From Ruminococcus sp. (GTDB lineage: Bacteria; Bacillota; Clostridia; Oscillospirales; Ruminococcaceae), in the NCBI GenBank assembly GCA_017542125.1, contig JAFXXU010000058.1, forward strand, positions 186,001-250,000: a stretch of DNA of 64,000 nt. Reading direction: 5' to 3'. The position numbers were made by a program, and so were the translations under genes. This document shows, piece by piece, positions 1 through 64,000 of the stretch (positions are counted from its first letter, which is position 1; the number at the start of each line of letters is the position of its first letter). The notes under the pieces were generated by a model. That model searched no databases and was not told the origin of the DNA. It worked only from the letters and a program-made list of their open reading frames with translations.

Positions 1-300
1 GTAGCCTACGCAGTCTATCAGCCGCACGCTCATTGCGGTGCCGCCGTCAAGGGTGATATCGACAGCTTCCTCCGGGACGAATTTGGGCTCGGTGGTCATT
101 ATTGTTCTCCCGCCTGCGGATTGGGGAAGCTCGTCAATGGCTCTTTCACGCCTGTATTCGCTGTCGATGTGGGGGATGACGAACTTCTCCATAAACTGCT
201 TGATAAAGCTGGACTTACCAGTCCTTACAGGGCCTACTACCCCGATATAGATATCACCCTCTGTACGGGCAGCAATGTCGTTATAGATGTCAGTATTCAT
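1..300 (-). CDS. spoIVA: Stage IV sporulation protein A (5' part, cut by window edge)
   Basis: The first 100 residues are present; the rest lies before position 1. SpoIVA is a cytoskeleton-like ATPase that coats the outer forespore membrane and is the base of the spore coat. The visible part carries the P-loop GPVRTGKS near residues 24-31 and the conserved stretches DELPQSA and TIMTTEPKFVP, which match my memory of B. subtilis SpoIVA closely. The ATG at 298-300 (complement) has a GGAGGG ribosome site just upstream. The gene starts 14 nt after the stop of the SPOCS/LysM gene, so the two are probably one transcript. In spore formers spoIVA is SigE-dependent; I could not fix a SigE promoter here. 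Confidence 0.95.
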   Translation of the reverse strand, partial: MNTDIYNDIAARTEGDIYIGVVGPVRTGKSSFIKQFMEKFVIPHIDSEYRRERAIDELPQSAGGRTIMTTEPKFVPEEAVDITLDGGTAMSVRLIDCVGY

Positions 301-314
301 TTTTCGCCCTCCGC

Positions 315-1847
315 TCAGTTTATAAGCGGGATAAGCAGCATCCCGCTCTCCTCCGTTTTGTCGGAGGTTAGATCGTTTTCCTCGATTATGGCCTTGATCG
401 ATGTCCGGCAGCGCTTGGCTATATCCCAGAGAGTCTCTCCCGCAGATACGGCGCAGAGCTTAAGTGCGTAGCCGTCGGACGGTTTCTCGACAGTGTTTTC
501 GTCGATCTCAAGCCCGGACAGGGGTATGATCCTACCGGCATCTGATGAAAGAGCCTTAACAGCTATATCAGCCTTGATCTCAACTGTGTTCCCGTCCGCA
601 AGATGATAGGAGCAATCGGTAACAAAGGCTTCGGCATCTTCGCAGGTGCCGCCCTCAAGCTCGTATTCAAAAGGCAGCTCGTTTTCAAGATAAATTGCTG
701 TCCCGGTGATATCGCTGCCGATGGCGCTCATCGTAATGCTCCCCGATACTACGCTTTTCCCATCGGATCCCCGGACGCTTACGCTTCCTGTCTCGCACCA
801 CGCCGATGCGATGGAGGCTATCTCCTCTCCTGTGCTGTTCAGTGTGCCTTCAAGCCTGAAGCTTTCGTTCTGCCACACAGGCGTGCCGCCGATGTCAAAC
901 CCGCACTGCTCGGTGGAATAGGCATATACTGTGGAGAATGCGTCCGTTACGGCTTCGCAGCTTTCGTATTTATAAGCCTCACAGCTGACCAGCATTACAA
1001 GCTCGCATTCCAGCTGCTCGGGAGCATTGGGCTTGGGGATGATCTCACAGCCTGCCGAGATGATATCTATGTTTACGGTATAGCTCTCGTCAATACCATC
1101 TATATCAATTATCTGGCTGTATGGCAGCCCGAAGCGCATAGCTTCGATTGACAGTGCCTCGCTCTCAGCCGGAGTATAGAGCAGATCAACTGTCGCCTCT
1201 CCTTTGGTTATAAGCTTTCCCTGGATGATCTTCTGCTCCTGCTGCTCAAACCTGCAAGCCGTTCTGAGAACAGCACCCACCGGCGGCTTGGCTCCGCCCA
1301 GCTCCAGATCCTCGACTACTGTTATCCGCTTGGCTGCGGTAAGACGCTTCGCGGGGTAAGATGTCTGCCGGCGCAAAAGCTGAACATTACAGCCCTGAGC
1401 ATCTGTGATGAACTGTGAGCGTTCCTCGCCGGTTACCTTTACACGGACAGAGAATGCCCCTCGCACATCCACTCTGCGCTGGCTTATCACCCGGCAGTTG
1501 ACATACTCCAGTCTCGGAACAGCGTTCACCGAGGGCGAGATACACTCCTTCGGAAGTTCAAATGATCTTGTGAAGCTGAGCTTCTGTTCAAGCAGATTGA
1601 CCCTGCCATTCCCTTCGCTCAGATACATCACCTTGATGACCGCTTCGGTATCAACGGTCATCCTGCCGCCGTTAATGCTCTGAGATGTCACTCTCGGGAT
1701 CACTCTGCATTTGAGTATCCTGAAAACATCGGGACAGTAGTCGGGCAGGACGAAATCCTTCTCGACCGATTGCTCAAAGGTGGTATCGAGCGCAGTACAG
1801 CATCGGATAAGGGTCTCCTTCGTGACCCGCAGTTGTGAAGCATTCAT
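315..1847 (-). CDS. sipL: SPOCS (DUF3794) and LysM spore coat protein, SipL/SpoVID-like
   Basis: This 510-residue protein begins with repeated beta-rich SPOCS/DUF3794-type segments (for example DFVLPDYCPDVFRIL near residues 32-46) and ends with a LysM domain over about the last 48 residues (VSAGETLWDIAKRC and following). That architecture and length match SipL of Clostridioides difficile and, more loosely, SpoVID of Bacillus. Both bind SpoIVA and tether the coat to the forespore. Here the gene lies directly upstream of spoIVA with a 14-nt gap, which supports a joint role. The ATG at 1845-1847 has GGGAGGAAGG upstream. Assignment as SipL is by architecture and context; the sequence similarity was not computed. 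Confidence 0.85.
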   Translation of the reverse strand: MNASQLRVTKETLIRCCTALDTTFEQSVEKDFVLPDYCPDVFRILKCRVIPRVTSQSINGGRMTVDTEAVIKVMYLSEGNGRVNLLEQKLSFTRSFELPKECISPSVNAVPRLEYVNCRVISQRRVDVRGAFSVRVKVTGEERSQFITDAQGCNVQLLRRQTSYPAKRLTAAKRITVVEDLELGGAKPPVGAVLRTACRFEQQEQKIIQGKLITKGEATVDLLYTPAESEALSIEAMRFGLPYSQIIDIDGIDESYTVNIDIISAGCEIIPKPNAPEQLECELVMLVSCEAYKYESCEAVTDAFSTVYAYSTEQCGFDIGGTPVWQNESFRLEGTLNSTGEEIASIASAWCETGSVSVRGSDGKSVVSGSITMSAIGSDITGTAIYLENELPFEYELEGGTCEDAEAFVTDCSYHLADGNTVEIKADIAVKALSSDAGRIIPLSGLEIDENTVEKPSDGYALKLCAVSAGETLWDIAKRCRTSIKAIIEENDLTSDKTEESGMLLIPLIN

Positions 1848-1928
1848 AGCATTGCCTTCCTCCCATTCTGTTTTAGCCTTGCTAAGACAGTATATTCACC
1901 CTGACTCCCCGATATGCTTTATTCTGCG

Positions 1929-1967
1929 GAAAAACAAAAAGCACCGCCGGATCACCGGCAGTGCCTT
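1929..1967 (-). terminator. Rho-independent terminator after topoisomerase subunit A
   Basis: On the minus strand a GC-rich stem (AGGCACTGCCGG pairing with CCGGCGGTGCTT around a short loop) is followed by TTTTTGTTTTT. It lies between the stop of the topoisomerase A gene and the sipL-like gene, so it separates the two transcription units. Confidence 0.9.
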
Positions 1968-1984
1968 GATGAGATATTAGGTTA

Positions 1985-4231
1985 TCAGAGTATGGTGAGC
2001 TGATCCGGGTCGGGGATATCCTTGGCAAAGTTGCCCGCGACCGGTATTGTCTTGGAGCGGTACTTTGAAAGCTTCTCAGCCTGCTCGGGAGTGAGCATAA
2101 ATGCCTTCTCAACAGCCGAGCCCTTTGCTTTCAGAGTCATTACCTGAACGCCCTGGGTATCTCTGGTGGTCTTGGGGAGAAGCAGCGCGGTGTCGAAGAT
2201 CATCGCTCTGCCGTTGGTGGAGCGGAGCATAATATCCTCATTGGTGCTGATACAGAAAACAGCGACCAGCGTGGATTTGGCGGAATAAGCGTTGTTGAGC
2301 TTTTTGCGGTTCTGCTTGGTCTCATAGGAGTTGAGCGGGACCTTTGCCGCCTTTCCGTTGGCAAATATGAACATCAGATAACCGGAGTAATCGCTGGTAG
2401 CTATCATACACTTGACGTTCTCGCCCTCATCAAAGCCCAGCTTTGCGGGGATGAAGTCTCCCAATACTGATGCCTTGGTGTCTTCAAAGGCGCTGGCTCT
2501 GGTCTTGTAGACCTGTGCCTTGTCGGTGAAGAAGAGAAGCTCGGTCTTGTTGGTAGCTTCGATCTCCTGAGAGAGGAAATCGCCCTCCTTGTATTTCTGC
2601 TCGCTTGACATCCTGAGGGACTGCGGTGTGATTTTCTTGAAGTAACCGCTGTCGGAGAGGAACAGAGTGCACTGGTAATCGGGAGTATCGTCCTCCTCCT
2701 CCACCTCTTCAACATCTGTCTTGTAGAAGAACTGTGTTCTCCTGGGCTGACCGTATTTCTTGCTGACCTCCTTGAGCTCGGCGATGATAACAGCCTTGAT
2801 CTTCTTGTCGCTGCCGAGAGTATCTTGAAGCTCTGCGATCTCAGCTTCGAGCTGCTTGGTCTCTTCGAGACGCTTTACGATATACTCGCGGTTGAGGTGG
2901 CGCAGCTTGATCTCAGCGATATACTCAGCCTGTACCTCGTCTATGGAGAAGCCGATCATCAGGTTGGGGATGACCTCCGCTTCCTCTTCGGTCTCACGGA
3001 TGATCTTGATAGCCTTGTCTATATCCAGCAGTATCTTGCCCAGAGCTTTCAGCAGGTGCAGCTTTTCCTGCTTCTTTTTAAGATCATAGCCTATGCGGCG
3101 CTTTACGCAGTCGGTGCGGAAATCAACCCATTCGCGGATTATATCGTAGACGCCCATTACCTTCGGGTAGCCGTGAACAAGGATGTTGAAATTGCAGGCG
3201 TATGAGTCCTGGAGGGGAGTGAGCCTGTAAAGCTTCTGCATCAGCTTGTCGGGATCGACGCCCTTCTTGATATCGATACCTATCTTAAGACCGTTCAGAT
3301 CGCTCTCGTCTCTGATATCGGAGATCTCCTTGATTTTTCCGAGCTTGACCAGAGCGATTATCTTTTCCTTTATAGCTTCGATCGTGGTGGTAGCGGGGAT
3401 CTCAACGATCTCCAAGGTCTTGGTGTCCTTATCGAACTGATACTTGGCTCTGAGCTTTACGGAGCCCCGACCTGTGCGGTAGATGCTGTCAAGCTCCGCC
3501 TCGTCGTAGAGCAGGGAAGCTCCCCCCGGGAAGTCGGGGCCTTTGAGGGTATCCAGAGCATTGTGGTTCGGGTTCTTCATCAGAGCGATGGTGGTCTCGC
3601 AGACTTCGCTGAGATTGAAGGAGCATACACTTGAAGCCATTGAAACGCCTATACCCACATTCGCATTGACGAGTATGGTGGGGAAGGTGGTGGGGAACAG
3701 GGTAGGCTCCTGCATAGTGTTGTCGTAGTTGGGCACGAAATCAACTGTGTCCTTGTCAATGTCGCGGAACAGCTCATTGCAGATCGGGTCAAGCTTTGCC
3801 TCGGTGTATCGGGAGGCTGCATAAGCCATATCGCGGGAGTAAGCCTTACCGAAGTTGCCCTTTGACTGGATAAAGGGATGCAGCAGGGTCTCGTTTCCTC
3901 TGGCGAGACGTACCATTGTCTCATATATCGCAGCATCGCCGTGAGGGTTGAGCCTCATAGTCTGACCTACGATATTCGCGGACTTGGTAAGCCCGCCGGT
4001 GAGCAGACCCATTTTATACATCGTGTAAAGCAGCTTGCGGTGCGAGGGCTTGAAGCCGTCTATCTCCGGGAATGCTCTTGAAACTATAACGCTCATGGCA
4101 TAGGGCATATAGTTCCTTTCAAGCGTAAGAGTGATAGGCTCCTCCACTACCTGCCCGGCGCCTGCGATATAAGCATGAGCCGATTCGGGCGTCAGCTTTT
4201 TCTTTTCGGTGTCTTTTTTCTTCTTAGCCAA
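1985..4231 (-). CDS. Type II DNA topoisomerase subunit A (ParC/GyrA family)
   Basis: The 748-residue protein is the DNA breakage-reunion subunit of a type II topoisomerase. The opening NYMPYAMSVIVSRAFPEIDG and GFKPSHRKLLY are the family signature, and the catalytic tyrosine is in AASRYTEAKL (about Tyr142). The C-terminal part has diverged beta-propeller-like repeats (TLFLSDSGYFKKI and similar), and I see no GyrA-box of the QRRGGKG type, so it resembles topoisomerase IV more than gyrase. It lies 39 nt after the partner B subunit on the same strand, so the two form a heterotetramer operon. The start at 4231 follows the B-subunit stop directly. A separate gyrAB pair is expected elsewhere in the genome. 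Confidence 0.92.
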   Translation of the reverse strand: MAKKKKDTEKKKLTPESAHAYIAGAGQVVEEPITLTLERNYMPYAMSVIVSRAFPEIDGFKPSHRKLLYTMYKMGLLTGGLTKSANIVGQTMRLNPHGDAAIYETMVRLARGNETLLHPFIQSKGNFGKAYSRDMAYAASRYTEAKLDPICNELFRDIDKDTVDFVPNYDNTMQEPTLFPTTFPTILVNANVGIGVSMASSVCSFNLSEVCETTIALMKNPNHNALDTLKGPDFPGGASLLYDEAELDSIYRTGRGSVKLRAKYQFDKDTKTLEIVEIPATTTIEAIKEKIIALVKLGKIKEISDIRDESDLNGLKIGIDIKKGVDPDKLMQKLYRLTPLQDSYACNFNILVHGYPKVMGVYDIIREWVDFRTDCVKRRIGYDLKKKQEKLHLLKALGKILLDIDKAIKIIRETEEEAEVIPNLMIGFSIDEVQAEYIAEIKLRHLNREYIVKRLEETKQLEAEIAELQDTLGSDKKIKAVIIAELKEVSKKYGQPRRTQFFYKTDVEEVEEEDDTPDYQCTLFLSDSGYFKKITPQSLRMSSEQKYKEGDFLSQEIEATNKTELLFFTDKAQVYKTRASAFEDTKASVLGDFIPAKLGFDEGENVKCMIATSDYSGYLMFIFANGKAAKVPLNSYETKQNRKKLNNAYSAKSTLVAVFCISTNEDIMLRSTNGRAMIFDTALLLPKTTRDTQGVQVMTLKAKGSAVEKAFMLTPEQAEKLSKYRSKTIPVAGNFAKDIPDPDQLTIL

Positions 4232-4270
4232 ATCGCATTACCTCATTTATATTATTTGAAGCCTTGTTCA

Positions 4271-6265
4271 TCAGGAAATGTCAGCCATTTCCAGATAGTC
4301 GTGACCGTACTGGTTTATAAAGTCCTTTCGGCCCTGGAGATCGTCACCCAGAAGCATATCGAACATATAAGCTGTGTCCTCCACAGAATCGGGGTTGACC
4401 TTGATGAGCCTGCGGGTGTCAGGGTTCATAGTTGTGAGAGCCATCATATCAGGCTCGTTCTCACCGAGACCCTTTGAGCGCTGGAGGATGTATTTCTTCC
4501 CCTCGATCTTTTTAAGGATGTCTGCCTTCTCGGTCTCATCGTAGGCAAAATATTTCATCTCGTCCTTTTTATCCTTGACCGTGATCTCATAAAGGGGAGA
4601 TTCCGCGATGAACACATAGCCCATTTCTATAAGGGTAGGGCAGAGGCGATAGATCATAGTCAGTATGAGCGTCCTGATCTGAAAGCCGTCGTAGTCCGCA
4701 TCGGTACAGATCACGATCTTGCTCCATTTGAGGTTGTCGAGATTGAACAGCGAAAGATCCTTGTTTGCCTTGCTCTTGACCTCAACACCGCAGCCAAGCA
4801 CCTTAATTAGATCGGTAATGATCTCGCTCTTGAAGATGCGGTCGTAATCGGCTTTGAGGCAGTTGAGTATCTTTCCTCTTACTGGCATAACAGCCTGGAA
4901 TTCCGAATCCCGTGCCATCTTGACAGAACCCAGTGCCGAGTCACCCTCCACGATATAGAGCTCGCGCTTTGAGAGCTCCTTTGAGCGGCAGTCAACGAAC
5001 TTTTGCACCTGATTAGCAAGGTCTATCTTCTGGGTCAGCGTCTTGGCGATGTTGAGCCTGGTCTTCTCGGCATGCTCGCGGCTGCGCTTGTTGATCAGCA
5101 CCTGCTCGGCTATCTTAACTGCTTCGTCGGGGTTCTCGATGAAGTAGACCTCTATCTGATGCTTCAGGAACTCGGTCATACATTCCTTGATGAACTTGTT
5201 GGTGATAGCTTTCTTGGTCTGGTTCGCGTAAGAGGTCTGTGTCGAGAATGAGCTTGATACAAGCACAAGGCTTTCCTCAACATCGGCAAAGGTTATGGGC
5301 TTCTCGCTTTTCAGATACTTGTTGGTGTTTTTCAGGTAGGCGTTTATCTGCGACTGAAAAGCAGATTTAACAGCCTCCTGAGGCGAACCGCCGTGCTCCA
5401 GGAAGGAGGAATTGTGGAAATATTCCTGTATCTTCATCTTGTTTGAGAAGGTGAAGGCAACCGAGAGCTTTACCTTGTAGTCATCCTTGTCCTCACGGTC
5501 ACGGCCTTTTCTCTCGCCCTGAACATACTGTATCGAGGTAAGGTTGTCCTCACCCACAAGCTCGGCGGCGTAATCAGCGATTCCGTTCTCGTAGTAGTAA
5601 ACGGTCTCCTCAAAGCTGCCGTTCTCGCGCTGGTAACGGAATACGAACTTTACCTGCGGATTGACCACCGCCTGCTTTTTGAGGATGTCCTCAAAGTATT
5701 CACGCTCGATGTCGATATCGGTGAAAACATCGAGGTCGGGCTTCCAGCGGGTGCGGGTGCCGGTCTTTTTACGGTTAGTGGGTTCTGATTTAAGCCCTCC
5801 GATGTTCTTGCCCTTTTCAAAGTGGAGCTCAAACCTCTGCCCGTCGCGGTAGACCTCAACGTCCATATACTCCGAGGCATACTGGGTAGCACAGGCACCG
5901 AGACCGTTAAGGCCCAGCGAGAACTCATAGTTGTCGCCGGAGTTGTTATCGTACTTGCCGCCGCCGTAAAGCTCACAGTAGACGATCTCCCAGTTGTAGC
6001 GCTTCTCCACCTTGTTGTAATCAACAGGGCAGCCGCGGCCGAAGTCCTCAACCTCAATGGAGAGGTCGTTATAGCGGGTCAGAATGATCTTGTCGCCGTT
6101 TCCGTCACGCGCCTCGTCAATTGAGTTTGAGAGTATCTCGAATACTGCGTGCTTGCAGCCTTCAAGCCCGTCCGAGCCGAAGATAACGGCTGGGCGCAGC
6201 CTTACTCGTTCCTCGTCTTTCAGCAGCTTAAGCGATTCGTTATCATAGTCCTTTTTCTTAGGCAT
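4271..6265 (-). CDS. Type II DNA topoisomerase subunit B (ParE/GyrB family)
   Basis: This 664-residue ATPase subunit has a GHKL fold: NSIDEARDG near residue 47, DFGRGCPV near 74 and GLNGLGACATQ near 118. The Toprim domain carries EGDSALGS (Glu440) and DADYDG (522-527), which supply the metal-binding acids. Both motifs depart from the usual EGDSAGGS and DADVDG, marking a divergent branch. Length fits ParE (about 630-660) rather than long GyrB forms. It is first in an operon with subunit A. The start at 6263-6265 (ATG) is preceded by AAGGAAGGG. The promoter is at 6314-6343. Confidence 0.92.
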   Translation of the reverse strand: MPKKKDYDNESLKLLKDEERVRLRPAVIFGSDGLEGCKHAVFEILSNSIDEARDGNGDKIILTRYNDLSIEVEDFGRGCPVDYNKVEKRYNWEIVYCELYGGGKYDNNSGDNYEFSLGLNGLGACATQYASEYMDVEVYRDGQRFELHFEKGKNIGGLKSEPTNRKKTGTRTRWKPDLDVFTDIDIEREYFEDILKKQAVVNPQVKFVFRYQRENGSFEETVYYYENGIADYAAELVGEDNLTSIQYVQGERKGRDREDKDDYKVKLSVAFTFSNKMKIQEYFHNSSFLEHGGSPQEAVKSAFQSQINAYLKNTNKYLKSEKPITFADVEESLVLVSSSFSTQTSYANQTKKAITNKFIKECMTEFLKHQIEVYFIENPDEAVKIAEQVLINKRSREHAEKTRLNIAKTLTQKIDLANQVQKFVDCRSKELSKRELYIVEGDSALGSVKMARDSEFQAVMPVRGKILNCLKADYDRIFKSEIITDLIKVLGCGVEVKSKANKDLSLFNLDNLKWSKIVICTDADYDGFQIRTLILTMIYRLCPTLIEMGYVFIAESPLYEITVKDKKDEMKYFAYDETEKADILKKIEGKKYILQRSKGLGENEPDMMALTTMNPDTRRLIKVNPDSVEDTAYMFDMLLGDDLQGRKDFINQYGHDYLEMADIS

Positions 6266-6313
6266 TTATCTTATCCCTTCCTTTTTATCGGTCAAATTTT
6301 CATATCAAGAATT

Positions 6314-6343
6314 ATTATAACACAAGAACTGCGGTTTTGTCAA
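6314..6343 (-). promoter_or_regulatory. Sigma-A type promoter for the topoisomerase operon
   Basis: Read on the minus strand, TTGACA (6338-6343) and TATAAT (6314-6319) are separated by 18 bp, about 50 nt upstream of the subunit B start. Both hexamers are perfect. Confidence 0.85.
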
Positions 6344-6432
6344 TCACTAAATCACAATATGTACGCATTATCGGACTGATACCAATATCTGTTAATGTGA
6401 TGGAGCGTTCGGTGATGTCTTTTTCAATGTGA

Positions 6433-6461
6433 TTGACTTTTTTTTAGGTGTGTGATATAAT
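6433..6461 (+). promoter_or_regulatory. Sigma-A type promoter for the zinc-ribbon membrane protein
   Basis: TTGACT (6433-6438) and TATAAT (6456-6461) are spaced by 17 bp and lie 65 nt before the ATG at 6526. The 260-nt gap upstream also holds the divergent topoisomerase promoter; nothing else is seen in it. Confidence 0.85.
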
Positions 6462-6525
6462 AACTGTGACCGTACATTTTTGCGGTTCGTTGAGCATTAT
6501 TATGTTATAAAAGGTGGGGTAGTGT

Positions 6526-7359
6526 ATGAAATGTCCCAAATGCGGCGAAAACGCCAATAAAGATGACAGGATATGCAGAAACTGCGGTACCGTATTAAAG
6601 AAGGAGAAGAAAAGCTTGCTTTCACTTTTCACCGGTAAAAAGAATAAGTCAGCAGCTCCCTCAAATGTCCCTCTGCTGGAGACTAAAGGCGGCGGGCTTG
6701 ACAGCGGTAAGTTCAAATACATCAAGAATGCCGCAGTAGTCGGAGCCATCGCTGTTATTGTTATTCTTGTGCTTGTCCTTATATTCCACGTTGCCTCCGG
6801 AAAGGGCTTGAAGCAGGCGGAGAAGTTCTCGGGCTATATTGGCTCAAAGGTCTCTGTGGCCGAAAAGGAGCTGGAGATCCATCTGAAGGACAGCAGTTCG
6901 TTCACATCTGTCAATAAAGCCGATAAGTTTGATTTCATCTATGAGTCCGAGGATGATATCTCGGTAAGCGATGTTAAGTTCCCTGAGTGGACTGTCACCA
7001 TCTTGAAGACCGATTCAGAGAAGATAGACCAGGTCATTTTCACCGATTACCGCGTCCTCAAAAAGGACAGCAGGGGTCAGAAGACCGATAAGCGCATCGA
7101 CCTCGACAAGTATGACACAAGCTCTAAGATGTCCACCGTCCTCGATGATATCGACATCGACCCTTTCAGGATCACCTACGATGTTTCCTACATAAAGTAT
7201 GAGTTCCGATATTACTATAAGCTGGATAACGGCGATGTCCAGAGCGTCATTCTCAATGTTGTTTCAAATATTGATAACAAGTTTATGTACAGTATTTCCG
7301 ATGACGTCTATCCCGTTGAACTGTCCATAGCTGAGCCTGCTCCGAGGGCAGATCAGTAG
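6526..7359 (+). CDS. Zinc-ribbon membrane protein of unknown function
   Basis: The 277-residue protein starts with a zinc ribbon (CPKCGENA...CRNCG, residues 3-20), then a basic linker, one membrane segment near residues 68-88 (AVVGAIAVIVILVLVLIFHVA) and a soluble domain outside the membrane. That topology places the ribbon in the cytoplasm. The outer domain is rich in charged and beta-forming residues and I do not recognise it. The gene has its own promoter and RBS (GGTGGGG) and precedes the PASTA pseudokinase, which has its own promoter and also opens with a zinc ribbon. A similar architecture recurs at 45571-46332. Function is unknown; a sensor or envelope role is only a guess. Confidence 0.8.
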   Translation: MKCPKCGENANKDDRICRNCGTVLKKEKKSLLSLFTGKKNKSAAPSNVPLLETKGGGLDSGKFKYIKNAAVVGAIAVIVILVLVLIFHVASGKGLKQAEKFSGYIGSKVSVAEKELEIHLKDSSSFTSVNKADKFDFIYESEDDISVSDVKFPEWTVTILKTDSEKIDQVIFTDYRVLKKDSRGQKTDKRIDLDKYDTSSKMSTVLDDIDIDPFRITYDVSYIKYEFRYYYKLDNGDVQSVILNVVSNIDNKFMYSISDDVYPVELSIAEPAPRADQ

Positions 7360-7411
7360 TTACAGAAATAATACAAATTGTTGCATAAAGCATACAGTTT
7401 GCCCTTTTTTC

Positions 7412-7440
7412 TTGACTATTTCGCCATTTGCTGATATTAT
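7412..7440 (+). promoter_or_regulatory. Sigma-A type promoter for the PASTA pseudokinase
   Basis: TTGACT (7412-7417) and TATTAT (7435-7440) are 17 bp apart and 37 nt before the start codon at 7477. Confidence 0.8.
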
Positions 7441-7476
7441 TTACATTGAACAGAAATCTATCTAAGGAGGATCAGC

Positions 7477-9243
7477 GTGGATACAGGTTCTAAGCTTTGT
7501 ATGGGCTGTATGAATGAGCTTGATGAAAACGGCGTCTGCCATTATTGCAGCTACTCCGACGATATACCTCATCTTCAGTCTTATCTTGCGCCCAGAACTG
7601 TCCTCGATGACAGATATATCATCGGCAAGATGCTTTCCTATAACGGCGAGGGCGCTTCATATATATGCTATGATATGATCAGAAAGTGCAAGGCTGTTGC
7701 GAGGGAGTATATGCCCGATACGCTCTGTGAGCGTGAAAGGGGCAGCTCAAATATCATCGTTAATCCCGAATGTCTTGCCAAGTATAAGACTTATATGTCC
7801 GAGTTTACTGATATGAACAAGGTCCTTTCAAGAATGAAGAACCTTACCCATATCTCCACTGCTATGGACATTTTCGTTGAGAACAACACCACCTATGTTA
7901 TTCTCGAATACGTCGAGGGCGTTTCCCTCAAGAAATTCCTGCAGACAAATACCGGCTATCTGACCTGGAACCGGGTCAAGAAGCTGTTTATGCCTCTGTT
8001 CACTACTCTCAGCATCATCCATAATGCAGGTATCATCCACAGAGGTATATCTCCCGAGAATATCATCGTGACTACAGATGGGGAGCTGAAGCTCACAGGC
8101 TTCTCCATCAGCTCCATAAGAACGTCAAATACCGGGCTCAGCTCCGAGTTCTATTCGGGATACACCGCTCCGGAGCAGTATTCATCCCTTGCATATCAGG
8201 GCACCTGGACGGATGTTTATGCCGTTGCTGCCGTGCTTTACAGGATACTGACAGGCTGTATGCCTCTTGACGCAAGCACGAGACTCACTAACGATACTCT
8301 CGTTCCCGCTACAAGGATCAACCCCGGCATACCTGTGTATGTTTCAAACGTCCTCTCCCATGCTATGGCTGTCCGCGGTGAGGACAGGATCCAGACCATC
8401 AACGATTTTGTTACCCAGCTATTTGACAAGCATTACCAGCTGGAGCATCAGAAGGGCGCTACTCAGACAATCCCTATCCAGCGCCAGCAAAGGAGCTCAT
8501 CCTCACGCTCCGGCAGCGGAAAGAATACCAAGAACGCCGAGAAATCCAATACAGCCTCTGTTATAGCGGCGATAATCATTGTCGTTGTCTTCCTGGCTCT
8601 GGGCGGCGTGATGCTTGCACTGCTCCTTACTCCTCCCGATAAGAGCAAGGATTCCAGTACAGTTGTCAGCTTCCCGGACGATACCGCGCAGACGGGCATC
8701 CAGACCTCTGCTACACTTGAACCGATCATCACGATCTCTTCGGCAGCGGAAGAGGATTCACCCTACGGCACAGGCGCCGTAATGCCCGAGCTCAGCGGCA
8801 AGAGGTACGAGACCGTTGTAAATCAGCTGGGCAATGAGTTCACTATCAGGGCTGAGTATTATTACTCCGATGTTGAGCAGAAGGGCCTTATTGCAGAGCA
8901 GAGCATCCCTGCCGGCACCGAGTACGATCCTCAGAGAAAGAACGAGCTCGTTGTCAAGGTCTGCAAGGGTTCAGAGAACGTTCCTGTTCCTTCCTATGCG
9001 GGCAAGACCTATAAGGCTTATTCCGAGCTGCTGGATTCCCTCGATATCAAGTATAAGAAGGTCGAGATCGACTCCAAGCAGGTGCCTATCGGGTATGTTG
9101 TTTCCACCGATATCGGTGTGGGTTACAATGTTAACATCAAGAACGGCGAAGTGCTGACTGTAAGAGTATCCAAGGGCATTACCGTTACCACAAAGGCTAC
9201 CGAAAAAGCGCCCGATACTCCCGCTGAGCAGCCCGCTCAATAA
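7477..9243 (+). CDS. PASTA-domain membrane kinase-like protein, predicted pseudokinase
   Basis: The 588-residue protein has a short zinc ribbon (CMGC...CHYC, residues 8-24), a Ser/Thr kinase fold (about 45-318), a Ser-rich linker, one membrane helix (361-384) and two PASTA repeats outside (about 436-498 and 502-568). This is the layout of PrkC/PknB-type receptors that sense wall muropeptides. However, the usual VAIK lysine is Arg76 (VAREYMP), the HRD aspartate is Gly190 (HRGISPEN) and the DFG motif reads GFS (208-210). The structural APE (231-233) and Asn195 remain. So it probably does not phosphorylate but may bind ligand or partner proteins. The start is GTG at 7477 behind AAGGAGG. No PP2C phosphatase gene is nearby. 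Confidence 0.88.
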   Translation: MDTGSKLCMGCMNELDENGVCHYCSYSDDIPHLQSYLAPRTVLDDRYIIGKMLSYNGEGASYICYDMIRKCKAVAREYMPDTLCERERGSSNIIVNPECLAKYKTYMSEFTDMNKVLSRMKNLTHISTAMDIFVENNTTYVILEYVEGVSLKKFLQTNTGYLTWNRVKKLFMPLFTTLSIIHNAGIIHRGISPENIIVTTDGELKLTGFSISSIRTSNTGLSSEFYSGYTAPEQYSSLAYQGTWTDVYAVAAVLYRILTGCMPLDASTRLTNDTLVPATRINPGIPVYVSNVLSHAMAVRGEDRIQTINDFVTQLFDKHYQLEHQKGATQTIPIQRQQRSSSSRSGSGKNTKNAEKSNTASVIAAIIIVVVFLALGGVMLALLLTPPDKSKDSSTVVSFPDDTAQTGIQTSATLEPIITISSAAEEDSPYGTGAVMPELSGKRYETVVNQLGNEFTIRAEYYYSDVEQKGLIAEQSIPAGTEYDPQRKNELVVKVCKGSENVPVPSYAGKTYKAYSELLDSLDIKYKKVEIDSKQVPIGYVVSTDIGVGYNVNIKNGEVLTVRVSKGITVTTKATEKAPDTPAEQPAQ

Positions 9244-9303
9244 CAGTGATGTATCAATTGTTACCAAAAACCCGAAAACGATTAAAATATTGTTAAACCT
9301 TTG

Positions 9304-9332
9304 ATAAACCCTTGACAATGTCAAGGGTTTAT
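9304..9332 (+). promoter_or_regulatory. Perfect 29-nt palindrome over the pfkA -35 box, candidate operator
   Basis: Two 14-nt arms (ATAAACCCTTGACA and its exact reverse complement) flank a single central A at 9318. The left arm contains the TTGACA of the pfkA promoter, so a dimeric regulator bound here would cover the -35 box. As RNA it could also fold and end transcription from the upstream gene, but no clean U-run follows. I see no other terminator between the pseudokinase and pfkA. Confidence 0.7.
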
Positions 9333-9340
9333 GCTATTAT
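9312..9340 (+). promoter_or_regulatory. Promoter of pfkA
   Basis: TTGACA (9312-9317) and TATTAT (9335-9340) are separated by 17 bp, 60 nt upstream of the ATG. A TATAAT follows at 9341-9346 but would need a 23-bp spacer. Confidence 0.75.
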
Positions 9341-9399
9341 TATAATGTTGTTTAGACGATTTCTTTGGAGAAATTAACACATATTGGAGGAAATTAGTT

Positions 9400-10362
9400 A
9401 TGGCTCGTAAAATTGGCGTGCTTACCAGCGGAGGAGATGCTCCGGGAATGAATGCGGCTGTCCGTGCCGTGACCAGAGCTGCTCTGCAGAGAGGGATGGA
9501 AGTCGTAGGTATCCGCAGAGGATATGTAGGTCTTCTTTCGGGTGACGTTGTTGAGATGAATGCCCGTTCCGTATCCGGTATTATCCAGCGCGGCGGTACT
9601 TTCCTCTACACCGCAAGATGCCCCGAATTCAGAGATATGGAAGGCGTTAAGAAGGGCTATGAAATGTGCAAGAAGCTCGGTCTTGACGGACTTGTAGTTA
9701 TCGGCGGCGACGGTTCTTTCAGAGGTGCCGGCGATCTTTCTTCTCTTGGCATCCCCTGCATCGGTCTGCCGGGTACTATTGATAACGATATCCAGTGCAC
9801 CGAATATACTATCGGCTACGATACCGCTATGAACACCGCTATGGAAATGATCGATAAGATCCGTGATACCACACAGTCCCATGATCGCTGCTCTGTAATC
9901 GAGGTAATGGGCAGAAATGCCGGCTTTATCGCAGTAAACGTTGCTATCGCAGTTGGCGCTGAGGCTGCTATCACCCTTGAAGAGCCCTATGACCTCAACA
10001 AGATCGCTCACGATATGCTCCAGGCAAAGAAGAGCGGCAAGTCCCACTTCCTTATCGTAGTTGCCGAGGGCGTTGGCCAGACTGATGTTATCGCAAAGAA
10101 CATCAAGGATATGACCGGTATCGACTCCAGAGTTACTATCCTGGGTCACGTTCAGCGCGGCGGTTCGCCTACGCTGAGAGACAGAGTACTTGCTTCTGAA
10201 ATGGGCTACCACGCTGTTGAACTGCTTGAGCAGGGCATCGGCAACAGGATCGTCGGCCTCAAGGACGGCAAGGTCTATGACATTGATCTCCAGGAAGGTC
10301 TTGCAATGAAGAAGGATTTCATCCATAAGAGATATGAGGTCCTCACCAAGACTGCATTCTGA
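9400..10362 (+). CDS. pfkA: ATP-dependent 6-phosphofructokinase
   Basis: The enzyme turns fructose 6-phosphate into fructose 1,6-bisphosphate, the committed step of glycolysis. At 320 residues it has the normal bacterial length. The N-terminal LTSGGDAPGMNAAVRA, the ATP site GGDGSFRGA (near 102-110), the catalytic PGTIDNDI (near 123-130) and the C-terminal GHVQRGGSPT are all present. GGDGS is the motif of ATP-dependent rather than pyrophosphate-dependent forms. The ATG has GGAGG at a good distance. It is the only glycolytic gene here, and its promoter carries the palindrome described separately. The folate genes follow after the riboswitch. Confidence 0.97.
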   Translation: MARKIGVLTSGGDAPGMNAAVRAVTRAALQRGMEVVGIRRGYVGLLSGDVVEMNARSVSGIIQRGGTFLYTARCPEFRDMEGVKKGYEMCKKLGLDGLVVIGGDGSFRGAGDLSSLGIPCIGLPGTIDNDIQCTEYTIGYDTAMNTAMEMIDKIRDTTQSHDRCSVIEVMGRNAGFIAVNVAIAVGAEAAITLEEPYDLNKIAHDMLQAKKSGKSHFLIVVAEGVGQTDVIAKNIKDMTGIDSRVTILGHVQRGGSPTLRDRVLASEMGYHAVELLEQGIGNRIVGLKDGKVYDIDLQEGLAMKKDFIHKRYEVLTKTAF

Positions 10363-10387
10363 AATACAGCTGTAAATAACAGCAGGA

Positions 10388-10485
10388 TAAAAGAGTAGAA
10401 GCTTGTGCGTTAAGTGCTCAGAAGACGGGGAGTTGCTTTTGAGACGAAAAGAGTATTCTTGCGATACGAGCTTCGCATCCCGCTT
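10388..10485 (+). ncRNA. THF riboswitch
   Basis: The stretch matches the tetrahydrofolate riboswitch class (RF01831): an opening AGAGTAGA, the conserved GCGTTAAGTG (10407-10416), and the closing GCATCC (10475-10480). AAGCTTGT (10399-10406) pairs with ACGAGCTT (10466-10473) as the long stem. It lies upstream of a FolT-type folate transporter gene, the classic target. The identification rests on motif matching by eye, not a covariance search. A GTG at 10414 opens a long frame through it, but that start lies inside the aptamer and is not used. Confidence 0.88.
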
Positions 10486-10504
10486 GATATGATCGGAAAT
10501 CAGG

Positions 10505-10547
10505 ATACCTTCTTTTCTTATCGTACCACGGTTGGGAGAGGAGGTAT
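10505..10547 (+). promoter_or_regulatory. RBS-masking hairpin, likely expression platform of the THF riboswitch
   Basis: Positions 10505-10516 can pair with 10536-10547 in 12 continuous pairs (three of them G-U). The 3' arm contains the GGAGG ribosome site of folT, 5-15 nt before the ATG at 10552. There is no terminator-like U-run between aptamer and gene, so control of translation start is the simplest reading. Confidence 0.65.
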
Positions 10548-10551
10548 TTTT

Positions 10552-11106
10552 ATGCATGATAATAAGCCCCGCAGGAGCAGCATCTCATTGTTTGGGAGCG
10601 TAAAGGTGCTTGTGTGCTGCGCTTTGTTTGTGGCTATGAGCATAGTCCTCGGCAAATTCCTTTCCATCAAGATCGGTGATAATATCCGTATCAGCTTTGA
10701 GAACCTCTCTCTGATTCTCTCCGGGATACTGTTCGGACCCTTTGTAGGGCTCGTTACCGCTGTCATCGCCGATGTGGTGGGATGCATTATTTACGGTTAT
10801 TCGATAAACCTGATAATCACCCTGGGCGCTGCCAGCATTGGCTTTATTGCCGGAGCCGTTGCAGGCTTCTCGAAGAAAAAGACTTCGCTTATCACCATTG
10901 CGATAGCTGTTTTCCTCGCTCATATAGTCGGTTCGATGATAGTCAAGACTATTGGTCTTTATATCTGGTACCCTCCGCAGAGACCTCTGCTTATCTGGCG
11001 AGTTCCTGTTTACCTCATAACGGCAGCTGCAGAAACAGCGATAATCTTCACACTAATGAACAGCAAGGCGTTTATCCAACAGTTTGAGAGGTTTAAAAGA
11101 AAGTAA
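10552..11106 (+). CDS. folT: ECF transporter S component, folate family
   Basis: This 184-residue membrane protein has about five to six hydrophobic helices and the S-component signature: a short cytosolic N-terminus, then VCCALFVAMSIVLGKFLSI and the loop IRISFENLSLILSGILFGPFVGLVTAVIAD, split over residues 36-66. S components bind a vitamin and dock onto the shared EcfA/EcfT energising module, which is not in this window. Substrate folate is inferred from the THF riboswitch upstream and folC downstream. I place the start at the ATG at 10552 because GGAGG sits at 10540-10544; an in-frame GTG at 10414 falls in the riboswitch. The stop overlaps the folC start by one base (TAATG), which implies translational coupling. 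Confidence 0.88.
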   Translation: MHDNKPRRSSISLFGSVKVLVCCALFVAMSIVLGKFLSIKIGDNIRISFENLSLILSGILFGPFVGLVTAVIADVVGCIIYGYSINLIITLGAASIGFIAGAVAGFSKKKTSLITIAIAVFLAHIVGSMIVKTIGLYIWYPPQRPLLIWRVPVYLITAAAETAIIFTLMNSKAFIQQFERFKRK

Positions 11107-12389
11107 TGAACAGGTTTGATAAAGCGTCTGAAATATTACTGAAAGCTTCAAGATCGGGCAGCAGGCTCGGTCTTGAACGCATTTATGAGCTTGCCGCTCG
11201 CTTGGGAGACCCGCAGGACAAGCTCCGGATCGTTCATGTTGCAGGCACCAACGGCAAAGGCTCTTTCTCGGCTATGCTCTCGTCTGTGCTTCACGAGGCC
11301 GGCTTTAAAGTGGGGACTTTTTCCTCACCTGCAATGCTGACACCCTGCGATCAGTACCGGATAAACGGTGAGATCATAAGCAAAGATCAGTTCGCCGATG
11401 CTATAATCACTGTCAACGAGGCCGCCTTGACAATGGCTGACCCGCCCACTGAGTTTGAATTGATGACCGCTGCCGCATACTATCTGTTTGATAAAGAGCA
11501 GTGCGAAATCGCCGTGATCGAATGCGGTATGGGCGGTGACGGCGACTCGACCAATATCATCCGTAAGCCGCTGATGTCTGTGATAACTAATGTTGCCCTT
11601 GATCACTGTGCTTATCTGGGGAACACAACATCAGAGATCGCAGGACATAAGGCTGGCATTATCAAAGAGGGCGTGCCTTGCTATTTCGGCGGCGAGGATG
11701 AACAGGCTTATAAAGTGATCTCTTATATTGCGATACAGAAAGGTTCAAAGCTTTACACGCCCAGTTCAGCTGAATTCAAGCGGGAAACTACACTCAGCGG
11801 AGAGACACAGGTAACATACAAGGATGCTTTATACCGTACACCGCTCAGAGGGTCTTATCAGGTCAGGAACCTTATTAACGTCATATCCTGTGTGGAGATA
11901 CTTCGCTTTCTCGGCGTTGAGATCAGCGATGGCGCTCTATCCGAGGGGCTGATGAAGGTCCGCTGGGAGGGCAGATTTGAGCAGCTTTGTTCCGAGCCCG
12001 ACGTTATCTTCGACGGCGCACATAACCCCGACGGTATGGAGCAGCTTTGCCGAAGCATAAGTATGTATTACCCTGATGTCAAGCCAGCAATACTTATCGG
12101 TGTGCTTGCCGACAAGGATTACAAGCTGTATTGCCGTCTCCTGAGACCGCTGGTATGCCGGGCGTTCACAATTGCTCCCGAAAATCACCGTGCCCTGTCA
12201 TCTGAGGCGCTGGCTGAGTGCTTTAATGAGGGCGGGATCCCCTCCGAGAGCTATAAGAACATATCCGAAGGCTTTGAGGCGGCCTGTTCATATGCTGCTC
12301 GGGAGAGTATACCTCTCCTGGTCATCGGTTCCCTTTATCTTTACAAGGACATCAAAGAGTGCGCTGAAAAACACCTAACTTCAAAATAA
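11106..12389 (+). CDS. folC: Folylpolyglutamate synthase / dihydrofolate synthase
   Basis: FolC adds glutamate residues to folates (and to dihydropteroate in bifunctional forms), which traps them in the cell. The 427-residue protein is of Mur-ligase type: ATP loop HVAGTNGKGS near residues 45-54, CGMGGDGDSTN near 140-150 with the DSTN motif, and a C-terminal domain with FDGAHNPDGM. It overlaps folT by one base, so uptake and retention of folate are made together under the riboswitch. Whether it also has dihydrofolate synthase activity cannot be read from sequence alone. Confidence 0.95.
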   Translation: MNRFDKASEILLKASRSGSRLGLERIYELAARLGDPQDKLRIVHVAGTNGKGSFSAMLSSVLHEAGFKVGTFSSPAMLTPCDQYRINGEIISKDQFADAIITVNEAALTMADPPTEFELMTAAAYYLFDKEQCEIAVIECGMGGDGDSTNIIRKPLMSVITNVALDHCAYLGNTTSEIAGHKAGIIKEGVPCYFGGEDEQAYKVISYIAIQKGSKLYTPSSAEFKRETTLSGETQVTYKDALYRTPLRGSYQVRNLINVISCVEILRFLGVEISDGALSEGLMKVRWEGRFEQLCSEPDVIFDGAHNPDGMEQLCRSISMYYPDVKPAILIGVLADKDYKLYCRLLRPLVCRAFTIAPENHRALSSEALAECFNEGGIPSESYKNISEGFEAACSYAARESIPLLVIGSLYLYKDIKECAEKHLTSK

Positions 12390-12403
12390 AAGCCCGAAAG
12401 CAC

Positions 12404-12432
12404 TTGATTTATTGAGATAATTGTAGTATAAT
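12404..12432 (+). promoter_or_regulatory. Sigma-A type promoter for proC
   Basis: TTGATT (12404-12409), 17-bp spacer, TATAAT (12427-12432), 54 nt before the proC ATG. Confidence 0.8.
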
Positions 12433-12486
12433 TATAAAATACTGTACTGTAAAAACTCTGTTTTTCGGATATAAGGAGAGTTAACT

Positions 12487-13281
12487 ATGAATGTTGGATT
12501 TATCGGTGCCGGCAATATGGGCCACGCCATAATGAAGGGAATACTACGCAGCGAGCTCAGCGGGATCACATTATATGCCTACGACAGCTATGCTCCCGCT
12601 ATGGAAAGGACAGCTGAGATGGGCGTTAAGGCAGCTTCCGGCGAGGCTGATGTGGTCAGGAACTGTAAATATGTGTTCCTTGCCATCAAGCCTCAGCAGC
12701 TGGATATTGTCCTTGATGCTATAAAAGAGAGCGTTAGTTCCGATACCGTGATCGTTTCCATCTGCGCCGGTATCACCGATGAATATATAGCTTCAAAGAC
12801 CATCAGCGGAGCTAAGGTCGTGCTGGTAATGCCTAACACCCCTCTGCTTCTCGGCGAGGGCGCTACCGCACTCTCCAGAAGCGACAGTGTTTCCGATGAG
12901 GAATTCGCCCTTGTCTGCGATATCTTCGGCTCCAGCGGCATATACAGCGTTATCCCCAAGGATAAGATGAAGGAGATCATCGCCATAAACGGTTCTTCTC
13001 CTGCATTCATATATCTCTATGCCAAGTATTTTATCGACTATGCTGATTCGGTAGGCATCGGCAGGGAAGCTGCTACCGAGCTTTTTGCCAAGTCGCTCAT
13101 AGGCTCCGCCAAGATGATCACCGACAGCGGAAAGAGCATCGATGAGCTTATCGAAATGGTTTCCTCCAAGGGAGGAACTACCATCGCAGGCCTTGAAAAG
13201 CTCCGCTCTAACGGCCTTGACAAGGCTGTTACAGAGTGCTGCGAAGCCTGCACCAAGCGAGCCTACGAGCTCTCAAAGTGA
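12487..13281 (+). CDS. proC: Pyrroline-5-carboxylate reductase
   Basis: ProC reduces pyrroline-5-carboxylate to proline with NAD(P)H, the last step of proline synthesis. The 264-residue protein has the Rossmann start VGFIGAGNMGHAI, the motifs VFLAIKPQ and VLVMPNTPLLLGEGATAL, and the C-terminal signature typical of the family (SKGGTTIAGLEKL). Length is normal. It has its own promoter and an AAGGAGAG ribosome site. No other proline genes are adjacent. Confidence 0.96.
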   Translation: MNVGFIGAGNMGHAIMKGILRSELSGITLYAYDSYAPAMERTAEMGVKAASGEADVVRNCKYVFLAIKPQQLDIVLDAIKESVSSDTVIVSICAGITDEYIASKTISGAKVVLVMPNTPLLLGEGATALSRSDSVSDEEFALVCDIFGSSGIYSVIPKDKMKEIIAINGSSPAFIYLYAKYFIDYADSVGIGREAATELFAKSLIGSAKMITDSGKSIDELIEMVSSKGGTTIAGLEKLRSNGLDKAVTECCEACTKRAYELSK

Positions 13282-13337
13282 TAATTGACTCCTGCATTGC
13301 ATAGATATTTACTACCAATTGCTACGGAGTGATATTT

Positions 13338-13943
13338 ATGCAGAACAGGACAAGGCTATTCGTTTCGGCAGACTATGACAAGGCGTTTGCCTTTATGATC
13401 GGAGCGATCCTGATAGGCGTGCTCCTGGGGACGGTGTCCTTCTGTTTTCTGTCAAACGACCTTTCGGATATGCTGCTGAGAGCCGGAGAGAGACATATTG
13501 ACTTTCGCCGAAGCTCTGATATGGGGCATATCCTGCTGGATTCGTTTTTTGTATCGTCGCTGTTCATCACAGCGGTGTTTATTCTGGGTTTCTTTGCATT
13601 GGGGCAGTTACCGGCTCTGCTTATCCTCGTTTACAGAGGAATGGGGCTTGGAATGGTTTTGTCTCAGGTATATACTAGCTATCCTGCCGGATCTGCGGCT
13701 GCCGCTGCTTTGATACTTATACCTGCCGCGGTAGTTTCCTGCACGGCTCTGTGTATGGCGGCAAAGGAATCGGTGAGGTTTTCAAGCAGGCTGCTGACTA
13801 TCGTCCTATGCAGCGACCCCTGCAGCGGGATCGTTTCTATGACGAAGGTCTACGGCACCAAGTATCTTATGTTTGAGGCTGCAGCAGCTGCTTCGGCAGC
13901 GGTTGACTGCATATTCTCGGTACTGTTATCATCAAGGATTTAA
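13338..13943 (+). CDS. SpoIIM-family membrane protein
   Basis: The 201-residue protein has about five membrane segments. The central FFALGQLPALLILVYRGMG, roughly residues 84-102, and the following LGMVLSQVY resemble the conserved helix-loop of stage II sporulation protein M, a part of the DMP complex that drives engulfment with SpoIID and SpoIIP. Relatives also occur outside sporulation. I choose the ATG at 13338 (GGAG nine bases upstream) over a GTG at 13329. It is followed 21 nt later by a DUF624 protein on the same strand. spoIID and spoIIP are not in this window, so a true engulfment role is not shown. Confidence 0.7.
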   Translation: MQNRTRLFVSADYDKAFAFMIGAILIGVLLGTVSFCFLSNDLSDMLLRAGERHIDFRRSSDMGHILLDSFFVSSLFITAVFILGFFALGQLPALLILVYRGMGLGMVLSQVYTSYPAGSAAAAALILIPAAVVSCTALCMAAKESVRFSSRLLTIVLCSDPCSGIVSMTKVYGTKYLMFEAAAAASAAVDCIFSVLLSSRI

Positions 13944-13964
13944 AAATGATCAGAGGAGTTCAAA

Positions 13965-14846
13965 ATGGCTTACGGAAACAGTTTTAACCCCAGAGGTCTG
14001 GCTAGACCTCCGAAAGAGAAGAAGGGCATCTTCAAGTTCTTTGAGATATACGGCAGAAAAATGTGGAAGCTTATGGAGCTCAACATAATCTATGCTCTTA
14101 CGTTTATCCCGCTGACATTGGGCTGGTGGCTGGTCGGAACTTTTGACAGCTACGCTCCGCTCTCGCTGGGTATCATCACAGCTATCGCTTTCGGCCCCTC
14201 CACCACCGCCATGACCAAGGTGTGCCGGAATTTCTCCCAGGAGCGCAACTCCTTCGTCCTGAGCGATTATATCGAGACTTTCAAAAAATGCTTCACCCAG
14301 TCGCTGATAATGGGCATAATTGATGTTATCTTTATTGCCGGCTTCTCGGTGGCCATCCCGGCCTATATGACCTGGGCAGAGCAGGATCAGATGATGTATA
14401 TCCCCTTTGTTCTGACCATCAGCTTCCTGATCGTTTTCTTCATGATGCATTTCTACATCTACATAATGATCGCCTCGACCAATCTTTCTCTGATCAAGAT
14501 ACTCAGGAATGCTTTCTTCCTGGTGCCTCTTGGACTAAAGAATTCTATCTACACCCTGCTCAACTGGGTGCTGATCATTACAATAATACTGTTTCTGTAT
14601 CCCTACACTATCTTCATCATCCCCTTCTGGCCGCTTTCGTTCCTCTGCTTTGTGGATTGCTTCAACTGCTATCCCGTTATCAGAAAGTTCGTTATCCAGC
14701 CTTATTACGATGCCAGAGGCGAGGATAACCCCGAGTTCGATTATCTCAAAAAGAAGGAAGATGAGGATGTCTTTGCCGATCATCCGGATCTGGACAAGCC
14801 TGTAGAGAAGAAGTCGAACAAGCGCAAAGGCAAAACTATATCGTGA
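13965..14846 (+). CDS. DUF624/YesL-family membrane protein
   Basis: The 293-residue protein has about five or six membrane segments arranged as in the YesL/DUF624 family: a conserved early segment MWKLMELNIIYALTFIPL near residues 29-46, then a loop with GPSTTAMTKVCRNFSQ and further helices. The C-terminus is a charged tail (KKKEDEDVFADHPD and after). The family is common in Firmicutes, often near sugar-uptake genes, but its function is not established. It is likely co-transcribed with the SpoIIM-like gene and ends at a terminator. RBS is AGAGGAG. Confidence 0.8.
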   Translation: MAYGNSFNPRGLARPPKEKKGIFKFFEIYGRKMWKLMELNIIYALTFIPLTLGWWLVGTFDSYAPLSLGIITAIAFGPSTTAMTKVCRNFSQERNSFVLSDYIETFKKCFTQSLIMGIIDVIFIAGFSVAIPAYMTWAEQDQMMYIPFVLTISFLIVFFMMHFYIYIMIASTNLSLIKILRNAFFLVPLGLKNSIYTLLNWVLIITIILFLYPYTIFIIPFWPLSFLCFVDCFNCYPVIRKFVIQPYYDARGEDNPEFDYLKKKEDEDVFADHPDLDKPVEKKSNKRKGKTIS

Positions 14847-14850
14847 GAAT

Positions 14851-14883
14851 AAGCCGCAGACTCTTGCCTGCGGCTTTGCTTTG
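14851..14883 (+). terminator. Rho-independent terminator after the DUF624 gene
   Basis: AAGCCGCAG pairs with CTGCGGCTT around an eight-base loop and is followed by TGCTTTG. The stem is strong and the U-tract is weak. Confidence 0.8.
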
Positions 14884-14914
14884 TAAATAATCTGTTAACA
14901 GTTGCTTGTTCTGC

Positions 14915-14945
14915 TTGACTGTTACGTAACGGAACAGCTTATAAT
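14915..14945 (+). promoter_or_regulatory. MerR-type promoter with 19-bp spacer and operator dyad
   Basis: TTGACT (14915-14920) and TATAAT (14940-14945) are separated by 19 bp, the stretched spacing typical of MerR-activated promoters. The spacer holds the dyad CTGTTACG/CGGAACAG (14919-14937, one mismatch), and the inner GTTACGTAAC is a perfect palindrome. The MerR-family gene starts 18 nt downstream, so the gene is probably self-regulated. Confidence 0.85.
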
Positions 14946-14963
14946 TGATGCGAGGTGATGAGA

Positions 14964-15974
14964 ATGAAGATATCAGAGGTATGTGAGAGGACGGGGCTGA
15001 CTAAGCGCACCGTAAGGTTCTACATCGAAAAGGGGCTGATCTCGCCTGAGACTGAATACCGCAACGGCAGAGACCTCCGGGAGTTCTCCGAGGATGACAT
15101 TAAGCTGCTCAAAGCCGTTTCTGTGCTGCGGGGACTTGATATCTCGGTGGAGGATATAGGGCTGCTGATAAGGGGCGGCATTACGGCTGACGCTCTCGTG
15201 GACAAGTATAGGTCAAGCAGCCGCAGCGAGCTTGTTAAAAACGAGCAGGTATACAACATCCTCTCATCAGTTGAGGCGGGCAGAGGGGATGATGTATTCA
15301 CTCTGGCGGCTCAGGCTGAGAGTGCAGCCCGCGGTCAGAAGCTCCCGCTTCGTGATATTGAGCCGGATTTCAGCGGCCTTGATGACCTTACCGAGGAGGA
15401 GAAGCGGCAGTCCTTCGAGCGCTTTCGTACTGAGCTGGTCAAGAAGAACGCAGTCTCGGATTATAAGCGGAGGATACTGAAAAGAGTCCTGCTGGGCTTG
15501 GGTGCGGCGGCTCTCCTGTTCCTGATCGTCTGCGGCATATCGTGGATACCTAAAAGTATAGAGTTCAAGGTCTCCGGCACTACTTATCTCGGCTCACCTG
15601 AGGATGCCCCCGAACAGTACCGGGATGTGCTGACAGTTAAAGGCAAGGTGTATAAGCCCCTGTTTTTCAGGGATTTCTTCGTGGGGGAGATTAAGCTTGA
15701 TAACACCCCTGAAATTTGCTTTGAGACAGAGTTTATCATCAACCCCGACGACAGTAATGCTGTCGGTATGAACGGGAAGACATATGCTTCTTATTACGAA
15801 ACAGACAGCAGCAGTGAGATCGAGCTTCGTGTCCCAGGCAGACCTTCCACCGACTATTATATCCTACTGGCTTCGACCTTTGACCGATCCGATGTCCGGT
15901 ACACTTATGACGAGCTTATTGAGGGTAGTTCTGCATTTAAGTGCAGGTATTGCTTCGTCGATCATAACGGGTAA
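14964..15974 (+). CDS. MerR-family regulator with a membrane-spanning C-terminal part
   Basis: The 336-residue protein starts with a MerR winged helix-turn-helix (MKISEVCERTGLTKRTVRFYIEKGLISP) across residues 1-28, continuing through an arm with LREFSEDDIKLLKAV and a dimer helix. A membrane helix follows near residues 176-196 (VLLGLGAAALLFLIVCGI), then about 140 residues of unknown fold predicted outside the cell. A membrane-tethered MerR suggests that the outer domain senses something directly. The ATG at 14964 is preferred because AGGTGA sits five bases before it; earlier in-frame starts overlap that site. Its promoter has the 19-bp MerR spacing. The sensed signal is unknown. Confidence 0.87.
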   Translation: MKISEVCERTGLTKRTVRFYIEKGLISPETEYRNGRDLREFSEDDIKLLKAVSVLRGLDISVEDIGLLIRGGITADALVDKYRSSSRSELVKNEQVYNILSSVEAGRGDDVFTLAAQAESAARGQKLPLRDIEPDFSGLDDLTEEEKRQSFERFRTELVKKNAVSDYKRRILKRVLLGLGAAALLFLIVCGISWIPKSIEFKVSGTTYLGSPEDAPEQYRDVLTVKGKVYKPLFFRDFFVGEIKLDNTPEICFETEFIINPDDSNAVGMNGKTYASYYETDSSSEIELRVPGRPSTDYYILLASTFDRSDVRYTYDELIEGSSAFKCRYCFVDHNG

Positions 15975-16008
15975 ACGGGGCTGTTTTCGCCGAATAATGA
16001 AAAACTGC

Positions 16009-16037
16009 TTGCAATCTCCTCTGTTTTGCTGTATAAT
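16009..16037 (+). promoter_or_regulatory. Sigma-A type promoter for ahcY
   Basis: TTGCAA (16009-16014), 17-bp spacer, TATAAT (16032-16037), 35 nt before the ATG. The leader is too short for a SAH riboswitch. Confidence 0.82.
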
Positions 16038-16072
16038 AGAAGCACAGTATTCACTCTGAAAGGAAGATCACT

Positions 16073-17317
16073 ATGAGTATTATCAGAGACCCCTCCCTGT
16101 GGGAGAGCGGCAAGAGAAAAATAGATTGGGTGCGGGGCAATATGAGCCTTCTTCGCGGTATCGAGGAAGAGTTTTCGGAGAGCAAGCCCTTTGCCGGGCT
16201 CAAAGTAGCTCTTTCCATACATCTGGAGGCCAAGACCGCATACCTGTGTAAAGTCCTGGCGGCAGGCGGAGCGGAGATGTATATCACCGGCAGCAATCCT
16301 CTCTCAACTCAGGACGATGTGGCGGCAGCCCTCGTTCACGACGGCCTCAACGTTTTTGCCTGGCACGCTGCTACTGCCGAGGAATACCACTCCCATATCA
16401 GCGAGGTCGTAAAGGTGGGCCCCAACGTTATTATCGACGACGGCGGCGATCTTGTCAATATGATCCATAACGAGTACCCTGAGCTGATAAAGAACGTCAT
16501 CGGCGGTTGTGAGGAGACTACCACCGGAATAATCCGCCTCATCAATATGGACAGAGCCGGAGAACTTAAATTCCCGATGATGCTTGTAAACAATGCAAGG
16601 TGCAAATACCTTTTCGATAACCGCTACGGCACGGGTCAGTCCGTCTGGGACGGTATCAACCGCACGACCAATCTTATCGTTGCCGGAAAGAACGTTGTTG
16701 TTGCCGGCTACGGCTGGTGCGGCAAGGGTGTTGCTATGAGAGCAAAGGGCTTCGGAGCATCGGTTATCGTAACCGAGGTAGATCCCATTAAGGCTATGGA
16801 AGCTGTTATGGACGGCTTCAAGGTAATGAAGATGGAAGAAGCTGCAAAGATAGGCGACCTGTTCGTTACCGTTACCGGCTGCAAGGATGTTATCACCGAG
16901 AGATCCTTCTATAATATGAAGGACGGCGCTATCCTCTGCAACGCAGGGCATTTTGACTGCGAGGTTGATGTTGCCGGCCTTAAGAAGCTTGCTGTTGAGA
17001 CTAAAGCAGCCAGAAACAACATCGACGGCTATAAGCTCTCAAACGGCAGATGGCTGTATGTTATTGGTGAGGGCAGGCTTGTGAACCTGGCTGCCGGGGA
17101 CGGTCATCCTGCCGAGATAATGGATATGTCCTTTGCTATACAGGCTCTTTCGGCGGCCTGGCTCGTAAAGAATAGGGATAGCCTCACCTCAAAGATCAAT
17201 CCCGTTCCCGAGGAGATCGACGCTTCGGTAGCTGACCGTAAGCTGAAAGCCTGGGGCCTTGAGATCGACAGGCTTACCGATGAGCAGGAGAGATACCTGA
17301 ACAGCTGGCAGGTCTGA
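16073..17317 (+). CDS. ahcY: Adenosylhomocysteinase (SAH hydrolase)
   Basis: The enzyme splits S-adenosylhomocysteine to adenosine and homocysteine and so clears the product of methyltransferases. The NAD-binding motif GYGWCGKGVAMRAKGFGA starts near residue 217; TVTGCKDVI and CNAGHFDCEVD are family signatures; and NARCKYLFDNRYG carries the catalytic lysine region. At 414 residues it is the short form that lacks the insert of eukaryotic and proteobacterial enzymes. Many Firmicutes use the MtnN/LuxS route instead, so its presence tells of one-step recycling here. It has its own promoter and stands alone. Confidence 0.95.
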   Translation: MSIIRDPSLWESGKRKIDWVRGNMSLLRGIEEEFSESKPFAGLKVALSIHLEAKTAYLCKVLAAGGAEMYITGSNPLSTQDDVAAALVHDGLNVFAWHAATAEEYHSHISEVVKVGPNVIIDDGGDLVNMIHNEYPELIKNVIGGCEETTTGIIRLINMDRAGELKFPMMLVNNARCKYLFDNRYGTGQSVWDGINRTTNLIVAGKNVVVAGYGWCGKGVAMRAKGFGASVIVTEVDPIKAMEAVMDGFKVMKMEEAAKIGDLFVTVTGCKDVITERSFYNMKDGAILCNAGHFDCEVDVAGLKKLAVETKAARNNIDGYKLSNGRWLYVIGEGRLVNLAAGDGHPAEIMDMSFAIQALSAAWLVKNRDSLTSKINPVPEEIDASVADRKLKAWGLEIDRLTDEQERYLNSWQV

Positions 17318-17336
17318 TTTATTGATCAAATGATTA

Positions 17337-17390
17337 AAACACTCCGTTTCGGAACACATTATAAGTAGTGTGTTCGGAGACGGGGTGTTT
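17337..17390 (+). promoter_or_regulatory. Long hairpin (22-bp stem) between ahcY and the CmpB-like gene
   Basis: Positions 17337-17358 pair with 17369-17390 with one mismatch and a few G-U pairs, around a ten-base loop. No U-run follows directly, so it is not a standard terminator. It ends four bases before the TTG start at 17395 and would bury that gene's GGGGTG ribosome site (17382-17387). It may stop or protect the ahcY transcript, or control the next gene. Confidence 0.7.
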
Positions 17391-17394
17391 CATA

Positions 17395-17865
17395 TTGAAG
17401 CGTGTATTTCTGGAATTGTTTGCGGTGTTCTGCGTGGGTGCGATAGCCTACGGTTCGGTTGAGGTCATAGAACGCGGGTACTCTCATATTACTATGGCTC
17501 TGCTTGGCGGGGTGTCAATGGTGATGATACATCTTCTCAACGATGACAGGAGAAAGGGTGCAAACACTCTGCTGCTCCTTATGATCTCGGCGCTGTTCAT
17601 TACAGCCTGCGAATTCCTGGCAGGGGAGATCCTTAACGTCTGCCTCGGTATGCACATCTGGAGCTACAGCGGGATGGCTTACAACATCGACGGGGTCATC
17701 TGCCCCTCATATACCGCCTGCTGGCTGATACTCTCGTTTGCAGGGATGATAGTTGACGATCTCATGCGGTCTCGCTTGTTCCGTGAGAAAGCAGATTTCT
17801 GTTATATCCGTCCGGGACGGTTCAGACAAGCAGCTCTGCCAGCTTCAGATCAAGCGGAGATGTGA
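17395..17865 (+). CDS. Small membrane protein, CmpB-like (PF06541 type)
   Basis: The 156-residue product has four hydrophobic helices. YGSVEVIERGYSHITMALLGG (split near residues 18-38) and the ending around WSYSGMAYNIDGVICPSYTACW resemble the 'putative ABC transporter permease CmpB' family, whose function is unknown. I choose TTG at 17395, 8 nt after GGGGTG; an in-frame GTG at 17368 would place the long hairpin inside the coding region. The last 44 bases overlap the end of ispD on the other strand. The family call is from pattern and memory, not a search. Confidence 0.6.
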   Translation: MKRVFLELFAVFCVGAIAYGSVEVIERGYSHITMALLGGVSMVMIHLLNDDRRKGANTLLLLMISALFITACEFLAGEILNVCLGMHIWSYSGMAYNIDGVICPSYTACWLILSFAGMIVDDLMRSRLFREKADFCYIRPGRFRQAALPASDQAEM

Positions 17866-18520
17866 TCTTGATGTTCTCCGGGCTGCCCTTGACAATACGG
17901 ACATCTTTCCCGGCTGCGGAGAATATACCGCAGACATCGGTAAGGCACTGCTTTTGCGAATCAACAAGCGAGGAATAAGCTTCGAGCAGGGCAGTGATCT
18001 TGAAGCTCTGAGGGGTCTGAGCGCAGAACAGCTTTGAACGCTCCGGAGTATCTGTCACTGTGATGCCGTCCTCCGAGTAAAGCAGGGTATCCGTGGCAGG
18101 TACGGCTGTGGTGCAGGCGCCGTATTCAGCCGCAGCGCTAATATTCTCTTTTATAGTCTCTGTGCTGACAAAGGGTCTTACGCCATCGTGGGTAAGCAGA
18201 ATGTCTTCGTCAGAAAGAGCAGTGCTCTCACGGATAGCCTCTACAATGTTCATAACAGAGGCATTCCTGTCGGCACCGCCTTTTATCAGGGTGATCCTTT
18301 GCTTTACGGGCTGTGGTATGAATCTTTCAATAAGTTCCTGCATCTCTCCGAGCCAGTCAGGGTTTACTGCAACGATCACCCTGTCTATCCCGTCAACCGA
18401 AAGGAACCGCAGCAGTGTATGGATGATTATGGGCTTGCCCTTGACTTCAAGGAACTGCTTGGGCTTGTCAGCACCCATACGCAGCCCGGAGCCTCCGGCG
18501 ACTATTCCTGCATAAACCAT
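17822..18520 (-). CDS. ispD: 2-C-methyl-D-erythritol 4-phosphate cytidylyltransferase
   Basis: IspD makes CDP-methylerythritol, step three of the non-mevalonate isoprenoid pathway. The 232-residue protein has the nucleotidyltransferase start AGGSGLRMGADKPKQFL near residues 7-23, THDGVRPFVS near 110 and a C-terminal ENIKITSPLDL. TarI and IspD share this fold and are easily confused; no teichoic-acid genes are nearby, so IspD is more likely. The ATG has AGGAGG six bases upstream. It follows prs on the same strand but is separated from it by a terminator. The 3' end overlaps the CmpB-like gene by 44 bases, tail to tail. Confidence 0.88.
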   Translation of the reverse strand: MVYAGIVAGGSGLRMGADKPKQFLEVKGKPIIIHTLLRFLSVDGIDRVIVAVNPDWLGEMQELIERFIPQPVKQRITLIKGGADRNASVMNIVEAIRESTALSDEDILLTHDGVRPFVSTETIKENISAAAEYGACTTAVPATDTLLYSEDGITVTDTPERSKLFCAQTPQSFKITALLEAYSSLVDSQKQCLTDVCGIFSAAGKDVRIVKGSPENIKITSPLDLKLAELLV

Positions 18521-18527
18521 AAAGTCC

Positions 18528-18560
18528 TCCTAAAAAACAAGGGCGGAATGCTCCGCCCTG
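18528..18560 (-). terminator. Rho-independent terminator after prs
   Basis: On the minus strand GGGCGGA pairs with TCCGCCC over a short loop, followed by TTGTTTTTT. It separates prs from ispD, which may leave ispD to read-through or a weak promoter of its own. Confidence 0.85.
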
Positions 18561-18574
18561 TGAGGTTATTTGAC

Positions 18575-19723
18575 TTATTTCTTGTTTTTCTCCAGAAGAG
18601 CCTGGATCTTCTTGTGGGGGTCGAGGATCTGGGAGATGGACATATCGTGATTGAGGGACTCGATGAAGTAAGCGATATACTTGGAGCAGTCAACCTCGTG
18701 GAACCAGGGACGCTGTAGCAGCTCGGGTGTGCGGTAGGTGAGGTTGGTGCCGAATACTCCGTCAAGGATCCCGTCAGCATAAGCCTTGTCAAAAGTATCG
18801 AGACCGTTGGTGAAGATAGCATAGGTAGCATAAGCGAAGATCCTGCCGGCGTTGCGCTTTTTGAGCTCAACAGCGATATCCAGCATAGACTCACCGGAGG
18901 AGATGATGTCATCGGCAATGAACACATCCTTGCCGGTAACGTCATTTCCGAGATACTCGTGAGCGATGATGGGGTTGCGGCCGTTCACGATAACGGAATA
19001 ATCACGCCTCTTGTAGAACATTCCCAGGTCAACGCCAAGCACGGAAGCGTAGTACATATTCCTGTTGATAGCGCCTTCGTCAGGGGAAACGATCATGAAA
19101 TGATCCTTGTCGGTCTTGAGGTCTTCGATGCTGCGGAACATAGCCTTGAGCACCTGATATGAGGGCATGATGTTGTCAAAGCCCATAAGAGGGATAGCGT
19201 TCTGTACTCTGGGGTCGTGAGCATCGAAGGTAACGATGTTCTCAACGCCCATTCTTTCAAGCTCCTGGAGAGCAACTGCGCAGTCAAGCGACTCACGGTA
19301 GTTTCTGCGATGCTGCCTGCCGCCGTAGAGCGAGGGCATGATCACGTTGATCCGGTAAGCCTTGCCGCTGGCAGCCTGGATGATCCTTTTAAGATCCTGA
19401 TAGTGGTCGTCGGGGGACATTGCGTTCTCCTTGCCGTAGTAATTGTAGGTGCAGCTGTAATTGCCGCAGTCAACAAGGATGAACAGGTCATAGCCTCTGA
19501 TCGTGGACTTGATAAGGCCTTTGCCGTCGCCCGAAGAGAACCTGGGACAATCGGTCTCGATAAGGTAGGTGTCCTTAGCGTCGCTCTGATCGGCATTGAA
19601 CCTTACGAGGTAGTTGTTGATCTTGTCGCCCAGCTCTCTGATGCCGTTCATTGCGATAACGCCCAGCGGAGCTACGATCTTCTTCTGCCCGAAAATGTCG
19701 TCCTGAGTTTTGATTTTTTCCAT
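18575..19723 (-). CDS. prs: Ribose-phosphate pyrophosphokinase (long form)
   Basis: The enzyme makes PRPP from ribose 5-phosphate and ATP for nucleotide, histidine, tryptophan and NAD synthesis. DAHDPRVQNAIPL is the catalytic-region signature and DVFIADDIISSGESMLD the PRPP loop. At 382 residues it is clearly longer than the usual 310-320, with an altered N-terminal part, and matches a long subfamily that I recall from Clostridia. I take the ATG at 19721-19723, which has GGGAGG upstream; 15 codons further out is a weaker start. The promoter at 19757-19785 points the right way. Confidence 0.9.
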   Translation of the reverse strand: MEKIKTQDDIFGQKKIVAPLGVIAMNGIRELGDKINNYLVRFNADQSDAKDTYLIETDCPRFSSGDGKGLIKSTIRGYDLFILVDCGNYSCTYNYYGKENAMSPDDHYQDLKRIIQAASGKAYRINVIMPSLYGGRQHRRNYRESLDCAVALQELERMGVENIVTFDAHDPRVQNAIPLMGFDNIMPSYQVLKAMFRSIEDLKTDKDHFMIVSPDEGAINRNMYYASVLGVDLGMFYKRRDYSVIVNGRNPIIAHEYLGNDVTGKDVFIADDIISSGESMLDIAVELKKRNAGRIFAYATYAIFTNGLDTFDKAYADGILDGVFGTNLTYRTPELLQRPWFHEVDCSKYIAYFIESLNHDMSISQILDPHKKIQALLEKNKK

Positions 19724-19756
19724 ACCGCGCCTCCCAAATATGCAATTTATAATATA

Positions 19757-19785
19757 ATTATACTTCAATTTCTCTTTCTTGACAA
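19757..19785 (-). promoter_or_regulatory. Sigma-A type promoter for prs
   Basis: On the minus strand TTGTCA (19780-19785) and TATAAT (19757-19762) are 17 bp apart, 33 nt before the ATG at 19723. Confidence 0.83.
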
Positions 19786-19851
19786 TACCTTTTGAGCATT
19801 TTCGGAAGATTTTATACTTTGAACAAAAATAACCCGACCCGTCAGCCTGTT

Positions 19852-19880
19852 TTGGTTATTTGATTTGTGCTTGGTATAAT
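19852..19880 (+). promoter_or_regulatory. Possible upstream promoter for trpS
   Basis: TTGGTT (19852-19857), 17-bp spacer, TATAAT (19875-19880). It lies at the base of an inverted repeat (AAATAACC/GGTTATTT, 19826-19861). It would give a leader of about 125 nt holding a small CACGTTTT/AAAGCGTG hairpin (19907-19929). Confidence 0.5.
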
Positions 19881-19938
19881 GGGATTTAAGAGAATTGTCA
19901 AAAATTTCACGTTTTCGTCTTAAAGCGTGACTAACTCC

Positions 19939-19967
19939 TTGACAAACGGCTCCAAATAAGCTATAAT
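19939..19967 (+). promoter_or_regulatory. Main promoter for trpS
   Basis: TTGACA (19939-19944) and TATAAT (19962-19967) with a 17-bp spacer, both perfect, 47 nt before the trpS ATG. The short leader leaves no room for a T-box. Confidence 0.9.
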
Positions 19968-20014
19968 TTTAATGTTGAGCACATAAATGCTTTCCTCAAA
20001 GGAGTTGTTTTTAA

Positions 20015-21091
20015 ATGGATAAAAAGATTATTCTGACAGGTGACAGACCTACCGGTGCACTTCACCTGGGTCACTATGTAGGCTCCCTCAAAAAGAGAGT
20101 TCAGCTTCAGAATACAGGCGAATACAAGCAGTTCGTTATGATAGCCGACCTTCAGGCTCTTACCGATAATGCCGAGAACCCCGAGAAGATCAGGAACAAT
20201 ATATTAGAGGTAATGCTTGATTACCTTGCAGTCGGCCTCGAGCCCGATAAGACCACCTTCTTCGTTCAGTCACATATCCCTGCGCTCTATGAGCTGCCGA
20301 TGTACTATTCCAATCTGGTGACTATGTCCCGTCTTGAGCGTAACCCCACTATCAAGAACGAGATCAAGATGCGTAATTTCGAGAGGAACCTGCCTGTGGG
20401 CTTTATGACCTACCCCATAAGCCAAGCAGCTGATATCACCGCTTTTAAGGCAAAGTATGTTCCGGTGGGCGAGGATCAGCTCCCGATGCTGGAGCAGGCA
20501 AGAGAGATAGTATCCTCTTTCAACCGCATCTATAAGTGCGATATCCTCGTTGAGCCGGAGGCTGTTCTTCCCGATAACGAGACCTGCAACAGACTCGTCG
20601 GCACCGACGGCAACACCAAGATGAGCAAGTCTCTGGGCAACTGCATCTACTTAAAGGACGATGAGAAGTCCATTAAGGAAAAGATAATGTCCATGTTCAC
20701 CGACCCGCTCCACATCAATGTTTCCGATCCCGGACACACCGAGGATAACCCCGTATTCATCTACCTTGACGCTTTCAGCACAGATGAGGACTTCGCGGAG
20801 TTTCTCCCCGACTACAAGAACCTGGCAGAGATGAAGGAGCATTACGAGCGCGGCGGCCTCGGCGATATGAAGTGTAAGAAGCTCCTCAATAACGTTATGC
20901 AGAAGTTCTTAGCTCCCATCCGTGAGCGCAGAGAGCGCTTTGAGAAGGATAAGGGCTACCTGTTGGAGATCCTGAGAAAGGGCACCGAGGAGGCTGTTGA
21001 GGTCTCAAACAAGACCGTTTCCGAGATCAGGAACGCTATCGGCATCAACTATTTCACCGACGATACCTTTCTTAACAAGTTCGTTAAGTAA
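20015..21091 (+). CDS. trpS: Tryptophanyl-tRNA synthetase
   Basis: The class I enzyme charges tRNA-Trp. Its 358 residues contain the HIGH-type motif LHLGHYVGS (near 17) preceded by TGDRPTG, and the KMSKS motif as TKMSKSLGN (near 207). AVLPDNETCNRLVGTDGNTKMSKS, read across 190-213, is close to family norm. RBS AAAGGAG is well placed. The usual Firmicute T-box leader is absent. It ends at a clear terminator. The extra length over the short 330-residue form is modest. Confidence 0.96.
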   Translation: MDKKIILTGDRPTGALHLGHYVGSLKKRVQLQNTGEYKQFVMIADLQALTDNAENPEKIRNNILEVMLDYLAVGLEPDKTTFFVQSHIPALYELPMYYSNLVTMSRLERNPTIKNEIKMRNFERNLPVGFMTYPISQAADITAFKAKYVPVGEDQLPMLEQAREIVSSFNRIYKCDILVEPEAVLPDNETCNRLVGTDGNTKMSKSLGNCIYLKDDEKSIKEKIMSMFTDPLHINVSDPGHTEDNPVFIYLDAFSTDEDFAEFLPDYKNLAEMKEHYERGGLGDMKCKKLLNNVMQKFLAPIRERRERFEKDKGYLLEILRKGTEEAVEVSNKTVSEIRNAIGINYFTDDTFLNKFVK

Positions 21092-21096
21092 TACAT

Positions 21097-21122
21097 AAGG
21101 GCAGCAGACCGCTGCCCTTTTT
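21097..21122 (+). terminator. Rho-independent terminator after trpS
   Basis: AAGGGCAGC pairs with GCTGCCCTT around a four-to-five-base loop, followed by a run of T. Confidence 0.92.
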
Positions 21123-21167
21123 CACTTTCTGACGCTTTTATGCCTATAATATAACGAGGTGGTGCTT

Positions 21168-21803
21168 ATGAGTGTCAGAAAGCCTTCAAAAAAGTGTGTT
21201 ATTTCATATATCCTGTTGGCGGTGCTGCTGATTGTTGGATTCGGGTTATTCCTTTTCCATCGCTCCTTGACGGCGCGGCTCTCGGAGCTTTGCCGTTTCC
21301 GCTGCTCGGAGATAGTAAATCGCATCATTACCGAGTGCGCCGAGGGGCTGACAGACGGTAAGCGGTTTTACACTCTCAGCAGCGACAGCAGCGGCAGGGC
21401 AGTGTCGGTAAGCGCTGATACTGATGCTCTCAACAGATTACAGAACGAGCTGCGGAGCCACCTCAATCAAAGTCTTTCCGAGGAACACTACGAGAGCCTA
21501 TCTCTGACAGTCGGGGATCTGACCGACAGCCCCTTTCTCAGCGGGAGAGGCTTTGAGATAAATGTCCGTTTTCAGCAGACGGGGGTGGCTGATACAAGGA
21601 TCGAGAGCTCGTTTATCTCCGCCGGTATCAACCAGACGAGGATGACGGTAATGCTGACGGTATCGGTGGAATTCAAGGCTTTGCTGCCCTCAAAAAGCGA
21701 AAGCATCACCGTGACAGAGCAGATAATCGTTGCCGATGAGCTTATAGTGGGAGACGTCCCGGATTTTTACAGTGAACGGGCGGATAATGCTTGCAAATCG
21801 TGA
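21168..21803 (+). CDS. yunB: Sporulation protein YunB
   Basis: The 211-residue protein starts with a membrane anchor (residues about 12-32, ISYILLAVLLIVGFGLFLF) and continues as a soluble domain with the YunB pattern: RCSEIVNRIITE, then DTDALNRLQNEL, SFISAGINQTRMTV, split over the second half, and a closing VGDVPDFY. YunB is a small sporulation protein needed for full spore formation in Bacillus; its biochemical role is not known. I choose the ATG at 21168 with GAGGTGG upstream. It sits between trpS and ligA. Its presence supports a spore-forming ancestry. Confidence 0.85.
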   Translation: MSVRKPSKKCVISYILLAVLLIVGFGLFLFHRSLTARLSELCRFRCSEIVNRIITECAEGLTDGKRFYTLSSDSSGRAVSVSADTDALNRLQNELRSHLNQSLSEEHYESLSLTVGDLTDSPFLSGRGFEINVRFQQTGVADTRIESSFISAGINQTRMTVMLTVSVEFKALLPSKSESITVTEQIIVADELIVGDVPDFYSERADNACKS

Positions 21804-21813
21804 GAAAATGTAG

Positions 21814-23826
<2,013 letters not shown>

Positions 23827-23838
23827 CAGATACACCAA

Positions 23839-23870
23839 AGCCCCGGCATCCACTGCCGGGGCTAATTTAT
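23839..23870 (+). terminator. Rho-independent terminator after ligA
   Basis: AGCCCCGGC pairs with GCCGGGGCT around ATCCACT, followed by AATTTATTT. Confidence 0.88.
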
Positions 23871-23928
23871 TTAGACGCTTTTTTAAGCTTATATTTCACG
23901 AAAGCTCTAATTTTTCCTCATATATGGG

Positions 23929-23957
23929 TTGAAATTTATTCACAATTTCGATATAAT
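23929..23957 (+). promoter_or_regulatory. Sigma-A type promoter for the HPt gene
   Basis: TTGAAA (23929-23934), 17-bp spacer, TATAAT (23952-23957), about 80 nt before the ATG at 24040. Confidence 0.75.
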
Positions 23958-24039
23958 AGTAAAAAGACGTGCGGCACCTTGGACAAAATTTGGCTATATT
24001 TACTTATTATCCCATACAGGTGTTTAGGAGATGAATGAT

Positions 24040-24426
24040 ATGACTCTTCGGGAATTGTATTCAGAGATCGGCGGCGACTATGATCAGGCACTCCGTGTGC
24101 TTCGGGTAGAGAAGCTGATCGACAAGCATATACGTAAGCTGACCTCGAACGGAGTAGTTGAAGGGCTGGTCGATGCTGCAAAAAGAATGGCTCATTCGGA
24201 GATGTTTGACGCTGCTCACGCTATGAAAGGAGTTTGCGCTAACCTGGGGCTTACGGCACTTTCGGAGCTTGCCTCTGAGATCGCCGAAAAATACCGTCCC
24301 GGAAATCCTAGAAAGCTTTCGGACGAAGAGGTCTCTGCAAGGGTAGCTCGTATAGAACAGATCTATACGACACCAGCCGACGGTATAAAAGAAGTACGCA
24401 GAGAACTGATACTGTTGCGCTTTTGA
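24040..24426 (+). CDS. HPt (histidine phosphotransfer) domain protein
   Basis: This 128-residue all-helical protein carries the HPt signature AAHAMKGVCANLGL, with the phospho-accepting His60 followed by the expected Lys-Gly. HPt proteins pass phosphate between a hybrid sensor kinase and a response regulator. No kinase or receiver gene is in the window. The next gene, 13 nt on, is a shortened APC permease. I prefer the ATG at 24040 because the earlier one (24031) directly abuts the GGAG site. The partner kinase must be elsewhere, or may have been lost with the missing part of the next gene. Confidence 0.82.
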   Translation: MTLRELYSEIGGDYDQALRVLRVEKLIDKHIRKLTSNGVVEGLVDAAKRMAHSEMFDAAHAMKGVCANLGLTALSELASEIAEKYRPGNPRKLSDEEVSARVARIEQIYTTPADGIKEVRRELILLRF

Positions 24427-24439
24427 GGGGATAGTTTAA

Positions 24440-25252
24440 ATGGACAGATCGGATAACAAAAAATATCTGGGGATACTCGGAGCCTGGGCGCTGTCCTTCG
24501 GATGCAGCGTAGGCTGGGGTTCCTTTGTTATGCCCGGGACTACCTTCCTGCCTATCGCCGGACCGGTCGGTACTGCCATAGGGCTCAGCCTCGGTGGGCT
24601 TGTTATGCTTGTTCTTGCGGTGGTTTTCCATTATCTGATGAACCGTTATCCCGATAGAGGCGGTATCTATACCTATACCAAAAAGGCCTTCGGCTACGAT
24701 CAGGGCTTTTTGAGCGCTTGGTTCCTGACCCTTACATACATAGCTATCATCTGGGCTAATGCTACCGCTCTGCCGCTGATCGCCAGAACTGTTCTCGGAG
24801 ATACCTTCCGGTTCGGGCATCTTTATCAGATCGCAGGTTATGACATCTATGCCGGAGAGATAGTACTATCTTCCGTCGCCCTGATCATTGCAACGGCGGT
24901 GTGCTTTTTCCGCAGGTTTTCCGCTTGCACTCAGGTGCTGCTGACGGGAATACTGTTTATAGGTGTTGTTATCTGTTTTGTGGCAGCGTCCTCATCGGGT
25001 CGCTGTACCGGAGAAGCTTCTCCTGCTTTTGCCCCGGACAAGTCCTCCTCCAGCGGAGTGTTTACTATCTTTGCACTTGCGCCCTGGGCCTTTGTCGGTT
25101 ATGAATCCATTACACATTCTGCCGAGGAAGCAAGATTCCCACTTAAAAAGTCTTTCCGGATAATGCTGGTCGCTGTTATCACAGCAGATCATCTGATCCG
25201 CATTCTGGGTGAGCTGATCTACGAGGCGGAAGAATCCCTTATCGTGAGATAA
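24440..25252 (+). pseudogene. Truncated APC-family permease
   Basis: The frame encodes the first seven or so helices of an APC amino acid/polyamine permease: WALSFGCSVGWGSFVMPG (unwound helix 1 with the Gly-rich loop), RYPDRGGIYTYTKKAFGYDQGF, and the helix 6 region FALAPWAFVGYESITHSAEE. Family members have about 450 residues and 12 helices; this one is 270 and breaks off after FRIMLVAVITA. It then ends with an unrelated-looking polar tail (DHLIRILGELIYEAEESLIVR, last 21 residues; key features are the acidic and amphipathic pattern). This looks like an internal deletion joining two ends. A functional short form cannot be excluded. Confidence 0.7.
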
Positions 25253-25283
25253 GGCTGATGTATCTAAAGCAGTATAATGAAAT

Positions 25284-25314
25284 AAGAGCCGGATCCTTCC
25301 GGCTCTTTGTTTTT
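25284..25314 (+). terminator. Rho-independent terminator after the truncated permease
   Basis: AAGAGCCGGA pairs with TCCGGCTCTT around a short loop, followed by TGTTTTT. Confidence 0.9.
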
Positions 25315-25319
25315 AATAT

Positions 25320-25355
25320 AAAAAACGCTGCCTGAGTTGCCTCAAACAGCGTTTT
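25320..25355 (-). terminator. Terminator of the initiator tRNA gene
   Basis: On the minus strand AAAACGCTG pairs with CAGCGTTTT; an inner GAG/CTC extends the fold, and a T-run follows. It lies directly after the CCA end of the tRNA. Confidence 0.85.
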
Positions 25356-25359
25356 GATC

Positions 25360-25436
<77 letters not shown>

Positions 25437-25462
25437 ATATGTTTCTCACACGGTGCTTATAT

Positions 25463-25491
25463 ATTATATCATAATGATAACGGTTTGTCAA
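25463..25491 (-). promoter_or_regulatory. Promoter of the initiator tRNA gene
   Basis: On the minus strand TTGACA (25486-25491) and TATAAT (25463-25468) are both perfect and 17 bp apart, 27 nt before the mature 5' end. The remaining 120 bases up to the murD promoter show nothing I can name. Confidence 0.9.
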
Positions 25492-25612
25492 GCTTTTTTT
25501 GAAATAATTTGATCGGAGGCTTCAAACAACGCAGCTGCGCAGTTTGAATGGAATCTCAGCAGGGAACAGGTACAATATGTTAACCGCTGCGGGAAAAATA
25601 TACAGAAAACAC

Positions 25613-25641
25613 TTGCCTTTTTTGCGAAAATGTTATATAAT
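25613..25641 (+). promoter_or_regulatory. Promoter of murD
   Basis: TTGCCT (25613-25618), 17-bp spacer, TATAAT (25636-25641), 60 nt before the murD ATG at 25701. Confidence 0.75.
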
Positions 25642-25700
25642 AAAATAGAATGGGTATGTGTGCCCGTCATTCAATATTTTATGAAGGAGCAGCAGCTTTT

Positions 25701-27092
25701 ATGTCTAAGATACAGCGTTATTTCAATATGTTGAAGAATAAAAGGATCGCGTTTATAGGTACAGGCGTCAGCCACAATGAGCTCATCAAGCTATTTCTCT
25801 CAAAAGGGCTGAATGTTGTTATCTGCGATAAGAAGGATGAGGAGCATTTTGATCAGGAACTTCGGGAGGAATTCCTGTCCAGAGGTGCTGAGTTTGCGCT
25901 CGGAGAGGGCTATCTTGATGAGATCTTCAACTGTGATGTGGTATTCCGTACTCCCGGAATGTACTATAACAACGAAAAGCTCACCGAGGCAAGACAGAAG
26001 GGTGTTATTATCACCTCTGAGATGGAGACCTTCTTTGATCTCTGCCCCTGCAAGACTTACGGAATAACCGGCTCCGACGGAAAGACCACTACCACTACTC
26101 TTGTCAGCGAGTTCCTGAAGGCTGAGGGTAAGAGGGTACATCTGGGCGGAAACATCGGAAAGGCTTTGCTCCCTCTGGTGGAGACTATTTCCGAGAGCGA
26201 CGCAGCTGTTGTAGAGCTTTCCAGCTTCCAGCTGATCTCTATGCGTGAGTCCCCCGACGTTGCAGGCATAACCAATATCAGACCCAACCATCTCAATGTC
26301 CATAAGGATATGAATGAGTATATCGAGTCAAAGTGCAATCTGCTTTATCACCAGAATGCTTATTCAAGAGCAGTCCTCTCCCTTGACGATGAGACCACAA
26401 GAAATCTTTCTCCCATAGTCCGGGGTCAGCTCGCTTATTTCAGCATCAAGCAGAAGCCCGAAAACGGTTCTTTCCTCCGTGAGGACGGTATGCTCTGCTA
26501 CAACGAGCACGGCAAGGTCACCGAGTATGTGCATATGAAGGATATCAAGATACCCGGTATGCATAACGTAGAGGATTATCTTACCGCTATCGCTATGACC
26601 TACGGCGAGGTCAAGCCGGAGACGGTAGCCAATATCGCCCGCGAGTTCGGCGGAGTTGAGCACAGGATCGAGTTTGTCCGCGAGCTTGACGGCGTAAAGT
26701 ATTATAACAACTCCATAGCTTCCAGCCCCACAAGAGTGCTTGCCTGTCTGGCGGCTTTCGATCAGAAGCAGATACTCATTCAGGGAGGCTCCGATAAGGG
26801 TATTTCCTTTGAGCCCATGGCTGACGAGATCTGCCGCAAGGGCAAGGCACTCATCCTTATGGGCGAGACCGCTCAGAAGATCGAGGACGCTGTCCGCGCT
26901 TCTTCGCTGTTTGAGGGGTGCGGTCTCAGGATAATCAGAGTGAAGAATATGGAAGAAGCCGTAAAGGCTGCATACGACTGCGGCGAGCCGGGAGATATAG
27001 TGACCCTCTCTCCTGCCTGTGCAAGCTTTGATATGTACAGGATGTTCGAGGAGCGCGGCAAGCATTTCAAGCAGTGCGTGATGGCGCTCTGA
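25701..27092 (+). CDS. murD: UDP-N-acetylmuramoylalanine-D-glutamate ligase
   Basis: MurD adds D-glutamate to UDP-MurNAc-L-alanine in wall synthesis. The 463-residue protein has the Mur-ligase ATP loop GITGSDGKTTTTTLV (near 110-124), the central EIEL-equivalent VVELSSFQL and the sequence NIRPNHLNVHKDM, and the C-terminal domain with ILIQGGSDKG. I start at the ATG at 25701 (GAAGGAG upstream) rather than the longer frame beginning at 25650, since the Rossmann strand RIAFIGTG then sits at the expected distance. It is away from a dcw cluster, though murB is 4.5 kb downstream. RBS spacing is slightly long. Confidence 0.93.
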   Translation: MSKIQRYFNMLKNKRIAFIGTGVSHNELIKLFLSKGLNVVICDKKDEEHFDQELREEFLSRGAEFALGEGYLDEIFNCDVVFRTPGMYYNNEKLTEARQKGVIITSEMETFFDLCPCKTYGITGSDGKTTTTTLVSEFLKAEGKRVHLGGNIGKALLPLVETISESDAAVVELSSFQLISMRESPDVAGITNIRPNHLNVHKDMNEYIESKCNLLYHQNAYSRAVLSLDDETTRNLSPIVRGQLAYFSIKQKPENGSFLREDGMLCYNEHGKVTEYVHMKDIKIPGMHNVEDYLTAIAMTYGEVKPETVANIAREFGGVEHRIEFVRELDGVKYYNNSIASSPTRVLACLAAFDQKQILIQGGSDKGISFEPMADEICRKGKALILMGETAQKIEDAVRASSLFEGCGLRIIRVKNMEEAVKAAYDCGEPGDIVTLSPACASFDMYRMFEERGKHFKQCVMAL

Positions 27093-27134
27093 TGCCGGAG
27101 CAGAAAAACGATCCCCCGAAAGGAGGAGTTATCA

Positions 27135-27920
27135 ATGATATACCAGACCAAAGATATCGACCTTGCGCTAATTGACCGGCTCAGGGATAACAATTACAGC
27201 CGAAGGATAAAATCCCATTTTCTGGCTTACGGCACGAAGTACGATTTCCTGCGTTTCTTCTTTATAGAGCAGAAGGGCGAGAAGCTGGGTATGTTCTCGG
27301 AGTTCAACAGCGCTCTTATGATATCCACCTTTGAGGGCAAAGAGCTTTCTGAGGATATGCTGGAGGAGCTTTCGAGCTTTGTCAGAATGCTAAAACCCTT
27401 TTCCGTTGAGGCCGAAAGGAAGTACGGTGAAAGGCTTGCCCAGCTGCTTGACGATGAATACCGCAGCGAAAAGCGAACCGAGTTCGATTTTGTACCGACA
27501 GGCAAGCTCCCAAGGCTTGAAGTCGATGAGATGCCGAAGCTTGATGATGTGTATAAGATTTTGGCTCAGTGCTTCCCTAGACTTGAGGACAGCTATGAGA
27601 TGTGGCTGACAGATACCTCTCACCGCATAAGGCGCGGGCTTTCTCAATCCTTCCTTATGGGAGATTACACCACAGCCACCATACAGTACATTATAGACAA
27701 GGTCGCTCTTGTGGGGCAGGTGGGAACTGTTCCGGAGGAACGCGGAAAGATGCACGCCCGTACTCTGCTTTACTGGATAGGCGAAAGGCTTTGGCAGCAG
27801 GGCATTAAAGTGAAGCTCTTTGCCAGACCCCACAGAGTCAGCTACTATGATGAGATAGGCTTCAAGGCTATGGGCATAGATACCGTCCTTGAAAGACGGG
27901 ACGAAAAGCCTAGCCACTGA
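27135..27920 (+). CDS. GNAT-like acetyltransferase family protein
   Basis: The 261-residue protein has a C-terminal half that resembles a GNAT fold: VALVGQVGTVPEERGKMHARTLL, split across residues 189-211, contains the V-x-x-E-x-R-G-x-G/M-x-A pattern that binds acetyl-CoA pyrophosphate, followed by a helix and VSYYDEIGFKA, the usual GNAT ending. The N-terminal half is helical and not recognised. Substrate is unknown. It lies 42 nt after murD and 16 nt before the next gene, so all may be one transcript. RBS is AAAGGAGG. Confidence 0.72.
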   Translation: MIYQTKDIDLALIDRLRDNNYSRRIKSHFLAYGTKYDFLRFFFIEQKGEKLGMFSEFNSALMISTFEGKELSEDMLEELSSFVRMLKPFSVEAERKYGERLAQLLDDEYRSEKRTEFDFVPTGKLPRLEVDEMPKLDDVYKILAQCFPRLEDSYEMWLTDTSHRIRRGLSQSFLMGDYTTATIQYIIDKVALVGQVGTVPEERGKMHARTLLYWIGERLWQQGIKVKLFARPHRVSYYDEIGFKAMGIDTVLERRDEKPSH

Positions 27921-27936
27921 TAACGGGAGAAACATA

Positions 27937-28530
27937 ATGAGACTGCTGATAATAAGGCACGGCGAAAGCGAAGCGGATATCCTTAATGTCCACGAGGGCA
28001 GAGCCGATTTTGAGCTGACCGAAAGAGGCCGAAGACAGGCACAGGCTATGAGCAGTTATGCTGCAAAGAATTATAAGATTGATAAGATCTATCACAGTAC
28101 CCTCCGTCGTGCAGAGCAGACCGCAGCCTATCTTTCGGATGCCACAGGAGCGCCGATGATACCCGAAGACAGGCTTATGGAATTCAATAACGGCTTGCTG
28201 GCCGGACTGCCTTATGATGAAGCTGCAGAGAAGTACCCAACGGTTGATCTGCCCATCCACGAAGCGGCCTATGAACAGGAGTCAATGCTGGAATTCCGTT
28301 TCAGAGCTGAGTATATGCTCTCAAAGCTCATCAGCGAAAAAACTGATGACAGCACCGTGGCAGTAGTTACCCACGGAGGTATGATAAATCAGCTTTACAG
28401 GGCTTTTCTAAGGATCCCAGCTGATACCGAATATGCCTTCCGGTCATTTGATGCCTGCATACACGAATGGTTGGTCGAGGGCAGCAAACGCACGGTCGTC
28501 AGGGCAAATATGATGTCCCACGATATCTGA
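27937..28530 (+). CDS. Histidine phosphatase (phosphoglycerate-mutase superfamily)
   Basis: The 197-residue protein begins with the catalytic LIIRHGESEAD (His near residue 8 forms the phospho-histidine), continues with LTERGRRQAQAM and STLRRAEQTA, and has the second catalytic histidine in VVTHGGMINQL. Such enzymes remove phosphate from small molecules or, more rarely, proteins; the substrate cannot be told. I start at the ATG at 27937 with GGGAGA upstream. An in-frame ATG at 27889 lies within the previous gene. It sits between an acetyltransferase-like gene and a PLP enzyme. Confidence 0.88.
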   Translation: MRLLIIRHGESEADILNVHEGRADFELTERGRRQAQAMSSYAAKNYKIDKIYHSTLRRAEQTAAYLSDATGAPMIPEDRLMEFNNGLLAGLPYDEAAEKYPTVDLPIHEAAYEQESMLEFRFRAEYMLSKLISEKTDDSTVAVVTHGGMINQLYRAFLRIPADTEYAFRSFDACIHEWLVEGSKRTVVRANMMSHDI

Positions 28531-28557
28531 CGGCTTATTATTTCTGAGGTGAATGTA

Positions 28558-29826
28558 TTGAACAGTTTTTTTAGCATAGACGAAAGGATCCTGTCCCTTG
28601 CGGCAGAGACCGAGAAGGAGTGCTCCGAGCAATTTGCTGAGATCGACAGGATAGCCGAGTATAACGGCCAGAAGGTGCTTGCAGCATTTATAAACAATAA
28701 GGTCAGCGAGAGCTGCCTTAAGGGCACTACCGGCTACGGCTACGGCGACCTCGGAAGAGATACCCTTGATAAGGTGTTTGCCGAAGCTCTGGGAGCAGAG
28801 GCTGCGGTGGTCCGCCACACCTTTGTCAACGGGACACACGCTCTCTCTACGGCGTTATTCGGTGTTCTCAGGACGGGAGACACTATGCTCTCGGCTGTCG
28901 GAAGACCTTATGACACTATGGAGGAGATCATCGGTCTCCGGGGTGAAGCCGGAAAGGGTTCGCTTAAGGATTTCGGCATCGGCTATATCCAGGCTGATCT
29001 CATTGATGACAAGTACCCCGATTACGAAAAGATCACCGAGCTTGCTCTGCAGGCTAAGATCGTTTATATCCAAAGGTCGAGAGGCTATTCTCTCAGACCC
29101 TCCTACGATGTTGAGACTATAGGCAGGATAATCTCTGCTGCAAAGAAAAGCAACAAAGATATCATTGCGGTTGTTGACAACTGCTACGGCGAATTCGTCG
29201 AGGAGGCAGAGCCCACAGCGGTGGGTGCTGATCTGATAATCGGCTCGCTCATAAAGAACCCAGGCGGCGGAATTGCCTCCACAGGCGCCTATATTGCAGG
29301 CAGGAATGACCTCGTTGAGAAGTGCGCCGACAGGCTGACCTGTATAGGAATGGGCAGGGAAGTCGGCTGCTCCCTCTCACAGAACCGTGAGCTATATCTC
29401 GGACTCTTCTTAGCCCCTCAGACTGTATCCTGTGCTTTGAAGACCTCTGTCTTTGCCTGCAGGCTATTTGAGAAGCTGGGCTATAAGACCCTCCCCGAAA
29501 GCAGCGAGCGCAGGACCGATATCATCGCATCTATACTGCTGGAAAACGAACAGAACCTTGTGGCGTTTTGTCAGGGGATCCAGATGGGCTCCCCCGTGGA
29601 CAGCTTTGCAGTCCCCGAAGCCTGGGATATGCCCGGCTATGACAGCAAGGTAATAATGGCTGCCGGAGCATTCACGATGGGAGCTTCCATCGAGCTTTCA
29701 GCCGACGCCCCCATAAGAGAGCCATTTGCTGCCTGGCTGCAGGGTGGTATCACATATCCCACCGGCAAGGCAGGGATCCTTGTTGCAGCTAACGAGATGT
29801 TCAAAAAAGGACTTTTAAAGCTTTGA
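28558..29826 (+). CDS. PLP-dependent enzyme, methionine gamma-lyase family (YnbB-like)
   Basis: The 422-residue protein is a fold-type I PLP enzyme. It has the family pattern AAVVRHTFVNGTHALSTALFG (PLP phosphate loop, split near 82-102), VDNCYGEFVEE with the aspartate that holds the PLP ring nitrogen, and GSLIKNPGGGIASTGAY with the likely Schiff-base lysine. This is the group annotated 'methionine gamma-lyase family' or 'aluminium resistance protein', YnbB in Bacillus, which often lies near hfq and miaA. Here it is far from them. Its true reaction is not established. Start TTG at 28558 has GAGGTGA five bases upstream; a GTG at 28549 is inside that site. Confidence 0.85.
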   Translation: MNSFFSIDERILSLAAETEKECSEQFAEIDRIAEYNGQKVLAAFINNKVSESCLKGTTGYGYGDLGRDTLDKVFAEALGAEAAVVRHTFVNGTHALSTALFGVLRTGDTMLSAVGRPYDTMEEIIGLRGEAGKGSLKDFGIGYIQADLIDDKYPDYEKITELALQAKIVYIQRSRGYSLRPSYDVETIGRIISAAKKSNKDIIAVVDNCYGEFVEEAEPTAVGADLIIGSLIKNPGGGIASTGAYIAGRNDLVEKCADRLTCIGMGREVGCSLSQNRELYLGLFLAPQTVSCALKTSVFACRLFEKLGYKTLPESSERRTDIIASILLENEQNLVAFCQGIQMGSPVDSFAVPEAWDMPGYDSKVIMAAGAFTMGASIELSADAPIREPFAAWLQGGITYPTGKAGILVAANEMFKKGLLKL

Positions 29827-29859
29827 TAAACGAATAATAAATCGAAAGGAATGAATGCT

Positions 29860-30816
29860 ATGGCAGAGATCTTTACCGCCTCTATCGCCGAGATAGCCGA
29901 AAGGCTGAAGCTTGAGATTATCTATGCTCCCAAGGATATCAGCGAGATATATGTGTCAGAAAACGACTGCAACCGTCCCGGCTTGCAGCTTATGGGCTTT
30001 TACGAGTATTTCAACGCAGAGCGTATCCAGATCTGCGGCAATATGGAGTTTGCTTATCTTGCATCTCTTGATGAGGAAGTCAGGATGCAGAGGATAGATG
30101 CGCTCTTTGCTACCAAGATCCCGCTTTTCATCGTTGCGAGAGGTCACGAGCTCTATCCCGAGATGGTGGATATTGCAAAAAAATATGAGGTGCCCATCGC
30201 CAGAACACAGGAGAGCACCACAGCATTCATCGCGGCGCTGATAGGCTTCCTGAATGTAAAGCTGGCACCCCGTATCACACGCCACGGCGTACTTATCGAG
30301 ATCTACGGCGAAGGTGTGCTTATCGTCGGAGAGAGCGGCGTAGGTAAATCAGAGACCGCCATCGAGCTTGTAAAGAGAGGCCACCGCCTCGTTGCTGACG
30401 ATGCCGTTGAGATCAGAAAGACCTCCAGCGTTACCCTTGTGGGCTCATCGCCGGATAATATCAGGCACTTCCTGGAGCTACGCGGTATCGGTATAATAAA
30501 CACCAGAAGGCTCTTCGGTATGGGTGCCGTAAAGGTATCGGAGAAGATCGACCTTATCATCGAGCTTGAGCCCTGGGACAGCAACAAGATCTACGACCGT
30601 ATGGGCGTTGATAACGAATATACTACTATCCTCGGCGTAAAGATACCCAGCCTTACTATCCCCATCAAGCCCGGACGCAATCTGGCAGTTATCCTGGAAG
30701 TTGCTGCTATGAACAACCGTCAGAAGAAGATGGGCTACAATGCCGCTATGGAGCTTCTGAACGGCCTCGGCCTCCAGATGGATATGAAGGATACCGTCAA
30801 GAACTGGGACGAATGA
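29860..30816 (+). CDS. hprK: HPr kinase/phosphorylase
   Basis: HprK phosphorylates Ser46 of HPr and removes that phosphate, tying sugar uptake to carbon catabolite control with CcpA. The 318-residue protein has the Walker A GESGVGKSETAIEL (near 150-163), the DDAVEI catalytic pair after it, and the HprK signature LELRGIGIINTRRLFG (near 203-218). I prefer the ATG at 29860, which has AAAGGA at normal spacing, over one at 29851. It leads the block hprK-PHP-murB-rapZ-whiA, an arrangement well known in Firmicutes. Confidence 0.96.
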   Translation: MAEIFTASIAEIAERLKLEIIYAPKDISEIYVSENDCNRPGLQLMGFYEYFNAERIQICGNMEFAYLASLDEEVRMQRIDALFATKIPLFIVARGHELYPEMVDIAKKYEVPIARTQESTTAFIAALIGFLNVKLAPRITRHGVLIEIYGEGVLIVGESGVGKSETAIELVKRGHRLVADDAVEIRKTSSVTLVGSSPDNIRHFLELRGIGIINTRRLFGMGAVKVSEKIDLIIELEPWDSNKIYDRMGVDNEYTTILGVKIPSLTIPIKPGRNLAVILEVAAMNNRQKKMGYNAAMELLNGLGLQMDMKDTVKNWDE

Positions 30817-31547
30817 GCAGTATGATAAAGATACAGGCAGATCTTCACACCCATACTGTTGCCTCCACTCACGCCTACTCGACGATACTCGAAAACTGCA
30901 ATTCAGCGGCGGCAATCGGCCTTAAAGCCATAGCAATGACGGATCACGCTATGGGTATGCCGGATTCGCCCCACAAATGGCATTTTGAAAATCTAATCTG
31001 TTTGCCGAGAGTAATAAACGGAGTCACCGTTATTCACGGCATAGAGGCTGATGTCACCGATTGTCAGGGTGGACTTGACGTAAGCGAGAGGATGCTTTCC
31101 AAGCTGGAATGGGTGGTAGTTTCAATGCATTCCTGGACATTCCCTCCCGATACTCCGGAGAAGAACACCGAGGCTTATCTGAATATCTGCAAGAACCAAT
31201 GGATAGATGTGATAGGGCATCCCACTACTGCGAAGTTTCCGTATGATATGGAAAAGTGCGTCAAAGCCTTCAAGGAGTACGGCAAGCTGGTTGAGATCAA
31301 CGAGAGCTCCATCCTTACGGGCAAGAGCCCAAGGGATAACGTGATAAGGATGCTTGAACTCTGTAAGAAATATGAAGTTCCCATAGTGCTGAACACCGAC
31401 GCTCATTTCTGCGGGCTGATCGGTCAGGTCGGGGAGGGCTCCAAGCTTGTCACGGAGGCGGGTTTCCCAGAAAAGCTTATTCTTAACACCGAATGGGAGC
31501 GCGTGCGGGAGCATATAATAAACAAGCACGGTAACATCGGAATCTAA
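30813..31547 (+). CDS. PHP-domain phosphatase
   Basis: The 244-residue protein is a single PHP domain, YcdX type: DLHTHTVASTHAYSTI near residues 10-25 gives the first metal histidines, IAMTDHAMGMP the next, then HGIEADVTD, VVSMHSW, DVIGHP, and NTDAHF near the end. Family members are metal-dependent phosphoesterases; the substrate is unknown. The ATG overlaps the hprK stop (ATGA), so the two are translationally coupled. The same neighbour is found in other Clostridia between hprK and murB. Confidence 0.9.
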   Translation: MSSMIKIQADLHTHTVASTHAYSTILENCNSAAAIGLKAIAMTDHAMGMPDSPHKWHFENLICLPRVINGVTVIHGIEADVTDCQGGLDVSERMLSKLEWVVVSMHSWTFPPDTPEKNTEAYLNICKNQWIDVIGHPTTAKFPYDMEKCVKAFKEYGKLVEINESSILTGKSPRDNVIRMLELCKKYEVPIVLNTDAHFCGLIGQVGEGSKLVTEAGFPEKLILNTEWERVREHIINKHGNIGI

Positions 31548-31571
31548 TCTTTATATAAAGGATTTGATCAT

Positions 31572-32486
31572 ATGGATTTGACCGGTCTTTGCAGCTTCGC
31601 GGCCTCAATTGGCTGTGAGGTCAAGACCAATGAGCCCCTTGCGCCTCATACGACTTTCAAAGTCGGGGGCTGCTGTGAGGCTTTTATAGAAATAAACGGT
31701 CCCAAGTCCGCTGCGGCTCTTTGCGAGGCAGCAGACGGCAGCGGTATTAGATACTGCTTCCTCGGGAACGGCTCAAATGTGCTGTTTGACGATCTCGGAT
31801 ACAAGGGAGCAGTGTTTCATATCGGCAGCCTTATGTCTGATATAGGGCTGGCTGGAAACAACAGGATCCGCGCAGATGCAGGCACAAGACTCAGCAGCGT
31901 TTGTACGCTTGCGCTTGATAATTCGCTTTCGGGGCTGGAGTTTGCTTACGGGATACCCGGCTCTGTGGGTGGTGCTGTGTTTATGAACGCCGGAGCCTAC
32001 GGCGGGGAGATAAAAGATGTTCTGGTCGAGGTCACTGTGCTTTATACTGTTGACCACAGTATCAAGCGCCTTGAACGCGGGGATTTCGTTATGAAATACC
32101 GCGATACCTCCTTTATGAATAACGGGGATATCGTCCTCGGAGCTGTTTTTGAACTAAAGTCCGGCGACAAAGCCGAGATCAAGTCCGCAATGGATGAGCT
32201 CATAGGCCGCAGGCGCGATAAGCAGCCCCTTGAATACCCCAGCGCCGGATCCACCTTCAAGCGTCCCTTCGGGTATTTTGCAGGCAAGCTTATCCAGGAC
32301 AGCGGATTGAGAGGCTTTACGATCGGCGGGGCTCAGGTCTCGGAAAAGCATTGCGGTTTTATAATCAACAAGGGCGGAGCCACATCTGCGGACATACTCG
32401 CTCTCATCTCTCACATTCAGCAGACCGTCAAGGAAAAGTTCGGCGTCGAGCTCGAATGTGAAGTCAGGTATATACCATACGAATAA
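31572..32486 (+). CDS. murB: UDP-N-acetylenolpyruvoylglucosamine reductase
   Basis: MurB is the FAD enzyme that makes UDP-MurNAc for the cell wall. Its 304 residues carry the FAD-binding TTFKVGG and YCFLGNGSNVLF, then GLEFAYGIPGSVGGAVFMNAGAYGGE, divided near 117-143, and the catalytic serine in PSAGSTFKRP. This is the type IIa form usual in Firmicutes. It lies 24 nt after the PHP gene and 21 nt before rapZ. RBS is AAAGGA. Confidence 0.97.
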   Translation: MDLTGLCSFAASIGCEVKTNEPLAPHTTFKVGGCCEAFIEINGPKSAAALCEAADGSGIRYCFLGNGSNVLFDDLGYKGAVFHIGSLMSDIGLAGNNRIRADAGTRLSSVCTLALDNSLSGLEFAYGIPGSVGGAVFMNAGAYGGEIKDVLVEVTVLYTVDHSIKRLERGDFVMKYRDTSFMNNGDIVLGAVFELKSGDKAEIKSAMDELIGRRRDKQPLEYPSAGSTFKRPFGYFAGKLIQDSGLRGFTIGGAQVSEKHCGFIINKGGATSADILALISHIQQTVKEKFGVELECEVRYIPYE

Positions 32487-32507
32487 TCACAGACAGGAGG
32501 ATTCTCT

Positions 32508-33368
32508 ATGCAGTTTATCATCGTTACGGGAATGAGCGGTTCAGGTAAATCCAGTGCCATTGATGTGCTCGAGGATATTGGCTATTATTGCATAGACAAT
32601 ATGCCTCCTGAGCTTATAACCAAGTTTACCGAGATCTGCAATCAGTCCAAGGGTAAGCTTGATAAGGTGGCATTCGTTGCGGATATACGCGGCGGCGATT
32701 TCTTTATGAAGCTGATGGATATTATCACTCAGCTCAAAGAAGAGCAGATCAACGTCAAGATCCTGTTCCTTGATTCTTCCGACGATATCATTGTAAGACG
32801 GTATAAGGAGACCAGAAGGAAGCATCCTCTTGACGAGGTCAGCTACGGCAATATCCGTAAGGCCATCGAGACCGAGCGTGAGATACTTGTACCCGTAAAG
32901 AGCTGTGCGGATTATTACATAGATACCTCATCCACATCGGTGGGGGAGTTCAAGGAGAGGATGTACAGCATTTTCCTTGATCCCAATGAGGAGTACCTGC
33001 ACATTGATGTTCGTTCCTTCGGGTTCAAGTTCGGCTCCATGAGCGAGGGCGACCTTATTTTTGACGTTAGGTGCCTCCCAAACCCATTCTATATCCCGGA
33101 ATTAAAGGACAAGACGGGACTCAATACCGAGGTTTCGGACTATGTTTTGCAGTTTCCCGATGCTCAGATACTGCTCTCCAAGCTGACGGATCTTATTGAT
33201 TTTCTTATCCCTCTCTATCGCAAGGAGGGCAAATCACAGCTTGTTATAGCATTCGGCTGCACCGGCGGCAAGCACCGCAGCGTCACCTTCGCCGAAGCTG
33301 TTGCAAAGCATTTGAAGCAGAATAAATATAAGGTGAGAGTTTCTCACCGTGATATAGACAAGCGCTGA
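32508..33368 (+). CDS. rapZ: RapZ-family nucleotide-binding protein (YvcJ)
   Basis: The 286-residue protein has the Walker A GMSGSGKSSAIDVLED (near 7-22), the CIDNMPPELI segment and the C-terminal RapZ domain with VRSFGFKFG and AFGCTGGKHRSVTFAE. In E. coli RapZ guides RNase E to the GlmZ RNA; in Bacillus the homologue YvcJ has been linked to GTP hydrolysis and competence. The mechanism in Clostridia is not settled. Its place between murB and whiA is conserved in Firmicutes. RBS is ACAGGAGG. Confidence 0.95.
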   Translation: MQFIIVTGMSGSGKSSAIDVLEDIGYYCIDNMPPELITKFTEICNQSKGKLDKVAFVADIRGGDFFMKLMDIITQLKEEQINVKILFLDSSDDIIVRRYKETRRKHPLDEVSYGNIRKAIETEREILVPVKSCADYYIDTSSTSVGEFKERMYSIFLDPNEEYLHIDVRSFGFKFGSMSEGDLIFDVRCLPNPFYIPELKDKTGLNTEVSDYVLQFPDAQILLSKLTDLIDFLIPLYRKEGKSQLVIAFGCTGGKHRSVTFAEAVAKHLKQNKYKVRVSHRDIDKR

Positions 33369-33378
33369 CGGAGGTGCT

Positions 33379-34299
33379 ATGGAAAACAGGTCTTTTTCAT
33401 ATAACGTCAAGGACGAGCTGCTGTCAAGGATCAATTCCCCCGCCAAGGCTGATGTCTGTCTGATGGGGATACTGACCTTCTGCAATGTGCTTGATGATAA
33501 GGAGATCGTGTTTCTCACGGAGCATGACGGCACCGCACAGTTTTTCTCCGATAACTGCGCCCGCATCTGTGAAGACGGGAATGCCGTTACTGTTTCAGAA
33601 ACAGGCAAAAGGGACGACTCCGTACTGTTCAGGCTGGAAATCCCGGATGCTGATAACCGTATGAAGCTGCTGAACTATTTCCGTATGGATTCCTCCCGCA
33701 GACTCACCCCGGACGATCTCCCCAAGGCTAAATACTATCCGCAGCTGATCGCAGGTATATTCCTTTCCTGCGGCTCGGTCAACAATCCAGAGAAGAAATA
33801 CCATATGGAATTCGTTATGCCGAATATAGGCCTCTGCAACGACTTCGGTCTGCTGCTGCTTGAGAATTATAACATCCTGGCCAAGCAGACAGAGCGCAAG
33901 ACCGCTGAGGTAGTATATATAAAGGAATCGGAGAATATCATTGATATTCTGACGATCATGGGCGCCACCAATTCCTCGCTGGAGCTTATGAATGTGAAAA
34001 TAATGAAGGATCTTCGCAACAAGATCAATCGCGCTGTCAACTGCGACAACGCTAATATCGAAAAGACACTTCGTGCTGCCGAAAAGCAGCTTGACGATAT
34101 TGAGCTGATAGATTCGACTATCGGCTTTGCCCAGCTTCCGGAAACTCTTCAGGAGATCGCCAGGCTCCGTTATGAGAACCCCGATATCAGCCTGAAGGAT
34201 CTGGGGCTGTTGCTGAAGCCCCAGATCTCCCGTTCGGGAGTCAATCACAGGCTTGCCCGCATATCCGAGATCGCTGATAAAATAAGATCCGAAAAATAG
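33379..34299 (+). CDS. whiA: DNA-binding protein WhiA
   Basis: WhiA combines a degenerate LAGLIDADG homing-endonuclease fold (YYPQLIAGIFLSCGSVNNPEKKYHMEF, split near 116-142) with a C-terminal helix-turn-helix (LPETLQEIARLRYENPDISLKDLGLLL, near 252-278, then ISRSGVNHRL). In actinobacteria it controls sporulation division; in Bacillus it affects cell division and chromosome segregation. The 306-residue length is normal. It follows rapZ by ten bases with GGAGGTG, closing the hprK block; dnaE begins 22 nt later. Confidence 0.95.
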   Translation: MENRSFSYNVKDELLSRINSPAKADVCLMGILTFCNVLDDKEIVFLTEHDGTAQFFSDNCARICEDGNAVTVSETGKRDDSVLFRLEIPDADNRMKLLNYFRMDSSRRLTPDDLPKAKYYPQLIAGIFLSCGSVNNPEKKYHMEFVMPNIGLCNDFGLLLLENYNILAKQTERKTAEVVYIKESENIIDILTIMGATNSSLELMNVKIMKDLRNKINRAVNCDNANIEKTLRAAEKQLDDIELIDSTIGFAQLPETLQEIARLRYENPDISLKDLGLLLKPQISRSGVNHRLARISEIADKIRSEK

Positions 34300-34321
34300 T
34301 TCCCGCAAAGGAGGGCAGCGA

Positions 34322-37300
34322 ATGGAAAGCTTTGTTCATCTTCACGTTCACAGTGAGTATTCGCTGCTTGACGGTGCCTGCCGCATAAAGGATCTTGTCG
34401 CTAAGGTCAAGGCTCTGGGTCAGACCGCCTGCGCTGTTACCGACCACGGCAATATGTTTGCTGCGGTAGAATTCTACAACGAATGCAAATCAAAGGGCAT
34501 CAAGCCGATAATCGGCTGCGAGGTATATGTCGCACCGCGTACCAGGTATGATAAGCTGTCAGGGCTGGATTCTCAGCCCTATCATCTTATCCTTCTCTGC
34601 GAGAATGATACCGGCTACCGCAATCTTATTAAGATGGTCTCCCTCTCCTACACCGAGGGCTTTTACAACAAACCGAGGGTAGACCTTGAACTTCTTGAAA
34701 AGCATCACGAGGGGCTTATCTGTCTCTCTGCCTGCCTTGCGGGCGAGATACCCCGCAAGCTATCAGTCGGAGATTATGAGGGAGCAAAGCAGACGGCTTT
34801 GCGTTACAGAGATATCTTCGGTGAGGGCAATTATTATATAGAGATACAGAACCACAGGTTCAGGGATGAGGAACGTATCGTTCCCTTCCTGATAAAGCTT
34901 TCAAGAGATACGGGTATCCCTCTTGCTGCAACGAACGATGCTCACTATATCGACCGCTCAGACAGCGAGGCTCAGAAGATACTTGTCTGCATCTCTACTG
35001 CCACTACCGTGGACGAGCCTTCAAAGATGCAGTTCCCCACGGATGAGTTCTATATCAAGTCGCAGGCTGAAATGGAGGAGCTTTTTCCCAATGCTCCCGA
35101 AGCTGTTGCGAATACCGCCCTTATTGCAGAACGCTGCAATGTGGAATTTGAGTTCGGTCAGACCAAGCTGCCTTACTTCCATATTGACGGTGTTGATGAC
35201 AATGAGAGTTATCTTCGTGAGCTTTGCTGCAAAGGGCTTTACGAGCGCTATGGCACCCCCTCAGAAGAAGCGAAAAAGCGCCTTGATTATGAGCTTTCCG
35301 TTATAATCGGAATGGGCTATACCGACTATTATCTCATAGTCTGGGATTTTATCCATTATGCCAAATCGCAGAAGATACCTGTCGGCTGCGGCAGAGGTTC
35401 GGGGGCGGGAAGTCTTGCTGCCTACTGTATAGGCATCACCGGCATTGACCCCCTGCGGTATGACCTGCTGTTTGAGCGTTTTCTTAACCCCGAGAGAGTT
35501 TCAATGCCCGACTTTGACATTGATTTCTGTATGGAGGGCAGGCAGAGGGTAATCAACTATGTTATCGACAAATACGGCTCTGACCATGTCGCTCAGATAG
35601 TTACCTTCGGCACTCTGGCTGCGAAAGCTGCAGTAAGGGATGTTGCCAGGGCTATGGGGCTCTCTTATCAGGTGGGTGATACTGTATCCAAGGCTATCCC
35701 CCGGGGATATGAGCTGCGGGATGCTATCAAGGATATAGATGCCGTCAGGTCGATGTATAACAGCGATCCCAAGATCAGGGATCTGCTCGATACTGCCATA
35801 AAGATCGAGGGTATGCCCCGCAACTGCTCTACACACGCCGCCGGCGTGGTAATAACCAAAGAGCCTGTTGACTATTACGTTCCTCTATATGCCAGAGACG
35901 GCGTTATCTCAACTCAGTATACTATGACCGTGCTTGAAAGGCTCGGTCTGCTCAAAATAGATTTCCTCGGCCTGCGCAACCTGACTATCATAGACAGGTG
36001 CCAGAAAGCCATCCGCAGGAATGAACCGGCTTTCGATATCGAAAAAGTACCGCTGGATGACCAACAGGTCTATGCTATGCTATCAGCCGGGCATACTGAG
36101 GGCGTTTTTCAGCTTGAAAGCGCCGGTATGACCGCTAGGCTAATGCAGCTCGTCCCGACGAGTATAGAGGATCTCATCGCTATGCTTTCTCTGTACCGTC
36201 CCGGACCTATGGATTCGATCCCCACCTATATCCGTAACCGCCACGATCCCTCAAAGGTCAGCTACAAGCACCATCTGCTGAAAGATATACTTGACGTCAC
36301 CTACGGCTGTATAGTCTATCAGGAGCAGGTAATGCAGATATTCCGCACTCTAGCCGGCTATTCCTACGGCAGAGCTGATATCGTAAGGCGTGCTATGGCT
36401 AAGAAGAAGCACGATGTCCTTGAAAATGAGCGCAAGGCATTTATCTACGGTGAGGAGGGTCAATGCGTTGGTTGTATAGCCAACGGCGTACCCGAAAAGG
36501 TAGCCAGCGAGATATTTGACGAGATGTCCTCATTCGCATCCTATGCTTTCAACAAGTCTCACGCTGCTGCTTATGCAAATATCTCATACCAGACAGCTTA
36601 TCTGAAATGCCATTATTACAATGAGTATATGGCGGCGCTTATGTCCATAGCTATGCTTGAAGGCTTTGACAAGCTAAGGGTATATATAACTGATTGCCAG
36701 AGGAGCGGAGTTAAGATACTCCCTCTGGATATCAACTGCAGCGGCAGGGATTTCACCGCAGAGCCCGAGGGTATACGCTTCTCTCTGCTGTCTGTAAAAA
36801 GTCTCGGTGACAGCGCTGTCAATGCTATCATCCGTGAAAGAACAGCTAACGGTGACTTTACAGATCTGCGCGATTTCTGCAAGAGAATGTCATCCGGAAG
36901 GGAGCTTTCTGTCAAGGGAGTGGAGCAACTCATAAAGAGCGGTGCTCTCGATTGCTTTGACACAAACCGCCGCGAGATGATGAACTCCTATGAAAGCCTT
37001 ATGTCTGCTGCGGAGCACGATAAGAAAGCTAACCTTGAGGGTCAGCTGGATTTCTTCGGCATGGGGCAGAAGCCTATAAACAAACCGATAGAACGCTGCG
37101 CCGAATTCCCTAGGTCGGTGCTTCTCGGGTTTGAAAAAGAAGCTGTGGGGATGTACCTTTCAGGGCATCCGCTGGACAGCTATGAGATCTTTGCCAAGGC
37201 CGCGGTCTGTCGCCCCGTCTCAGAGATAATGAAAGAGGATGACAGCTGCTGTTATACCGTCAAGGACGGTGAGAAATGCAGTATCATCGCTATGATAACC

Positions 37301-37765
37301 GAGATCAAACGCAACAAGACCAAAAAAGGCGATACAATGTGCTTCCTGACCTGTGAGGATAAGACCGGCAGCATTGAAGCTATCGTATTCCCGAACCTGT
37401 TTTCCGGCGTTTCTTCGATTCTTTCAAATTCAGCAGTTATATATCTGACCGGCAAGATCTCATTAAAAGAGGACGAGCCGCCCAAGCTTATAGCAGATAC
37501 CATTGACAGCGCCGATTCCTTCCTTTCAAAATGCCGCAACCGGGATATCTGTGTGCGGCTGCGTTCCGACGATGTTGAGGGGCTGGTAAGAGTATCCAAA
37601 GCTGCCGAGGATCACAGAGCATTGCAGGGCAGTGCCTTGAAGCTCTATTTTGAAGACAGGAAGCTGGTGTCATCGCTGAAAAACGTTAAGCATATTTCTG
37701 TCGGCGAACAATCGGTGAAGGCTTTGGCAGATGCTGCCGGAGAAGATAATGTTAGATTTATGTAG
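34322..37765 (+). CDS. dnaE: DNA polymerase III alpha subunit
   Basis: The 1147-residue protein is a C-family polymerase of DnaE type. It starts with a PHP domain (HLHVHSEYSLLDGACRI, near 5-21), and has the palm acids in PDFDIDFCMEGR (near 396-407) with the third acid further on. ITKEPVDYYVP, LLKIDFLGLRNLTII and the finger sequence RPGPMDSIP follow, then a helix-hairpin-helix and an OB fold near the end (IIAMITEIKRNKTKKGDTM). It lacks the built-in exonuclease of PolC. In Firmicutes DnaE extends primers next to PolC, the main replicase. RBS is AAAGGAGGG. Confidence 0.97.
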   Translation: MESFVHLHVHSEYSLLDGACRIKDLVAKVKALGQTACAVTDHGNMFAAVEFYNECKSKGIKPIIGCEVYVAPRTRYDKLSGLDSQPYHLILLCENDTGYRNLIKMVSLSYTEGFYNKPRVDLELLEKHHEGLICLSACLAGEIPRKLSVGDYEGAKQTALRYRDIFGEGNYYIEIQNHRFRDEERIVPFLIKLSRDTGIPLAATNDAHYIDRSDSEAQKILVCISTATTVDEPSKMQFPTDEFYIKSQAEMEELFPNAPEAVANTALIAERCNVEFEFGQTKLPYFHIDGVDDNESYLRELCCKGLYERYGTPSEEAKKRLDYELSVIIGMGYTDYYLIVWDFIHYAKSQKIPVGCGRGSGAGSLAAYCIGITGIDPLRYDLLFERFLNPERVSMPDFDIDFCMEGRQRVINYVIDKYGSDHVAQIVTFGTLAAKAAVRDVARAMGLSYQVGDTVSKAIPRGYELRDAIKDIDAVRSMYNSDPKIRDLLDTAIKIEGMPRNCSTHAAGVVITKEPVDYYVPLYARDGVISTQYTMTVLERLGLLKIDFLGLRNLTIIDRCQKAIRRNEPAFDIEKVPLDDQQVYAMLSAGHTEGVFQLESAGMTARLMQLVPTSIEDLIAMLSLYRPGPMDSIPTYIRNRHDPSKVSYKHHLLKDILDVTYGCIVYQEQVMQIFRTLAGYSYGRADIVRRAMAKKKHDVLENERKAFIYGEEGQCVGCIANGVPEKVASEIFDEMSSFASYAFNKSHAAAYANISYQTAYLKCHYYNEYMAALMSIAMLEGFDKLRVYITDCQRSGVKILPLDINCSGRDFTAEPEGIRFSLLSVKSLGDSAVNAIIRERTANGDFTDLRDFCKRMSSGRELSVKGVEQLIKSGALDCFDTNRREMMNSYESLMSAAEHDKKANLEGQLDFFGMGQKPINKPIERCAEFPRSVLLGFEKEAVGMYLSGHPLDSYEIFAKAAVCRPVSEIMKEDDSCCYTVKDGEKCSIIAMITEIKRNKTKKGDTMCFLTCEDKTGSIEAIVFPNLFSGVSSILSNSAVIYLTGKISLKEDEPPKLIADTIDSADSFLSKCRNRDICVRLRSDDVEGLVRVSKAAEDHRALQGSALKLYFEDRKLVSSLKNVKHISVGEQSVKALADAAGEDNVRFM

Positions 37766-37773
37766 GTGATTAA

Positions 37774-37941
37774 ATGGAACCCAAGGATTACAAAGTAGTA
37801 AGGATAGACGGCGATTACGCACATCTGTGTGATAAATCCACAGGGGAGGAGATCCTTGTCGCAATGGCGCTGCTGCCGGATGAGACAGACGAGGGGATGA
37901 TCCTCCATTGGGAAGATCTCTGTTATTCGGTGAAAGATTGA
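37774..37941 (+). CDS. Small acidic protein, DUF3006-like
   Basis: This 55-residue frame starts at the ATG eight bases after the dnaE stop and ends at TGA 37939-37941. Its pattern (VVRIDGDYAHLCDKSTGEE, then an alternating hydrophobic stretch and MILHWEDLCYSV) resembles the small beta-barrel DUF3006 proteins, which are of unknown function. The protein is acidic. The AGGTGA at 37764-37769 is a plausible ribosome site, and coding follows dnaE directly, so it is likely translated with it. Evidence is moderate because it is short. Confidence 0.65.
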   Translation: MEPKDYKVVRIDGDYAHLCDKSTGEEILVAMALLPDETDEGMILHWEDLCYSVKD

Positions 37942-38020
37942 TGAAAACTTGCAGCTTTATATGGAAATCCTGACGGATATGTGGTATAATAAATTATATT
38001 TGTTTGAACGGAGCTGAAAT

Positions 38021-39307
38021 ATGACTGTTGACTATAAAAGAACCAGTATTGCAAAGGGTATTTCTTTGACCGAGATATACGATAAGAAGTTCAAATCCTT
38101 TGCGGCTATGATCAAGCTTATCCTGCCATATGACAGAGACAAATTCCCGCTTTGGGAGCTTGCAGCAGAGCTGCTTACGGTATCATGCAAAAGCTATCCC
38201 GAAAAGGAGCAGTTCATGCTGGCTCAGACGGAGCTTTACAACGCAAATATCACCAGCAGCTCATTGAGGATAGCCGATTCCTGCATCTTCACCATATCCC
38301 TCAGCTGCATAAGCGATGAATATACAATCGGAAAAGAAAAGATCTCCGAAAAGGCAGTTTCTCTGCTGCTGGGATGCCTGCTTGAACCTTTTACCGAAAA
38401 CGGCGAGTTCTCACAAAAGTATTTTGAGCTTTGCCGCAGCGATATGCTGGATGATATAGCCTCGATGATCAACAACAAAAGAAAATACAGTATGCTCAGA
38501 TCCCAGAAGGCTATATTTGAGGGGGAAATGTATTCAATTATCCCCTTTGATAATGTGGAAACGCTGAATAAAGCCACTCCCCAAAGCGTTTACGAAGCAT
38601 ACAGAGAACTGCTTTCAAAAGCCTGCTGTGAGATCTTCTTCACAGGTTGTGCCGTATCGCAGAGCGTTAAGAAACAGGTACTCGATTCTATTCTGGCTCT
38701 TGAACGTGACCCTGTGGATATGATGGATTTCTACTCTCCTTCACCGCTTAAAGACCGGGTGTGCTATAAAGAAGAGTCCTTTGAGAGCCGTCAGGCTCAC
38801 CTGTATATTGCTTTCAAGACCAAGGAGTTTGATGAGCTGCCGGTCAAGCTGTTCGTAACGATGCTTGGCTCCTCGCCGACCTCCAGGCTGTTTATGAATG
38901 TCAGAGAAAAGCTCTCGCTTTGCTATTACTGTGATGCTTCTCTGGCTGATTCCAAATACACGCTTATTATCCGCTCCGGGCTGGATCCCGAAAACCTGGA
39001 TAAAGCCAAGACTGCCATATATGAGCAGATAGAGGCTATTCAGAAGGGCGATTTTACCGATGAAGAGCTGGATAATGCCAAGACCTATCTTGCTGAGTCC
39101 TGCCTTGCAAACTATGATTCAAAGTATGAGCTGAACACCTGGTATTTCTATCAGTATCTCAAAGGGACGGGTTATTCCCCCGAGGAGAAAGCACGTAAGT
39201 TCAGAGAAGTCACCAGGGAGGAGATCATCAGGTCTGCAAGGGGCTTTGCGCTCGATACCGTGTTTGTAATGCTGCCCGAGAACGGAGGCGAACCGAATGA
39301 AGCTTGA
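38021..39307 (+). CDS. yfmF: M16-family protein without zinc site, YfmF-like
   Basis: The 428-residue protein has the insulinase/M16 fold but lacks the HxxEH zinc motif in its N-terminal half. It keeps the C-terminal M16 features (ARGFALDTVFV and LGSSPTSRLFMNVREKLSLCYYCDASL, split near 287-313, with the R/Y elements of M16B). It pairs with the active-site-bearing gene that overlaps it by 11 bases. This order matches YfmF-YfmH of Bacillus, annotated as elongation factor P 5-aminopentanol modification associated. One chain is catalytic, the other supplies the R/Y motif, as in other M16B heterodimers. A promoter-like TATAAT lies near 37982. Confidence 0.85.
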   Translation: MTVDYKRTSIAKGISLTEIYDKKFKSFAAMIKLILPYDRDKFPLWELAAELLTVSCKSYPEKEQFMLAQTELYNANITSSSLRIADSCIFTISLSCISDEYTIGKEKISEKAVSLLLGCLLEPFTENGEFSQKYFELCRSDMLDDIASMINNKRKYSMLRSQKAIFEGEMYSIIPFDNVETLNKATPQSVYEAYRELLSKACCEIFFTGCAVSQSVKKQVLDSILALERDPVDMMDFYSPSPLKDRVCYKEESFESRQAHLYIAFKTKEFDELPVKLFVTMLGSSPTSRLFMNVREKLSLCYYCDASLADSKYTLIIRSGLDPENLDKAKTAIYEQIEAIQKGDFTDEELDNAKTYLAESCLANYDSKYELNTWYFYQYLKGTGYSPEEKARKFREVTREEIIRSARGFALDTVFVMLPENGGEPNEA

Positions 39308-40577
39308 ACCTGAGATAATCAGATCGGATCTTATAGATGAAGAATACAAGCTATACCATCATCCCTCCGGTGTAGATGTAATGATAATGAAAAAAGAGGG
39401 CTTCACAACTACCGAGGCATATTTCGCAGCCCGATACGGTTCTGTGAACAATTGCTTCAAGACCGTCCAGACGGGAGATTATATCTCTGTTCCGGACGGT
39501 ATAGCCCATTATCTTGAACATAAGCTGTTTGAGAATGAGGACTGCGGTGTTATGGAGCTTTACGCCAAGACAGGAGCCGTAGCCAACGCCTTTACTTCTT
39601 TCAATGTTACGGCGTATACTTTCTCGGCATCTTCCGATTACAAGGAGCCGCTCAGGCTGCTGCTGGACTTTGTCCAGAAGCCCTATTTCACTGAGGAAAA
39701 TGTGGAAAAGGAGCGCGGTATTATCGCCCAGGAGATCAAGATGACCAACGACTCTCCGTCGAGAGCGCTGTTCTTTGAACTGCTTGACTGCCTGTTCTAT
39801 GAGTATCCTGTAAAGATAGATGTGGCCGGTTCGGTGGAATCCATCCAGGATATCACACCCGAGCTGCTGTATAAATGCTACAACAGCTTTTACAATCTCA
39901 ACAATATGGCTCTGGCGATAGCCGGCAACGTGGATGAAGAGACGGTGCTTTCCATCTGTGACGAGATGCTTAAGCCCACGGAAAACAACGAGCTCAGCTG
40001 CCGTTTCCCTGATGAGCCCGAGACGGTAAAGAGGAAAAGGTCTCATATAACCAGGCAGGTCGGAGTGCCTATGTTCAATCTGGGAATCAAGTGCAAGCCC
40101 CTCCACGGCCTTGAGCTGGAAAAGACGTCCATCGCCGCCGATCTTATGCTGAGGCTCAACTTCGGGCATTCATCCCCGTGGTATAAGAAGGCTTTTGAGG
40201 AGGGGCTTGTCAACTCATCCTTTTCCTATGAGATCTTCTGCGATGATATAGGCTATTTTATCATGATGCTGACAGGTGAAGCCAAGGATCCCGAAGCGGT
40301 CTATCGCAGTATAGCCGAAGAGATCGAGGCTTGCCGCACACGTGATATAGACGAAAAACGGTTCAGAGCATTCCTGCGCAGCGAGTACGGCGCCGAGGTG
40401 TTCAAATACAATAGTGTTCCCGAATGTGCAGAGTCGATGCTGTATCACTATTTACAGAACGTAAACTGCTTCAGCACCCTTGATGTGCTCTCAAAGATAA
40501 CCGCAGACGATGTCAAGAACGCCGTTTCTCTGCTGGATCTTGACAAGGCTGCCTTCTGCACGGTCAGCAGCAAATGA
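39297..40577 (+). CDS. yfmH: M16-family zinc protease, YfmH-like
   Basis: The 426-residue partner holds the inverted zinc motif HYLEHKLFE (His71, Glu74, His75) with the later glutamate in ERGIIAQEIKM. It forms the catalytic half of an M16B heterodimer with the gene before it. Start ATG 39297 lies inside the upstream stop region (11-base overlap), which supports equal production. Bacillus YfmH is tied genetically to the modification of elongation factor P; the substrate here is inferred. lgt follows 34 nt later. Confidence 0.87.
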   Translation: MKLEPEIIRSDLIDEEYKLYHHPSGVDVMIMKKEGFTTTEAYFAARYGSVNNCFKTVQTGDYISVPDGIAHYLEHKLFENEDCGVMELYAKTGAVANAFTSFNVTAYTFSASSDYKEPLRLLLDFVQKPYFTEENVEKERGIIAQEIKMTNDSPSRALFFELLDCLFYEYPVKIDVAGSVESIQDITPELLYKCYNSFYNLNNMALAIAGNVDEETVLSICDEMLKPTENNELSCRFPDEPETVKRKRSHITRQVGVPMFNLGIKCKPLHGLELEKTSIAADLMLRLNFGHSSPWYKKAFEEGLVNSSFSYEIFCDDIGYFIMMLTGEAKDPEAVYRSIAEEIEACRTRDIDEKRFRAFLRSEYGAEVFKYNSVPECAESMLYHYLQNVNCFSTLDVLSKITADDVKNAVSLLDLDKAAFCTVSSK

Positions 40578-40611
40578 TGACAAGCAAATCTCAAAGTGAG
40601 GTAAGGACAAT

Positions 40612-41901
40612 ATGACGCAAACATTAATGACCCTGGCAGCCAAAGCTGCCGACCTTGACAGTGAGCTGGTACAAAAGGTAAGAGCAAACCCCGACAAGGT
40701 CTATTTCCCCAATTTTGGCAGCGGTGATAATATCTTCACCGAAGGTATCACAGTTGACAGGGTCCTGTTCACAATCCCGGGGATCAATTTTAAGGTCTAT
40801 TGGTACGGCTTTTTGATAGCGGTAGGCATACTGCTGGCTGTTATCTACGGCTTCAAGAAGATGAAGAAGGTCGGCATCGACCCTGACAGAGCCACAGACG
40901 GCGTTATCGCTGGCTTTGTTGGAGCCCTGATAGGCGCAAGGCTCTATTATATCTTGTTCAACAGCAATATGTCCATAACGGATTTCTTCAATTTCCGTGA
41001 CGGCGGACTTGCCATTTACGGAGGCCTTATCGGAGCCATTGCTGCCGGAGGAATAGTTGTTAAGCTGCGCAAGCTGAAGCTCTCGGCTATGCTTGATGTG
41101 GTCGCGCCCTGTTTTCTCATCGGTCAGGCGATTGGACGTTGGGGAAATTTCTTCAACCAGGAAGCCTTTGGCTCGAACACCGATCTTCCTTGGGGAATGA
41201 TGAGCAACAAGACGATAACCTATATCGCCGATCATTTTGATGATCTGGGCGGGCAGGTATCCTCCTATTCTCCTGTGCATCCCTGCTTTTTGTATGAGTC
41301 CCTCTGGTGCGCGGCGGCATTCGTTTTCTTGCATTTCTATTTCAAGCACCGGAAGTTTGACGGCGAGGTCTTCCTGATGTATGCAGGGCTTTACGGCCTG
41401 GGAAGATTCTTCATCGAGAGCACCAGGACCGACTCCCTTTACCTTATGAACATCAAGGTATCACAGCTGGTAGCAGGCGCAAGCGTTGTTGTTGCCGTTA
41501 TACTTATAATCGTGTTCAGGAACATCACCAAGCGCAATGATGATTACAAGCTCTTTGCCGACACAGAGCTCTCAAAGGCTCAGATCAAGGAATATGAGAC
41601 CTACGATGAGAACGAAAAGGCTAAGAAAGAGCTCAAAAAGAAGATCAAGGACGCAAAGTCTGCCGGAGAATCCGTTGATGAGCTTGAAAAGGAGTACGAG
41701 GAAAAGTTCGGCAAGCACGCCAAGAAGCTCTCGGATGATGTTAAGGAGATAAAGTCTTCGGACAATTACACTTCTATCCTTGCTGAGGATGAGGAGGAAT
41801 CCGAAGAGACCGAAAACACCGAAAGCGAAGAAGCAGATACCGCAGAAAGCGATAACGATAATACCGATGAGGAGGAAAAGGAAAATGGGAAAGATAATTG
41901 A
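40612..41901 (+). CDS. lgt: Prolipoprotein diacylglyceryl transferase with long acidic tail
   Basis: Lgt moves diacylglycerol from phosphatidylglycerol to the cysteine of lipoprotein signal peptides. The membrane part (about residues 1-300) has seven helices and the signature [17 protein letters not shown] near 174-190, with [11 protein letters not shown] before it. Family members are 260-300 residues; here 429, because the last 125 residues form a charged, coiled-coil-like tail rich in Lys and then Glu/Asp ([20 protein letters not shown] and so on, residues about 385-404). The tail is likely cytoplasmic and disordered. The frame ends 17 bases into folD. RBS is GAGGTAAGG. Confidence 0.93.
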
Positions 41902-42814
41902 CGGAAAGGCAGTATCGGCACAGGTCAAGGAGCGTATCAAGGCTGAGACCGCTAAGCTGAAAGAGCAGGGAATAGAAGTAGGTCTCGCAGTTGTGATAGT
42001 CGGCGAGGACCCAGCTTCAAAGGTCTATGTAAGGAACAAGAAGAAGGCTTGCGAGGAGGTAGGCTTCACCTCCTATGAGTATGCGCTGCCGGAGGAGACC
42101 ACCGAGGAGGAACTTCTGGAGCTTGTCAACAAGCTCAACGCCGATGACAAGGTGAACGGTATACTTGTTCAGCTGCCTCTGCCCAAGCATCTTGACGATA
42201 AGGTGATCATCAATAATATCCTCCCTGAGAAGGATGTCGATGCCTTCCACCCCGTGAATGTGGGCAAGATAATGATAGGTGATTACAGCTTCCTGCCCTG
42301 CACGCCTGCCGGAGTTATGGAGCTCATCGCCTCCACCGGCACCGAGATCCAGGGCAAGGAGTGCGTAGTTATCGGCAGAAGCAATATCGTAGGCAAGCCC
42401 CAGGCTATGCTGCTGCTCCATCAGAGCGGAACTGTCACTATCTGCCATTCCAAGACCAAGAACCTCAAAGAGGTTGCCAGCAGAGCGGATATCCTGGTTT
42501 CTGCCATCGGCAAGCCCAAGATCATCAACTCCGAGTACATCAAGGAGGGCGCAGTGGTCATCGATGTTGGAATGAACCGTGATGAGAACGGCAAGCTCTG
42601 CGGCGATATTGATTTTGAGGAGTGCAAGGATAAGGCGGGATATATAACTCCCGTTCCCGGCGGAGTAGGCCCTATGACTATCGCTATGCTTATGCAGAAC
42701 ACGCTTACCGCTGCTAAGATCAAAAACGGTATCCTCCCCGGCAGCGATGGTTCCGATCAGGTCAAGGATACCAAGGATCGCACCGTTTGGAACAAGCTGT
42801 TCCTCCATACCTGA
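41885..42814 (+). CDS. folD: Methylenetetrahydrofolate dehydrogenase / cyclohydrolase
   Basis: FolD interconverts methylene-, methenyl- and formyl-tetrahydrofolate with NADP. The 309-residue protein begins [16 protein letters not shown] at 41885 (GAGGAGG upstream, inside the end of lgt) and carries the catalytic [13 protein letters not shown] with its lysine, QLPLPKHLD, the NADP site [13 protein letters not shown] and the closing [12 protein letters not shown]. The start is 35 codons inside a longer frame that begins at 41780. Usual length is about 285; the small surplus is C-terminal. It joins folT and folC as the third folate gene in the window. Confidence 0.95.
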
Positions 42815-42846
42815 TAGGATATATTGTAAAATTTCTGTTAATTCTA

Positions 42847-42875
42847 TTTACAAACGTATATCTTTATAGTATAAT
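42847..42875 (+). promoter_or_regulatory. Promoter of rpsO
   Basis: TTTACA (42847-42852), 17-bp spacer, TATAAT (42870-42875). Transcription would start near 42882, giving a leader of about 112 nt. Confidence 0.82.
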
Positions 42876-42881
42876 ATTATT

Positions 42882-42990
42882 TGCTGCTTTACGCAGCGTT
42901 ATCCCTGCTGCAGATCATGGGTCAAGCCCTTAATGGGAAAGCTACCTGCCATTGTCTTCGGCTGCGGAAATTTTATGAAAGAGGTACACC
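42882..42990 (+). promoter_or_regulatory. Structured 5' leader of rpsO, likely S15 autoregulatory site
   Basis: The leader contains a GCTGC/GCAGC hairpin (42883-42897). The same GCAGC (42893-42897) could pair instead with GCTGC at 42907 or at 42961, and GGG/CCC runs (42919-42937) give further alternatives. Bacterial S15 commonly represses its own gene by binding a leader junction or pseudoknot. The structure here is inferred by eye. Confidence 0.5.
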
Positions 42991-42993
42991 AAT

Positions 42994-43260
42994 ATGCTCA
43001 GAAAAGACGAAAAGACAGCTGTTATCGAAGCTAACAGAACTCACGAAAAGGACACCGGTTCTCCCGAGGTACAGATCGCTATCCTCACCAGAAGGATCAA
43101 CGACCTTACCGAGCACCTTAAGCTCAACAAGAAGGATCATCATTCCAGAAGAGGTCTTCTGAAGATGGTAGGTAAGAGAAGGAACCTCCTCGGCTATCTC
43201 AAGAAGAAGGATATCGAGAGATACAGAGCTGTTATCGAGAAGCTCGGAATTCGTAAGTAA
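42994..43260 (+). CDS. rpsO: Ribosomal protein S15
   Basis: The 88-residue protein is a textbook S15: [28 protein letters not shown] near residues 14-41, [21 protein letters not shown] near 49-69. It binds 16S rRNA early in 30S assembly. It has its own promoter and structured leader and is followed by a hairpin and then pnp, the common rpsO-pnp order. RBS is GAAAGAGG. Confidence 0.98.
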
Positions 43261-43267
43261 TTATCTG

Positions 43268-43317
43268 AAACACCAAGGCAGAGGCGGTTTACCGTCACTG
43301 CCTTTCGGTGTTTATAT
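43268..43317 (+). terminator. Hairpin terminator between rpsO and pnp
   Basis: AACACC and AAGGCAG pair with CTGCCTT and GGTGTT in a nested stem, with an inner CGGT/ACCG. TTTATATT follows. It looks like a terminator of partial strength. Confidence 0.7.
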
Positions 43318-43338
43318 TACCGTTTTAAGTCAAATGCG

Positions 43339-43414
43339 GGTGATGTCGGTTAGCATTAAACAGAATCCGTGAGGCGCCTGTTTTGCGGGGTCTGTTTATT
43401 GCTAATGGCTCACC
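43339..43414 (+). promoter_or_regulatory. Long stem-loop in the pnp leader
   Basis: GGTGA (43339-43343) pairs with TCACC (43410-43414). Above it 43349-43364 pairs with 43391-43406 with a single mismatch, and 43366-43370 with 43385-43389, so the stem has over 20 pairs. The tip holds the small palindrome AGGCGCCT (43372-43379). It ends 31 nt before the pnp ATG. In E. coli such a stem in the pnp leader is cut by RNase III and used by PNPase to control itself. Confidence 0.7.
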
Positions 43415-43445
43415 TGTAAAATATAAAAACAGGAGGAGTTTTTAA

Positions 43446-45557
43446 ATGTTCGAGAATTACAGAAAATTTGAAACAACTTATGCGGGCAGACCTTTCGTTG
43501 TCGAGACCGGCAAGGCTGCTCAGCTCGCAAACGGTTCCTGCTGGGTAAGATACGGTGAAACTGTCGTTATGGCAAACGTTACCGCATCCCCCAAGCCCAG
43601 AGAGGGTATTGACTTTTTCCCTCTCTCCGTTGACTATGAGGAGAGACTCTATTCAGTAGGCAAGATCCCCGGCTCGTTTATGAAGAGAGAGGGCAAGCCC
43701 ACCGAGAAGGCTATCCTTACTTCCAGAATGGTTGACCGTCCTATCAGACCGTTGTTCCCCAAGGATATGAGAAATGACGTTTCTGTTGTTATGACCGTCC
43801 TTTCGGTCGATCCCGACTGCTCGCCCGAGATCGCAGGTATGATCGCAACTTCCATCGCTATCTCTATCTCCGATATTCCCTGGAACGGCCCTATCGCAGG
43901 TATCAGCGTAGGTCTTGTTGACGACGAGCTCGTCCTCAACCCCACTTTGGAGCAGAGAAACAAGAATCACCTGAACCTCACTGTTGCCGGCTCTATGGAG
44001 AAGATCGTTATGATCGAGGCCGGTGCTGATGAAGTTCCCGATGACAGAATGCTCGAGGCTATCCTCCTCGGTCACGAAGAGATCAAGAAGATGGTAGCCT
44101 TCATCAACGATATCAAGGCACAGATCGGTAAGCCAAAGTTCACCTTCGAGTCTATGGAGCTCGACCACGATATGATGGACGAGTTCATGGCTGATTTCGG
44201 CGATCAGATCAAGGAAGCTCTCGATACCGACGATAAGAATGTCCGCGACGCAAAGCTCCAGCCCATCACCGATGCTCTGCTTGAGAAGTACTCAGAGAAG
44301 TACGAGAACCTGCCCACCATCATCGGCGAGGTTATGTATAAGCTCCAGAAGATCATCGTAAGAGACTGGCTCTACAACGGCAAGCGTGTTGACGGCAGAG
44401 GCATCGATGAGATCAGACCTCTTGCTGCTGAGGTAGGCTTCCTGCCCAGAGTTCACGGCTGCGGCCTCTTCACCAGAGGTCAGACTCAGGTTATGACTAT
44501 CTGTACTCTCGGCCCCGTAAGCGACGCTCAGCGTCTCGACGGTCTGGATGAAGAGGATTCCAAGAGATACATCCACCACTATAATTTCCCCAGCTATTCT
44601 GTAGGCGAGACCAAGCCCTCCAGAGGCCCCGGACGCCGCGAGATCGGTCACGGTGCTCTTGCTGAGAAGGCTCTCGTTCCTGTTATTCCCAGCGTTGAGG
44701 AGTTTCCCTACGCTATCAGAATGGTTTCCGAGGTCCTTTCTTCCAACGGCTCTACCTCTCAGGGATCTATCTGCGGTTCGACCCTTGCTCTTATGGATGC
44801 AGGCGTGCCCATCAAGGCACCTGTTGCAGGTATCTCCTGCGGTCTTATCACTAAGGAAGACGGCAGCTGGATGACTATGGTGGATATCCAGGGCCTTGAG
44901 GACTTCTACGGCGATATGGACTTCAAGGTGGGCGGCACCAAGAACGGTATCACCGCTATCCAGGTGGATATCAAGGTCGATGGTCTTACTCCCGATATCA
45001 TCAAGGAAGCGTTTGCCAAGACCCACAAGGCAAGGGATTACATACTTGACGAGATCATGCTCAAGGCTATCCCCGAGCCCAGAGCTGAAGTCAACAAGTG
45101 GGCTCCCAAGATGCTCACCACCAAGGTTCCTGTTGACAAGATCAGAGAAGTTATCGGCAGCGGCGGAAAGGTCATCCAGAAGATCTCCGCTGAGTGCGAT
45201 GTTAAGATCGATATCGAAGAGGACGGAAATGTATTCGTATCCGGTCTTGATAAGGAGAAGGCTATGCAGGCTATCTCCATCATCAATACCATTGCAAATG
45301 ATCCCGAGATCGGCGCTATCTACAAGGGCAAGGTAGTTCGTATAATGAACTTCGGTGCGTTTGTTGAGATCGCTCCCGGCAAGGACGGCCTCGTTCACAT
45401 CTCCAAGCTGGATAAGCAGAGAGTTGAAAAGGTCGAGGACGTTGTTTCTATCGGTGACGAGGTAGTCGTAAAGGTCATGGAGATAGATTCTCAGGGCAGG
45501 ATCAACCTCTCCAGAAAGGATGCTCTTGCCGATATCGAGGCAAAGAAGAAGTCCTGA
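43446..45557 (+). CDS. pnp: Polyribonucleotide nucleotidyltransferase
   Basis: PNPase degrades RNA from the 3' end by phosphorolysis. The 703 residues show two RNase PH domains (first with ETVVMANVTASP; second with RGQTQVMTICTLG and the catalytic SNGSTSQGSICGSTLALMDAG, split near 434-454), a helical spacer, a KH domain with REVIGSGGKVIQKI, and an S1 domain at the end (GKVVRIMNFGAFVEIAPGKDGLVHISKL from about residue 628). All parts are intact. RBS is AGGAGGAG. The long leader stem is described separately. Confidence 0.98.
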   Translation: MFENYRKFETTYAGRPFVVETGKAAQLANGSCWVRYGETVVMANVTASPKPREGIDFFPLSVDYEERLYSVGKIPGSFMKREGKPTEKAILTSRMVDRPIRPLFPKDMRNDVSVVMTVLSVDPDCSPEIAGMIATSIAISISDIPWNGPIAGISVGLVDDELVLNPTLEQRNKNHLNLTVAGSMEKIVMIEAGADEVPDDRMLEAILLGHEEIKKMVAFINDIKAQIGKPKFTFESMELDHDMMDEFMADFGDQIKEALDTDDKNVRDAKLQPITDALLEKYSEKYENLPTIIGEVMYKLQKIIVRDWLYNGKRVDGRGIDEIRPLAAEVGFLPRVHGCGLFTRGQTQVMTICTLGPVSDAQRLDGLDEEDSKRYIHHYNFPSYSVGETKPSRGPGRREIGHGALAEKALVPVIPSVEEFPYAIRMVSEVLSSNGSTSQGSICGSTLALMDAGVPIKAPVAGISCGLITKEDGSWMTMVDIQGLEDFYGDMDFKVGGTKNGITAIQVDIKVDGLTPDIIKEAFAKTHKARDYILDEIMLKAIPEPRAEVNKWAPKMLTTKVPVDKIREVIGSGGKVIQKISAECDVKIDIEEDGNVFVSGLDKEKAMQAISIINTIANDPEIGAIYKGKVVRIMNFGAFVEIAPGKDGLVHISKLDKQRVEKVEDVVSIGDEVVVKVMEIDSQGRINLSRKDALADIEAKKKS

Positions 45558-45570
45558 TAGGTAAACGGCT

Positions 45571-46332
45571 ATGAGATGCCCGATATGCGGTACCGATTTC
45601 TACGGCGGCGACGGAAGCTGTCCCGGATGCGGCAATTATTGCGGCAATGAGAATAATACACAGGCGGGCTATACAAATGCCCGTCCTGTTTATAATATGC
45701 CGGTTTACAGGCAGGCTCCGCAGCAGTATACGCAGAAGTTCAAGTACTTTGATCCGAATTCCGTTGACCAGGCAAAAGTTAAGAAGTTCGCAGTGATAGT
45801 TCTTGTTATCTGTCTTGTTGTAATAGGAGTTATCGTTGTGATGCTTGCCAGCGCCGTCCGTACAAAAAACTATGATTTCGGCTCATTTTCCATGGATCTT
45901 CCCGGAAATATGAAGCAGACCAAGGATACCGATATCGCCGCGGTTTTCCAGAACGGCAGCTATGACTGCGGCGTGTATGAAAACAGTGCGGTCAGGTTCG
46001 CCTATGTCGTTTCCGATACATACAAGGGTGAGTACGGCACCGGTGACAGTGATAAGGAACAATACGAGAAACTCAATTCACAGCTCTATATTGAAACTAT
46101 CGCGGCTTCTTTTAAGGCCAGGGATAAATATGATTATAAAGAGCTGGAAAAGTCCGAGGATTCTCTGGTTTTCACTTACAAGGACTCTAACAATACAGAC
46201 GGCTATTGCCATTTGAAGATTATCCCCAACAATGACAGGTGGTATATCTTCTTCCTGTTCTGCAATGAGGCAAGACAAAAGACTTATTCGAGCAGGTTCG
46301 ATAAATGGCTCGATACCATTGCTTTTAAATGA
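45571..46332 (+). CDS. Zinc-ribbon membrane protein of unknown function
   Basis: The 253-residue protein opens with a zinc ribbon (CPICG...CPGCG, residues 3-21) followed by a Tyr/Gln-rich linker, a membrane helix near residues 74-94 (FAVIVLVICLVVIGVIVVMLA) and an outer domain with alternating charged residues. I do not recognise that domain. The plan is the same as in the protein at 6526-7359. It lies 13 nt after pnp, so it may share its transcript, and ends at a strong terminator. Confidence 0.78.
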   Translation: MRCPICGTDFYGGDGSCPGCGNYCGNENNTQAGYTNARPVYNMPVYRQAPQQYTQKFKYFDPNSVDQAKVKKFAVIVLVICLVVIGVIVVMLASAVRTKNYDFGSFSMDLPGNMKQTKDTDIAAVFQNGSYDCGVYENSAVRFAYVVSDTYKGEYGTGDSDKEQYEKLNSQLYIETIAASFKARDKYDYKELEKSEDSLVFTYKDSNNTDGYCHLKIIPNNDRWYIFFLFCNEARQKTYSSRFDKWLDTIAFK

Positions 46333-46334
46333 TC

Positions 46335-46369
46335 AAAAGACTCGGGACAGAATTGTCCCGGGTCTTTTT
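46335..46369. terminator. Terminator between convergent genes (both directions)
   Basis: AAAAGACTCGGGACA pairs with TGTCCCGGGTCTTTT around GAAT, with T-runs on either strand. It can serve the zinc-ribbon gene and sigE. Confidence 0.9.
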
Positions 46370-47079
46370 CAGCATATGCTTTCAAGGTTTTCTTTGATAG
46401 AACGGAGTATACGTTTCTCCAGACGGCTGATGTACGACTGGGATATACCGAGTATATCAGCCACCTGCTTCTGTGTCAGCTCTCGATGCCCGTTCAGGCC
46501 GAAGCGCATAACCATTATCTGCTTCTCACGCTCTGGGAGGTTAGCTATCTCCCTGAGTAGCAGCTGCCTATCGACCTCGTTTTCAAGGTCGCGGTTAACA
46601 ATGTCGTCATCGGTGCCGAGTATATCCGAGAGCAGCAGCTCGTTGCCGTCCCAGTCTATATTCAGCGGCTCGTCGATAGATACCTCGTTTTTGTATTGGG
46701 TGGTCTTGCGCAGGAACATCAATATTTCATTTTCAATGCAGCGGGAGGCATAGGTCGCCAGCTTTATCTTTTTATCCGGGCAGAAGGTCTTTACTGCTTT
46801 TATAAGCCCGATGGTTCCGATGGAGATAAGGTCTTCCAATCCTATGCCCGTGGATTCAAACTTTTTGGATATGTAGACCACCAGCCTCAGGTTGTGAACG
46901 ATCAGCAGATCGCGGCCCTTTTCCGGTTCTGTTTTCAACAGTTCAAAGGCTTTGAGCTCTTCCTCCGGTTCCAATGGGGGAGGAAGCGAATCCGCACCGT
47001 TTATGTAATCAACGCTGTTCCCGCCGATGCAGGAGATCACCGATCCCAGCAGTTTGTTTATCAGCTCCGAGAGTTTCAT
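46369..47079 (-). CDS. sigE: Sporulation sigma factor E
   Basis: SigE directs early mother-cell transcription in sporulation. The 236 residues show sigma regions 2 ([34 protein letters not shown], divided near 65-98, then [15 protein letters not shown]) and 4 ([26 protein letters not shown]). Before region 2 is a short N-terminal segment that in Bacillus is the pro-sequence cut by SpoIIGA. The ATG at 47077-47079 has GAAGGAG. spoIIGA lies 17 nt upstream, the classic spoIIG pair. The usual third gene, sigG, is not downstream here. Confidence 0.96.
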
Positions 47080-47096
47080 CGCCGCTCCTTCTTTCG

Positions 47097-47921
47097 CTAT
47101 AATATAAGAATTGGGTTGAATATCGCCTTGTCCGAACCGCTGCTGTCGAGTATGCCTGCAGCGCACCTGATATGCTTTACTGTCCCGTCGTTCAGTCGGA
47201 TATAAACCTCGCCCTTAAGTGTAACAGGTATCAGCCGTGAACCGTCAACCGTTGAATAGGGTATCAGGTGAAAGCCGTCAGAGAAGCATTTTTCAGTTCC
47301 GAGCTGGAAGTGCTCATAAAGACGCTTGCTCAAAAAGATCACAACCGGCTCTCCGCTGAAACTGTCGGTCAGAGTGTTGCCCGTATCGCATATCGCAGGC
47401 ATAACTATGCTCCGGCTGCCGTAGGTGAATACGGCTTTGTATGAGCCCATCTTTCCCAGCCTTACAGTCATTACCCTGTCATAGATGCAGATAAGCACAT
47501 AGGCAGCCGCCGTGCAAAGCAGCATAAGATATATCGGCACATTCAGATATACTGTATAGTTCTTTATGATAATGGTTTCTCCGCCGAAGCTGTCCCAGAG
47601 CAGGAAGCATATCCCTCCGAAGATAACGTTGACGGTGATGAACACAGCCCATCTGCTCAGGAAAGAGGCGATACACTCATATCTCACAGCTATCAGCAGT
47701 ACAGCTGCCGATAGTGCCAGCTTGATGAGAGTTATACCCAGGGAAAATACAAATCCTTTAGGTTCAATAAGCATAATCAGCGAGGAAAACCCTGAGAATA
47801 CCGAAGCTGTCATATATCTGCGCTTGCTTAGTTTCAGATGGATTAGCCGTGAGAACACCGACAGCGTCAGCATTGAAATCAGCAGGTTGCTGATAAACAG
47901 AACATCAAGATAGATCTTCAT
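47097..47921 (-). CDS. spoIIGA: Sigma-E processing peptidase
   Basis: SpoIIGA is the membrane aspartic protease that activates pro-SigE after a signal from the forespore. The 274-residue protein has five membrane helices in its first 150 residues and a soluble C-terminal half with the aspartic protease motif CDTGNTLTD (Asp179). This is somewhat shorter than the 309-residue Bacillus form. It is first in the operon with sigE. RBS is AGGAGGGGG. The likely Spo0A-dependent promoter is at 47941-47975. Confidence 0.93.
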
Positions 47922-47940
47922 TCTTGCCCCCTCCTATCCT

Positions 47941-47975
47941 ATTATAAGACGGGAGGGATTGAAAATTTGTCGATA
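47941..47975 (-). promoter_or_regulatory. spoIIG-type promoter with overlapping 0A box
   Basis: On the minus strand TCGACA (47968-47973) and TATAAT (47941-47946) are 21 bp apart, too far for normal sigma-A use. On the plus strand TTTGTCGATA (47966-47975) resembles the Spo0A box (TTTGTCGAA type) and covers the -35. The Bacillus spoIIG promoter has the same stretched spacing, 22 bp, and needs Spo0A~P. Confidence 0.65.
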
Positions 47976-47991
47976 TGGATTGCTCTGCATA

Positions 47992-48025
47992 TAAAAAACA
48001 GGCAGATACCGAAAAGTATCTGCCC
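47992..48025 (-). terminator. Terminator after the M18 aminopeptidase
   Basis: GGCAGATAC pairs with GTATCTGCC around a six-base loop; on the minus strand a TTTTTT run follows. Confidence 0.9.
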
Positions 48026-48044
48026 TTCGCTGTATTATGCGATA

Positions 48045-49451
48045 TCAGTCAGCAAAGAATACCGAGAAAGCCTTGTAAGCCATATAGATATCTATTTTTG
48101 CAGTAACCTCAAAGGGAGCGTGCATACAGAGCACCGGAACACCAAGATCGATGACCTCCATATCCAGGTTGGCTATGAACTGAGCAACAGTTCCGCCGCC
48201 GCCGAGATCTACCTTGCCCAGCTCGCCGGTCTGCCAGATGATGTTGTTCTCGTCAAACAGCTTTCTGACTCTGCCCACAAATTCAGCAGATGCGTCGCTG
48301 GTGCCGGATTTGCCTCGGGCGCCTGTGAACTTTGTCGCTACAACGCCATAGTTGAGCTTGGAAGCGTTCCTGTTCTCTGTAACATCCTGGAAAGTGGGGT
48401 CAACAGCCGAATTAACATCTGCTGAGAGACACTCGGATGCCGAGATAACGTTATGTCCCTCAAAGCCGTAGACCTTAGCCAGATCATCTATAAAGTAGGG
48501 GAGATATGAGCTGTTGAGGCCTGTGTTGCCGTCGCTGCCGGTCTCCTCCTTATCGGTAAGGCAGGTGAGGCAGGTGTGCTGCGGCTTCTTGATGTCGAGG
48601 ATCGAGCGCAGAGCAGTATAAGCGCAGGAGCGGTCATCCTGACCGTAGGCTCCTACCATGCTCCTGTCAAAGCCGATATCCTTTGCCTTGAACTGAGGTA
48701 CCACTTCAAGCTCTGCCGACATAAAATCGTCCTCGACGATGCCGTATTTCTCATTGAGTATTGACATTATATTCAGCTTGACCTTCTTGGAGACCTTGTC
48801 ATCCTTGAAAGGCATAGAGCCCACCAGGATATTCAGCTCCTCACCCTTAACTATCTCGGCGGCGGGGCGCTTCATCTGCTGCTGTGCAAGATGGGGGAGC
48901 AGATCAGTCACGCAGAAAACAGGGTCGTTCTCATCCTCGCCGATATTGACGGTGACTTTCTCACCGCTGTTCTTAACGATAACGCCGTGCAGCGAGAGGG
49001 GGATAGCCGTCCACTGATACTTCTTTATACCGCCGTAATAATGGGTCTTGAAAAGTGCGAACTCCTGCTCCTCATAAAGCGGGTTCTGCTTCAGATCCAT
49101 GCGGGGGGAGTCGATGTGAGCCGCAGCGAGGCGGATGCCCTTATCCAGAGGCAGCTTGCCCATTACACCGAGTATGATCGCCTTTTCACGGTTGACAAAG
49201 TAGAACTTATCCCCGGCTTTGTATTTCTTTCCTCTCTCAAACTCCTTGAAGCCGGCAGCCTTGGCAAGTCTTACTGCCTCGGTAACAGCCTCGCGCTCGG
49301 TCTTAGCAGTATCAAGGAAAGCCTTGTAGTCCTCGCAGAATTCGGAAGCCTTTGCAATCTCTTCATCCTCCAGCAGGAGCCCTGCGTGCTTGTGGTTTGA
49401 GAGCAGCTTGTCGGCCAGCAGCTCTCCGGCTGTTTTTTTCTCATTCTTCAT
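48045..49451 (-). CDS. M18-family aminopeptidase
   Basis: The 468-residue metallopeptidase has the M18 motifs: AAHIDSPRMDLKQNPLYE (first metal histidine and aspartate, near 110), YGQDDRSCAYTAL, TDKEETGSDGNTG (catalytic glutamate pair), and the ending CMHAPFEVTAKIDIY with the last metal histidine. It frees N-terminal residues from peptides. Start ATG at 49449-49451 is 12 nt after GGAGG; an ATG at 49463 directly abuts that site. It overlaps the end of the lytic transglycosylase gene. It closes the six-gene operon from DUF951. Confidence 0.92.
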   Translation of the reverse strand: MKNEKKTAGELLADKLLSNHKHAGLLLEDEEIAKASEFCEDYKAFLDTAKTEREAVTEAVRLAKAAGFKEFERGKKYKAGDKFYFVNREKAIILGVMGKLPLDKGIRLAAAHIDSPRMDLKQNPLYEEQEFALFKTHYYGGIKKYQWTAIPLSLHGVIVKNSGEKVTVNIGEDENDPVFCVTDLLPHLAQQQMKRPAAEIVKGEELNILVGSMPFKDDKVSKKVKLNIMSILNEKYGIVEDDFMSAELEVVPQFKAKDIGFDRSMVGAYGQDDRSCAYTALRSILDIKKPQHTCLTCLTDKEETGSDGNTGLNSSYLPYFIDDLAKVYGFEGHNVISASECLSADVNSAVDPTFQDVTENRNASKLNYGVVATKFTGARGKSGTSDASAEFVGRVRKLFDENNIIWQTGELGKVDLGGGGTVAQFIANLDMEVIDLGVPVLCMHAPFEVTAKIDIYMAYKAFSVFFAD

Positions 49452-50082
49452 AATTAAGATCATCCTCCAGTTTCTCTTTGTATTTATTATATGCTTTCAT
49501 TACCTTGTATATGTAATTTGCCGTAACATTAGAGGGAACATCGTCGAGATTGAAATTCTTAGGGTCAACTGTGCCGTTTTCTATCCATCCCTCAACAGCG
49601 TTCATACCGCCGTGATATGCGGCGGCGGTAAGCTCATATGAGTTGTCGAATTTTTCATACAGGTAGCTCAGCAGGAAGGTGCCGTACTCGATATTCAGCT
49701 CCGGATCGTACATATCGTCAAAGGTGTGTTCCCGCTCATCGTTCATACGGAACTTGATCCAGTTGTAGGCGTCCTCCATTATCTGCATAAGTCCCCGCGC
49801 CCCGACATCCGAAGTCACCTTCGGGTTGAAGTGGCTCTCAGTATTTATGATGGCGAAAACAAATCTGGGGTCGATATTGTCCTGCTTGGCGTATTTAAGA
49901 ACGTATTCCTCGTAATCAGTCGTCATAAAAACACTGGGGCCGTAATCCTTGATCTTTTCGCTTATCTTGTCACGGAAGATATATACAAAGGTCACTATTA
50001 TGACCATCACCAGAGCGATTATGATTATCAGGACGTAATTGGTCTTCTTTTTCTTTTTACGCTTTTTCTTTTTGGTTGCCAT
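49441..50082 (-). CDS. Membrane-anchored lytic transglycosylase (SLT)
   Basis: The 213-residue protein has a lysine-rich start, one membrane anchor near residues 16-34 (VLIIIIALVMVIIVTFVYIF) and an SLT domain. The catalytic glutamate is in IINTESHFNPKVTSDVGARGLMQI, split near 80-103, followed by NIEYGTFLLSYL and AAYHGG. It cuts glycan strands of peptidoglycan from outside the membrane. Such a protein often follows coaE in Clostridia. The start at 50082 lies inside the end of coaE (26-base overlap). Confidence 0.93.
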   Translation of the reverse strand: MATKKKKRKKKKKTNYVLIIIIALVMVIIVTFVYIFRDKISEKIKDYGPSVFMTTDYEEYVLKYAKQDNIDPRFVFAIINTESHFNPKVTSDVGARGLMQIMEDAYNWIKFRMNDEREHTFDDMYDPELNIEYGTFLLSYLYEKFDNSYELTAAAYHGGMNAVEGWIENGTVDPKNFNLDDVPSNVTANYIYKVMKAYNKYKEKLEDDLNYEE

Positions 50083-50686
50083 ATGATCTTCCTTTTAATA
50101 TATGTGAAATGAACCGCGAGGCGTTCTCAAGGGCTTTGATGCCGCCGCTGTTCTCAATAACTATATCGGAATGCTCTCTGTAAAAGCTGTCGGGCAGCTG
50201 AGAGTCTATCCTGTTCTCTGCCTGCTCGCGGGTTATACCGTCCCGGGCGATTATACGCTCTGCACGGATATTCTTGCTGCTTATGCAGGAAACGATTATA
50301 TCACAGAGCTTATCGGCGCCGCTTTCAAACAATGTCGGCGCGTCAAGCACGATGATCTCGAAGCCTTGGGAACGAAGCTCTTCTGTCCTTTGATTTATCG
50401 CATCAAGGATAAACGGAAATATAAGGCGGTTCAGCAGCTCCAGCTTTTCGCCGTCGGAAAAAACTATGGTTCCGAGAGCGGCTCTGTCAAGGTGCAGATC
50501 ACAGTTAAAGCAAGCAGGGAAGTGCTCACTCAGGCATTTGCAGCATTCGCTGCCGTCGTAGGTGATCTCGCGGGAGATCCTGTCGCAGTCGATGACCGCC
50601 AGCCCCTCTGAGATAAGGCACCTGCTAACCGTGCTTTTGCCGCTTCCTGTCTGACCTGTGAGACCTATAATCAGTTGCTTTTTCAT
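50057..50686 (-). CDS. coaE: Dephospho-CoA kinase
   Basis: CoaE adds the last phosphate to make coenzyme A. The 209 residues have the P-loop GLTGQTGSGKSTV near residues 8-20, the CDRISREI segment, and LDAPTLFESGADKLCD; the lid and RDGITREQAENRI close the fold. It overlaps both neighbours (four bases with tsaC upstream, 26 with the transglycosylase downstream), so it is in the middle of a tight operon. Confidence 0.96.
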   Translation of the reverse strand: MKKQLIIGLTGQTGSGKSTVSRCLISEGLAVIDCDRISREITYDGSECCKCLSEHFPACFNCDLHLDRAALGTIVFSDGEKLELLNRLIFPFILDAINQRTEELRSQGFEIIVLDAPTLFESGADKLCDIIVSCISSKNIRAERIIARDGITREQAENRIDSQLPDSFYREHSDIVIENSGGIKALENASRFISHILKGRSYGNQKEKA

Positions 50687-51696
50687 AGCTTGATCACCCT
50701 GAATGCTGCGGCTCTGAGCAGCCTGTTATATACTGCCAGCCCTACGCCGCTTTTGTCTGGGCATCTGGCATAGACTTTTTCAGCTCCGATTTCGTCCAGC
50801 CTGCGGAGAACGTCAAAGAGTTTCTGTGCCTGTTCTTCACCGGTGTTTCCGTAAACTATGGCTTGCTGAGGCAGATCCGAGCCGTCGCTTTCGTCAAATA
50901 CCATTAGGATCGCATTGCTGTCCTTGTCCTTGCAGTATTCGCGGAAGGCATCGAGAGAGCCGTCTATAATGGTTATATCGGCCTTAGGCGCATAGTGCTT
51001 GTATTTCATACCGGGGGAAGCCACCTTTGCATCTGCGGCTACGGCTTCTGTAACGCCCTTGTCGATGATAACTCCATCACAAAGCTCCGAGAGTTCCTCT
51101 GCGGAAACGAACCCGGGTCTCAGCAGACGTATCCTATTACCCTCAAAGGCTATGACTGTGGACTCCACTCCGACAGCACAGCTGCCGTCGTCAAGGATGC
51201 AGGGTATCCTACCCTTAAGGTCGTTGAAAACGTGTTCTGCCTTGGTAGGGGAGGGGCTTCCTGAGAGATTTGCCGAGGGCGCCGCTATGGGAACGCCCGA
51301 TGCTTCTATAAGCGCCCTCGCTGTCTTGTTTGAGGGCATCCTTATGCCGACGGTATCAAGCCCCGCGCTAGTGGTAAGGGGGATCCTGTCGGTCTTCGGC
51401 AGTATCATAGTAAGCGGCCCGGGCCAGAAGGCTTCCGCACACCTTTTTGCAATTTCGGGAACGTAGACCACAAGCCCGTCAAGCATATCAAGGCTTGAAA
51501 TGTGGACGATCAGAGGGTTATCCTGCGGCCTGCCCTTGGCAATGAATATCTTCTTTACAGCCTCGGGGTCAAGGGCATTCGCCGCCAGACCGTAGACTGT
51601 CTCCGTCGGCATTCCTACGACCTCTCCGCTTTTTATCAGCTCCGCCGCTTGATCTATCGACTCTTTGTCAGCGGGGAGCAACTTGGTTTCATACAT
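50683..51696 (-). CDS. tsaC: L-threonylcarbamoyladenylate synthase (Sua5 type)
   Basis: The enzyme makes threonylcarbamoyl-AMP from threonine, bicarbonate and ATP for the t6A modification of tRNA. The YrdC domain includes GMPTETVYGLAANALD near residues 28-43, KGRPQDNPLIVHI, and PSANLSGSPSPT. At 337 residues it has the extra C-terminal Sua5 domain (SPGMKYKHYAPKADITII). It lies between prfA and coaE, the prfA-sua5 neighbourhood of many Firmicutes; the partner genes tsaB, tsaD and tsaE are not here. Confidence 0.95.
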   Translation of the reverse strand: MYETKLLPADKESIDQAAELIKSGEVVGMPTETVYGLAANALDPEAVKKIFIAKGRPQDNPLIVHISSLDMLDGLVVYVPEIAKRCAEAFWPGPLTMILPKTDRIPLTTSAGLDTVGIRMPSNKTARALIEASGVPIAAPSANLSGSPSPTKAEHVFNDLKGRIPCILDDGSCAVGVESTVIAFEGNRIRLLRPGFVSAEELSELCDGVIIDKGVTEAVAADAKVASPGMKYKHYAPKADITIIDGSLDAFREYCKDKDSNAILMVFDESDGSDLPQQAIVYGNTGEEQAQKLFDVLRRLDEIGAEKVYARCPDKSGVGLAVYNRLLRAAAFRVIKL

Positions 51697-51711
51697 CTGT
51701 ATCTTCCTTTG

Positions 51712-52788
51712 TTATACGTTCTCCTGACCTGCAAGCTTTTCTGCCTGCTCGGCGGTGGCGAGCGCATCTATTACCTCATCGAGATTTCCGTTCAGAAAGC
51801 TGTCGAGCTTGTAAAGAGTCAAGCCGATACGGTGATCGGAAATTCGGCTCTCTGGGAAATTATAAGTCCGTATCCTCTCGGAGCGGTCGCCCGTTCCGAC
51901 CTGAGAGCGCCTCTCGGAGGCTATCTTGTAATCGTGCTTGGCCTGTTCTATCTCCAATAACCTTGAACGCAGCACTTTCATAGCCTTATCCTTGTTCTTA
52001 TACTGCGATCGCTCATCCTGACATTCAACTACCATACCTGTGGGAAGGTGAGTGATGCGTATCGCGGAGGAGGTCTTGTTGATATGCTGACCGCCCGCAC
52101 CGGACGAACGGAAAACATCTATCTTAAGGTCTTTGTCGTTGATCTCAAGCTCAACATCCTCTGCTTCTGGCAGAACGGCTACCGTAACGGTAGAGGTGTG
52201 GATTCGCCCCTGGGATTCGGTCTCGGGAACACGCTGAACGCGGTGAACTCCGCTCTCGTATTTGAGTCGGGAGTATGCTCCCGCACCTTCGATCATAAAG
52301 CTGATCTCCTTGTAACCGCCGAGCTCGGTCTCGTTGGTGTTGATGACCTCTATGTTCCAGCCCTTGGCAGCCGCGTAAAGGGAATACATGCGGTAAAGGG
52401 AGCCCGCAAACAGAGCAGCTTCCTCTCCGCCGGCACCGCCGCGTATCTCCATAATGACGTTCTTCTCGTCATTGGGGTCCTTGGGGAGTAAAAGCAGAGT
52501 GAGCTCCTTGGTCAGCCGCTCGATATCCTGCTTTGAGTCCTGATACTGCTGCCGGAGCAGCTCGGCAAATTCCTTGTCGGTCTCGCCTGACTCGAGCATT
52601 TCCTCGGCTTCCTTGAACTGAGCCTCGGCACTCTTGTACTCGCTGTACTTTTCGATAATGGGCGTCAGTTCGGAGTATTCCTTCATTAGCGCCGTATACT
52701 GTTTGTTGTCGTTTACCACATCAGGCTGCATAAGGCGCTCGTTTATCTCATTGTATTTGTCTTCAAGTATTTTTACCTTTTCTATCAT
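51712..52788 (-). CDS. prfA: Peptide chain release factor 1
   Basis: RF1 ends translation at UAA and UAG. The 358-residue protein holds the GGQ loop ([12 protein letters not shown], near 229-240) that reaches the peptidyl-transferase centre, and the [14 protein letters not shown] region next to the PxT-like recognition loop. Length is normal. It is the second gene of the operon, 45 nt after DUF951, and 15 nt before tsaC. No prmC methyltransferase gene adjoins. Confidence 0.97.
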
Positions 52789-52833
52789 AGTGATCCTCCT
52801 TCATACAGTACAATGCTTAAAGGTTGAGGATCG

Positions 52834-53022
52834 CTATGATTCTGCCGCCTTGATAACGCTTTTGACGTTTTTCTCGGCTTTGCTGCGGGGGATCATGAAC
52901 TCTCTGCCGCAGCCTGCGCAGCGGAGCTTGAAATCCATACCCGATCGCAGCACGAGCATACGGTTATCGCCGCAGGGATGCTGCTTTTTCATTACCAAGG
53001 TATCGCCCTTTGAGATATCCAT
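52834..53022 (-). CDS. DUF951 zinc-ribbon-like small protein
   Basis: The 62-residue protein matches the DUF951 family: GDTLVMKKQHPCGDNRMLV, near residues 6-24, then FKLRCAGCGREFMIPRSK. Cysteines at HPCG and CAGC could bind zinc. The function is unknown, though it is common in Firmicutes. The ATG at 53020-53022 follows GAAAGGAGG. It leads the prfA operon from the promoter at 53057-53085. Confidence 0.88.
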   Translation of the reverse strand: MDISKGDTLVMKKQHPCGDNRMLVLRSGMDFKLRCAGCGREFMIPRSKAEKNVKSVIKAAES

Positions 53023-53056
53023 AATCCCCCTCCTTTCAAAGATCAATACAATAATT

Positions 53057-53085
53057 ATTATAACATATTTCTGTGTTCATTGCAA
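53057..53085 (-). promoter_or_regulatory. Promoter of the DUF951-prfA operon
   Basis: On the minus strand TTGCAA (53080-53085), 17-bp spacer, TATAAT (53057-53062), 34 nt before the ATG. Confidence 0.83.
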
Positions 53086-53143
53086 GTTGTTTTTGTTAAT
53101 TGAATTGGTTTTGAAGCAAATACATCTTTTTACAATGCTCCTA

Positions 53144-53172
53144 TTGACAAATCAGGTCAAAAGGTATATAAT
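53144..53172 (+). promoter_or_regulatory. Promoter of miaB and the right-hand block
   Basis: TTGACA (53144-53149), 17-bp spacer, TATAAT (53167-53172), about 63 nt before the miaB ATG. It points away from the prfA promoter 60 nt to the left. Confidence 0.88.
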
Positions 53173-53235
53173 AATATAGAATGTATAGCTATGTCCTTTA
53201 GCATACTATATATTGATGACCGAGTGGAGGAGAAG

Positions 53236-54624
53236 ATGATGATCAGCTTAGATAATCAGACCGATCCCGAGCTGTTTCTGACCTCTCATAACGAGTCAGT
53301 TTACAGGATGACGGGACGCAGACCGCTCGCTCTTATCCATTCATTCGGGTGCCAGCAGAACGTCTCCGACGGGGAGCGCCTTATGGGCAGGCTTGCTAAG
53401 GTAGGCTATGGATTTACCAAGGATCCCGAGGAGGCTTCGCTTATAATCTATAACACCTGTGCCGTCAGAGAAAATGCCGAGGATAGGGTCTACGGCAATC
53501 TCGGAGATCTAAAGGCTCTTAAAGAGCGCAAGCCAGAGCTTGTGATCGGTATCTGCGGCTGTATGGCTCAGCAGAAGCACGTAGCCGACAAGATAAAGGG
53601 ATCCTACCGTCAGGTCGATCTGGTCTTCGGCACTTTTGCTTACAACGAGCTCTACCGTCTGTTGTATGAAGTCATTGCCAACAAGAAGCGTGTTTTCGAG
53701 CAGTCGGAAAAGCCCACGGATATAGATGAGGAATTCGTCCAGCTTCGTGAGAACAAGTTTCAGGCTTTTGTTCCGATAATGTACGGCTGCAATAATTTCT
53801 GCACCTACTGCATAGTTCCCTATGTCAGGGGCAGAGAGCGCAGCAGAGTCCCCGGTTCTGTGATCAGCGAGGTAAGGCAGCTTGTCTCTGAGGGCTATAA
53901 GGAGATCACGCTGCTGGGTCAGAATGTCAACTCCTACAGCTACGGGTTCCCGCAGCTTCTGAGAGATATAAACGCTATCGAGGGTGATTTCCGTATCAGG
54001 TTCATGAGCTCTCATCCAAAGGATGCCTCAGATGAATTGCTGGATACTATCCTTGGCTGCGAAAAGGTGTGCAAATCGCTGCATCTGCCGCTCCAGGCGG
54101 GCTCCGACAGGATACTCAAAGCTATGAACCGCAGCTATGATACTGAAAAGTATCTCAAAATAGTAGACTATATCCGCAGAAGAGCTCCGGAATTCTCGCT
54201 GACTACCGATATTATAGTCGGTTTCCCCGGCGAGACCTATGAGGAATTCTGTATGACCAAGGATATCATCAGGCAGGTAAAGTACGATAACATATATTCC
54301 TTTGTATATTCCCGCCGCAGTGGTACTCCCGCTGCAAAGCTTGAAGATAGTATTTCCGACAAGCAGAAGGGGCTCTGGCTCCGCGAGCTGCTTCTGGAGC
54401 AGAGGAACACCTCCTCCGAGTGGCTGCAAAGGTTTGTCGGGAAGACAGCCCGTGTCCTTGCGGAAGGCGAGGGCAGGACCGGTGCAGGGTACCTCACCGG
54501 CAAGAACGATGAGGGTATCATCGTTGAGTTTGAGGGGGATATAAGCCTCAAAGGTCAGTTTGTGAATGTAAACATCACCAAAGCGATGAATTGGGCGCTT
54601 ATGGGTGAAATAGCAGATAAATAA
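53236..54624 (+). CDS. miaB: tRNA i6A methylthiotransferase
   Basis: MiaB adds a methylthio group to i6A37 of tRNA, the step after MiaA. The 462-residue protein has the three cysteines of the first cluster (SFGCQQN, NTCAVRENAEDRV, GICGCMAQ), the radical SAM motif CNNFCTYCIVPYVRGRERSR (CxxxCxxC, near 177), and a closing TRAM domain. I start at the ATG at 53236 with GGAGG five bases upstream; a frame from 53191 adds 15 residues with no ribosome site. It opens a block with ylbF, mutS, mutL and miaA, so both enzymes of the same tRNA modification may be co-expressed. Confidence 0.95.
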   Translation: MMISLDNQTDPELFLTSHNESVYRMTGRRPLALIHSFGCQQNVSDGERLMGRLAKVGYGFTKDPEEASLIIYNTCAVRENAEDRVYGNLGDLKALKERKPELVIGICGCMAQQKHVADKIKGSYRQVDLVFGTFAYNELYRLLYEVIANKKRVFEQSEKPTDIDEEFVQLRENKFQAFVPIMYGCNNFCTYCIVPYVRGRERSRVPGSVISEVRQLVSEGYKEITLLGQNVNSYSYGFPQLLRDINAIEGDFRIRFMSSHPKDASDELLDTILGCEKVCKSLHLPLQAGSDRILKAMNRSYDTEKYLKIVDYIRRRAPEFSLTTDIIVGFPGETYEEFCMTKDIIRQVKYDNIYSFVYSRRSGTPAAKLEDSISDKQKGLWLRELLLEQRNTSSEWLQRFVGKTARVLAEGEGRTGAGYLTGKNDEGIIVEFEGDISLKGQFVNVNITKAMNWALMGEIADK

Positions 54625-54646
54625 TTTAAGACAGGAGTTTATACCG

Positions 54647-55057
54647 ATGAATGTAGTTGAGACCGCAAGAGCTCTCGGAGTTGCTATCCAGAACGATGAG
54701 AGATATGTTAAGTTTATGGAGGCTACCAAGGCTTCCGATAAGGACGGCGAGCTTCAGAGCAAGATAGGTGAGTTCAATATGCTCAGGATGCAGCTTTCCG
54801 GCGAGATGCAGAAAGCTGATAAGGATGCTGATAAGCTCACCTCTCTCGATACCGATATCAAGGCTCTCTATGACGAGATAATGACTATGCCCACTATGAT
54901 CGCCTACAACGAGAGCAAGGCAGCTCTTGACGATATGCTTGGTTCTGTCAATTATATTATCGGGATGGCTGCCAACGGCGAGGATCCTATGACCTGCCCC
55001 GAGAAGGCTCCCGAAGGCTGCACCGGCAGTTGCTCGAGCTGCGCGGGCTGCCACTGA
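54647..55057 (+). CDS. ylbF: YlbF/RicF-family protein with cysteine-rich tail
   Basis: The 136-residue helical protein matches the YlbF/YmcA family (ETARALGVAIQNDERYVKFMEATKASDKD, near 5-33, and the later helical pair). In Bacillus YlbF (RicF), YmcA (RicA) and YaaT (RicT) form a complex with iron-sulfur clusters that steers RNase Y. This copy ends in five cysteines (C117, C125, C129, C132, C135) in a Gly/Ser-rich tail, which could hold a cluster or zinc. It sits between miaB, itself an Fe-S enzyme, and mutS. RBS is ACAGGAG. Confidence 0.85.
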   Translation: MNVVETARALGVAIQNDERYVKFMEATKASDKDGELQSKIGEFNMLRMQLSGEMQKADKDADKLTSLDTDIKALYDEIMTMPTMIAYNESKAALDDMLGSVNYIIGMAANGEDPMTCPEKAPEGCTGSCSSCAGCH

Positions 55058-55087
55058 GATATTTCTGCATAGACAAGGAGCAAGGCT

Positions 55088-57706
55088 ATGCTGCTTTTAA
55101 AGGACGTTGACATAACAAAGATATCCCCGATGATGAAGCAGTATTTCGATACAAAGATGAAATACCGCAAGCATATCCTGTTTTACAGGCTCGGCGATTT
55201 CTATGAGATGTTTTTTGACGACGCACTGACCGCTTCAAGAGAGCTGGAGCTCACCCTTACGGGCAGAGACTGCGGCCTTGAAGAACGGGCTCCCATGTGC
55301 GGCGTGCCTTACCATGCCTGCGAGATCTATCTCAAAAGGCTGGTGGATAAGGGCTATATGGTGGCGATCTGCGAGCAGACAGCCGACCCTGCGACCTGTA
55401 AAGGGCTGGTGCCCCGTGAGGTCATCAGAGTCGTTACGCCCGGAACTCTTATCGAAAGCAGTATGCTGGACGAGACCTCGAACAATTATCTGTGCTCCTT
55501 CTATGCCAAGGGCAAAGAGGCTTCCATGTGCCTTGCGGATATTTCGACGGGTGAAGTCCATCTGTTCGATTTCTCAGGCAAGGAGCTTGCAAACAATGCT
55601 GTAAACGAGCTTTCAAGATTCTCTCCTGTGGAGATACTGATAAACGACGGATTTCTTTCCTTTAAGGAGATAGGCGAGTTTATAAGACAGAGGCTCAAGG
55701 CTGCTGTTCAGCTGCTTGATGAAAGCGATTTTTCCCCTCTCATCCACGCTGATGAGGTAACGCAGCAGTTCTCCGTAGCAAGCCTAGATTCCCTTAACCT
55801 CAAAGAAGGTACCACCGCAGTCAATGCAGTATGCGGGCTTTTTGCCTATATCCATAATACACAGAAGGCTCTGGTGGGGAGATTTTCCAATATCATCCGC
55901 CACGATACAGACCCGATAATGACTATAGGATATACCGCAAGGCGCAATCTTGAACTGACCGAGACTCTTCGCAACAAGGAGCGCAAGGGCTCACTCATCT
56001 GGGTGCTGGATCATACCAAGACCTCTATGGGCAAGAGGATGCTAAAAGCCTATCTGGAGCAGCCCCTTATCAATCCCACGAGGATAATGGACAGGCATAA
56101 TGCCGTAGAGCAGCTGGTGTCTTCCCCTGTGGAGCTGGATGAGCTTTCCGAGATCCTTGCGGGTATATATGACCTGGAAAGACTTATGACAAGGGTAATG
56201 TATAAGACCGCAACGCCGAGAGATCTTAAGTCTCTTTCGCTGACGGCGCTAAAACTGCCTGCTCTTAAAGAAGTTCTGGGCGGATTTTCCTCAAAGCTTC
56301 TGCAGAAGCTGAACAGCAAGATCTCCACGTTGGAGGCTATCTCAAATCTTATCGAGAACGCTGTTGTCGATGAGCCTCCCGCCAATGTCAAGGACGGCGG
56401 CGTCATCAAGGACGGTTTCAACGAGCAGCTGGATGCTCTCCGTAACATAATCTCAGGCGGCAAGGGCATTATAGACGATATAGAAGCCAAAGAACGGGAA
56501 AAGACCGGCATCAAGTCCCTGAAGATCGGTTATAACCGGGTATTCGGCTATTATCTTGAGGTGACGAAGTCCTATTACGACCTTGTTCCCGATACATATA
56601 TCAGAAAGCAGACCCTTTCAAACTGCGAAAGGTTCATTACCGAAGAGCTGAAGGTGGCTGAGAATACTATCCTCGGTGCCAGCGATAAGGTGCTTAATCT
56701 CGAGCAGGAGATATTTACAGAGCTGAGGGAGTTCGTAGCTACCCAGATGAGACTGGTGCAGGATACTGCTGTTGCCGTTGCCGAGGTGGATGTACTTGCT
56801 TCTTTTGCACACGCAGCTGTCAAGTTTAACTATTCCAAGCCCGATATCGCCATTGACGGAGTAATCGAGATCAAAAACGGCAGGCACCCTGTTGTCGAGC
56901 TGATGCAGAAGGACGAGGTCTTTGTCCCCAACGACACCTATCTTGATCTCACCAGCAACCGGATGGCTGTGATCACCGGCCCAAATATGTCGGGTAAATC
57001 CACATATATGAGGCAGGTGGCGCTGATCACCCTTATGGCGCAGATCGGTTCCTTCGTTCCGGCTGATTATGCCAAGATCTCGGTAGTCGATCAGATATTC
57101 ACCAGGATAGGCGCGTCAGACGATCTTACGGCAGGGCAGTCCACCTTTATGGTCGAGATGAGCGAGGTCGCTGATATCGTCAAGCACGCCACAAAGCAGA
57201 GCCTTGTTATACTTGACGAGGTGGGAAGAGGTACATCTACCTTTGACGGCATCAGCATTGCAAGAGCTGTTTCAGAGTATATATCTACATCCAAATCGCT
57301 GGGCTGCAAGACACTTTTTGCGACCCATTATCACGAGCTTATAGCCCTTGAAAGCGAGTTGGACGGTGTTAGGAACTTCTCCGTTGCCGTAAAGCAGAGC
57401 GGGGATACTATCAAATTCCTGCGAAAGATCGTCCCCGGCGGCGTTGACGAGAGCTACGGTATCGAAGTAGCAAAGCTGGCAGGGCTGCCGAATAAGATAA
57501 TCAGCCGCGCAAAGCTGCTGTTAGCCGAAATGGAAGAGGAAAGCCGCAAGGCAAAGGCCGCTGTTGCAAAGCAGAGCGACGATCAGATCTCTTTCCAGAA
57601 GATCGGTACAGATATCATTGCCGATAAGCTGAGAAGAACAAATATAGATGAAATGAACGATACCGAGCTCCGGGAATTCGTCAAGGAGCTTAACAAGTAT
57701 CTGTGA
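55088..57706 (+). CDS. mutS: DNA mismatch repair protein MutS
   Basis: MutS finds mismatches. The 872-residue protein starts with the mismatch-reading YRLGDFYEMFFDDA (Phe-x-Glu, near 37-39) and ends with the ATPase: Walker A GPNMSGKSTYMRQ (near 631-643), LILDEVGRGTSTFDG-type segment (VILDEVGRGTST) and FATHYHELI. The core clamp and connector domains are full length. It leads mutS-mutL-miaA-hfq, a common Clostridia order. RBS is AAGGAG. Confidence 0.97.
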   Translation: MLLLKDVDITKISPMMKQYFDTKMKYRKHILFYRLGDFYEMFFDDALTASRELELTLTGRDCGLEERAPMCGVPYHACEIYLKRLVDKGYMVAICEQTADPATCKGLVPREVIRVVTPGTLIESSMLDETSNNYLCSFYAKGKEASMCLADISTGEVHLFDFSGKELANNAVNELSRFSPVEILINDGFLSFKEIGEFIRQRLKAAVQLLDESDFSPLIHADEVTQQFSVASLDSLNLKEGTTAVNAVCGLFAYIHNTQKALVGRFSNIIRHDTDPIMTIGYTARRNLELTETLRNKERKGSLIWVLDHTKTSMGKRMLKAYLEQPLINPTRIMDRHNAVEQLVSSPVELDELSEILAGIYDLERLMTRVMYKTATPRDLKSLSLTALKLPALKEVLGGFSSKLLQKLNSKISTLEAISNLIENAVVDEPPANVKDGGVIKDGFNEQLDALRNIISGGKGIIDDIEAKEREKTGIKSLKIGYNRVFGYYLEVTKSYYDLVPDTYIRKQTLSNCERFITEELKVAENTILGASDKVLNLEQEIFTELREFVATQMRLVQDTAVAVAEVDVLASFAHAAVKFNYSKPDIAIDGVIEIKNGRHPVVELMQKDEVFVPNDTYLDLTSNRMAVITGPNMSGKSTYMRQVALITLMAQIGSFVPADYAKISVVDQIFTRIGASDDLTAGQSTFMVEMSEVADIVKHATKQSLVILDEVGRGTSTFDGISIARAVSEYISTSKSLGCKTLFATHYHELIALESELDGVRNFSVAVKQSGDTIKFLRKIVPGGVDESYGIEVAKLAGLPNKIISRAKLLLAEMEEESRKAKAAVAKQSDDQISFQKIGTDIIADKLRRTNIDEMNDTELREFVKELNKYL

Positions 57707-57732
57707 CCCGAAAGGGATAGAATGGAGAAGCT

Positions 57733-59751
57733 ATGGCACACATCGAGGTCCTGAGCAAAGAGGTCTCCGAGCTGATCGCTGCGGGAGAGGTCATCGACCG
57801 CCCCTCATCGGTCATCAAGGAGCTGCTTGAAAACGCGATAGATGCAGACGCCAATGTTATAACCGTTGAGATACAGAACGGCGGGCGCACCTATCTTCGC
57901 GTTACCGATAACGGCAAGGGGATATACCCCGATGATATCTCGAAGGCTTTTCTGCGCCATGCCACCAGCAAGATCGCATCCAAGGAGGATCTTTCACATA
58001 TCACCACCCTTGGTTTCAGGGGCGAGGCTCTGGCCTCCATAAGCGCTGTTGCTAAGGTAGATGTGCTTACCAAGCCCAGAGATCAGATGTTCGGCACTCA
58101 TTACATCATCGAGGGCAGCGAGGAAAAGCTCAATGAGCAGAGCGGCTGTCCCGACGGCACCACATTTGTGGTAAGGGATATATTCTATAATGTTCCCGCC
58201 AGACTCAAATTCCTCAAAAAGGATACCTCAGAGGGCAATTTCGTAGCCGATCTGGTGACGAAGCTGGCGCTTTCTCACCCCGAGGTCTCTGTCAAGTTTA
58301 TCAGGGACAACCGCCCCGAGCTTATAACAGCAGGGGACGGGAAGCTCTTTTCCTCAATAAACTCCGTGTTCGGCAGACAGTTCGCCGCATCGCTGATCCC
58401 TGTTGATTCCACCTGGAACGGCATCCGTGTCAGCGGATATACCGTAAGACCTCTTTGGGCAAAGCCAAACAGGAAATTCCAGAATTTCTTTGTGAACGGC
58501 CGCTATGTCAGGGCAAAGACCTGCAGCGGAGCGTTGGAAGAAGCCTACCGCAACAACATTATGGTCGGTAAGTTCCCGGCGTGTGTGCTGAACATCGAGG
58601 CTTCTCCCGAGATTGTTGACGTTAATGTGCACCCGACAAAGATCGAAGTCAGGTTCTCTGACGATAAGATGATCTATGAGGCAGTATATTTTGCTGTCAA
58701 GGATGCGCTCTTGAAGGCTGATAAGCCTGTGGAGATGAACCTTGATGCCAACAAGCGCCATTTCACCGACAAGGAGCTTTACGATCTTCCTCAGAAGCCC
58801 CAGGGTGAGCAGTTGAAATTCGCTGTCAAGGAGCAGCCCATTACAGTTGATGTCAAACCCGATAAGTCTGTTTCGGAGACTGTTCCTGTTGTAAAACAGC
58901 CCTTTCCGCAGAGAACGGTGCCGCCTGTTTCGGAGAAACCTGTCAAGCAGGCAAATCCTGCCGGCGAGGATCTGTTTCTTAAATCTCTGAATGAGAGCAT
59001 AGAAGATATGATACCCCCTCCACCCCCTCCTCCGCCGGAATATGTTTCCGAGAAGGACTCCTCCGGGGATGTGCAGACCGCCTCCCAGGAGATCGAGGAG
59101 CAGATAGGGGATTTCAAGTATATCTCCAATGCCAGCTTTGAGCGCAGATCCGAGATCGTTGAGGACAGCGTCAAGGAGCCCGTGAAGCCTGTTGTCATCG
59201 GTGAGCTTTTCAAGACCTATATCGTTGCCCAGGCGGGGGATGAGATGCTTCTGTTCGATAAGCACGCCTCTCACGAGAGATATATCTTTGAGCAGATAAA
59301 GGATCAGCCCAATAAGCTGGAGACCCAGATGCTCCTTGAACCGATATACGTTCTGCTCTCCTACGATGAGTTCGATGCTCTTTCGGCTAATGTGGAAAAG
59401 GTCAATTCTCTTGGGTTCTGCATCGAGCCGGATGTGGCTCCGAACGTTGCTGTCAAGGGCTTGCCTGTGATACTCGGCGACGAGAACCCTACCGATATAG
59501 TTACCCAGCTTGCTAAGAATTTCATCGACTGCAAGCATAATCCCCAGCTGGAGATCTTTGATGAGCTCTATCATTCCATCGCCTGCAAGGCAGCAATCAA
59601 GGCAAATGACGATTCCGACATCCTTGAGCTCCAGGCATTGGTCAACAATGTCTACGGCAACGACGATATAAGATACTGCCCCCATGGCCGTCCGGTGATG
59701 ATAAAGCTCAAAAAGAAGGATATAGAAAAACAATTCAGACGTATCGTCTGA
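57733..59751 (+). CDS. mutL: DNA mismatch repair protein MutL
   Basis: MutL links MutS to strand removal. The 672 residues have the GHKL ATPase at the start (IAAGEVIDRPSSVIKELLENAIDA, near 12-35, then DNGKGI and GFRGEALASI) and a C-terminal endonuclease with FDKHASHERYIFEQ, a variant of the DQHAxxERxxYE motif, with Lys for Gln. This suggests that it nicks DNA itself, as in bacteria without MutH. A proline run and acidic linker lie between the two (about 425-450). RBS lies just before the ATG at 57733. The next gene starts 16 nt on. Confidence 0.95.
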   Translation: MAHIEVLSKEVSELIAAGEVIDRPSSVIKELLENAIDADANVITVEIQNGGRTYLRVTDNGKGIYPDDISKAFLRHATSKIASKEDLSHITTLGFRGEALASISAVAKVDVLTKPRDQMFGTHYIIEGSEEKLNEQSGCPDGTTFVVRDIFYNVPARLKFLKKDTSEGNFVADLVTKLALSHPEVSVKFIRDNRPELITAGDGKLFSSINSVFGRQFAASLIPVDSTWNGIRVSGYTVRPLWAKPNRKFQNFFVNGRYVRAKTCSGALEEAYRNNIMVGKFPACVLNIEASPEIVDVNVHPTKIEVRFSDDKMIYEAVYFAVKDALLKADKPVEMNLDANKRHFTDKELYDLPQKPQGEQLKFAVKEQPITVDVKPDKSVSETVPVVKQPFPQRTVPPVSEKPVKQANPAGEDLFLKSLNESIEDMIPPPPPPPPEYVSEKDSSGDVQTASQEIEEQIGDFKYISNASFERRSEIVEDSVKEPVKPVVIGELFKTYIVAQAGDEMLLFDKHASHERYIFEQIKDQPNKLETQMLLEPIYVLLSYDEFDALSANVEKVNSLGFCIEPDVAPNVAVKGLPVILGDENPTDIVTQLAKNFIDCKHNPQLEIFDELYHSIACKAAIKANDDSDILELQALVNNVYGNDDIRYCPHGRPVMIKLKKKDIEKQFRRIV

Positions 59752-59767
59752 GCAAGGAGAGGGCTGA

Positions 59768-60727
59768 ATGTCCGAAAAGATACCGCTGCTCGTTATTGTA
59801 GGGCCTACCGCTTCGGGCAAATCAAAGCTTGCAATAGAGCTTGCCAAGCTGTATAACGGCGAAGTCATTTCCGCAGATTCTATGCAGGTCTATAAGGACT
59901 TTACGGTCATCACCGCAAGGACCACCGATGAGGAAGCGGAGGGCATACCCAACCACCTGTCGGGTTTTCTTCCTCTTGAAAGGAGCTTCTCCGTTGCAGA
60001 GTATGTGGAACTTGCTAGAGAGAAAGCCAGGGAGATCCGCTCCCGGGGCAGATTGCCCATAGTCTGCGGGGGTACTGGTCTTTACGTCAGTTCGCTGCTT
60101 GACAATGTCTCCTTTGAGGACAGCGGCGCCGATAATGAGCTGCGCTCAGAGCTTGAAGCATATGCCGCAGAGCACGGCAAACACGCCCTTTGGGAGAGGC
60201 TCAATGCCGCCGATCCCGCCGCAGCCGCAGCAATACACGAAAATAACCTTATCAGGGTCATCAGAGCGCTGGAGGTGTGCATAAAGTCGGGGAGACCCTT
60301 CTCCGAGCAGAAAAGGCTCAATATAAGAGGGGAGTCGCCTTTTGAGGCCTGTGTGATCAGGCTGGATTTTGCCGACAGAGCCGTCCTTTACGACAGGATA
60401 AACCGCCGTGTGGACGAAATGCTGGCAAACGGGATGCTTGAAGAAGCAAAGCGTGTCTATAACGGCTCAGATCCCGAGACCGCCAGGCAGGCTATCGGCT
60501 ACAAGGAGCTTATCCCTTATCTGGAAGGCAGGGCAGAGCTTGAGGAATGCATTGAAAAGATCAAGCTTGAGACCCGTCATTACGCAAAAAGGCAGCTTAC
60601 CTGGTTCCGCAGGATGGAGGAAGCGGTCACAGTTTACGCCGATGAATGCGGGAATTATAAAAATTTTTTGGAAAATGTTCAAAATAGTATAGCCAAATCG
60701 AAAATTATGTGTTATAATATAATTTGA
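59768..60727 (+). CDS. miaA: tRNA dimethylallyltransferase
   Basis: MiaA puts the dimethylallyl group on A37 of tRNA reading U-starting codons, which MiaB then thiomethylates. The 319-residue protein has the P-loop GPTASGKSKLAIELA near residues 12-26, ISADSMQVYKDF, GGTGLYVSSLLD and the tail TRHYAKRQLTWFRR. It follows mutL by 16 nt and precedes hfq; the same order occurs in many bacteria. RBS is AAGGAGAGGG. Confidence 0.97.
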   Translation: MSEKIPLLVIVGPTASGKSKLAIELAKLYNGEVISADSMQVYKDFTVITARTTDEEAEGIPNHLSGFLPLERSFSVAEYVELAREKAREIRSRGRLPIVCGGTGLYVSSLLDNVSFEDSGADNELRSELEAYAAEHGKHALWERLNAADPAAAAAIHENNLIRVIRALEVCIKSGRPFSEQKRLNIRGESPFEACVIRLDFADRAVLYDRINRRVDEMLANGMLEEAKRVYNGSDPETARQAIGYKELIPYLEGRAELEECIEKIKLETRHYAKRQLTWFRRMEEAVTVYADECGNYKNFLENVQNSIAKSKIMCYNII

Positions 60728-60771
60728 TGTAGTTTATACATCGGTGAGCAAAATGGTAAGGAGTGGTAACA

Positions 60772-61011
60772 ATGAACAAGAATATAAACCTTCAGGATGT
60801 ATTTCTTAATCAGGCCAGAAAAGAAAGAGTGGCGGTAACGATCTTCCTGATGAACGGCTATCAGTTCAAGGGCATCGTAAAGGGTTTTGACAGCTATATC
60901 GTTATCCTTGACTGCGAGGGCAAGCAGAATGTTGTGTATAAGCACGCCATTTCCACTATTTCCCCCGTAAGGCCCATAAATATTCTTGACGCAAACGCCA
61001 ATCAGGACTGA
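60772..61011 (+). CDS. hfq: RNA chaperone Hfq
   Basis: The 79-residue Sm-fold protein has both Sm motifs: [31 protein letters not shown] near residues 3-33 and the second [10 protein letters not shown] with the lysine-histidine rim of the poly(U) site. It forms a hexamer and helps small RNAs pair with targets. I start at the ATG at 60772 with AAGGAG upstream; a GTG three codons earlier lies at that site. TATAAT at about 60714 is a possible own promoter inside the end of miaA. Confidence 0.95.
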
Positions 61012-61025
61012 AATAAGGTTTTATA

Positions 61026-62240
61026 ATGAATACTCTGACAACGCGGGCATTGGTAACGCTTTTGTCGGTTCTGATACTGTTTACGATAGGCAGTCAGATC
61101 TACTACCGGGTAAACGACAGGCATAAGACTGAGGAAGCGGTGCTTTGCAGCATAAATGAGAATATCCCGTTTAAGGGTATCGTCGTGAGGAACGAAAAGG
61201 TCATCACCTATTCGGGCAGCGGAGTGTATGAGTATCTTTACAGAGACGGCAGCAAGATCTCTACCGGCAACAAGCTGGCTGATGTTTATTCAAGCACCTC
61301 TGATCTCCTTAAAAAGAAGCAGGCTGACAGATACAACTCGCTTGCAGAATATCTTGAAAGAGCTCAGAACCCCGGTGCTTCGCAGTATGTGCAGCCCGAG
61401 TCCATAAATGCCAAGATCGAGGCTGAATACAAAAAGATCATTCAGAACGCTCAGAAGGGCGATCTTACCGCTGTTTCCGACGCAAGGGATGAATTCTTCC
61501 TGCAATCCAGCATCTACAATATCATCACCGAGCGCTCGGAGAATTATGCCGATGAGATCGCATCTCTCAGGAGCAAGGCTGAAAAGTGCCTTGCGGGTTC
61601 AGGTGCTGTTGCGGAGGTCGAGGCAAGCGAATCCGGATATTTCGTTTCTTACTGCGACAGTTATGAGAAAAAGCTAAATCTTGATAATATCGATTCGCTC
61701 AACAAGAGCGATATAGAGTCTGTCATAAACGGCGAGAACAAGCAGGATAACGGTCCGAATGCCATCGGCAAGATGTTTGACGACTATAACTGTGAGATAA
61801 TCGGTATCATCCGCAACGATAAAAGGATAACCGAGGGCAGCAGCGCTACCTTGTCTCTTGGAAACAAGGGGAGCATCTATAAAGTAACAGTTGATTCGGT
61901 AAAGCCGGCGGATGAGGATAATTCTATCATCATTCTCAGCTGCAACAGGCTTGACAGCGAGATCGTCAGCCAGAGGGTTTTCTCCTGTGAGCTGGTGTTT
62001 GACAACTATCAGGGCATCAAGGTACCCCGTGAGGCTATACGCTTCAAGGGTGATCAGAAGGGCGTATATGTTATTCTGGGCAACGAGTACACCTTCAAGA
62101 ATATAGATGTTATCTATGAGGGCTCGGATTTTGTAATATCAAGATCCACCTCAGACCCGAACTATCTGCTGCTTTACGATCGTATCTTACTGGAGGCGGT
62201 ATCAAACCAAAATGGTACAGACAGTGAAAGTTCCTCCTGA
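61026..62240 (+). CDS. HlyD-like membrane adaptor protein
   Basis: The 404-residue protein has one N-terminal membrane helix (residues about 6-24) and a long outer part with a lipoyl-like split half (IVVRNEKVITYSGSGVYEYLYRDGSKISTGNKLADVY, near 54-90), a coiled helix hairpin, and a beta-barrel closing with VPREAIRF and VYVILGNEYTFKNIDV. That is the plan of periplasmic/extracellular adaptor subunits of efflux pumps. No ABC or RND pump gene is in the window; its place in the ylmE-sepF-ylmH group suggests an envelope role. The end overlaps ylmE by 29 bases. Confidence 0.75.
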   Translation: MNTLTTRALVTLLSVLILFTIGSQIYYRVNDRHKTEEAVLCSINENIPFKGIVVRNEKVITYSGSGVYEYLYRDGSKISTGNKLADVYSSTSDLLKKKQADRYNSLAEYLERAQNPGASQYVQPESINAKIEAEYKKIIQNAQKGDLTAVSDARDEFFLQSSIYNIITERSENYADEIASLRSKAEKCLAGSGAVAEVEASESGYFVSYCDSYEKKLNLDNIDSLNKSDIESVINGENKQDNGPNAIGKMFDDYNCEIIGIIRNDKRITEGSSATLSLGNKGSIYKVTVDSVKPADEDNSIIILSCNRLDSEIVSQRVFSCELVFDNYQGIKVPREAIRFKGDQKGVYVILGNEYTFKNIDVIYEGSDFVISRSTSDPNYLLLYDRILLEAVSNQNGTDSESSS

Positions 62241-62931
62241 GTTTTCTTATATCCTGGAAAACATCAAGGAGATCAGTTACAATGTGAATAATGCTAAGGC
62301 CAAATACCGCAGCGAAGGCGATACCGTTGAGATAATGGCGGTTACTAAGACTGTTGAGCCCGAAAAGGTGAATTTTGCGGTCTCGCAGGGCATCACTCTT
62401 CTCGGAGAGAACAGGGTACAGGAGTATCTCTCAAAGAAGGACAGCTACGATAAGTCGGCTAAGGTACATATTATAGGGCATTTGCAGACCAATAAGGTCA
62501 AGTATATCATCAACGATGTGGATATGATCCAGTCGGTGGACAGCCTTAAGCTAGCTAATGAGATCAACAGGCTGGCTGAAAAGAACAGCCGTGTTATGGA
62601 TGTCCTGCTGGAGGTCAATATCGGCGATGAAGCAAGCAAGAGCGGAGTTTCGGCTCAGGCGCTTTATGAGCTTGCCGGGCAGATCTCAGTGCTTGACAAT
62701 ATACGTATCAGAGGGCTTATGGCTATCCCGCCCATAGGCGCCGATGAAAGCGTGTTTGAGCATATGAAGGAGCTCTTTGAAGGACTCAAAGAAAAGAAGC
62801 TCCGCAATATGCAGGCGGATGTTCTCTCGATGGGAATGTCCGGGGATTATGAGCTTGCTATCAAGCACGGCTCTAATCTCGTAAGGATCGGTACTAAGCT
62901 CTTCGGAGCTAGAAAATATATGGAGGTTTAG
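62212..62931 (+). CDS. ylmE: PLP-binding protein (YggS/YlmE family)
   Basis: The 239-residue TIM barrel binds pyridoxal phosphate through the lysine in MAVTKTVEPEKV (near 38-44) and has the family motifs GENRVQEYLSKK, HIIGHLQTNKVKYI, LLEVNIGDEASKSG and SMGMSGDYELAIKHGSNLVRIGT. PLPBP homologues help keep vitamin B6 and amino acid pools in balance; no enzyme activity is known. In Firmicutes it lies before sepF. RBS is weak (GGAGGCGG 14 nt upstream), fitting coupling to the overlapping gene before it. Confidence 0.94.
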   Translation: MVQTVKVPPEFSYILENIKEISYNVNNAKAKYRSEGDTVEIMAVTKTVEPEKVNFAVSQGITLLGENRVQEYLSKKDSYDKSAKVHIIGHLQTNKVKYIINDVDMIQSVDSLKLANEINRLAEKNSRVMDVLLEVNIGDEASKSGVSAQALYELAGQISVLDNIRIRGLMAIPPIGADESVFEHMKELFEGLKEKKLRNMQADVLSMGMSGDYELAIKHGSNLVRIGTKLFGARKYMEV

Positions 62932-62935
62932 AAAA

Positions 62936-63415
62936 ATGGGACTAGTTCAGGGGTTTAAAAACATTTTTTTAGGCGAAGAAGAAATTGAACAAGAGGAGGA
63001 TTATCGTTCCGTGTATGATGATAACAGAGTAAAGGCTGCCGCAGCGGCACCGCAGCCTCAGACTTCAACTGCTAAGTCTGAACCGACACCTGTCCGCCAG
63101 CCGTCTTATTCCCGTCCTCAGCCTGCTGTTGATGACGGCTCGCTGAAGATCGTTCTTGCAAGACCTGAGAAGTTCTCTGAGGTAACAGAGATCGGTACCG
63201 ACATCAATGCCGGCAAGACCGTTCTGCTCAACCTTGAGAATGTTAAGAGTGACGACGCCAAGAGGATCCTTGACTTTATCTCGGGCGTTGCCTATGCCAA
63301 CGATGCCAAGATCAAGATGATGGCTCAGAAGACCTTTGCCATTATCCCCAGCAACGTTCAGTTCGTCGGCGACGATCTTATGAGCGAGCTCGAGAATAAC
63401 GGCTACAGCTTCTGA
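62936..63415 (+). CDS. sepF: Cell division protein SepF
   Basis: SepF binds FtsZ and the membrane and orders Z-rings. The 159-residue protein starts with a short amphipathic helix (MGLVQGFKNIFLGE) for the membrane, has an acidic then Pro/Gln-rich linker, and a C-terminal domain with ILARPEKFSEV-like (IVLARPEKFSEV), AGKTVLLNLENV, ILDFISGVAYAND and FAIIPSNVQ. This is normal length and layout. RBS is GGAGG from the end of ylmE. It overlaps ylmH by one base. Confidence 0.96.
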   Translation: MGLVQGFKNIFLGEEEIEQEEDYRSVYDDNRVKAAAAAPQPQTSTAKSEPTPVRQPSYSRPQPAVDDGSLKIVLARPEKFSEVTEIGTDINAGKTVLLNLENVKSDDAKRILDFISGVAYANDAKIKMMAQKTFAIIPSNVQFVGDDLMSELENNGYSF

Positions 63416-64000
63416 TGAAAAACAGTCTGTCCTTTTTGGGAACGCTTTCCCCCGAGGACAAGCTGCTCGCGGGCAGAGTCATTGAAATGGCTGAGACCGC
63501 TGCCGAGAAATACATAAGCAAGTTCACCTTTTTCCTCGATGAGCGTCAAAAAGCGCTCTGTAAAAAGGTGCTTGCTTCTGTTTGCGTCGAGGATCACCTC
63601 TTCTTCGGCGGCTACGATAATGCTGAGCGGACTGTCCTGGGGATATCTGCACCCTATTCACCCCTGAGTGAGGAGGTTTTTCCCTTCAAGGCGCTGACTT
63701 TTTCATTCAGAGAGTCTGATAAACTATCTCACCGGGATTTTCTCGGATGCCTTATGGGCCTCGGTATACAGCGTGATACCGTTGGGGATATCATTGTCTC
63801 AGATGGCAGAGCGGTTGTGTTCGTTTACGATACAGTCGCACCGCTGGCTGAGGGTATAGAAAAGGTAGGCAGAGTGGGTGTCAAGGTCAGGGAAGGCTTT
63901 GACCTTTCTGTGATCCCGCAGAAGAGCTTTTTGCCCATTGAGGGTACGGTCGCTTCTCTGCGTCTGGACAGCGTTGCTGCGCTGGCTTTTCATATCTCGC
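63415..64000 (+). CDS. ylmH: RNA-binding protein YlmH (5' part, cut by window edge)
   Basis: The first 195 residues are present. The frame starts at ATG 63415, in the stop of sepF (TGATG overlap). It shows the YlmH-type N-terminal domain: FTFFLDERQKALCKKVL, then the GYDNAERTVLG segment and the GDIIVSDGRAVVFVYDTVA region. A C-terminal S4 RNA-binding domain is expected past the edge. Homologues act in ribosome quality control and lie next to sepF in Firmicutes. The ending cannot be seen. Confidence 0.88.
   Translation, partial: MKNSLSFLGTLSPEDKLLAGRVIEMAETAAEKYISKFTFFLDERQKALCKKVLASVCVEDHLFFGGYDNAERTVLGISAPYSPLSEEVFPFKALTFSFRESDKLSHRDFLGCLMGLGIQRDTVGDIIVSDGRAVVFVYDTVAPLAEGIEKVGRVGVKVREGFDLSVIPQKSFLPIEGTVASLRLDSVAALAFHIS

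Follow-up and report, generated by a model that had tools for sequence, protein, structure and literature searches.

The gene at positions 7477..9243 (+ strand) of the window, the 64,000-nucleotide stretch of a Ruminococcus sp. genome analysed here, encodes a membrane protein that is built like a PASTA receptor kinase and whose kinase domain has lost the catalytic Lys and both catalytic Asp residues. The reading preferred here, to which slightly less than an even chance is given, is that this catalytically dead receptor is retained to work with the active kinase PrkC, beside which it would serve as a co-receptor, a scaffold or a substrate. Studies of PASTA signalling usually centre on a single active kinase; in the bacterial family to which this genome belongs, a PASTA protein that is very probably unable to phosphorylate is nearly as widespread as PrkC itself.

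The open reading frame starts with GTG, runs for 588 codons with zero internal stops, and is preceded by a strong Shine-Dalgarno sequence, AAGGAGG, at 7464-7470. A promoter-like site (TTGACT-17-TATTAT, with TG preceding the second hexamer) lies at 7412..7440, 36 bases 5' of the start codon; such sites were called by consensus match only, and 18 of them were seen at 6200-9700 against 5.7 expected from shuffles. A first reading of the DNA, made from the sequence only, had proposed a membrane PASTA kinase with an N-terminal zinc ribbon, and this architecture is confirmed by Pfam, hydropathy and alignment. The four cysteines of the ribbon (C8-x2-C11 and C21-x2-C24, 7498..7548) are invariant in 27/27 aligned proteins. 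They are followed by a kinase-fold domain at residues 43-316 (7603..8424; Pfam Pkinase, 3.1e-25), whose relatives in the PDB are PpkA, StkP and PknB, by a linker of about 45 residues, and by one transmembrane helix at residues ~361-386 (8557..8634), the most hydrophobic 19-residue stretch starting at residue 366. Two PASTA domains (Pfam PF03793) occupy residues 435-485 (8779..8931, 29.7 bits) and 502-566 (8980..9174, 34.4 bits), all these features being on the + strand. PASTA domains are present in 61/61 family members scanned; one pseudokinase member of 381 aa (L031 / L208, genome G018) ends past the transmembrane helix and has no room for them.

All the residues named in the sequence-only reading are correct, as judged from the translation and the alignment of relatives: R76 (7702..7704, +) stands at the position of the β3 (VAIK) Lys, H188-R189-G190 (8038..8046, +) at HRD and G208-F209-S210 (8098..8106, +) at DFG, and A231-P232-E233 (APE) is retained. 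Its statement that all catalytic signature residues had been lost holds for the Lys, the HRD Asp and the DFG Asp, but is too broad, as H188, R189, the catalytic-loop N195 and the αF D246 remain. There are also losses beyond those three: the αC Glu is replaced by M113 (7813..7815, +), and the glycine loop has changed from LGxGGFG to LSYNGEG, with Ser and Asn at the Gly positions 54 and 56 and an acidic residue, E58 (7648..7650, +), where intact zinc-ribbon kinases have Phe. The nearest solved kinase found with the family profile is PpkA (5hnv, E 5.8e-43); the losses fall at the same columns, and the activation loop through APEQY runs along that of PpkA without a large deletion. With a recognisable protein kinase domain, matched by Pfam and by PDB kinases, and with the VAIK Lys, HRD Asp and DFG Asp all missing, the protein is classified by its sequence as a pseudokinase. 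It does carry PASTA domains after one transmembrane helix, but it is not filed as a PASTA kinase, because intact catalytic residues are lacking; it scores 157.5 bits against NCBIfam NF033483, below the cut-off of 450 bits, and the PrkC of the same genome scores 596. Kinase activity is very probably absent, since without a catalytic base, a metal-binding Asp and an αC Glu phosphotransfer is very unlikely, and the protein probably signals by binding instead of phosphorylating.

The conservation of these losses was read in 193 aligned rows that were sorted, after the motifs had been seen, into 156 pseudokinases, 25 intact zinc-ribbon kinases, 8 PrkC proteins and 4 pseudokinases of a second type; one kinase-like protein (L005) gave no match, another entry (L003) was omitted as a duplicate, and dropping 5 identical domains left 151 unique pseudokinase rows. 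The HRD Asp and the αC Glu are each kept in 0/151 of them and the DFG Asp in 16/151, and not one row keeps the Lys and both Asp together. The β3 column carries a letter in 149 rows, Lys in 42, Arg in 103 and His in 3, so that the residue is basic in 148/149. At position 58 an acid, Glu or Asp, stands in 145/151 rows and Phe in 25/25 intact kinases; among the 149 rows with letters at both columns, 145 combine this acid with Arg, Lys or His at position 76. The column of N195 holds Thr in 82/151 rows, and the loop glycines are changed. The Lys, the αC Glu and both Asp are present in all 8 PrkC proteins and in all 25 rows sorted as intact zinc-ribbon kinases, the latter also having the Asn and the DFG Gly throughout.

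Because those groups had been sorted with the motifs in sight, an independent count was made on all 73 matches from 80 genomes of the bacterial family, picked by profile score alone and including the protein of the window; the score is not clean at its low end, where an intact kinase (L185, 401 bits) tops a few true members. The HRD Asp is absent from 73/73 of these rows (Gly 67, Ala 5, His 1) and the αC Glu from 72/72, the DFG Asp is kept in 7/73 and the β3 Lys in 27/71, and an acid stands at position 58 in 70 of the 71 rows with a letter. The expectation that all three losses would be conserved in relatives is thus upheld in full for the HRD Asp and only in part for the other two, although G190 and G208 are nearly invariant in 27 relatives.

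As a second independent test, a tree of 101 kinase domains was built by maximum likelihood. The pseudokinase family forms one clade in it (support 100/98, recovered in all 200 bootstrap trees), and the intact kinases all fall outside, which indicates that catalysis was, most simply, lost once. The tree holds 64 members of the family (besides the window protein, alternate rows of a set thinned at 90% identity, L030 and L031 included), 25 intact zinc-ribbon kinases, 8 PrkC proteins and 4 pseudokinases of the second type. In the four closest pairs examined, amino-acid identity is 91-95% in the kinase domain, 71-85% in the PASTA region and 39-75% in the linkers. Since dS was saturated in most of eight pairs, the kinase and PASTA values of the two least saturated pairs alone were used: ω is 0.037 (window protein and L007) and 0.035 (L011 and L013) in the kinase domain, and 0.21 and 0.12, respectively, in the PASTA region. 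By these comparisons constraint within the protein is strongest on the dead kinase domain, and strong purifying selection on the pseudokinase is well supported. Orthologues are carried by 10/15 other genomes of the genus; they are 61-81% identical, have open frames and share R, HRG and GF[SC] with the window protein. Judged by sequence, the gene is neither in decay nor a one-off, and the distinction between pseudokinase and decay drawn in the sequence-only reading is sustained by the HRD Asp (0/73), by an ω of ~0.04 in the kinase domain and by the single clade.

The pseudokinase is close to universal among good genomes of its bacterial family. Drawing 80 genomes (79 genera) gave a pseudokinase match in 73, a single one each at E 1e-95; good genomes, defined by completeness >=90% and contamination <=5%, have it in 57/57 cases, and the 7 misses all lie outside this class. 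Together with 18 more good genomes from a scan of the order and three of the same genus (G003, G006 and G009), it is present in 78/79 good genomes. The sole exception is the same-genus G012 (1.5 Mb, 93% complete, 160 contigs), in which the family profile matches PrkC only and the PASTA matches other than those of PrkC sit in a 782-aa frame. A profile search did not find the pseudokinase in four further genomes of the genus (G002, G007, G008 and G013), which are 63-85% complete. Among the matches listed from a 295-genome scan of the order, the own bacterial family appears with 26 genomes, all at 410 bits or higher, a second family (f24) with 24 at no less than 368 bits and one more partial match, and a third (f23) with one. 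At the level of the class, 27 of 391 genomes match at 1e-90; full-length members occur in 14 of them, from the own family (f1) and f24 only, and in the remaining 13 genomes 14 of the 20 listed matches were fetched, all 14 being intact kinases. The named relatives, whose 80 loci are the best-scoring ones and not an even draw, are labelled Ruminococcus, Ruminiclostridium, Oscillospiraceae and Clostridia; they are mostly metagenome-assembled and include R. flavefaciens ATCC 19208.

An intact PASTA kinase elsewhere in the genome, whose presence the sequence-only reading had left to be checked, was found: PrkC, with three PASTA matches, on contig 31. It is one of five Pkinase matches in all; the other four are an intact zinc-ribbon kinase, the window pseudokinase, another PASTA pseudokinase (six PASTA matches) and a kinase-like protein of degenerate sequence. 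Sequence kinship argues against a degraded PrkC: the nearest intact kin of the window pseudokinase are the zinc-ribbon kinases (own-genome scores of 162 bits for L002 and 76 bits for PrkC). In the 80-genome draw, PrkC occurs in 75 genomes and in 57/57 good ones. Six genomes of 0.7-1.7 Mb, hand-picked for their size and at least 90% complete, contain exactly two Pkinase matches each, the pseudokinase and a PrkC that is intact, with HRD and DFG seen in 6/6; a seventh small genome, 83% complete, has the pseudokinase alone. Both genes are kept in a genome of 0.7 Mb (G370, 97% complete), and the 1.5-Mb G012 has PrkC alone. This distribution suggests that PrkC and the pseudokinase work together, with the reservation that co-presence is weak evidence of pairing, because almost any two core genes co-occur. 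Against pairing, PrkC and the pseudokinase are encoded on separate contigs of the own genome, and G012 indicates either that PrkC can stand alone or that the second gene fell in an assembly gap. The six small genomes offer a clean setting in which to ask about pseudokinase co-receptors of PASTA kinases.

The second PASTA pseudokinase of the genome (L196, 901 aa; locus at contig 67: 52500-66500, outside the window) belongs to a clade of its own, reads IGG at HRD and NSY at DFG, and is also carried by same-genus loci (L131-L133). It lies beside an intact zinc-ribbon kinase, two PP2C phosphatases and two FtsK/SpoIIIE-type ATPases, and the locus includes an FHA-like protein with a weak PF16697 match only (E 0.0016); as a whole it resembles a locus for type VII secretion, at which this pseudokinase may stand in for EssB. 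The degenerate kinase-like protein (L005, contig 44: 68184-68492) has YQD near HRD and DCD near DFG, carries a cysteine-rich C-terminal stretch, and adjoins a protein that by eye reads as von Willebrand-like.

In the model proposed here, the ligands of the two PASTA domains outside the membrane would be precursors or fragments of the wall, and the kinase fold inside, closed by a salt bridge between E58 and R76 in place of ATP, would offer a docking surface. This bridge at the place of the ATP phosphates is suggested by the conservation of the acid at 58 together with the base at 76; a comparable filling of that place is known from VRK3. The pseudokinase would then pair with PrkC or be phosphorylated by it, and its dead fold would recruit wall or division factors. 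In the own lineage, candidate sites for phosphorylation by PrkC are Thr329 and Thr331 of the juxtamembrane motif TQTIPI (residues 329-334, 8461..8478, + strand), which lies in a conserved part of the linker: all 11 proteins of the genus, own included, agree at residues 324 and 326-333 (H-x-KGATQTIP), and divergence sets in from residue 337. Across the family, TQT[IVLM] occurs in the linkers of 31/124 non-redundant members, compared with a mean of 0.27 and a maximum of 2 in shuffled linkers, but these are not independent events, because rows of one lineage share the motif by descent, and its absence from 93/124 members counts against pairing with PrkC. The juxtamembrane phosphothreonines of StkP act in division, according to the part of PMC12077195 available, and by analogy it is a reasonable guess that the linker threonine may be phosphorylated and then read by a partner. 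A general FHA reader was not found, Pfam FHA domains being present in 3/9 genomes and absent from the own one, and the scheme of MviN and FhaA, in which FHA reads a phosphothreonine, was rejected as a general one on this count.

A broader version of the preferred reading is unlikely as it stands, although well short of far-fetched: that PrkC and a nucleotide-free PASTA co-receptor form a near-core pair governing wall signalling across this family of gut Clostridia, with the closed fold setting the activity of PrkC allosterically, somewhat as HER3 does with HER2 in animals. Under this version, the gene would be kept down to a genome of 0.7 Mb since PrkC signalling would rarely work well without it.

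A PASTA scaffold that is independent of PrkC, holding wall material outside and recruiting an envelope or division factor through the dead fold, the zinc ribbon or the linker motif, in the manner of EssB/YukC in type VII secretion, is the most credible of the alternatives, possible though doubtful. It would accommodate the presence of PrkC without the pseudokinase in G012, a kinase domain conserved above the PASTA domains, as befits a docking surface, and a short linker motif invariant in the genus. Neither does the neighbourhood point to PrkC: across 79 loci the pseudokinase has no steady neighbour, the recurrent ones being largely lineage-specific genes recognised by eye, and there is no direct sign of contact with PrkC. 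This alternative is weakened by the joint occurrence of PASTA domains and a kinase fold in the known wall-signalling kinases, and by the six small genomes, in which PrkC is the sole other Pkinase protein found.

Upstream of the pseudokinase, at 6526..7359 (+), lies a gene for a zinc-ribbon membrane protein of 277 aa with a single transmembrane helix and a conserved outer domain. Its family is found one to three genes 5' of the pseudokinase in 18/79 loci with differing surroundings, and in 10/80 genomes of the bacterial family, beside the pseudokinase in 6 and on another contig in 4. It is possibly a lineage-specific partner, and as a general partner it was rejected on its presence in those 10/80 genomes only. 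Downstream, a 13-pair palindrome, ATAAACCCTTGACAATGTCAAGGGTTTAT (window 9304-9332), overlaps the first hexamer of a promoter-like site before a phosphofructokinase gene, and is a candidate terminator of the pseudokinase gene, a candidate operator of the phosphofructokinase gene, or both.

That the protein is a nucleotide binder or another kind of enzyme, as SelO or SidJ, making use of R76 and other residues, is improbable. It could draw on the basic residue kept at β3 (Arg 103, Lys 42 and His 3 of 149), on the DFG Asp that survives in 7/73 score-picked rows, and on the DYD pseudokinases, which share the β3 Arg and the lack of the αC Glu and are predicted ATP binders in the portion of PMC12599244 at hand. 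SelO and SidJ, as that portion describes them, nevertheless retain the Lys and a DFG-type Asp. The window protein has neither Asp nor Glu at the HRD or DFG columns, where the family has them in 1/151 and 18/151 rows, and the replacement of N195 by Thr in 82/151 rows and the altered loop glycines also speak against binding of this kind.

A working protein kinase with relocated catalytic acids, for which E. coli YegI, reportedly a kinase lacking conserved motifs, might serve as a precedent, is very improbable. Acids shifted to nearby positions, the finding that would have overturned the sequence-only reading, were sought in the 151 unique rows, and none is common near HRD or DFG. Positions 186-193 hold just one Asp or Glu at 187 and one at 190, the latter a Glu at the HRD column, and around the DFG column acids stand at 208 itself (18 rows) and at 210 (2 rows). 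The acid at 194 (117/151 pseudokinase rows) is not a relocated catalytic Asp, because intact kinases also have Asp there (23/25). Position 112, beside the αC Glu column, is Glu in 82/151 rows and Asp in the window protein; a shift of the helix register by which it would replace the αC Glu is unlikely, because 112 is Glu in 7/25 intact kinases too. Decay of the gene, or an error of annotation or sequencing, for which the absence of the gene from 5/15 other same-genus genomes (one of them good, the exception G012) might be cited, was rejected as having a negligible chance on the open frames and identical losses of the 10 same-genus orthologues, the low ω, the 57/57 good genomes of the even draw and the 73 score-picked rows.

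Among known systems, the PASTA kinases PrkC, PknB and StkP (NF033483) share with the window protein the kinase fold, the juxtamembrane linker, one transmembrane helix and extracellular PASTA domains, whereas the pseudokinase lacks the catalytic Lys and both Asp, has an N-terminal zinc ribbon and forms a separate clade. The zinc-ribbon kinases of Clostridia (such as L002, C67:58739 of the own genome) have in common with it the ribbon, a KE[YF]xP-type motif after β3 and EQY after the activation loop, but the 25 sorted as intact retain their catalytic residues (25/25), and L002 has no PASTA match. EssB/YukC, from Firmicutes, is likewise a pseudokinase of the membrane, with a scaffolding role, and it is not known to have a PASTA domain. 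Unlike the window protein, it serves type VII secretion and has a reduced activation loop (PMC12599244, available part); zero secretion genes were recognised among the 10 window proteins that were domain-scanned. CD2148 of Clostridioides difficile, compared by its description in the accessible text of PMC9674922, is also a degenerate kinase that a clostridium has in addition to PrkC: it may be a pseudokinase, depends on PrkC for its phosphorylation in vitro, and differs in being reported without the GT/S and SPE motifs.

The 2025 review PMC12599244, in the part available, covers ActPs1-3, DLHK, GLW, CP1 and DYD in addition to EssB, SidJ and SelO, and none of its seven pseudokinase or pseudokinase-rich families is described there with the PASTA and zinc-ribbon architecture or with the HRG/GF signature; the word 'PASTA' appears once, in a reference title, and 'zinc' nowhere. 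ActPs2 combines a β3 Arg with HRN, a deleted DFG and insertions of 32 and 250 residues, of which only the Arg is found here, beside HRG and GFS and no such insertions, and the GLW that replaces HRD in the family of that name is HRG here. No description of the pseudokinase family was seen among the papers listed by searches of open-licence literature, although the bacterial Ser/Thr kinase atlas on which the review draws may hold it under another label. In the libraries searched it is likewise unnamed, with generic kinase and PASTA matches in Pfam and below-cut-off matches only in NCBIfam; with labels so generic, genome annotations may present it as active. Most bacterial pseudokinases have, to our knowledge, no known function.

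The pseudokinase domain of MviN in Mycobacterium (ActPs3) is fused to a lipid II flippase and is not known to have PASTA domains or a zinc ribbon. As set out in the available text of PMC12599244, it too is a membrane pseudokinase in wall control and is the substrate of a PASTA kinase, but it is part of a larger protein of Actinobacteria with a deletion in its activation loop, and no such deletion is seen here. The DYD pseudokinases of Actinobacteria and Firmicutes, by the same partial source, are membrane-associated, with a β3 Arg and no αC Glu, which is also the state of the window protein (R76, M113); in them the second Asp of DYD pairs with the Arg, whereas here the motif is G-F-S without such an Asp, and no DYD was seen at 208-210 in the family rows displayed from the 193-row and 73-row alignments. 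The nearest known system is DYD by residues and MviN by function.
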